From: Alphaproteobacteria bacterium
GTDB taxonomy: Bacteria > Pseudomonadota > Alphaproteobacteria > Micavibrionales > Micavibrionaceae
Assembly (NCBI GenBank): GCA_025451095.1
Contig: JANWLB010000070.1
Span: forward strand, 1-33,354
Direction: 5' to 3'
Length of the DNA stretch: 33,354 nucleotides
The notes under the pieces are model-generated. The model ran no database searches, was not told the origin of the DNA, and saw only the letters and a program-made list of their open reading frames with translations. The position numbers were made by a program, and so were the translations under genes. Of this stretch, positions 1 through 33,354 are shown one piece after another (within the stretch, counting starts at the first letter, position 1; each line of letters begins with the position of its first letter).

Positions 1-744
1 AACGTGGCCATAGGACCGTTCTGCCACGTGGGGCCGCATGTTCGCCTGGGCGATGACGTCACGCTGCATTCCCACGTCGTTATGGCGGGCCGGACGACAG
101 TAGGCGCGGGCACGCGCATCTATCCCTTCGCTTCCCTTGGCCATGCGCCGCAGGACCTGAAATACGGCAACGAACCGTCAGAGCTGATTATCGGCAAGAA
201 CAATACGATCCGTGAGCATGTAACCATGAATCCGGGTACTGAAGGCGGCGGCATGAAAACGACCGTCGGCGATAACGGCCTGTTCATGATGGCGTGTCAT
301 ATCGCGCATGATTGCCAGATTGGCAGCAATGTCATCATGGCGAACAACGCCACGCTCGGCGGGCATGTGACAGTCGGCGACCACGCGGTAATCGGTGGTC
401 TGGCGGCCGTGCATCAGTTTGTGCGGATCGGGGCGCATGCCGTGATCGGCGGTATGTCAGCGGTAGAGAATGATGTCATTCCTTTCGGCCGCGTTAAGGG
501 AGAACGTGCGTTTCTGGCGGGGCTCAACCTGATCGGGCTGGAGCGCCGGGGATTCACCAAGGATGAAATCAGAACTTTGCAGCGTGCCTTTAACCAGCTC
601 TTCGGTGACGAGGGAACGCTGGAGCAGCGGCTGGAGAGCGTCGAGCGCGATTTTTCGGATCAGTCCCTTGTGACCGAAATCGTCAGTTTTGCCCGAAGCA
701 AGACAAGGTTTCCCTTATGTCAGCCGCCGCGAAAAGCCGCTTGA
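1..744 (+). CDS. lpxA: UDP-N-acetylglucosamine acyltransferase LpxA, 5'-truncated by the window edge
   Basis: Left-handed beta-helix hexapeptide repeats and 'HIAHDCQIGSNVIMANNATLGGHVTVGDHAVIGGLAAVHQFVRIG', typical of LpxA. The reading frame is open to base 1 and the usual N-terminus is missing, so the GTG at 4 is not the real start. lpxI and lpxB follow. Confidence 0.95.
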   Translation, partial: NVAIGPFCHVGPHVRLGDDVTLHSHVVMAGRTTVGAGTRIYPFASLGHAPQDLKYGNEPSELIIGKNNTIREHVTMNPGTEGGGMKTTVGDNGLFMMACHIAHDCQIGSNVIMANNATLGGHVTVGDHAVIGGLAAVHQFVRIGAHAVIGGMSAVENDVIPFGRVKGERAFLAGLNLIGLERRGFTKDEIRTLQRAFNQLFGDEGTLEQRLESVERDFSDQSLVTEIVSFARSKTRFPLCQPPRKAA

Positions 745-1592
745 GCAGCCTTAAAGATATAAAAGTTCTGGGTGTCATTGCCGGTGCCGGCAATCTGCCA
801 GCACGCCTGCTTGCAGCCTGTGACATGGCAGGTATCGAAGTGTTCGTCGTTGGCTTTGAGGGACAGACCGACCGGTCACTCATGGCCGGGCGCAATCATT
901 TATACGTCCGCCTGGGTGCGGCCGGCCAAACGATCTCTACTTTGAAAGCTCATGACATCCGCGATCTGGTGATGATTGGCTCGATCCGCAGACCCAGCAT
1001 TGCCGAGCTGCGCCCCGATCTGCGCACGGCGCGGTTTTTTGCCAGGCTGGGCTGGCGGGCGCTGGGAGATGACGGCCTGCTGAAGGCTGTACGCAAGGAG
1101 CTGGAGAGTGACGGGTTTATTTTGCACGGTATACAGGAATTTGCCAGCGGCCTTCTGACGCCCGAAGGCGCGATTGGCCGCATCAAGCCGAAAAAATCAG
1201 ACTGGCGTGACATTGAGCGGGGCATTGAAATATCGCAGGCCATTGGCCGCTTTGATGTCGGTCAGTCTGTGATCGTGCAGGAAGGCATCGTTCTGGGCGT
1301 GGAAGGCGTGGAGGGCACGGACGAACTGATACGCCGATGTTCAGCCTATCGCCGCAAGGGGCAGGGGGGCGTACTGGTCAAGACCTGCAAGCCGGGACAG
1401 GACCGTGATCTTGATCTGCCGGCTATTGGACCCGACACGGTACAGCTGTGCGCGGAGGCCGGGTTCGGCGGGATTGTGGTTCAGGCAGGGCACAGCCTGA
1501 TGCTCGATCCGCAAGGCGTGGCCCAGTTGGCCGACAGGTATAAAATATTTGTCATCGCCCTGGATCTGACACGCAAAGATCATGCCGTCTAA
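717..1592 (+). CDS. lpxI: UDP-2,3-diacylglucosamine pyrophosphatase LpxI (DUF1009 family)
   Basis: 'LGVIAGAGNLPARLLAACDMAGIEVFVVGFEGQTD' N-terminus; located between lpxA and lpxB; overlaps lpxA by 28 bp. Confidence 0.92.
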   Translation: MSAAAKSRLSSLKDIKVLGVIAGAGNLPARLLAACDMAGIEVFVVGFEGQTDRSLMAGRNHLYVRLGAAGQTISTLKAHDIRDLVMIGSIRRPSIAELRPDLRTARFFARLGWRALGDDGLLKAVRKELESDGFILHGIQEFASGLLTPEGAIGRIKPKKSDWRDIERGIEISQAIGRFDVGQSVIVQEGIVLGVEGVEGTDELIRRCSAYRRKGQGGVLVKTCKPGQDRDLDLPAIGPDTVQLCAEAGFGGIVVQAGHSLMLDPQGVAQLADRYKIFVIALDLTRKDHAV

Positions 1593-2787
1593 GTCCGGTC
1601 CACTGCGCGTATTTATCATCGCGGGCGAGGCGTCGGGCGATCTTTTGGGCGCGCGCCTGATGAAGGCACTGAAATCACGGTACGGAAATGTTTCAGGTGT
1701 TTCCTTTTCGGGTGTGGGCGGCGCCGCCATGAAAGCCGAAGGTCTGGAGTCCCTGTTTTCTGTCGAGGACATCTCTGTGATGGGCGTAGCCGAAGTTTTG
1801 CCAAGCCTCGGAAAAATCCTGAAGCGTATGCGGCAGACGGGAGAGGTTTTGGAACAGGAGAAACCAGATATTCTCGTGACGATTGATTCACCCGACTTTA
1901 ACTTTCGTGTCGTTCGTAAACTGCGCCGCAGGATGGAAAGCCTGCCTTTGATGGTTCATTACGTGGCGCCGACGGTCTGGGCATGGCGTCCGAAACGGGC
2001 GGCCAAGATAGCAAGGCTCTATGACGGGCTGATTTGTCTGTTTCCTTTCGAGCCGCCTTATTTTTTGAAGGAAGGACTGAAGGCCCGGTTCTGCGGTCAC
2101 CCGGTTCTGGAGGCGGGGCTTGACGATGCCGATGGCGGCGCCCTGCGTGCCCGGCTGGGGATTCCCGCGAATGCGCCGGTGCTGGGTTTTTTTCCCGGCA
2201 GCCGCAAAGGCGAACTGAAGCGCACGGGACCCGTGCTGCGGGCGGCGGCTTTTAAGACTGTGGCGCATAAAAAGGAAGCGCATATTTTGTGTCTCACACT
2301 GCCGCATCTTGAAGAAAAGGTGCGGGCGCTTTTGCAGGACAGTCCGTGTCCGGTGCATGTTGTGACGGATTTTCAGCGCAAGGGGGATGTCTTCGCCGCT
2401 CTCGATGCCGCTGTGGCTACGTCCGGCACGATCGGACTGGAATTGGCGGTGGCAGGCGTGCCGCACGTGATTGGTTACCGGATGAGCCTTTTAAGCTGGA
2501 GTCTGATCCGCTGGCGGATCAAGGCGCCTTACGCGCATCTGGGCAATATTCTTCTTAACCGGCTGGTGGTGCCGGAATGTCTTCAGCAGGAGTGCACGGC
2601 GGAGAAGATTGGACTTTTTCTTGAACCTTTACTTGAAGGCGCGACGGCGGAGGCAGCGGCGCAAAGGCAGGCTTTCGTTCGCCTGAAAGACAGTTTGCGT
2701 GGTGCGGGCGGCGAGGCGCCTTCGGCGCAGGCGGCCGCGTTCATACTCGATCTGTATGGGGAGAAGCGTCAGCCAGCCGGGCTGTAA
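1582..2787 (+). CDS. lpxB: Lipid-A-disaccharide synthase
   Basis: 'VFIIAGEASGDLLGARLMKAL', 'YVAPTVWAWRPKRAAKIA', 'GTIGLELAVAGVPHVIGYRMS'; overlaps lpxI by 11 bp. Confidence 0.96.
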   Translation: MPSKSGPLRVFIIAGEASGDLLGARLMKALKSRYGNVSGVSFSGVGGAAMKAEGLESLFSVEDISVMGVAEVLPSLGKILKRMRQTGEVLEQEKPDILVTIDSPDFNFRVVRKLRRRMESLPLMVHYVAPTVWAWRPKRAAKIARLYDGLICLFPFEPPYFLKEGLKARFCGHPVLEAGLDDADGGALRARLGIPANAPVLGFFPGSRKGELKRTGPVLRAAAFKTVAHKKEAHILCLTLPHLEEKVRALLQDSPCPVHVVTDFQRKGDVFAALDAAVATSGTIGLELAVAGVPHVIGYRMSLLSWSLIRWRIKAPYAHLGNILLNRLVVPECLQQECTAEKIGLFLEPLLEGATAEAAAQRQAFVRLKDSLRGAGGEAPSAQAAAFILDLYGEKRQPAGL

Positions 2788-2789
2788 CG

Positions 2790-3320
2790 CTATTCCTTCT
2801 TTTTGGCGCCTTCGGGCTTTTTCTTGGCGGCCGGTTTGGCGGCAGCTTTTTCAGCCTTTTCGGCAGCCGGCTTTTCAGCGGCAGCCTTCTTCGGCTTGTC
2901 GGCCTTCGGCGCGGCGGCCTGCGAGGTCATATCTTCGCCCTCGCCCTCAAAGCCGTGGCCAGAGGTGCGCTCGGAAATACGGGCTGAACGACCGCGGAGG
3001 TCGCGCAGATAGTACAGTTTCGCCCTGCGGACGGAACCGCGGCGGACGAGCTCGATGCTGTCGATGCTGGGGCTGTAGAGGGGGAATACCCGCTCGACAC
3101 CTTCGCCGTAGCTGATTTTACGTACCGTGAAGTTGGCGTTCAGACTGCTGTGGCCGGCGCGGCCGATGCAGACCCCTTCATAAGCCTGGATACGCTCGCG
3201 GTCACCTTCGCGAATCTTCAGATTGACGATCAGGGTGTCGCCCGGAGAAAACTCAGGTATCTGCTTGTTCTGAGATACCTTTTTCAGTTCCTTGGCTTCA
3301 AATTTCTGAAGCGTGTTCAT
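2790..3320 (-). CDS. rplS: 50S ribosomal protein bL19 with Ala/Lys-rich C-terminal extension
   Basis: '[33 protein letters not shown]...[37 protein letters not shown]' is canonical L19; the tail is low complexity ([30 protein letters not shown]). Confidence 0.96.
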
Positions 3321-3531
3321 GGTACTATTCCTTTCCCTTATCAGAGCCCGAAATTGGCTTTTTTTCTAAAGCCAGCGGCCCGTTTGTCATTTTTACGGGT
3401 TAAAAACAGTGCATTTTGTACAGGCCCGGCCATGCAAATGCAAGCATTTATTAGCGTTTAACTACTTCTTTGCATTTGGCTGGCAAGATGGCACAATAAG
3501 AGCAGGATTCACTCCGGGGTCTTTTTCAGCT

Positions 3532-4197
3532 ATGCGCCATCAAATCACTGTCTTTCTTTCGTTTTTTGTACTTTTGGGAGCCTGCCTGACGGCGGGGACG
3601 GCTCATGCTGATTACTTCGTCTGGCGTGACGTCAAGACAGGCCTTTCGCTGTCGTTTCCCGATACCTGGCACAGGGTCAGCAATGCCGATCACAACGATA
3701 TCCTGACCATCATGCCGCCTTCGGGGCGGGCGCAGGCTTCCTGCCGCGTCAGAGGCTGGGAAGACGGGCGGCACCTGATCTATCCGCAGCGTTTCAACTC
3801 AGCCATCCAGAAGATCGATTTCAGCCTGAGTTTCTGGGATAACTATCTTCAGGAATATGACAATCATCAGATTTACAACATGCAGGATTCCGCCGGTCTC
3901 GGGCGCGGCTACGCTGGTTATGCCATTGCCGGTTACCAGAGTCCGGTTCCCGGTCCCTTCATGGATCGTAAGGCGCTGATGTCTGCCGCCCTCTATAACG
4001 GCGAGGTCTATGTTCTGGAGTGCTCGGCCCATGCCGATGCGTTTGACCAGTGGAAGGGGCGCTTCCTGAGCATCGCGCACTCCATCGACTTCAACAAGGC
4101 CTACCATGAGCTGTATGTGGGCAACTACCGTGACTTCATGGATGACCCCCGCATCCAGTTCAAGGGCGCTGAAGGCGACGATTCGGTTCTGTACTGA
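3532..4197 (+). CDS. Secreted hypothetical protein (possibly PsbP/DUF1795-like fold)
   Basis: ORF with a clear signal peptide when started at the internal ATG 3532 (MRHQITVFLSFFVLLGACLTAGTAHA). 'TGLSLSFPDTWHRV' resembles PsbP-like openings; the family call is inference. Confidence 0.7.
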   Translation: MRHQITVFLSFFVLLGACLTAGTAHADYFVWRDVKTGLSLSFPDTWHRVSNADHNDILTIMPPSGRAQASCRVRGWEDGRHLIYPQRFNSAIQKIDFSLSFWDNYLQEYDNHQIYNMQDSAGLGRGYAGYAIAGYQSPVPGPFMDRKALMSAALYNGEVYVLECSAHADAFDQWKGRFLSIAHSIDFNKAYHELYVGNYRDFMDDPRIQFKGAEGDDSVLY

Positions 4198-4268
4198 GCT
4201 CCGGGCGTTTTCCTGACGCCCTCTGCCTTTTTCCAGGCCATATGCTGCACTTTGAGTGTTTGTGAATT

Positions 4269-5180
4269 ATGCAGGTCTATCTGCCCATCGCGGAAATGGC
4301 TGTACGGGGCGAGGCAATTTTGCTTCTGGGCGGCCTTGTCGGATTCATGTCCGGTGTTTTCGGTGTTGGCGGCGGATTTCTGACCACACCACTTCTGATT
4401 TTCATGGGATTGCCGCCCGCCATCGCGGTAGGCACACAAGTCAGCCAGCTGGTGGCATCCAGCCTTACGGGAACGCTGGGGCATTTCCTGCGCGGCAATG
4501 TTGATACGAAAATGGGCAGCGTCATGCTGGCGGGAAGCCTGCCCGGTGCGATTTTCGGCATGCTGATCTTTAGGATTTTGCAGTATTTTGGCCAGATCGA
4601 TATTGTCATTCCCGTACTTTACATTGTCATGCTGGGCGGTATGGGCGCCCTGATGCTCTTCGAGAGTTTCGAGTCCGTCTGGCGCAAGGCCAAACCAAAA
4701 GCGGAGACTTTGCCGTTCTGTCAGCGGCCCTTATTCGAGCGTCTGCCACACAAGATGAAATTTCCCCGGTCGAGCCTTCACGTCAGCGCCTTTGTCCCGG
4801 CGGGCATAGGTTTTGTAGGTGGTCTTCTTGTGTCCGGTATGGGCGTTGGCGGTGGTTTTTTCCTCGTTCCGGCCATGATCTACATATTGGGCATGCCGAC
4901 ACTCATGGCGGTGGGTACGTCGCTGTTCCAGATCATGCTCACAAGTATGTTCGTGACGATCCTGCATTCTGTTACAAGCCACACGGTCGATCTGGTGCTG
5001 GCGTTTTTCCTGATTACCGGAGCGGCGATCGGCGCGCAGGCAGGCGTGCGGTTCGCGCGCAAGATTCCGGCCGTCTATGCGCGGTTTTTGCTGGCCACGC
5101 TTCTGCTGCTTGTCAGTTTCGAGCTTTCTGCCCAGTTGTTCATCCATCCAGCCGACGTCTATACGACGGAGGTCAGATGA
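4269..5180 (+). CDS. Sulfite exporter TauE/SafE (TSUP) family permease
   Basis: 'GGLVGFMSGVFGVGGGFLTTPLLIFMGLPPAIAVGTQ' and the repeated 'GFVGGLLVSGMGVGGGFFLVPAMIYILGMPTLMAVGTSLF'; multiple TM segments. Confidence 0.92.
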   Translation: MQVYLPIAEMAVRGEAILLLGGLVGFMSGVFGVGGGFLTTPLLIFMGLPPAIAVGTQVSQLVASSLTGTLGHFLRGNVDTKMGSVMLAGSLPGAIFGMLIFRILQYFGQIDIVIPVLYIVMLGGMGALMLFESFESVWRKAKPKAETLPFCQRPLFERLPHKMKFPRSSLHVSAFVPAGIGFVGGLLVSGMGVGGGFFLVPAMIYILGMPTLMAVGTSLFQIMLTSMFVTILHSVTSHTVDLVLAFFLITGAAIGAQAGVRFARKIPAVYARFLLATLLLLVSFELSAQLFIHPADVYTTEVR

Positions 5181-5932
5181 TAAAGCGCCCGCGCCTTTTT
5201 GTGCTGTTCGTTTTTTCGCTGTTGTTGTGGCCTGTGCCGGGTGGCGCTGAAAACGGGCGGCTCCTGACCGTCGATCTGGCTGAGAGACATATTGACATTA
5301 CCACCGGCTTTAACGGTGCGCGTCTCTCGGTGTTTGGCGTGCGTGAGCAGGCGGGCGACATTGCCGTGGTCGTGAGAGGGCCTGAGCGCGAGATGGTTGT
5401 ACGGCGCAAGGACCCCGTGATGGGTGTGTGGCTGAACCGCAAGTCGGTGACTTTCGATGATGTTCCCGTGTATTATGATTTTGCCTTAAGCCGGCCGGAG
5501 AGCCGCCTGGCGTCCCCGGCGACGCTGGAGGCGAAGGGGATAGGCTTTGACTCGCTGCACTTTGTTGCGCCGGGCTGGGAGGACGAAGAGACGCTGGGGC
5601 GCTTTCGTGAGGCGCTAATCCGCAACAAGCAGACGGAAGGTCATTTTCCTCTCAATCAGAAAAACATCACTTTCCTGAGCGAGAATTTTTTTCGCACAGA
5701 ATTTTATTTCCCTGCCGATGTGCCGACAGGAAATTACACCATAACGACATATCTGTTCCGTGACGGGGAAATCATTGATTCACACAAAACACAGTTGCGC
5801 GTGGCGCAGGTCGGATTCAGCGCCCGCGTTCTTCAGTTTGCCTACAACCAAGGCCTTGCCTATGGCCTTACCGCCGTTTTTATGGCAGTTATGGCGGGAC
5901 TGGCGGCGCACACGTTCCTGCGGAGGGATTAA
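5177..5932 (+). CDS. TIGR02186 / Alph_Pro_TM family membrane protein
   Basis: Signal peptide, 'LLTVDLAERHIDITTGFNGARLSVFG...VVVRGPEREMVVRRKDPVMGVWLNRKSVTFDDVPVYYDFALSRP', C-terminal TM. Start overlaps the TSUP stop. Confidence 0.85.
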   Translation: MIKRPRLFVLFVFSLLLWPVPGGAENGRLLTVDLAERHIDITTGFNGARLSVFGVREQAGDIAVVVRGPEREMVVRRKDPVMGVWLNRKSVTFDDVPVYYDFALSRPESRLASPATLEAKGIGFDSLHFVAPGWEDEETLGRFREALIRNKQTEGHFPLNQKNITFLSENFFRTEFYFPADVPTGNYTITTYLFRDGEIIDSHKTQLRVAQVGFSARVLQFAYNQGLAYGLTAVFMAVMAGLAAHTFLRRD

Positions 5933-5935
5933 AGC

Positions 5936-6454
5936 TTGAGCGAAACAACGCAGCAAGACACGGCTGGTGTACCGGCAAAGGGGCGGCGGGGCGATGGCGG
6001 CGTTTATCTCGTTGTGGCCGATGAGACTGACGAGTTTAACCTGGCGCTTCGTTATGCAGCGCGGCTGGCCCGCCTGAACCGGGGCCATGTTTGTATACTG
6101 CACGTCATTACGATCGAGGATTTTCAGCACTGGCCGCAGATTGAGGAAAAAATCCGTACGGAATTGCGCGCGGAGGCGGAGCGCCGTGTCCTTAATAACG
6201 CGCGCAAAGTCCATGAGCTGACCGGGCAGTGTCCCGGCATCTATATACGCGAGGGGAGCAGGGCGGATTCACTGGTGGACGTCATTAACGAGGATATGGC
6301 TATTCGCATGCTGATCCTGGGCGGCGGGATGCACCCGACAGGCCCCGGCCCGCTGGTCAGCCATTTTACCGGCAAAGGGCTGGGGCGTCTGCGGGTGCCG
6401 ATCGTGGTCGTTCCCGGACATCTGGATCCAAAAAAAATCGACGCCATTACTTGA
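5936..6454 (+). CDS. Universal stress protein (UspA) family
   Basis: 'VYLVVADETDEFNLALRYAARLARLNRGHVCILHVI' and a C-terminal 'VSHFTGKGLGRLRVPIVVVPG'; likely TTG start. Confidence 0.8.
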   Translation: MSETTQQDTAGVPAKGRRGDGGVYLVVADETDEFNLALRYAARLARLNRGHVCILHVITIEDFQHWPQIEEKIRTELRAEAERRVLNNARKVHELTGQCPGIYIREGSRADSLVDVINEDMAIRMLILGGGMHPTGPGPLVSHFTGKGLGRLRVPIVVVPGHLDPKKIDAIT

Positions 6455-6495
6455 TTTTTTTGTGCGGTGGCCTCATATACGAGGAACAGAGCACC

Positions 6496-7068
6496 ATGTT
6501 TATTCAAACCGAACAGACACCAAATCCTGATACGTTGAAATTCCTTCCCGGGCAGCCCGTGATGGTAAGGGGCACGGCTGAGTTCAGATCGCCTGGACAG
6601 GCCGCGCGCTCGCCGCTGGCGCAAAGGATTTTATCCATACCCGGCGTGGCGGGTGTATTTCTGGGCTCTGACTTCATTTCCGTGACCCGGGAGCCGGGTA
6701 CTGAATGGTCGTTCCTGCGCACCCTCGTTCTGGGCGAGATCATGCAGCACTTTGTTTCCGGTCTGCCGGTGATTGAATTGGGCGGCGCAGATGACGGGAC
6801 GGAGGATGCGGCTCCGCACGAACGGGATGAGATCACGCTGCAGATTATCGAGCTTCTGGATACGCGGGTACGGCCTGCTGTGGCGGCTGATGGCGGCGAT
6901 ATAAATTTTGTCCGTTTCGATGACGGCATTGTCTATCTCCGCATGAAGGGCGCTTGTTCAGGATGCCCCAGCGCAACGGTCACGCTTAAGAACGGCATCG
7001 AGAGCATGCTGCGCCATTACGTGCCGGAAGTTGTCGAAGTGCGCGCTGTAGAAGAAGGGCTCCTCTGA
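6496..7068 (+). CDS. NifU family Fe-S scaffold protein (Nfu N-terminal domain plus CxxC NifU domain)
   Basis: 'MFIQTEQTPNPDTLKFLPGQPV' N-terminus and 'DGIVYLRMKGACSGCPSATVTLKNGIESMLRHYVPEV'. Start set at ATG 6496. Confidence 0.94.
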   Translation: MFIQTEQTPNPDTLKFLPGQPVMVRGTAEFRSPGQAARSPLAQRILSIPGVAGVFLGSDFISVTREPGTEWSFLRTLVLGEIMQHFVSGLPVIELGGADDGTEDAAPHERDEITLQIIELLDTRVRPAVAADGGDINFVRFDDGIVYLRMKGACSGCPSATVTLKNGIESMLRHYVPEVVEVRAVEEGLL

Positions 7069-7072
7069 ACTT

Positions 7073-8215
7073 CTAATCCGACGTGATGTTTTTCTGGTCT
7101 GGATCTCTGTCTATGTCTGAATCCGGCTGGCCATCCTGATTCTGCGCGCCGGGCGTCGAAAAAAGAAACCCCAGCCAGCGCCAGCGCTGATCCTGCGGGT
7201 CGCCTCCGGGAACGGTTGCCGGCATGGTACAGTTGATGCGCGGACGAGTATCCTCGGAATTTTCCCTTATGCGCATTTCTATGCGGCTTTTTCCGATTGT
7301 CTCGAAATCAATTTTTCCCTGACCGGACAAAAAGCAGGACATTTTTTTTATCCCGCCTGCCAGTGCGCCGTCGACAGTGAATCCGATAGCCGGGTTTTCA
7401 GGGCTCAGAATGGTATCTCGCGGCTCGATATCGGCTGCAGGCAGCGGCAGGGCCCTGGCCACGAGGCGAAAACGGTCAAGATCGCCGTAATTTTCTGTCA
7501 TTGTGAAGCGGGGAATGTTGTACAAATCCGTTCCCGAATAGGCGACGCCCGATTGCTGGCCGAAAGCAGCTTCAAATCCCGAGTCGGCGACAATTGCTTT
7601 GTAGCGATTATTCATTTCCCCGAACGGGTAGGAGAACAACGTGGCCTCGACCCCTAGAGTTTCACGGAGGCAAGCCCGGGCCTTGTTGAGCTGGAGGCGG
7701 ATATCCTCGTCTCGCGCGGAGCTCAGGCGTATATAGCTGGCGGGGTGAAGCCCAAGAGTCACCAGCTTTTGATGGGAAAGCTTCTTCAGATCGCCCCAGC
7801 TCATGTATTCCATATCGTTGCGATCGGGATAATCTGTCGAGACAAATACCGTAAATGGAATATTGTTTTTCAGGAGCAGGGGAATGCCGCTTTCAAGTAC
7901 GGTACGGTAGGTGCCATCGAAGGTCAGGGCCACGGTATAGGGTGGCAGGGTCTTTCCCTGTTTGAGAGCGTCTACGAGGTCTGGCAGGGAGATAAAGTTG
8001 TAGTCGCCCTTCATAAGCTCATTGATATGATCCTGGAACTTGTCCGCCGTGATGCTGCCGGCCTGGTATTCTGTATCGCCAATACTTTGGTAGGCGAAAA
8101 TAACGGCCGCCGAGGAATCCTGGGGAACAGTTTCCTGCGCTGCTGCCGGCACGATATTTCCGGTCAAAAGCAGAAGTGCGAGGATTGTCTGTAAAAAGCG
8201 GCGCGGGATGTTCAT
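7073..8215 (-). CDS. Secreted polysaccharide deacetylase (NodB-like) family protein, atypical metal-binding motifs
   Basis: Signal peptide 'MNIPRRFLQTILALLLLTGNIVPAAAQ'; 'YTVALTFDGTYRTVLESGIPLLLKNNIPFTVFVSTDYP' and 'FSYPFGEMNNRYKAIV' match NodB-fold motifs. Confidence 0.85.
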   Translation of the reverse strand: MNIPRRFLQTILALLLLTGNIVPAAAQETVPQDSSAAVIFAYQSIGDTEYQAGSITADKFQDHINELMKGDYNFISLPDLVDALKQGKTLPPYTVALTFDGTYRTVLESGIPLLLKNNIPFTVFVSTDYPDRNDMEYMSWGDLKKLSHQKLVTLGLHPASYIRLSSARDEDIRLQLNKARACLRETLGVEATLFSYPFGEMNNRYKAIVADSGFEAAFGQQSGVAYSGTDLYNIPRFTMTENYGDLDRFRLVARALPLPAADIEPRDTILSPENPAIGFTVDGALAGGIKKMSCFLSGQGKIDFETIGKSRIEMRIRENSEDTRPRINCTMPATVPGGDPQDQRWRWLGFLFSTPGAQNQDGQPDSDIDRDPDQKNITSD

Positions 8216-8224
8216 GCGAAGCCG

Positions 8225-8253
8225 ACTATAGCCATATTCATGTAAAATGCCAA
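8225..8253 (-). promoter_or_regulatory. Sigma70-type promoter for the polysaccharide deacetylase-like gene
   Basis: On the minus strand TTGGCA (8253-8248), 17-nt spacer, TATAGT (8230-8225), 9 nt before ATG 8215. Confidence 0.6.
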
Positions 8254-8319
8254 TCTGATCTCTGCATTGACCTTTTTAATAAAAATCCTACAGTCAAAAT
8301 GGCATAAAACGAGGGCAAA

Positions 8320-8919
8320 ATGACGGCTGAAAGCAGGATTTTAGATGACCGGAGCCTGGATATACTCTTCAGGGAGGCGCGAACGCTCCGCTCATGGAAA
8401 AAGCAGGATGTTTCCGACGTTCTGATCAGGGCCATGTACGATCTTTTCAAGCTGGGCCCGACGAGCGCGAATTGCTGTCCGGCGCGGGTAGTGTTTGTCA
8501 AATCCGCGAGCGCCAAGGAAAGGCTAAAGCCGCATCTGGATTCAGGGAATGTTGAAAAGACAATGACGGCGCCTGTCACGGCCGTTATTGCCTGCGATCT
8601 CAAATTCTATGAACACATGGATTTTCTGGCACCAGGAAAAAATCTTCGTAAATGGTTTGAAAATGATGCTCCGCAGATCGAGCCGACGGCACGGCGCAAT
8701 GGCACGCTGCAGGGCGCTTATCTGTTGCTGGCGGCGCGTGCCCTGGGTCTTGATTGCGGGCCGATGTCCGGCTTTAACAAGGAAGGCGTCAGGAAAGAGT
8801 TCTTTCCGGAGGGCGGGGTCGAGGTCGATTTTCTGTGCAATATTGGCTATGGCGACCGGACGGGTCTCAAGCCGCGCCAGCCACGCCTTTCCTTTGATGA
8901 TGCCTGTGAAATTCTCTGA
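8320..8919 (+). CDS. Nitroreductase family protein, RutE/HadB-like (malonic semialdehyde reductase-like)
   Basis: 'FKLGPTSANCCPARVVFVKSASAKERLKPHLDSGNVEKTMTAPVTAVIACD...FLAPGKNLRKWFE' is a RutE-type pattern. Confidence 0.85.
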   Translation: MTAESRILDDRSLDILFREARTLRSWKKQDVSDVLIRAMYDLFKLGPTSANCCPARVVFVKSASAKERLKPHLDSGNVEKTMTAPVTAVIACDLKFYEHMDFLAPGKNLRKWFENDAPQIEPTARRNGTLQGAYLLLAARALGLDCGPMSGFNKEGVRKEFFPEGGVEVDFLCNIGYGDRTGLKPRQPRLSFDDACEIL

Positions 8920-9635
8920 TGCCGGCAGCTTTGCGCATACTGGCTCTTGATACGGCAATGGCAGGTTGTTCCGTTGCTGTTTGTGGTGTTAATGCAAAGT
9001 CCTGTGTTTCAGAATCCGTGCCGATGAATCGCGGTCAGTCGGAAGAGCTCATTCCCATGGTGCAAAGAGTTATCGACAGGGCAGGTCTGGCGTTTTCGGA
9101 TATTGATCTTATTGGCGTAACCTCCGGTCCAGGGGCGTTTACGGGTTTGCGCATCGGGCTGTCAAGCGCGCGTGCTCTGGCTCTTGCTTTGAGCAAGCCG
9201 GTTATCGGTGTTACGACCCTCTCTGTTCTTGCCCATCAGTTTTTTGAGAGCGGAAAACTGGAATCCGGGGAGGGGCTTGCCGTTTTGCTCGAGACCAAGC
9301 GCGAGGATTTCTATCTGCAGATTTTTGATTCATCTGTGCAGGATCTTGGTATGCCGCAGGCGCTGTCACGAAGGGCGATTGAATCGGCGTACGGGAAACA
9401 TAAAATTCTTTTCATTGGCGATGCACTCGAGAGATTTCGCGGCAGCGGAGAGGTTTCTTCCAGCTGGCGATTCAAGGACGGCTATGAACTTGCTGATCCC
9501 TGTATTCTGGCGCGCCGGGCCGCCGCGATTTACGATCCGGCCGCCGCTTTATTGGTGCCTGAGCCGCTTTATCTGCGGGAGGCGGATGTCAGCGTGCCTA
9601 AAAGAAAGCCGGGGACAACAGGCAGTAATAAGTAA
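8919..9635 (+). CDS. tsaB: tRNA t6A biosynthesis protein TsaB
   Basis: 'LRILALDTAMAGCSVAVCG', 'DLIGVTSGPGAFTGLRIGLSSARALALALSKPVIGVTTL'. Confidence 0.94.
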   Translation: MPAALRILALDTAMAGCSVAVCGVNAKSCVSESVPMNRGQSEELIPMVQRVIDRAGLAFSDIDLIGVTSGPGAFTGLRIGLSSARALALALSKPVIGVTTLSVLAHQFFESGKLESGEGLAVLLETKREDFYLQIFDSSVQDLGMPQALSRRAIESAYGKHKILFIGDALERFRGSGEVSSSWRFKDGYELADPCILARRAAAIYDPAAALLVPEPLYLREADVSVPKRKPGTTGSNK

Positions 9636-9737
9636 TCGTTCGCATGTAATTCACTGTATTAAGTTAATTCAGGGCAGGTTTTTCTTGCCAAGATGTGAGA
9701 TAAATGCTGTTCTTTGCAGCAAAGAGGTAGGAAATAC

Positions 9738-10157
9738 ATGAGCGAACCCAAAGATCATCAAAGCCTGCTGGCCCTGACTACAGACATTGTTTCCGCGCAC
9801 CTGGCCAATAACCAGTTGCCTGCCGATGACATTCCCGGCCTGATTCAGAAAATATACCGGACGATGGCGAACCTGAATGTAGACAATGCCGGGATGTCGG
9901 AGCGTCCGCAGCCCGCGGTGCCGATCAAAAAATCGGTTACGCCCGATTATATTATCTGCCTTGAAGACGGCAAGAAGATGAAAATGCTCAAGCGTCATTT
10001 GAAGACGGCTTACGACATGACTCCTGAATCTTACAGAGAACGGTGGGGCCTTCCCGCCGACTACCCCATGGTGGCGCCCAACTACGCCAAGCAGCGCAGC
10101 AAGCTGGCCAAGGATATAGGGCTTGGCACAACGGGACGCGCCGGCGGCGGAAAATAA
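9738..10157 (+). CDS. MucR/Ros family transcriptional regulator
   Basis: 'VTPDYIICLEDGKKMKMLKRHLKTAYDMTPESYRERWGLPADYPMVAPNYAKQRSKLAKDIGLG'. Start set at ATG 9738 with upstream GAGGTAGG. Confidence 0.92.
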   Translation: MSEPKDHQSLLALTTDIVSAHLANNQLPADDIPGLIQKIYRTMANLNVDNAGMSERPQPAVPIKKSVTPDYIICLEDGKKMKMLKRHLKTAYDMTPESYRERWGLPADYPMVAPNYAKQRSKLAKDIGLGTTGRAGGGK

Positions 10158-10176
10158 TCGGTTTTAATTAAGGCGC

Positions 10177-11031
10177 TCAGGCTTTGCCCAGTTCACGCCC
10201 CCGCGCCGTGGCGTTGGCGATCGCCTGTGTCATCAGGCTCTGCAAGCCGCTTTCCTGCAGAAGTATCTTAAGTGCTGCTTCCGTTGTGCCGCCGGGACTG
10301 GTGACACTATGCCGCAGATTTTCGGCGGATGTTCCGCCTTCAGTTTCAGCCAGGGCGGCGCTTCCTATAACGGTCTGGCGCGCCAGCATCATGGAGAGAG
10401 CGGCGGGCAGACCGGCTTCCTCTCCGGCTTTGGCCATCGTCTCGATCAGAAGAAAAACATAGGCCGGACCACTGCCTGACAGAGCAGTGACGGCATCCAT
10501 CAGGGATTCATCATCCACCCAGGCAACAGCGCCCCCGGCCTTCAGAAGAATTTCAGCCTGCTGTTTCTGGGTTGCGGATACCGACTTGTTGGCAATGGCC
10601 ACTGTGATTCCCTTGCCAATGGCGGCGGGGGTATTGGGCATCGCCCGCACCGCAGGCAGGTTTTTTTCGAGACGGCTTTCAAGGGTGCTTAGGCTTTGTC
10701 CCGCGGCGATGGAGATAACCAGCGCCTTGGGGGGCAGTTGTTTTGAGAGGGCCTGGCAGACATCGGTCATGATCTGGGGTTTTGTAGCGATCATGTATAC
10801 GTCGCTGCCTGTTCTTTGCGCGGCCAATCCGGCTATGTCCTTATAATGGCTGATGGTGTCAGGTACGTAAGCGTCAAATTCATGCGGAAGGCCCTGCGGC
10901 TCCACGATGCTTATTTTTTTGCTGATGCCGGATTCCAGCCAGCCGCGCAAAAGGGCGCTGCCCATCCTGCCGCAGCCTATCAGCGTGATATTCAGGGGAT
11001 CGTGACGGCCGGTGATGGGAGCGCCGCCCAT
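10177..11031 (-). CDS. proC: Pyrroline-5-carboxylate reductase
   Basis: 'ITLIGCGRMGSALLRGWLESG', 'VRAMPNTPAAIGKGITV', 'DAVTALSGSGPAYVFLLIETMAKAGEEAGL'. Confidence 0.96.
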   Translation of the reverse strand: MGGAPITGRHDPLNITLIGCGRMGSALLRGWLESGISKKISIVEPQGLPHEFDAYVPDTISHYKDIAGLAAQRTGSDVYMIATKPQIMTDVCQALSKQLPPKALVISIAAGQSLSTLESRLEKNLPAVRAMPNTPAAIGKGITVAIANKSVSATQKQQAEILLKAGGAVAWVDDESLMDAVTALSGSGPAYVFLLIETMAKAGEEAGLPAALSMMLARQTVIGSAALAETEGGTSAENLRHSVTSPGGTTEAALKILLQESGLQSLMTQAIANATARGRELGKA

Positions 11032-11035
11032 GGTC

Positions 11036-11539
11036 TCAGGCTTTCCCCGCCCCGTCGGTCAGGGCGAGGGATAGCAGAGCGTCTTCAAGCGGCAGCGGCG
11101 AAGCCAGCATGCTGAAAACAGCGCTGTGCCGCTCGCATTCCGCGATGGCGATGTCGATTAAATCCTCGACATGCTCGGCCCCGGACGTGTGTGTCCAGCC
11201 GCGGAACAAGCTGGTATGACGAAAACAGGGCGTGGAAGTATGGTCGGGACAGTCGAAGTGGCCCAGCCAAAGTTTTTCATTGATTGTGCGCATGGCGCGG
11301 GCCATAAGATCGCGGCGCTCTTGCGGAATAAAGATGTCAAGTTCGCAAAAGAATTGCATGGCGCTGTATTCTTCCTGCCACAGAAATGTGATTTTATAGG
11401 AAGACTGTTCGCCGCTGATCTGAACCGTCAGTTCATCAGGGTTCGGGCGGCTAAAGACCATCTCATTACCCTGAAGGATATCCTCGACGCTGTCGAGAGG
11501 GTTGCTGACGTCTTCGAATATTTCAAAACTCTCGCTCAT
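11036..11539 (-). CDS. YbjN domain-containing protein
   Basis: 'EMVFSRPNPDELTVQISGEQSSYKITFLWQEEYSAMQFFCELDIFIPQERRDLMARAMRTINEKLWLGHFD' matches the alphaproteobacterial YbjN pattern. Confidence 0.85.
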   Translation of the reverse strand: MSESFEIFEDVSNPLDSVEDILQGNEMVFSRPNPDELTVQISGEQSSYKITFLWQEEYSAMQFFCELDIFIPQERRDLMARAMRTINEKLWLGHFDCPDHTSTPCFRHTSLFRGWTHTSGAEHVEDLIDIAIAECERHSAVFSMLASPLPLEDALLSLALTDGAGKA

Positions 11540-11823
11540 GCGGCTTTTTTAGCTTTCTTCTTGCTGGCGGGCTTTGCGCCGGCGGTAGTCCCGGTTTTTG
11601 TCTTGCCGGCAGATTCAAGATTGGCGACTCGTTGCTGCAGGGCATTGATCATGGCCATGGCCCGGTCGAAATCTTCGCGCGGAACCAGATCCATCCGTGT
11701 CGCCCAGTCGTCCACCCGTACTTTCAAATCTTCGCGAATGGTTCGGCTGAGGCCGCCCAGAATGTCCAGGGCGCCGGTAGCGATGTTCGTAATATCATCC
11801 CGAATTTTGGAATCCTGAGCCAT
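11536..11823 (-). CDS. UbiK/BMFP family accessory factor
   Basis: 'DDITNIATGALDILGGLSRTIREDLKVRVDDWATRMDLVPREDFDRAMAMINALQQRVANLE'. Start trimmed to MAQDSK (11823); Lys/Ala-rich tail. Confidence 0.8.
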   Translation of the reverse strand: MAQDSKIRDDITNIATGALDILGGLSRTIREDLKVRVDDWATRMDLVPREDFDRAMAMINALQQRVANLESAGKTKTGTTAGAKPASKKKAKKAA

Positions 11824-12038
11824 TTGCCGTTTTCCGTGAATATTCGGAGTCAGTAGCAGGACTCCCCGGCACGCGCAAGATTTTCCCTGTCCGGCCCTGT
11901 GGATAATAAAGACCTGCCATTTATCCCGTTTTCCCCCGTTTTTGCCGAGTCTTTTGCCTTGTCTGGGGTCAATGGGGGGCATACTCTCTTGAGTCAGGAA
12001 TTCAGCGTCTTAATTTTACCGAATCTTACGGGGAAGCA

Positions 12039-13040
12039 ATGATCATTATTACAGGCGGTGCGGGTTTTCTGGGCTCCAATCTGGCGGCCGGTCTGCATGA
12101 AAAGGGCCATAACAACATCGTCATTTGCGATACGCTGGGCAGCGACGACAAATGGCGTAACATCGCCAAGCGGGAAATCCGGGATATCGTAAGGCCGGAA
12201 AATCTTATGCGGTATCTCGATCTGCACGGCGAGGTCATAGAAGCCATTTTTCACATGGGGGCTATCTCCTCGACTACGGAATGGGATGCCGATCTGATCA
12301 TCGAAAATAATTTTACGCTGTCGCGCCGGCTGTGGATGTGGTGCGCTGAAAAGAATGTGCGCTTTATATATGCATCCTCGGCGGCGACCTATGGCAACGG
12401 CCATGAGGGATTCCAGGACAACGATACGCCGGAGGCGCTGTCATTGTTGCGCCCCATGAATCCATATGGCTGGTCTAAGCACCTGTTCGACCGCCGCATC
12501 AGCCGGATCATTCACGGCATTCCCGACAAGGTACAGGAAAGGGCACCGCCGCAATGGGCGGGCCTGAAGTTTTTTAACGTTTATGGGCCGAACGAATACC
12601 ACAAGAAGGAGCAGATGAGCGTCGTCTGCAAATTGGTGCCGCAGGTGGCGGCAGGCGCGTCCGCACGTCTGTTTCGCTCGAACAATGCCGATTACAAGGA
12701 CGGCGGCCAGATCCGGGATTTCGTTTACGTGCAGGACTGCGTCGATGTCATGATGTGGCTTTATGAGAATCCGAAGGTTTCAGGTCTGTACAATGTCGGC
12801 TCAGGCAAGGGGCGCAGCTTCAATGATCTTGCTCATGCGGTTTTCAAGGCCGTGGGCAAGCCAACGAAGATCAACTATATCGAGATGCCCAAGGAACTGA
12901 GCGACCGCTATCAATATTATACGCAGGCCGACATCGGCAAACTGCGCAAGGCAGGCTATACGAAGCCTTTCACTGAGTTGGAAGAAGGCGTGCGCCGCTA
13001 CGTCCAGGATTTCATGCTCAAAGAAGACGCATACAGATAA
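12039..13040 (+). CDS. hldD: ADP-L-glycero-D-manno-heptose-6-epimerase
   Basis: 'MIIITGGAGFLGSNLAAGL', 'YASSAATYGNG', 'NPYGWSKHLFD', 'FNVYGPNEYHKKEQMSVV'. Confidence 0.95.
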   Translation: MIIITGGAGFLGSNLAAGLHEKGHNNIVICDTLGSDDKWRNIAKREIRDIVRPENLMRYLDLHGEVIEAIFHMGAISSTTEWDADLIIENNFTLSRRLWMWCAEKNVRFIYASSAATYGNGHEGFQDNDTPEALSLLRPMNPYGWSKHLFDRRISRIIHGIPDKVQERAPPQWAGLKFFNVYGPNEYHKKEQMSVVCKLVPQVAAGASARLFRSNNADYKDGGQIRDFVYVQDCVDVMMWLYENPKVSGLYNVGSGKGRSFNDLAHAVFKAVGKPTKINYIEMPKELSDRYQYYTQADIGKLRKAGYTKPFTELEEGVRRYVQDFMLKEDAYR

Positions 13041-13047
13041 CCGGATA

Positions 13048-13854
13048 ATGTCGTTGAAATATCCCGAGATAGATCCGGTGGCTTTGGCGGTGGGCCCGCT
13101 GCAGATCCGCTGGTACGCGCTGGCCTATCTTGCCGGCTTTCTGCTGGGATGGGTTTATGCGCTCCGTCTTGCCGGTCTTAAAAATCGTGAGGACAATGTT
13201 CCTCTGGGTAAAAACGACATAGATGATTTCCTTTCATGGGCCGTGCTGGGGGTCATTCTGGGCGGGCGCATCGGCTATATACTTTTTTATCAGTTAGGTT
13301 CTTATTGGGAAAATCCAGCAGAAATACTGCGTGTCTGGCATGGGGGCATGTCGTTTCACGGCGGCGCGGCAGGCGTAATCCTGGCCATGCTGCTCTTTGC
13401 CTGGAAGCGGCGGCTGCCGGTCCTGGATCTGGCCGATATTGTTTGCTGCTGCGTGCCTATTGGTCTGTTTTTCGGTCGCATCGCCAATTTTATTAATGGT
13501 GAGCTTTTTGGTCGTCCGGGGTCCGTGCCCTGGACGTTCGTCTTCCCGCAGGGAGGGCCTGAGCCGCGCCATCCGAGCCAGCTTTATGAAGCCGGTCTGG
13601 AAGGGTTGATTTTGGGTCTGCTCCTGTTCGGGCTGGCCCATGTCAAATTCTTCAGGGAAAAGCCCGGGGTTTTGTCGGGCGTATTTCTGACCGGCTATGC
13701 TGTATCGCGCATCATCGTCGAATTTTTCCGCGAACCGGACCCGCAACTCGGCTTTATCCTGGGTGTCGCTACCATGGGACAGCTGCTCTGCGCTCCCATG
13801 ATTCTGGGCGGACTGTATCTGCTGGCGCGGCCGCGCCTGCTTAAAAAATCATGA
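13048..13854 (+). CDS. lgt: Prolipoprotein diacylglyceryl transferase
   Basis: 'GPLQIRWYALAYLAGFLLGW', 'GGRIGYILFYQ', 'FHGGAAGVILAM', 'RIANFINGELFGRP', 'RHPSQLYEAGLEG'. Confidence 0.97.
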   Translation: MSLKYPEIDPVALAVGPLQIRWYALAYLAGFLLGWVYALRLAGLKNREDNVPLGKNDIDDFLSWAVLGVILGGRIGYILFYQLGSYWENPAEILRVWHGGMSFHGGAAGVILAMLLFAWKRRLPVLDLADIVCCCVPIGLFFGRIANFINGELFGRPGSVPWTFVFPQGGPEPRHPSQLYEAGLEGLILGLLLFGLAHVKFFREKPGVLSGVFLTGYAVSRIIVEFFREPDPQLGFILGVATMGQLLCAPMILGGLYLLARPRLLKKS

Positions 13855-14909
13855 ACCATCTGGAAGAACTTCTCCGCCGCCGCATCATGGCTGAAGGCCC
13901 GGTCAATATAGCGGAATTCATGGCGCTGGCGCTCAGCCACCCCCAGTATGGCTATTACATGACCCGCGACCCCTTCGGTAAAAAAGGCGATTTCACCACG
14001 GCGCCGGAAATATCGCAGATGTTCGGTGAGCTTATCGGTGCCTGGATGGCGGATACATGGATGAAAATGGACAAGCCATCACCCTTTATGCTCCTGGAAT
14101 GCGGGCCGGGGCGGGGAACGCTGATGGCGGATGCGCTGCGGGCCACGCGCGGTGTGCCGGGTTTTCAGCAGGCGGCGCGGATTGTGCTGCTGGAGATAAG
14201 CCCGGTCCTCAGGGAAAAGCAAAAACAGGCTTTGTCAGGCTACGATGTGGAATGGGTTTCAGATATCAGGGCGCTTCCCTATGGCAGCCCTGTCATAGCG
14301 GTGGCCAACGAGTTTTTTGACGCCCTGCCAGTTCGGCAATACAGGTACGCGAATGATGTCTGGCGCGAGCGCGTCATCGATCTCGATAGTGCAGGCCGTC
14401 TCTATTTTGATGAAAGAGTATCCATGGATTTTGAGGCACCACCTGATCCTTCAGGAGCGTGGCATGAAGTCTCAAAGGAGCGGGAGGATTTCGCAGGCAA
14501 TTTATGCCGGCTGATCAGGGAGCAGAGGGGTGCTGCGCTTGTAATAGATTACGGCTATGAAGGGCCGGCAAAAGGAGAGACGTTGCAGGCTGTCAGAGAT
14601 CAAAGGCCGTCCTCGGTCCTTGAGCATATAGGTGATTCCGATATTACGGCACATGTGGATTTCGGGTCATTGCGGACCTGTGCCCGGCGTGAAAATGTTT
14701 TTGTAACGGATTTAATCGGGCAGGGCCTTTTTCTGACCATGCTGGGGATTCAAAAGCGGGCAGAAGCTCTGGAGAAGAAGGCAACCGCGGATCAGCGCCG
14801 TGACATAAAATCGGCCCTGCAGAGGCTGACGGCACCGGAGCAGATGGGGAGCCTGTTCAAGGTAATGGCTTTGTGCGATAATAAGAACATTCATTTTGCA
14901 GGTCTTTAA
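13851..14909 (+). CDS. Class I SAM-dependent methyltransferase, MidA/NDUFAF7 family
   Basis: 'HPQYGYYMTRDPFGKKGDFTTAPEISQMFGELIGAW', 'LLECGPGRGTLMADALRA', 'VANEFFDALPVRQY', 'ALVIDYGYEGPAKGETLQAV'. Confidence 0.93.
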   Translation: MNHLEELLRRRIMAEGPVNIAEFMALALSHPQYGYYMTRDPFGKKGDFTTAPEISQMFGELIGAWMADTWMKMDKPSPFMLLECGPGRGTLMADALRATRGVPGFQQAARIVLLEISPVLREKQKQALSGYDVEWVSDIRALPYGSPVIAVANEFFDALPVRQYRYANDVWRERVIDLDSAGRLYFDERVSMDFEAPPDPSGAWHEVSKEREDFAGNLCRLIREQRGAALVIDYGYEGPAKGETLQAVRDQRPSSVLEHIGDSDITAHVDFGSLRTCARRENVFVTDLIGQGLFLTMLGIQKRAEALEKKATADQRRDIKSALQRLTAPEQMGSLFKVMALCDNKNIHFAGL

Positions 14910-14910
14910 G

Positions 14911-15714
14911 ATGTTCCTAAGTGATGAAATTTTTTCAAACCGCGTGAAGTCGCACGATATTGTGCATGGTTATTTCGGCAAGCGCGGTGGCGTAAGCCGG
15001 GGCATATACAGCAGTCTGAATTGTGGCCTCGGCACAGGCGACGATATGGGCGCTATCCGCGAAAACAGGCAGCGTGTGGCAAACGCCCTGGGCGTGGTGT
15101 CGGACGCCCTTCTGACGCTGCGGCAGGTTCACAGCAACAAATGCCTGACTGTAACGGAGTCTTGGGGATTCGACGAGCGGCCGGAGGCTGACGCCATGGT
15201 GACGGAAGTGCCGGGTCTGGCCCTTGGCGTTATGACTGCCGATTGTATGCCGATTATTTTCTATGGAAAAAAAGAATCCGGTCGTCCTGTTATCGGTGTC
15301 GCCCATGTCGGCTGGCGGGGAGCGCATGACGATATAATCGGGCGGACAGTTGATAATTTCGGGCGTCACGGAGTGGGGGCAAAATCCCTTTTTGTTTCGA
15401 TCGGTCCCTGCATCGGTTTCGAGTCCTATGAGGTGAAAGAGGATTTAAGGGAAACTTTTATAAAGCAGGATCCGGCCAATCAGAAACTTTTTAAGGCGAC
15501 AGGCCGTCGATCTGCGGCTGGACAGGGCGCGCTGCGCTTCAATCTGGCCGGATATGCGGTTCACAGCCTGAAAAAAGCGGGTGTACGCAAAGTTTCTGAC
15601 CGGGCGATTGATACCTACTTCAATGAAGAGGATTTTTTCAGCTACAGGCGCAGCCAGCACCGGCAGGAAGCCGATTACGGCCGTCAGATTTCCGCCATTT
15701 GCATTAAGCGTTGA
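14911..15714 (+). CDS. pgeF: Peptidoglycan editing factor PgeF (laccase-domain / YfiH family)
   Basis: 'HGYFGKRGGVSRGIYSSLNCGLGTGDD', 'LRQVHSNKCLTV', 'MTADCMPIIF', 'VAHVGWRGAHDDII', 'IGPCIGFESYEV'. Confidence 0.95.
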   Translation: MFLSDEIFSNRVKSHDIVHGYFGKRGGVSRGIYSSLNCGLGTGDDMGAIRENRQRVANALGVVSDALLTLRQVHSNKCLTVTESWGFDERPEADAMVTEVPGLALGVMTADCMPIIFYGKKESGRPVIGVAHVGWRGAHDDIIGRTVDNFGRHGVGAKSLFVSIGPCIGFESYEVKEDLRETFIKQDPANQKLFKATGRRSAAGQGALRFNLAGYAVHSLKKAGVRKVSDRAIDTYFNEEDFFSYRRSQHRQEADYGRQISAICIKR

Positions 15715-15774
15715 AGCCTGGCCAGCTGCCGCCTGCTTTTATTTACGTATCTATAGCTTTTTGAAATCAGGCGA

Positions 15775-15804
15775 TTGATTTTACTGGCCTGTCTCTCCTA
15801 TAGT
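15775..15804 (+). promoter_or_regulatory. Candidate sigma70 promoter for prs
   Basis: TTGATT (15775-15780), 18-nt spacer, TATAGT (15799-15804), ahead of ATG 15838. Confidence 0.45.
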
Positions 15805-15837
15805 CTGCCGGTATCAAATCTCAGCGCGGGCGTATTC

Positions 15838-16770
15838 ATGAAACTGATTGCCGGAAATTCAAACCGTTCCCTGGCCGAGGCCATTTCCGCGCATGTAGGA
15901 GTTCCTCTGACCCAGGCCAGCCTGCGCCGCTTCTCCGATATGGAGATCTTCGTTGAAATTCAGGAAAATGTGCGCGGTCAGGACGTATTTGTTTTGCAGT
16001 CCACGTCCTTTCCGGCCAATGACAATCTGATGGAGCTTCTGGTCACCATCGATGCCCTGCGCCGGGGTTCGGCGCGCCGGATCACGGCCGTGCTGCCCTA
16101 TTTCGGCTATGCCCGCCAGGATCGCAAAACAGGCCCACGGACGCCGATTTCCGCAAAGCTTGTCGCCAACCTGATTACATCGGCGGGCGCTGACCGCGTC
16201 CTGACAATGGAGCTTCACGCCGGGCAGATTCAGGGATTTTTTGACATCCCGCTCGATAACCTTATCGCCAGCCCGGTCTTTATCCCCGATATGAAACGCC
16301 GATTCAAAGGCAAGGATCTCGTGATGGTTTCGCCTGATGTGGGCGGGGTGGTTCGTGCGCGGGCCATGGCCAAGCGGCTGGATGCCGACCTGGCCATCAT
16401 CGACAAGCGGCGGGAGCAGGCGGGTACTTCCGAGGTTATGCATGTCATCGGTGATGTGAAGGATAAAATCTGCGTCATGGTTGACGATATCGTCGATTCT
16501 GGCGGCACTTTATGCAATGCCGCCAAGGCCCTGAAGGAGCATGGCGGCAAGGAAGTCTATTCTTATGTCGTTCATGGCGTTCTGTCCGGCGGTGCCGTGG
16601 CCCGGATCGCGGACTCGGAAATGGAACAGCTGGTCATCACCGATACGATTGCGGCAACCCCCGCTGTTGAGGCCTCTTCCCGCATTACCCGGCTTACTGT
16701 GGCGCCCCTGATCGGGGAGGCGGTCCGCAGCATCAGCGAGGAACGCTCGATTTCGGCCCTCTTTAAATAA
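15838..16770 (+). CDS. prs: Ribose-phosphate pyrophosphokinase
   Basis: '[24 protein letters not shown]', '[26 protein letters not shown]', '[20 protein letters not shown]'. Start set at ATG 15838. Confidence 0.97.
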
Positions 16771-16874
16771 TTTCCTTGAATTTTCATGTATTTTCTGGCT
16801 TTTATCAGGCGTCCATGACCGGCACCCCTGGAGGTCGGCTTGGGGTTTTAACCACTAAATCAAGGATTTGAACC

Positions 16875-17603
16875 ATGTCTTCAAGAAACTATGCGCTGAA
16901 AGGCGAAAAGCGCGACAGAGCCGGTAAAGGGGTGGCTCGGGCGCTTCGTCGTGAAAATGCAATCCCCTGTGTCATTTACGGTGACGGCAAGCCGCCGCTG
17001 AGCCTCTCGCTCCCGGCCAAGGAGCTGAACCTGGAATATCTGAAAGGCCATATGTACACCAGCCTTTGCGCTCTCGAAATCGCGGGTGAAAAGCATCTGG
17101 TCCTGGCCCGCGATGTCCAGCTTCACCCGGTCAAGGACAACGTCATGCACGTGGATTTTCTGCGCGTTACGCCCAAGACAAAACTGCACGTCTGGGTTCC
17201 GCTGAAATTCATCAACGAAGACAAGTGCCCTGGAATCCAGCAGGAAAAAGGCATTCTCAATGCCGTCGAGCATCAGCTGGATGTTGTCTGTCTGGCCACG
17301 GACATTCCGGACCATATCGACATCGACCTGAGTGGTCTTGCGCTGCATGACTCGGTCAAGCTGAGCCAGGTGAAATTCCCGGCCGGTGCGTCACCGAACG
17401 TGAAAAAAGACATCACGATCGCGACGATCATGGAGCCCCGTCGCATTATCGAGGAAACTCCTGTGGCTGCTGAAGGTGCCGAAGGCGCGGCTGCTGAAGC
17501 TGCTGCTGCTCCGGGTGCCGAAGGTGCCGCCGCTGCCCCGGCTGCTGGTGGAAAACCTGCTGCAGGCGCAAAGCCGGCGGAAGGCAAAGGCAAGAAGGAA
17601 TAG
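16875..17603 (+). CDS. rplY: 50S ribosomal protein bL25/general stress protein Ctc, with Ala/Gly/Glu-rich C-terminal tail
   Basis: 'GKGVARALRRENAIPCVIYGDGKPPLSLSLPAKEL', 'DVQLHPVKDNVMHVDFLRV'; tail EGAEGAAAEAAAAPGAEGAAAAPAAGGK. Confidence 0.96.
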   Translation: MSSRNYALKGEKRDRAGKGVARALRRENAIPCVIYGDGKPPLSLSLPAKELNLEYLKGHMYTSLCALEIAGEKHLVLARDVQLHPVKDNVMHVDFLRVTPKTKLHVWVPLKFINEDKCPGIQQEKGILNAVEHQLDVVCLATDIPDHIDIDLSGLALHDSVKLSQVKFPAGASPNVKKDITIATIMEPRRIIEETPVAAEGAEGAAAEAAAAPGAEGAAAAPAAGGKPAAGAKPAEGKGKKE

Positions 17604-17617
17604 TTGTATTCTGAAAT

Positions 17618-17670
17618 CTGCGGAAAGCGTGGAGCGTATGCGCTTTCCCCGCTTTCCGCAGTTTCTTTTT
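17618..17670 (+). terminator. Rho-independent terminator downstream of rplY
   Basis: 12-bp arms CTGCGGAAAGCG (17618-17629) / CGCTTTCCGCAG (17650-17661), followed by TTTCTTTTT. Confidence 0.8.
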
Positions 17671-17686
17671 ATGTGGCACGGAAATC

Positions 17687-18337
17687 ATGCTGAAGCTCCT
17701 GAAAAAGAAATCGCCGGATTCAGATTTGGGCTCGGGTACGGCCTGGCTGTTCGTCGGTCTGGGCAATCCCGGCAATAAGTACAGCGGCAACCGTCACAAT
17801 GTTGGATTCATGACGGTCGACGCCGTTGCCGCGCATTTCACCGCCTTTCCTGCCTTCCGTTCCAAGTTTCAGGCGCAAATGTCCGAAGCGCCGCTGGAGG
17901 GTGTTAAGGCCGTTCTGCTCAAGCCGCAGACCTATATGAACAACTCCGGCCAGTCCGTGGCTGCTGCGGCCAAGTTTTTTAAAATCAGTCACGAGCGCAT
18001 TGTGGTTTTTCATGATGAGCTGGACCTGCCGGCGGGGCGGGTGAAAATCAAGCAGGGCGGCGGCAATGCAGGTCATAACGGCTTAAGTTCTATCAGCGAT
18101 CATTTGGGGACACCGGATTTCTGGCGTGTGCGTATCGGCATTGGCCATCCGGGCGACCGGGATATGGTGTCGAACTATGTCCTGAGCGATTTTGCCAAGA
18201 CGGATAATGTATGGCTGGCAACGCTGCTTGAAACGCTGGCGGCACATAGCGGGCTGATTGCAACCGGCGGGCCCAAGGTTTATGAACAGAAGATCAACCA
18301 GCTTTTGAAGCCGGCCGAAGCGGCGGGGGGAGTGTAG
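17687..18337 (+). CDS. pth: Peptidyl-tRNA hydrolase
   Basis: 'LFVGLGNPGNKYSGNRHNVGFMTVD', 'LLKPQTYMNNSGQSV', 'VFHDELDLPAGRVKIKQGGGNAGHNGLSSI'. Confidence 0.97.
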   Translation: MLKLLKKKSPDSDLGSGTAWLFVGLGNPGNKYSGNRHNVGFMTVDAVAAHFTAFPAFRSKFQAQMSEAPLEGVKAVLLKPQTYMNNSGQSVAAAAKFFKISHERIVVFHDELDLPAGRVKIKQGGGNAGHNGLSSISDHLGTPDFWRVRIGIGHPGDRDMVSNYVLSDFAKTDNVWLATLLETLAAHSGLIATGGPKVYEQKINQLLKPAEAAGGV

Positions 18338-18340
18338 AAT

Positions 18341-19441
18341 ATGGGTTTTAACTGCGGAATCGTGGGCCTGCCGAATGTCGGCAAATCGACTCTGTTTAAC
18401 GCGCTGACGGCGACGGCGGCGGCGCAGGCGGCCAACTTTCCATTCTGCACAATCGAGCCGAACGTAGGCCGCGTGGCCGTACCGGATGAGCGGCTGGAGA
18501 AGATCGCGGCCATTGCCGGTTCTGCCAAGATCGTGCCAACGCAGCTCGAATTCGTCGATATTGCCGGACTCGTAAAGGGCGCCAGCAAGGGCGAGGGGCT
18601 GGGCAACCAGTTTCTGGCCAATATCCGCGAGGCGGCTGCCATCATTCATGTCCTGCGCTGCTTTGACGATCCGAATATCATTCATGTCGAAGGATCGGTT
18701 GACCCCGTACGTGATGCGGAGACGGTGGAGACGGAGCTGATGCTGGCCGATATGGACAGCCTGGCCAAGCAGATCAGTAATATTGAAAAGCGTGCCAAAT
18801 CGGGTGACAAGGAACTAAAGGCCCAGCTGGATTTCATGCTGAAAGTGAAAGAGGCGCTTGATGCCGGCAAGGCGGCGCGCACGGTGCCGGTGCCGGATGA
18901 TCAGCAGAAGACATTTCGCATGCTTCAGCTCATGACATCCAAGCCGGTTCTCTATGTCTGCAACGTCAAGGAAGAAGCGGCGGCCACGGGTAATGACTGG
19001 ACGAAGCAGGTTAAGACAATGGCGGATAAGCAGGGCGCGGGCTGTGTCGTGATCTGCGCCGCCATTGAAGCGGAAATCGCGCAGCTGGCGAGCGCCGAGG
19101 AAAAAGCCGAATTCCTGCAGACCATCGGACTGGATGAGCCGGGGCTGAACAAGATTATCCGCGAAGGCTACCGTATTCTCGGCCTGCAGACTTATTTCAC
19201 GGTGGGGCCGAAGGAGGCGCGGGCCTGGACAGTGCGGCGTGGCGCGCGCGCGCCCGAGGCGGCCGGAGCCATTCACACTGATTTTGAGAAAGGCTTTATC
19301 AAGGCCGAAGTGATCGCTATGAGCGATTTCACGGGTCTGGGCGGCGAGCAGCCCTGCAAGGATGCTGGCAAGATGCGGCAGGAAGGCAAGGAATACCTCG
19401 TTCAGGATGGCGACGTTATCCTGTTCCGGTTTAACGTCTAA
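18341..19441 (+). CDS. ychF: Redox-regulated ATPase/GTPase YchF
   Basis: 'CGIVGLPNVGKSTLFNALT', 'ANFPFCTIEPNVGRVAVPD', 'LEFVDIAGLVKGASKGEGLGNQFLANIREAAAIIHVLRCF'. Confidence 0.97.
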   Translation: MGFNCGIVGLPNVGKSTLFNALTATAAAQAANFPFCTIEPNVGRVAVPDERLEKIAAIAGSAKIVPTQLEFVDIAGLVKGASKGEGLGNQFLANIREAAAIIHVLRCFDDPNIIHVEGSVDPVRDAETVETELMLADMDSLAKQISNIEKRAKSGDKELKAQLDFMLKVKEALDAGKAARTVPVPDDQQKTFRMLQLMTSKPVLYVCNVKEEAAATGNDWTKQVKTMADKQGAGCVVICAAIEAEIAQLASAEEKAEFLQTIGLDEPGLNKIIREGYRILGLQTYFTVGPKEARAWTVRRGARAPEAAGAIHTDFEKGFIKAEVIAMSDFTGLGGEQPCKDAGKMRQEGKEYLVQDGDVILFRFNV

Positions 19442-19684
19442 GTCGTTCCGGTCTTTTCAGGGAATTTTATGCAGTCTCATAACGCTCAAAAGTTACTGAT
19501 TTCAAAAAGAATATTCCAGCCTTTGCCAAAAAGGAGACCCTCTTTTTTGTAGGCCCCCGGAAAAATGCAATGACAAAAGGGACCGAAAACCACTTTGCGT
19601 GGCCTGTTCATTTTGATTAACCTTTGACTATTTCGAGAGAAAAGGTAATTTTTATAAAAAATTTTCACTGCTAAAGCAGGTTGG

Positions 19685-20581
19685 ATGATGAAGCCCGGTT
19701 ATATCTATGTTTTAATGCATCCGTCTGACCCTAATCTTTACAAGATAGGGGTTACTATCCTTGAACCGAAGCAGCGATTGGCTCAACACAATAGAGATTT
19801 CTCTAAATACGCAGGACGTATTGTTAAAGAAACAGGTCAGAAATGGGAATTAAAAGAATACCATTATGTCCCTGACCCATATTTGGCAGAAAGTGCATTT
19901 TGGAGGACAACTAAATTCGTTGATATCCCATACCGATATGGGATTGAAGTCGAAAGAATGAGTTGGGAGGAAGTGCAAAGAGGATTGGAGGCTGCAAAGA
20001 AAGCCGGTCTTCGTTCAGAAAAGCGATCAACGCCTTTTTCAGACTGGGTTTATGCATACACAGCTTCAATGAAAAAACGATTGGAAGGTCGCGATATTAC
20101 TCTTTTAGGTTACGTGACGAGTAAAAGTGGAAAATCTAAATTTCGATGCAATAATGGTCACGAATGGCGAACACGATCAATGTATGTGGCAGAAGGCCAA
20201 GGTTGCCCTGAGTGCGGTATAGGCGAGAGGCATCCAGAGGAAATCAGAAAAAAGATAAATGCAGGAATCATCTGCCTGTTAACGCATCCTGATAAACCTG
20301 GATTAATAAAGATTGGGATGGGATGCGGCACAATAGAAGAGGTTTGTCGGGAATGGCCATGGGGCGACTGGGAGATACTTCACCATCGAAATGTCGAAGA
20401 AGTGGTTTTGGCTGAAACACTAATTTGGGAATTGTTGGGCCATCCTCTCCCTCATCACCGGGAGCCGATCGAAAAAGACTTGAATCTAGCAGAAGAAGCG
20501 TTTCGCAAATTGCCCTATGCGATACAAGCAGATATTGCCTTTAAGGAGAGGAGAAAAGAAAACCTCCAGAAGACTGGCTAA
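19685..20581 (+). CDS. Duplicated GIY-YIG-like (T5orf172/MUG113-type) protein with intervening zinc-ribbon
   Basis: N-terminal copy 'GYIYVLMHPSDPNLYKIGVTILEPKQRLAQHN...YLAESAFW'; zinc-ribbon 'FRCNNGHEWRTRSMYVAEGQGCPECG'; second copy 'GIICLLTHPDKPGLIKIGMG...VLAETLIWELLG'. Markedly AT-richer than neighbours. Confidence 0.7.
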   Translation: MMKPGYIYVLMHPSDPNLYKIGVTILEPKQRLAQHNRDFSKYAGRIVKETGQKWELKEYHYVPDPYLAESAFWRTTKFVDIPYRYGIEVERMSWEEVQRGLEAAKKAGLRSEKRSTPFSDWVYAYTASMKKRLEGRDITLLGYVTSKSGKSKFRCNNGHEWRTRSMYVAEGQGCPECGIGERHPEEIRKKINAGIICLLTHPDKPGLIKIGMGCGTIEEVCREWPWGDWEILHHRNVEEVVLAETLIWELLGHPLPHHREPIEKDLNLAEEAFRKLPYAIQADIAFKERRKENLQKTG

Positions 20582-20657
20582 ATTCAGGTGACTACAATTA
20601 GTTAGATTCAAAATTCAAGTTTAACTTAGCGGTCAGCCTATCCATAACATTTTATGA

Positions 20658-20686
20658 TTGACATATAAACCGTGCCTTTCTAAGGT
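20658..20686 (+). promoter_or_regulatory. Candidate sigma70 promoter for add
   Basis: TTGACA (20658-20663), 17-nt spacer, TAAGGT (20681-20686), upstream of ATG 20718. Perfect -35, weak -10. Confidence 0.35.
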
Positions 20687-20717
20687 ACTCCCGATAAAGT
20701 TAACAGGCGGGGAAACC

Positions 20718-21782
20718 ATGAAAATCAGTGATCCCATCAAACGGCTGCCCAAGGCGGAGCTTCATGTTCATATCGAGGGTACGGTAGTGCCGGCCATGGC
20801 GCGCCACAAGGCCGCCCAGCACGGTATAACGCTGCCCGACATATTCACGGACGGCCAAAGCGAATACAGCTATTGCGATTTCGTCGATGCCGTGACGCGC
20901 GTTTACGATGCTGTCGCCTCAACCATCCGCACCAAACAGGATTATACCGACATCACCTATGACTACCTGAAGCGCTGCGCCGCCGAGAAGGTGATCTATG
21001 TTGAGCTGATTGCCTCCGCCGATCATGCCACGCGAGTCAACCTGACATACAAAGACATGATCGATGGCATCGTAGAGGGTATCCTGAAAGCCCGCGCCGA
21101 AACGGACATCGAGGCGCGGATCAACGTGGCGCTGGTGCGTCATCTTCCCGAAGCCGAACTCGACCGTGCTACAGAAAACATCCTGACCTACCGCCATCCG
21201 TATATTGTCGGCGTCGATCTGGCCGGAGCGGAAAAAGAAGGCGATGTTCTGAGACACCTGAAATACATCCTGAAGATCAAGGAATCTTCAAACGGCGAAC
21301 TGGGCCTGAAACCTCATGCCTCGGAAGCGGCAGGGCCCATTAATACCTGGCATGCGCTGACCATGGAGCCGCAGCGTATCGGACATGGCGTGCGCAGTAT
21401 CGAGGACCCGCGCCTTGTGCGTGAACTGGCGCGGCGCGGGACAGTTCTGGAGGTCGCCCTGACTAGCAACGACAAAGCTGGCATCTATCCCGCATTAAAG
21501 GATCATCCGCTGCGTAAACTATATGATGCAGGCGTGAAGGTTACGTTGAATTCGGATGATCCGGGCCTGTTCAACTGCACCATATCCGACGAATACCAGC
21601 TGGCGCATGACAGGTTCGGCTTTACGCCGCCTGAGCTTCTGGGTGTAACCCGCACGGCAGTCGAAGCGGCGTTCGTTGATGAAAAGACACGCGCCAAACT
21701 TCTGAAGCGTGTGGATGAACACGATTTTTTTCCTAACCTGACTGCAATCGGGTCGCCCCAGTGGCGGCCGGGGCCGGGCTGA
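20718..21782 (+). CDS. add: Adenosine deaminase family protein
   Basis: 'RLPKAELHVHIEGTV', 'KPHASEAAGPINTWHALTMEPQRIGHGVRS', 'VTLNSDDPGLFNC'. Start set at ATG 20718, behind AGGCGGGGA. Confidence 0.9.
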   Translation: MKISDPIKRLPKAELHVHIEGTVVPAMARHKAAQHGITLPDIFTDGQSEYSYCDFVDAVTRVYDAVASTIRTKQDYTDITYDYLKRCAAEKVIYVELIASADHATRVNLTYKDMIDGIVEGILKARAETDIEARINVALVRHLPEAELDRATENILTYRHPYIVGVDLAGAEKEGDVLRHLKYILKIKESSNGELGLKPHASEAAGPINTWHALTMEPQRIGHGVRSIEDPRLVRELARRGTVLEVALTSNDKAGIYPALKDHPLRKLYDAGVKVTLNSDDPGLFNCTISDEYQLAHDRFGFTPPELLGVTRTAVEAAFVDEKTRAKLLKRVDEHDFFPNLTAIGSPQWRPGPG

Positions 21783-21786
21783 GCGT

Positions 21787-22536
21787 TCAGCCGGGCCCGT
21801 CAGGGCCTGAAGGAACGGATGCGACCTGGCGACGTTCCGCTGCCTCTGGCGCAGGATTTTCAGGTGCCTTGGCCATTGCTGCCGTATTGCTGTTGAAGGG
21901 GTCTGTGATCTGCGACGTTCTTACAGGCGCCGGGTCAGCGCCGCCCTTAAGCCTCGTGATAATGGAATCCCGGTTTACGGTGTAGCTGGCGAGACCTTTC
22001 GCCAGCGCGGAAGGTGAATCCGTCAGGTAATTCAGGACGGTCGCATCGCGCTGTATGTCTTCAGCCGGCGTGTTGCGATAGGCTCCGAGCTCCTCTGCCT
22101 GTCTGTCCGACATTTCCCCGTACATCTCGTTGTATTTCTGGTTTCTCAGAATTCGGTCGAAACCTTCAAGAGGCGTGGGCAGCATGGGCATGCGCCGTCC
22201 CGGGTCGCGCTGCGCGTCCATTCCCATTTGAAGATCCTGCAGGGCGCGGGCGGCGATCTGGCCGGGCGCCATTCCGGATTCCTTGTAATAGTCGATGCGC
22301 TCCTGGACATAGGTTTTCTGATCTTCGTTCATATGGTCGCCCCGGTATTTCAGGGCGTCCTCGGGCTCCAGTTCGATGGATTCATATTTGATGATGGCGT
22401 CCCTGATCCGGCTTTTGTCGGCGTCGCTGAAAGACAGCGTTCGTCCCCAGCGTTCCGCCTCGTGGGGCAGGGTGACGTTGAAATAGTAATCCGCAATTCT
22501 TTCGGGTGTTGCCCGGCTGCCCTCGGCGTCAGCCAT
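21787..22536 (-). CDS. Hypothetical protein, no recognised domain
   Basis: Long ORF with coding-like composition, convergent with add; Pro/Ala-rich C-terminus. No family recognised. Confidence 0.65.
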   Translation of the reverse strand: MADAEGSRATPERIADYYFNVTLPHEAERWGRTLSFSDADKSRIRDAIIKYESIELEPEDALKYRGDHMNEDQKTYVQERIDYYKESGMAPGQIAARALQDLQMGMDAQRDPGRRMPMLPTPLEGFDRILRNQKYNEMYGEMSDRQAEELGAYRNTPAEDIQRDATVLNYLTDSPSALAKGLASYTVNRDSIITRLKGGADPAPVRTSQITDPFNSNTAAMAKAPENPAPEAAERRQVASVPSGPDGPG

Positions 22537-22618
22537 GATTGCCCTCGCTACCTTATGTAATGTAGGGTAGGCGATAAACGTTAAAATTTGGGAAATAAGA
22601 GGGTTTTAACCTGAAGAA

Positions 22619-23521
22619 TCAGGCCGCTGCCGTGGTTTTCGGCTTCTGCCGGACCAGGTCGCCATAGGCCTTTTCCAGGGCTTTGGTGATGGGTCCGATC
22701 TCATATTCAATGTCGTCGATCTTGCCGACGGCGGCGACTTCAGCAGCTGTGCCGGTCACAAAGATTTCATCAAAGTCCGCAAGCTCCTCCGGCATGATGA
22801 TAGTTTCTTCGACCTTATAACCCATATCGCGGGCCAGCTTGATGATGGTCTGGCGCGTGATGCCGTTGAGGAAGCATTCGGGAACAGGTGTTTTGAGCAT
22901 CCCGTCCTTGACCGCAAAGAGATTGGAGCCGGAAGATTCCGCTACGCGACCCTTGTAATCGAGCAAAAGGGCGTCATCGTAGCCGGCCTTGTCGGCGGCG
23001 TGCTTGGCGAGTGTGCCGATTGTGTAGATGCCGGAGGCTTTGCTCTGGACAGGCATGGTGCGCGGGTCGGGGCGACGCCATTCGGATGTCTTAAGGGCCA
23101 GGCCTTTGTTCTCGCCGGCTTTGGGAAAGAAGTATTTTGGCCACTGCCAGCAGGCAAAGGCGACATGGATGGTAGCCAGCGGGGCGGAGACTGCCATTTG
23201 TTCACTGCCGCGCCAGGCGACGGGGCGAACATAGCCATCGGTGATTTTGTTGGCTTCAACCACTTCGCGTGAGACGTCCTCGATCTCCTTCAGAGTCATC
23301 GGGATTTTGAAGTCCAGCATCTCGCCGGATCGGATCAGGCGCTCGGAGTGTTCCCGCAGCTTGAAGATGGTGCCGCCATAGACGCGTTCCCCCTCGAAGA
23401 CGGAGCTGCCATAATGGAGACCGTGGCTGAGCACGTGCATCGTGGCATCGCGCCAGGGTAGCATTTTGCCATCCATCCAGATATAACCGTCACGGTCGTC
23501 GAAGGGGATAAGTGTTGTCAT
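22619..23521 (-). CDS. ilvE: Branched-chain amino acid aminotransferase
   Basis: 'DGYIWMDGKMLPWRDATMHVLSHGLHYGSSVFEGERVYGGTIFKLREHSERL', 'YDDALLLDYKGRVAESSGSNLF', 'EIFVTGTAAEV'. Confidence 0.95.
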   Translation of the reverse strand: MTTLIPFDDRDGYIWMDGKMLPWRDATMHVLSHGLHYGSSVFEGERVYGGTIFKLREHSERLIRSGEMLDFKIPMTLKEIEDVSREVVEANKITDGYVRPVAWRGSEQMAVSAPLATIHVAFACWQWPKYFFPKAGENKGLALKTSEWRRPDPRTMPVQSKASGIYTIGTLAKHAADKAGYDDALLLDYKGRVAESSGSNLFAVKDGMLKTPVPECFLNGITRQTIIKLARDMGYKVEETIIMPEELADFDEIFVTGTAAEVAAVGKIDDIEYEIGPITKALEKAYGDLVRQKPKTTAAA

Positions 23522-23586
23522 AATGATAGTTTCATGACTATTGTCGGTGTTACCATTAATCTCGATCGAAGGAATTGAAGCAGATT

Positions 23587-24303
23587 ATGAAACCTGTTGC
23601 AAATGCAAATCTTGCGGCTCTACCGCATGCGCTGATCGTGGATGACGATGATCGTATCCGGCAGCTGGTTTCACGCTACCTGCATGAAAACGGCTTTATC
23701 GTCTGCACAGCGGCCAGCGCCGCTGAAGCCCGTGAGCTCATGAAAAAACTCGAATTTGACGTACTGGTCGTCGACGTCATGATGCCGGGACAAAGTGGCC
23801 TTGAATTCACCAAAGAGTTGCGGAAGGAAAGCGACATTCCCGTGCTTCTGCTGACCGCACTGGGCGAAGCGAATGCCCGTATATCGGGATTTGAATCGGG
23901 CGCAGACGACTATCTGCCCAAGCCATTCGAGCCCAAGGAGCTGGTGCTTCGTCTTCAGGCTATTCTGCGCCGCCGTCCGCAAAAAACAGCCCCGGAGGCC
24001 AGTGCTTCATTTCGTGTCGGACGCTGGATCTACGATCCGGTCCTTAATGAATTGCAAACAGGGGATGAGGTGCTGAGGCTCACGGCTGCTGAAGGGAATC
24101 TTTTGAAAGTTCTTGCTGAGCGACGGGGCGAAGTGATCAGCCGCAACGATCTGGCCAGTTTGTGCGATGTCGATCCCGACACGCGGGCAATCGACGTGCA
24201 GGTTGTGCGTCTGCGCCGCAAAATCGAGGAAAACCAGAGAATGCCGCGCTGCCTGCATACCGTACGCGGCAAGGGATACAGGCTTTTGGTGGAAGACGCA
24301 TGA
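23587..24303 (+). CDS. OmpR/PhoB-family DNA-binding response regulator
   Basis: Receiver 'ALIVDDDDRIRQLVSRYLHENGF...VLVVDVMMPGQSGLEF...LLLTALGE...GADDYLPKPFEPKEL' and winged-helix 'DVQVVRLRRKIEENQRMPRCLHTVRGKGYRL'. Confidence 0.95.
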   Translation: MKPVANANLAALPHALIVDDDDRIRQLVSRYLHENGFIVCTAASAAEARELMKKLEFDVLVVDVMMPGQSGLEFTKELRKESDIPVLLLTALGEANARISGFESGADDYLPKPFEPKELVLRLQAILRRRPQKTAPEASASFRVGRWIYDPVLNELQTGDEVLRLTAAEGNLLKVLAERRGEVISRNDLASLCDVDPDTRAIDVQVVRLRRKIEENQRMPRCLHTVRGKGYRLLVEDA

Positions 24304-25631
24304 AGATTTCCCTGAAGACATTTCTTCCCCGTACGCTTCTGGGTCGCTCCCTGATGATTTTGGTGACGCCCGTCCTTCTTATACAGATCATCGCCACCAT
24401 TGTTTTCTTTGATCGGCACTGGAGTAAGATGACAGATCAGCTGGCTTTTGCTGTCGCCGGCGAGATTGCGGCCATCGCCGATGAGATCAGCCAGGACGGG
24501 GATCACCCTGAAAGGCTGAAGGGGATTTCCTCCTATGCGGCCAAAAACCTCAATCTTCTGGTGAGTTTCAGCAAGGATGAGACCTTAAGCGCCGAACTGA
24601 TGCATCAGGCTGAAAGCCGCCGCTCGATTGTTGCCCGGACGCTGGACAGGGCGCTGGAGCGGCAGGTGCGGCTGCCGCATACGGTGGATGTCGATATTCA
24701 CGAAAAATGGGTTGAGGTCGGCGTTCAGCTGAACAAAGGCGTTCTGCATGTCTCTTTCCTGCAGCGGCGCCTCATTTCTTCATCAGGCTATATATTTTTG
24801 CTGTGGATGATCGGGTCTTCCATTGTGCTTTTGGCTGTGGCTACGCTTTTCATGCGCAACCAGATACGGCCGATCCGGCGCCTGGCTGTTGTGGCGGAAC
24901 GCTTCGGGCGCGGCCTGGAAATTCCGGCTTCCTTTAAGCCGGAAGGGGCATACGAGGTAAGGCAGGCGGCGCGGGCCTTTCTGGATATGCATGAGCGTAT
25001 AAGACGCCAGATCCACCAGCGCACGGCCATGCTGGCGGGCGTCTCCCATGACCTGCGCACACCGCTGACCCGCATGAAGCTGCAGATTGAGATCATGGAG
25101 CCTTCACCCGATACGCAGGCGATGCGCGGCGATATTGCGGATATGGAACGGATGATCGATGCCTATCTTGATTTTGCCCGCGGGGAAGGCGGTGAGCAGG
25201 CCGTGCGCACGGATCTGCGGGAAATGATTCAGCGGGTGGCCGGCAATGCGGAGCGGGAGGGCGCATCCGTGACCGTTAGCTTGCCCGATGATCTGGTGTT
25301 GCTGATAAGGCCTGTGGCATTTGAGCGTTGTCTGAATAATCTTGTTGGCAACGCGTGCAAGTATGCGCGTCACACATGGATTGAGGCTCGGCATAAAGAA
25401 GACAAGGCGCTGATCATTGTGGATGATGACGGGCCTGGCATCCCTGAAGATCTGCGCGATGAGGTTTTCAAGCCTTTCGTGAGGGGAGAGCCTTCAAGAA
25501 ATCAGGCCACGGGCGGAGTTGGGCTGGGGTTGCCTATCGTGCAGGATATTGTTCACGGTCATGGCGGAAAAATACACCTGGAACAGAGCCCGCGCGGTGG
25601 ACTGCGCGTGGTTATTCAGTTGCCGGCATAA
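24300..25631 (+). CDS. EnvZ-like sensor histidine kinase
   Basis: 'FLPRTLLGRSLMILVTPVLLIQIIATIVFFDRHW', HAMP-like region, 'LAGVSHDLRTPLTRMKLQIEIM', 'DDGPGIPEDLRDEVFKPFVRGEPSRNQATGGVGLGLPIV'. Start set at ATG 24300, overlapping the regulator stop (ATGA). Confidence 0.94.
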   Translation: MKISLKTFLPRTLLGRSLMILVTPVLLIQIIATIVFFDRHWSKMTDQLAFAVAGEIAAIADEISQDGDHPERLKGISSYAAKNLNLLVSFSKDETLSAELMHQAESRRSIVARTLDRALERQVRLPHTVDVDIHEKWVEVGVQLNKGVLHVSFLQRRLISSSGYIFLLWMIGSSIVLLAVATLFMRNQIRPIRRLAVVAERFGRGLEIPASFKPEGAYEVRQAARAFLDMHERIRRQIHQRTAMLAGVSHDLRTPLTRMKLQIEIMEPSPDTQAMRGDIADMERMIDAYLDFARGEGGEQAVRTDLREMIQRVAGNAEREGASVTVSLPDDLVLLIRPVAFERCLNNLVGNACKYARHTWIEARHKEDKALIIVDDDGPGIPEDLRDEVFKPFVRGEPSRNQATGGVGLGLPIVQDIVHGHGGKIHLEQSPRGGLRVVIQLPA

Positions 25632-25650
25632 AGCCGGATGCGGCAGGATA

Positions 25651-26127
25651 TCAGGCGGCCTTCTTATAAGCCGGCTTTTCGGTTTCTTCTTCCTCAGTTT
25701 CGCTGAATGAATTCCTGATCTCGTTTAGTGCCGCGGTTACGCGGCGGCTGATGATATCGGCAGATTCTTTGCTTGACCTGCCAAGAATATCGGAAATTTC
25801 ATTCCAGTTGGTGATCGACTTCTCGTAGTTTTTACAAATGAGGTCGGCCTGACGCGCAATTTTTTGTTTTGGCGCAGATTCGGCCATGATCTCCTGCGCG
25901 ATGCGGGCATTGTCCTGGACGAGTTGCGAGAGAATTTCCGTTTGACGCCGGGCTATAGCCTGCGCGTTTTCAAAAGCCAGCTGCTGGGCCTGGGTCAGGG
26001 CCTGCATGTTCTTGCGCTGTGCTTCTATCAGAGCTTTCATGTTGAAGGGGAAGTTGAATCCTGCCCGCTCGAACATCGATTTGCCAAAATCGACGTCAAA
26101 AAACCTGCTAAAATCATAGGGAGTCAT
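25651..26127 (-). CDS. Phasin family protein
   Basis: 'FNMKALIEAQRKNMQALTQAQQLAFENAQAIARRQTEILSQLVQDNARIAQEI' matches the Phasin_2 pattern. Start trimmed to MTPYDF (26127), with AGGAGA upstream. Confidence 0.9.
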   Translation of the reverse strand: MTPYDFSRFFDVDFGKSMFERAGFNFPFNMKALIEAQRKNMQALTQAQQLAFENAQAIARRQTEILSQLVQDNARIAQEIMAESAPKQKIARQADLICKNYEKSITNWNEISDILGRSSKESADIISRRVTAALNEIRNSFSETEEEETEKPAYKKAA

Positions 26128-26401
26128 GTGCTTGTTTCTCCTGTCATTATTTAATTTTTTATTGCTCTGCAACAAATCATTAAGTTTTTTGTGGATTTTG
26201 TCAAGATTATAAAAATCATTGTTTTTCAAAGGGTTATGTTTTATCTGGTTGTTAATAAACAGCTTTTTTTGCTCATTGCTGCTGGCTCTTAGACAATATT
26301 TAACCGTATAGGAGCACATTATTAATGTGTGGAGCTCTGCCTTTGGGGCGGGCCCGGGCCTTTGGGAAGAAGGTCTGAAAATTCTTGTGAGGGGCTAATC
26401 A

Positions 26402-29056
26402 GTGAACACTCCTGACGTCAATTCGGACGATAAGGATCGCGATTCCGACGGCTTTTATATATCGGAAGGGCGTGCGCGCCGCCCGGCTGTCCGGGGCATG
26501 ACGGCCCAGCTGATGGTTCTGGTCAATGGCCTTGTGCTGGCGGCGACGGCCTATGTCGTTCTGAATGCTTTCATACACAGGATGCTGGAAGACGATTACA
26601 AGCGCATCATGACCGACACGCAGCAGGCCGTCAGTCAAAGCCTTTCTGATCTTGAACAGTCTGTGCGTAGCGTGTCCAGCATTGTTGCCCTTTCACCCAA
26701 TGTGAATCCTGGAGAGCTCAGCCGCCGTGTGGCTTATGGCGCGGGGCACCTGGAAAGATTTGACCGGCTGTATTGGGTTAAAAAGGATGCCAGCGGACAA
26801 TGGCAGATTGAGGATTTGATCGCCGGGAAAGAAACAAGCGCGGCCGTCTCTCTCTTTACACCCGGTTCCGAGCAGAGCCTCAAAGACTTCCTGGTAAGCC
26901 ATATGCCGACTGACAACCAGATTTCTGTGGCCGCGAACCTGCCCGGCAGCGGTTATATTGAGGAATTCAGCGACCCGGTCATCAAAAGCCGCCTGTTCGT
27001 GGTCATGCAAAGAATCAGCCCTGAAACAGGCATGATCGCGGGCATGGGCCGGGCGACGGACGTTCTCGGCAAGGGCTGGATTGATGGTCGCCCCGACATT
27101 TACCGCATGGTGATACGGGATTCACAATCGGGCGAGCGTCTTTTTTATATGTCGCGGGACCGTGCCAGCGAGGACATAGCGGAATTTGATTCCTCAGCCA
27201 AAAATTTTAGTTTCCAGCTGGGTAATGCCGAATGGCAGCTGCAGGTCGATCTTGGGAAAAAGGGCCGCGCGGCGCTTCTTGAAATGTCGCCGCTTCTTGT
27301 TCTTCTTTTTGGAACAGTGCTGACGATCATTGGTGTCATGTATGTACGTAATTATCAGCGTCAATCGGTCCGCCTGACTGTCATGAACCGCGCTCTGGCC
27401 CAGAAAAACTATGAGCTGAACAGCGAGGTAATAGAGCGCGAGCGCCTGAACCAGACCTTACGCAAGGCGGAGCGGGAGTATCGCGCCATCATCGATTCAG
27501 TCAGTGATATTATTTTTGAGACATCGACTGAAGGTGAGCTTCTTTTCCTGAACAATACTTGGCGAAAAATTACCGGATTTGATGTAGAGCAGTCCCTTAA
27601 CCGGAAACTATTCGATATGATCCATCCTCAGGATCAGGAGGAGCAGCGCCGAAAGTTTGAAAACATGGTCAAGGGCCAGCATCACGCTTATCGCAGCTTT
27701 ACGCGTTTAAGAACCGCCGAGGGCACGTTCCGCGCGGTGGAGCTGGCCATCTCCATGCTCCGGCAGGACGAGGGACGAAATTTGCGCGTGGTGGGGACGG
27801 TTACGGACGTTGAAGAGCGCCGCCGCGCCGAAAAAGCCCTAAGCGAGGCCGAAAAGAAATTCAGAACCATTGTTGAAAATGCGGCGGGCGGTATTTATCA
27901 GGTAACGCCTGAAGGTCAATTCCTGAGCGCCAACCCTGCCATGGCGCGCATCCTTGGCTACGATTCGCAGGACCAGATTCTGCGGATGGTCAAAAACGCG
28001 CATGAAGATCTGTATGCAAGCAAAAAGGAACGCTGGAAGTTTATTCATGATCTTGAATCCAGCGGCATAATGAAAAACTTTGAAATTCAGGTCGTGCGCA
28101 AGGACGGCAACAAAATATGGGTCAACGAGAACGCCCGCATTGTCAAAGATGATGAGGGTAATATCCTTTATTTTGAAGGAAGTATGGAAGATATCACGAA
28201 GCGTAAGGAAGCGGAAATCAAGTTGCGCGAAGCAAAGATCCAGTCTGACCTTGCCAGCCGTGCAAAATCGGAATTTCTTGCGAATATGAGTCATGAGTTG
28301 CGTACGCCGCTGAATGCCATCATTGGCTTTTCAGAAATCATCAAGGACGAAGTTCTGGGGCCGTTGGCTAACAAGCAATATTGGGAATATGTTCGTGATA
28401 TACATGAAAGCGGGCGCAAGTTGCTTAATATCATCAACGAGATTCTGGATGTTTCGCGGATTGAGGCTGGCGAGCGCCAGCTGAATGAAGGCATTGTCGA
28501 TTTCACAAAGGTTGCCAAATCCTGTATCAGCTTTATCGGTCCGAAGGCTGATGCCGGGCGCCTGTCCATCGTAAATCTTCTGGACCGCTCCACGCCCAAA
28601 GTTATCGGGGAGGAACTGGCCATTAAGCAGATGCTGCTCAATCTTCTTTCTAATGCCGTCAAGTATACGCCGGCGGGCGGCCGCGTTACGATGATCCACG
28701 AAATGGACCGGGAAGGTCAGCTGCGCATTTCCGTTACTGATACGGGCGTGGGCCTTGATGAGTTTGAGATCGAAAAGGCGCTTTCGCCCTTCGGACAGGT
28801 GGAAACCTCTCTGAACCGGACGGGATCGGGCGCGGGTCTGGGTCTGACTCTGGTCGATTCCCTGATCCGGCTGCATGGAGGCCGGTTAGAGCTTTTCTCA
28901 CAAAAAGGCATTGGCACCACGGCTACCGTGGTTTTTCCCGCGCGGCGCGTGGCGCAGGAATCTGCGGAAGATGAGGAAGCGCAAAAAGAGGTTCCGGGAG
29001 GACAAAATCCGGGCATCTCTACGCACGATGAGGGCGTACGCGGCAAGCCGCACTAG
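26402..29056 (+). CDS. Membrane hybrid-less sensor histidine kinase with extracytoplasmic CHASE-like sensor and two PAS domains
   Basis: Two TM segments flanking an extracytoplasmic domain; PAS repeats ('AEREYRAIIDSVSDIIFETSTEGELLFLNNTWRKITGF', 'KFRTIVENAAGGIYQVTPEGQFLSANPAMARILGY'); HisKA 'KSEFLANMSHELRTPLNAIIGFSEII'; HATPase. GTG start; no receiver domain. Confidence 0.92.
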   Translation: MNTPDVNSDDKDRDSDGFYISEGRARRPAVRGMTAQLMVLVNGLVLAATAYVVLNAFIHRMLEDDYKRIMTDTQQAVSQSLSDLEQSVRSVSSIVALSPNVNPGELSRRVAYGAGHLERFDRLYWVKKDASGQWQIEDLIAGKETSAAVSLFTPGSEQSLKDFLVSHMPTDNQISVAANLPGSGYIEEFSDPVIKSRLFVVMQRISPETGMIAGMGRATDVLGKGWIDGRPDIYRMVIRDSQSGERLFYMSRDRASEDIAEFDSSAKNFSFQLGNAEWQLQVDLGKKGRAALLEMSPLLVLLFGTVLTIIGVMYVRNYQRQSVRLTVMNRALAQKNYELNSEVIERERLNQTLRKAEREYRAIIDSVSDIIFETSTEGELLFLNNTWRKITGFDVEQSLNRKLFDMIHPQDQEEQRRKFENMVKGQHHAYRSFTRLRTAEGTFRAVELAISMLRQDEGRNLRVVGTVTDVEERRRAEKALSEAEKKFRTIVENAAGGIYQVTPEGQFLSANPAMARILGYDSQDQILRMVKNAHEDLYASKKERWKFIHDLESSGIMKNFEIQVVRKDGNKIWVNENARIVKDDEGNILYFEGSMEDITKRKEAEIKLREAKIQSDLASRAKSEFLANMSHELRTPLNAIIGFSEIIKDEVLGPLANKQYWEYVRDIHESGRKLLNIINEILDVSRIEAGERQLNEGIVDFTKVAKSCISFIGPKADAGRLSIVNLLDRSTPKVIGEELAIKQMLLNLLSNAVKYTPAGGRVTMIHEMDREGQLRISVTDTGVGLDEFEIEKALSPFGQVETSLNRTGSGAGLGLTLVDSLIRLHGGRLELFSQKGIGTTATVVFPARRVAQESAEDEEAQKEVPGGQNPGISTHDEGVRGKPH

Positions 29057-29068
29057 AATTCCCGTGTT

Positions 29069-29719
29069 TTACCAAAACAGAGACTTGGTTTCAAAAAGAG
29101 ACTGGGCCTCGGCCACGTCCATATTCAATACAAAATCCGCCGTTTCATATTCAAAGCCCGCGCGGCCAAAAATGGACAAAGACTTTTTTCTATTCTCGCT
29201 AGCCGGATCGGGATGAAACGGCCCCAAACGGCGTTTTCGCGCGAGGCGCAGGGCCGCGATCTTTTCTGCATCCCGTATACCCGACTGTCCATCGCCGTGT
29301 CTATCATTCGGGCTGGATTTGAAAAGAGCGGCTGAATCTTCCTGCGAAATGCCTTTGGCGGCGAGGCGTGATTCGATGGCACGCCGGGAAAGGCCGCGTC
29401 GCCGCAGGGTGCTCACCAGAGAAGCGGCATAATTCTGATCGTTAAGAAGACCCAGCCGGGTCAGCTTTTCAATAAGTTCATTGAGAAGGGTGATGCAATG
29501 TGTCTTGTCCAGCCCCGCATGATGGCGGCAGGAGGCTTCAATTTTGCGCATCATCACGAGACGGAAACGCGCTGTAGAGGCAGAAAAACGCTGCAGATAA
29601 TATAATCCGGCGTTATGAAGATAGGTTTCTGTGATTTTTTTGGGGATTTTAGGCCGTCGTGCGCCGGTTTTTGCCGGTCGGGCCTTGCTATTTTCCTGTG
29701 CCGGAATATTTTTGGTCAT
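29069..29719 (-). CDS. recX: Regulatory protein RecX family
   Basis: 'YLHNAGLYYLQRFSASTARFRLVMMRKIEASCRHH', 'LGLLNDQNYAASLVSTLRRRGLSRRAIESRLAAKGI'. Start set at MTKNIP (29719). Confidence 0.85.
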   Translation of the reverse strand: MTKNIPAQENSKARPAKTGARRPKIPKKITETYLHNAGLYYLQRFSASTARFRLVMMRKIEASCRHHAGLDKTHCITLLNELIEKLTRLGLLNDQNYAASLVSTLRRRGLSRRAIESRLAAKGISQEDSAALFKSSPNDRHGDGQSGIRDAEKIAALRLARKRRLGPFHPDPASENRKKSLSIFGRAGFEYETADFVLNMDVAEAQSLFETKSLFW

Positions 29720-29765
29720 GGCCGTTCCATTCCCTTCACGCCGCCAGCATCGAAGATAGAACAAT

Positions 29766-30581
29766 ATGTCAGATACGGACGCCGTACAAAAGTTTTTTCA
29801 GCTGCCTATTATCGGCGAGACTAATCTTATCGGACTTTTCACGCTGGCGCGCAAGGAAACAGGCCGCTTTCTGAATGTCTATCTGCAGACCCTGGTCGCG
29901 CCGGTCATTACGACGCTGCTTTATTATACAGTTTTTGCTCTGGCCTTTGGCGGCCTAAACAAGACGATTAGCGGTGTCTCATATATGGAGTTTCTGGCGC
30001 CGGGCCTGATCATGATGACCATGGTACAGAATGCCTTTGCCAATACATCATCTTCAATAGTGATTTCAAAAGTGCAGGGCAATATTGTAGACGTGCTGAT
30101 GCCGCCGCTCAGTCCGGGCGAGCTTCTGACGGGATATGTTGCCGGCGGCTTGATCCGGGGGCTTATGGTGGGATTTGTAACGGGCGTGGTTATGGCGCTG
30201 GTTGTTCCCTTTCATTTTCATTTCCTGCTTTGCAGTTTCGCTTTTGCCTTCCTTGGAAATATGATGTTGGCGCTTTTGGGAATTGTGGGCGGCATATGGT
30301 CGGACAAGTTTGATCATATAGCTGCTGTGACCAATTTTATTGTTATGCCTCTGACATTCCTGTCGGGCACCTTCTATACAGCCGACAGCCTGCCGGAGTT
30401 CTGGCGTGGGCTGGCTCACTTTAACCCGTTTTTCTATATGATCGACGGGTTCCGTTACGGCCTGACGGGCATAACGGATGGCCATGTTGGCGTGGGGCTG
30501 GCCGTCATGGTGTTTATGAATACTGCTTTGGGTATTCTGGCTTTGTGGATGTTCAGGACAGGCTATAAAATCAAAAGTTGA
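29766..30581 (+). CDS. ABC-2 type transporter permease
   Basis: 'RKETGRFLNVYLQTLVAPVITTLLYYTVFALAFGG...YMEFLAPGLIMMTMVQNAFANTSSSIVISKVQGNIVDVLMPPLSPGELL'; six predicted TM segments. Confidence 0.92.
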   Translation: MSDTDAVQKFFQLPIIGETNLIGLFTLARKETGRFLNVYLQTLVAPVITTLLYYTVFALAFGGLNKTISGVSYMEFLAPGLIMMTMVQNAFANTSSSIVISKVQGNIVDVLMPPLSPGELLTGYVAGGLIRGLMVGFVTGVVMALVVPFHFHFLLCSFAFAFLGNMMLALLGIVGGIWSDKFDHIAAVTNFIVMPLTFLSGTFYTADSLPEFWRGLAHFNPFFYMIDGFRYGLTGITDGHVGVGLAVMVFMNTALGILALWMFRTGYKIKS

Positions 30582-30611
30582 ACAGTGTCAGATCAGAAAA
30601 AGGAACAGGTT

Positions 30612-31193
30612 ATGCGCATTTCAAAAATACTCCCTCTTTTTATGATTTTACTCGTGGCGGGATGCACAACAACAGGCGCAGGAGAGGCGCCGCCCAGCCT
30701 GGCTTTTGAAAAGGTCTCGGCTTTTCCGGTCAATGTGTCTGCCGTGCGTGTTCTCAACCAATATGACCCCCATAACGATTCCCAGGATGTATCCTCGTCC
30801 TTTGCCGGCCCCCCGGACGTGGCTATGAAGGCCTATGCCGAGCGCCGCTTTCAGGCCGCGGGCGGAAGCGGAACGATGGAATTCACGATTCAAACTGCCA
30901 GCGTTCATCACCGCGCTGTTACGCCGGAAAACAAGTTTCTGCAATGGACGGGAGAGGCGGATCAGGATGAATATGAGGTCTTTTACAAGATCGGCCTGGT
31001 GTTCCTTTCCGATCAGGGCGTGCCGCAGGGACAGCGCAATGTCTGGACATTCAAGCGCACGGTCACCCTGGCGGAAAGACTTTCTCTGGCAGAGCGTGAT
31101 GCGCGGCAGAGGGAGTTTTTGGCCTCGATGATTGAGTATGTTGGCAGTACGGTGATACAGGAGTTGCGTGCCAACGACGCAATACCGCATTAA
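30612..31193 (+). CDS. Hypothetical lipoprotein
   Basis: 'MRISKILPLFMILLVAGCTTTG' gives a lipobox LVAGC. Start set at ATG 30612. Confidence 0.8.
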   Translation: MRISKILPLFMILLVAGCTTTGAGEAPPSLAFEKVSAFPVNVSAVRVLNQYDPHNDSQDVSSSFAGPPDVAMKAYAERRFQAAGGSGTMEFTIQTASVHHRAVTPENKFLQWTGEADQDEYEVFYKIGLVFLSDQGVPQGQRNVWTFKRTVTLAERLSLAERDARQREFLASMIEYVGSTVIQELRANDAIPH

Positions 31194-31199
31194 GATCTT

Positions 31200-31592
31200 C
31201 TAGTGAATGGCGGATTTCTGGTGCGGGCTGTCGAGTGAGAAAGGCGGTATGTCGACGGTGAAATTCTTTCCGCCTGGTTTTTCCATCGTATAGTTGCCGA
31301 CCATGAATCCGCCGGGCGTAGGCAGGGGTGCGCCGCTCATATATTCATAGCTTTCGCCGGGATTGAGAACGGGCTGGTTGCCGACTACGCCTTCACCCGC
31401 AACTTCCTGTGTTATGCCGGTTGAATCCGTAATGCGCCAGTAACGGGAGAGAAGGCGTATCACTTCGGCCGTCTGATTTTCAATGACAACGCGATAGGCC
31501 CAGAAAAACCGGCCTTCCTCAGGGGAAGACTGATCTTCGAGATACATTGGCTCGACCTTTACAGAGATGCCGTCTGTGGTTTTTTGGTACAT
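31200..31592 (-). CDS. apaG: ApaG (Co2+/Mg2+ efflux-associated protein)
   Basis: 'ISVKVEPMYLEDQSSPEEGRFFWAYRVVIENQTAEVIRLLSRYWRITDSTG', 'GVVGNQPVLNPGESYEYMSGAPLPTPGGFMVGNYTM'. Confidence 0.95.
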   Translation of the reverse strand: MYQKTTDGISVKVEPMYLEDQSSPEEGRFFWAYRVVIENQTAEVIRLLSRYWRITDSTGITQEVAGEGVVGNQPVLNPGESYEYMSGAPLPTPGGFMVGNYTMEKPGGKNFTVDIPPFSLDSPHQKSAIH

Positions 31593-31625
31593 GATAAAAC
31601 TATATAGGATTCTTTTGCAGATATA

Positions 31626-31663
31626 AAAGAGGCCGGTGGATGTCTTCCACCGGCCTCTTTTTT
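31626..31663. terminator. Intrinsic terminator (bidirectional-looking) downstream of the OmpA-family gene
   Basis: 15-bp perfect arms AAAGAGGCCGGTGGA (31626-31640) / TCCACCGGCCTCTTT (31646-31660), 5-nt loop, T-tracts on both strands. Confidence 0.88.
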
Positions 31664-31681
31664 ATTTGGTGTCAGAACAGT

Positions 31682-32587
31682 TTATTGAAAACTGACCTGG
31701 GCGCGGCGGTTGGCCGGCTCACGGATATTGTCTGCCGTCTGGACCAGAAGTTCGGTCTCGCCACGGCCGTCAACCTGCAGAAGATTGGCGTCGATGCCGC
31801 GCTTGGTCAGGGCATCGCGAACGGCGTTGGCGCGCTTCATGGCCAGTTTGGCGTTGTATGGCTTGGTGCCCGAGCTGTCGGTATGACCGACGACCTTGAT
31901 CATGTTCAGGTTCTTGCTCTTGGCTTCGGCGGCGACGGCGTCGAGGACGCTTTCACCGGCTGCGCTGATGGCAGCCGAATCCCAGTCAAAGAAGACCAGA
32001 TACATGGCATCTTCGGCCTTCATCGGTTCAGCAGCCACCGGCGGGGCGGCCTGCTCGACCGGCGCGGGGAACTGTTCTGCGCCCTGCGGCTTGATCATGC
32101 CTTCCAGCGTGTTCATGGCTTCCATGAACGCGTTTTTGCATTCGATAATGTCTTTTTCCTGCCAGTTTTCTTCCTGCTGTTCGATCCAGCAGTCAAAGCG
32201 GGCCTGAGCTACGGCAGATTGCTGCGGCGCGACTTCGCGGGCGCCCAGATCAAATGCCACGACCAGGCGACCGCGTGCGGTGCCCAGTTCTTCCATATGC
32301 TGGGGCATCAGATTCCAGTCGCTGATCGGTTCGGGCATTACGACCTCACCGGCGGCGGCGGCCAGGCCTTTGCGCGCGAAATGGAGCGCATCAGGATAAT
32401 CGAACATGTCATCGAGTTCACGGTTTGAAAAATCCCGGTATTCGGCCGCAAGGGATTGCGTAAAAGGACTGCCGACAGCCTGGGCTTCATTCAGGGCCTT
32501 TACTTCGCTGTGGGCGTCAAAATTTGTACAGGCCGAAAGAGCCAGCACACATCCGCTCAGAATCATTAAACCGCGCAATTTTTTCAT
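31682..32587 (-). CDS. OmpA-family lipoprotein (peptidoglycan-binding C-terminus)
   Basis: 'MKKLRGLMILSGCVLALSACTNFDAHSEVKAL' lipobox; C-terminal 'YLVFFDWDSAAISAAGESVLDAVAAEAKSKNLNMIKVVGHTDSSGTKPYNAKLAMKRANAVRDALTKRGID'. Confidence 0.93.
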   Translation of the reverse strand: MKKLRGLMILSGCVLALSACTNFDAHSEVKALNEAQAVGSPFTQSLAAEYRDFSNRELDDMFDYPDALHFARKGLAAAAGEVVMPEPISDWNLMPQHMEELGTARGRLVVAFDLGAREVAPQQSAVAQARFDCWIEQQEENWQEKDIIECKNAFMEAMNTLEGMIKPQGAEQFPAPVEQAAPPVAAEPMKAEDAMYLVFFDWDSAAISAAGESVLDAVAAEAKSKNLNMIKVVGHTDSSGTKPYNAKLAMKRANAVRDALTKRGIDANLLQVDGRGETELLVQTADNIREPANRRAQVSFQ

Positions 32588-32733
32588 CAACATGCTCCTC
32601 AAATTTATTGTATTTCGCGCTACGCAAAGCAGGGCGTTACATAACCGCATTGCCTTTATAAACAAGTCTTTAGGATTGTAAAGTCATCATTTCTGCCGCT
32701 TTTAAAAAGGGGTAAGGGAGGCCGGAAATTCTC

Positions 32734-32761
32734 TTGTTTTGAGTGCGGATCGTGGGATAAA
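32734..32761 (+). promoter_or_regulatory. Candidate promoter for tRNA-Gly
   Basis: TTGTTT (32734-32739), 16-nt spacer, GATAAA (32756-32761), about 25 nt before the mature tRNA 5' end. Confidence 0.3.
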
Positions 32762-32785
32762 TAGGCCTTCTGGTCTGGTTTTTTC

Positions 32786-32860
<75 letters not shown>

Positions 32861-32960
32861 TATCGCTCACGGCATTTGCGATCTTTTATTCGAAAAGCAG
32901 AAAAAACTTGCCTATTTTTTAATATTATGACAAATTATGCCGCCAAGATATTATCAGGAG

Positions 32961-33354
32961 ATGAGCATGAGATTACCTTTTACTTTTCGGCAGGCGGCGA
33001 CTGCCCTGGCTTTGGGAGGTTCAGTGGCGATGGTTGCCGGAACGGCCTATGCCGTTCCCAAGATGATTCATATCCTGCAGGCCCACAGGGCATCGCTGGG
33101 GGCGGCTCTGGCGGTGGCGACGGCCAATGATACCGCTGAAGACAGCCGGGGGCTGAAGGTGGGCGAGAGCAGAGCTGACGGCACTCTGTACGCAGGCGCA
33201 GGGACGTTGCCCAATCTCCGTCCCGGAGATGACAACCAGGGCAAAAGCTTTTCGTTATATATCACACCCGTGGACACGGCAGCCGTGCCGCAGCGCCTCA
33301 ATGAGGCTTATTGTTACGGGCTCGATATCCATGGCCACAAAGACTGGCGCCCGG
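32961..33354 (+). CDS. Secreted/membrane-anchored hypothetical protein, truncated by the 3' window edge (possible DUF1566/Lcl C-terminal-type domain beginning)
   Basis: Open frame to the last base: MSMRLPFTFRQAATALALGGSVAMVAGTAYAVPKMIHILQAHRASLG...LNEAYCYGLDIHGHKDWRPG. Absent from the ORF track because no stop lies within the window. SD-like CAGGAG just upstream. Confidence 0.7.
   Translation, partial: MSMRLPFTFRQAATALALGGSVAMVAGTAYAVPKMIHILQAHRASLGAALAVATANDTAEDSRGLKVGESRADGTLYAGAGTLPNLRPGDDNQGKSFSLYITPVDTAAVPQRLNEAYCYGLDIHGHKDWRP

Follow-up and report, generated by a model that had tools for sequence, protein, structure and literature searches.

Evidence for a rare mobile gene family with a nuclease, zinc finger and dead-nuclease architecture, one member of which lies alone in an integrase-less insert at the 3' end of ychF

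Within a 33,354-nt contig of an alphaproteobacterium of the Micavibrionaceae (JANWLB010000070.1; the whole of this stretch is referred to as the window), the gene for a 297-aa protein lies alone in a 1.18-kb insert whose ends match an integrase-bearing element of another genus. The gene belongs to a rare mobile family with an unusual architecture of nuclease, zinc finger and dead nuclease, an assignment that is well supported. Also new here is the observation that, in related genomes, two integrase elements lie between 18-nt repeats of the ychF 3' end and two single-gene inserts lie between similar repeats. The explanation towards which we lean is that the protein is a GIY-YIG DNA nuclease guided by its zinc finger, directed against phage or rival mobile DNA, and carried on an element without an integrase. 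The features on which this argument draws are the following.

18341 to 19441, plus strand: ychF, the host gene with the insertion site at its 3' end
19424 to 19441, plus strand: left attachment site, the last 18 nt of ychF (TTCCGGTTTAACGTCTAA)
19442 to 20625, plus strand: integrase-less single-gene insert, both ends of which match the 12.5-kb integrase-bearing element of G055, a genome of another genus
19444 to 19515, plus strand: inner left end of the insert, sharing 80% identity over 72 nt with the G055 element beside ychF
19688 to 20581, plus strand: gene for the 297-aa protein, with a T5orf172/GIY-YIG domain, a treble-clef zinc finger and a degenerate GIY-YIG copy
19688 to 20023, plus strand: N-terminal half, residues 1-112, assigned a GIY-YIG/T5orf172 fold from Pfam, the alignment, the model and Slx1 matches in the PDB
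20147 to 20215, plus strand: zinc finger C154-x3-H158 ... C173-x2-C176, DUF4379-like by Pfam and invariant ligands
20234 to 20578, plus strand: C-terminal half, residues 183-297, assigned as a second GIY-YIG-like copy from hhalign, the alignment and the models
20595 to 20625, plus strand: right end, matching that of G055 at 28 of 31 nt, with the core GTTTAAC at 20619-20625
20718 to 21782, plus strand: add (adenosine deaminase), which adjoins ychF in relatives without the insert

At its longest, the open reading frame runs from an ATG at 19685 to a stop at 20581 and encodes 298 aa, as the initial annotation had described; because the homologues begin at the second ATG (MKPGYIYV, 19688), the start is moved to that position and 297 aa is taken as the length of the protein. 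The sharp drop in composition reported there is confirmed by G+C (43% for the reading frame, and 0.40-0.43 along it against about 0.55-0.59 on either side), by GC3 (0.38, against 0.53-0.71 in 18 other genes of the window) and by codon-usage divergence (0.356, against at most 0.158 in the other window genes, n=18); the codon usage of the gene is foreign. The single-gene island between ychF and add likewise stands, with bounds that are now tighter, from the ychF stop at 19441 to about 20625, and the 92 nt that follow belong to the upstream region of add. Positions 19442-20625 hold this one reading frame and no integrase, and no Rfam family, promoter excess or terminator was found at the insert. 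The earlier statement that the gene has no partner holds for the window, in which none was found; several homologues, however, are the final gene of an operon, with upstream genes that differ between them.

The ends of the insert connect it to the 12.5-kb ychF-ilvE interval of G055 (L124 1848-14356), in which a tyrosine integrase lies beside ychF and is accompanied by a Toprim protein, an AAA_25 ATPase and cargo that includes a homologue of the 297-aa protein. The last 18 nt of ychF bound the G055 element on one side and recur, with one mismatch, beside ilvE on the other; in its content the element resembles a satellite or integrative element. The identity of 28 of 31 nt at the right end compares with a minimum of 10 mismatches in 500 random sequences, and the left-end sequence of the insert has similar counterparts in G015 and G007 as well. 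A 7-nt crossover core, GTTTAAC, is proposed at 19429-19435. At the right repeat of the window this 7-nt core and 24 nt of shared inner flank are left, the chromosomal half having decayed, and short repeats inside the window interval are at chance level only. The empty site is seen in G021, G022 and G041, from three other genera, where the proposed comparison of synteny finds ychF directly before add, whose start is no more than about 20 nt from the stop of ychF. The end matches to G055, together with these empty sites, mark the insert as an element of about 1.18 kb with the 297-aa gene as its only content. A close copy of the G055 integrase was not found in the window's genome (about 85% complete), and a tyrosine-integrase remnant at the window site was discarded as a candidate on that ground. 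The insert would have been moved by an integrase supplied in trans, and it may no longer move, as no close integrase copy was found and the right repeat has decayed.

Throughout the window's family, ychF and an ilvE-like gene are convergent neighbours with a spacing of about 0 bp to 12.5 kb. The interval between them (19442-22618 in the window; loci L053-L091) is a variable insertion region that often holds one large gene without assigned function; add itself is patchy and rare, being present in 6 of 23 related genomes, yet it recurs in this interval in several genera. In G052, from another genus (L139 1323-2931), an integrase 79% identical to that of G055 and interrupted by a stop codon lies alone between two 18-nt repeats, while G040 (L077) and G039 (L076) each carry one main reading frame between copies of the ychF 3' end, of 544 aa in the former and 155 aa in the latter, neither with a Pfam or PADLOC match. 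The repeat of G039 spans about 84 nt. Across the 18 positions, the repeats of G055, G052, G040 and G039 show 1-2 mismatches, and no random sequence of 200 was as good; the G053 interval reached 4 mismatches and the remaining intervals 5-9, as set against resampled sequence. Tyrosine-integrase elements of the window's bacterial family use the 3' end of ychF as an insertion site. A tRNA was rejected as the insertion target, a scan of the ychF-ilvE intervals having found none. A defence island at ychF was also rejected, because the PADLOC matches there are mostly general helicases and adenosine deaminases, and the ychF intervals from the window's own family show no evident enrichment of defence genes by PADLOC. 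The literature searched yielded no description of ychF 3'-end elements in this family; pneumococcal prophages integrate beside ychF, at an unrelated site (PMC8637289).

Within the protein, Pfam matches residues 4-75 to T5orf172 (PF10544) at 44 bits, against a cut-off of 20, when the whole protein is scanned, and to GIY-YIG at 23.1 bits, against a cut-off of 22.6; the second half reaches 15.9 bits for T5orf172, below the cut-off. The DUF4379 treble-clef finger at residues 149-176 scores 25.2 bits when scanned alone and 21.7 bits in the whole-protein scan, against a cut-off of 24.5. NCBIfam gave no match, and the nearest PHROG families are 'endonuclease' and 'HNH endonuclease'. Conservation was scored on an alignment of nine full-length homologous sequences, in all of which Y7, K19, R30, H34, N35 and E68 of the first half, the zinc ligands C154, H158, C173 and C176, and E243 (in LAE) of the second half are invariant; Y18, the second tyrosine, in the YIG motif, is replaced in three of the nine. 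In the T5orf172 nuclease of ICP1, it was that protein's conserved glutamate that was picked for mutation (PMC8263062; PMC10448857). Of the catalytic Tyr, Arg and Glu, the C-terminal half, which ends in a long helix, retains the Glu alone. The initial annotation had placed the protein in the GIY-YIG superfamily, and this is borne out by Pfam for the first half and by a profile comparison that ties the second half to the first; the C-x3-H / C-x2-C ribbon that it had seen between the halves corresponds to the DUF4379 match with its invariant ligands. Its proposal that the first copy keeps the Tyr, Arg and Glu is upheld by the conservation of Y7, R30 and E68; Y18 is not conserved. The second copy does appear degenerate while keeping its Glu, as it has no counterpart of R30, H34 or N35, and residue conservation supports the suggestion of one active and one degenerate domain. 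Judged from its residues, the N-terminal GIY-YIG domain is probably active.

The relationship of the two halves, which had also been proposed, agrees with profile comparison: the profile of residues 1-112 matches that of residues 180-297 at 97.5% (hhalign; E 5.8e-12 for that single comparison), with a 14-residue alignment gap in the second half over the helix that holds R30, H34 and N35. On sequence profiles, then, the halves are homologous and represent an internal duplication. A fold model built on homologous sequences (pLDDT 84, pTM 0.58) predicts two similar strand-strand-helix-strand-helix modules, in which strands and helices follow in similar order. Among the PDB matches listed, Slx1 GIY-YIG nucleases have the highest Foldseek probability (0.69-0.82), with weak E-values, and viral T5orf172 and treble-clef proteins match more strongly, with E down to 1.6e-7. 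A PDB sequence search with the protein returned nothing convincing. For the second half modelled by itself, no match of the fold search against the PDB was decisive, so that its assignment relies on topology and sequence profiles. Pairwise dN/dS lies in the range 0.10-0.22 for the full protein and 0.13-0.29 for the second half, the latter range indicating that the dead copy is under constraint; purifying selection acts on all three parts of the protein, both halves included.

The family is thinly spread. A pattern search of bacterial and archaeal genomes found six loci, in a Rhodospirillaceae MAG (69%), two Polynucleobacter, a Paludibacter MAG, a Deltaproteobacterium and Methylophilus, and viral contigs contributed three more, all of the Polynucleobacter phage group; the closest full-length homologues are those of the Rhodospirillaceae MAG, Polynucleobacter and Paludibacter. 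Within the window's order, the gene is present in just 2 of 142 genomes, each time in the ychF-ilvE interval, and 384 other genomes drawn from the class gave no match at E 1e-20. At least part of the gene is present in 7 of 186 Polynucleobacter genomes. Plasmids gave no homologue, and annotated phages gave partial matches only, at 27-46% identity and with a best coverage of 48%. The homologue in G055 consists of the zinc finger and second half, its N-terminal nuclease half having been lost, and is coupled to another gene. Conversely, Polynucleobacter G556 and G525 encode the first half alone, at 121-128 aa, with Y7, R30, H34 and E68 retained. These stand-alone first halves (L120 4990-5630, L121 4655-5570) each adjoin a 92-aa single-pass membrane protein, whose gene overlaps in G556 and is divergent in G525. 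At a further locus (L003 3660-4919), the homologue lies head to head with the gene for a 419-aa protein that contains repeated segments and whose C-terminal end is GIY-YIG-like. The suggestion that the architecture was undescribed agrees with the literature searched, in which no description of the nuclease, zinc finger and dead-nuclease arrangement was found; the nine full-length sequences show, however, that it is not unique to the window.

In Polynucleobacter prophages, homologues occupy the final position of inserts between terL and portal, 12 nt downstream of PDC-S46 or 31 nt downstream of a gene for a 565-aa membrane protein. The size of this slot varies from 52 bp to 5.9 kb across the related phage contigs, and L190 and L194 are empty alleles. 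The terL-portal gap (L145-L222) is hypervariable, with many known or candidate defence genes and further genes without assignment: among 41 distinct slot proteins scanned there are matches to AriA, AriAB, AbiL, AbiO, AbiD, Old, Nhi, GajA, PDC-S46 and PDC-M53, and to the domains TIR, AbiV, RloB, DUF3800 and Schlafen. Other homologues lie near PDC-M04A and PD-T7-4-like genes. For the 297-aa protein itself, PDC-S57 is the one PADLOC model family matched at E<=0.01, over about 35 residues. The literature lists a GIY-YIG nuclease for two defence systems, PD-T4-3 and PD-lambda-1 (PMC10952713), and describes a T5orf172 nuclease by which phage ICP1 is protected from a satellite (PMC8263062). Because close relatives sit among anti-virus genes in viruses of other bacteria, the 297-aa protein is probably a DNA-targeting defence enzyme; its nuclease activity, its target and its role in defence are what we infer, the last by association and mainly from one slot (terL-portal) in one phage group. 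In the explanation that we favour, the N-terminal GIY-YIG/T5orf172 domain would cut or nick DNA, and the zinc finger and dead GIY-YIG copy would bind and select the target, guided by DNA sequence or structure, or may instead hold a second copy of the protein. The gene would most likely act as an accessory defence gene against invading phage or rival mobile DNA, having been brought to the ychF 3' end by horizontal transfer, on a short element that lacks an integrase and holds no other gene. More tentatively, the zinc finger and dead copy could form a portable targeting module that works with varied effectors, namely the nuclease half in cis here and a separate 203-aa protein in G055; the family would then spread between bacteria and phages as defence cargo, and in the window's bacterial family the single-gene inserts at the ychF end would borrow the integrase of larger elements.

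The main rival to the defence enzyme, which we consider rather unlikely, is a free-standing homing endonuclease that cuts alleles lacking its gene and is copied into them by repair, the bacterial copies being strays. A position between terL and portal is typical of such genes, most phage T5orf172 proteins are taken to be homing endonucleases whose DNA-binding domains are zinc fingers, a terminase gene occurs in 35% of phage T5orf172 neighbourhoods (PMC10448857), and the two closest PHROG families are endonucleases by name. However, only two kinds of allele in the terL-portal slot carry the gene, each behind a different upstream gene, and the slot contains defence genes and is variable in its absence as well. 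Further, the window gene would have moved with a tyrosine-integrase attachment site and not by homing, and the homologues on chromosomes of unrelated bacteria would have little opportunity for homing. Less probable again is a DNA-binding regulator or interference protein resembling CapR of phage satellites, in which the GIY-YIG domains would serve as scaffolds with no nuclease action. The satellite repressor CapR and the zinc-finger parts of T5orf172 proteins are related (PMC10448857), and both the G055 homologue, coupled to another gene and without the nuclease half, and the variable Y18 of the YIG motif would suit such a role; the invariance of Y7, R30, H34 and E68 in the nine full-length homologues, and their retention in the lone N-terminal halves, argue against it. 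Vertical inheritance of an ordinary family gene between ychF and add, to which the shared ychF-ilvE interval of the order's only other carrier might point, is highly improbable and was rejected on the patchy presence within the order, the foreign codon usage and the empty sites, the closest full-length homologues lying in the Rhodospirillaceae MAG, Polynucleobacter and Paludibacter and element ends being present in both carriers. The same low frequency in the order, codon usage and adjacency of ychF and add in three other genera sustain the horizontal acquisition put forward in the initial annotation, and the vertical conservation with normal codon usage that it had named as the contrary case was not seen.

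The gene would add a conserved nuclease family that keeps an inactive copy of its cutting domain under selection beside an active one, and would make it testable whether dead nuclease domains act as target readers. The ychF 3' end is defined here as an insertion site for the gain of single genes without an integrase of their own, and new defence genes may be sought in the terL-portal slot of Polynucleobacter phages.

Several known systems resemble parts of this arrangement. The PADLOC candidate PDC-S57 is like the 297-aa protein in its match to the N-terminal 35 residues (24 bits), but the rest of the model is unmatched and PDC-S57 is itself only a candidate. PD-T4-3 and PD-lambda-1 likewise contain a GIY-YIG nuclease (PMC10952713), although the 297-aa protein has no PADLOC match to their models at E<=0.01. 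The insert recalls cis-mobilizable elements (CIMEs), which have the attachment sites of integrase elements as flanks and no integrase; it differs in having one gene and a decayed right repeat, and its movement is one that we infer. Odn (Gp88) of ICP1 is similar in combining a stand-alone T5orf172 nuclease domain with a separate DNA-targeting part and in serving in conflict between mobile elements (PMC8263062), but it targets via a RepA-like N-terminal domain, and no second GIY-YIG copy has been described for it. Phage T5orf172 proteins (PF10544; PHROG 681) share the T5orf172/GIY-YIG domain, the DUF4379-type finger and homologues beside terminase genes. Unlike these, the present family occurs on bacterial chromosomes, with no full-length match in annotated phages, and it places the nuclease first, followed by one finger and then by a T5orf172 copy that appears catalytically dead.
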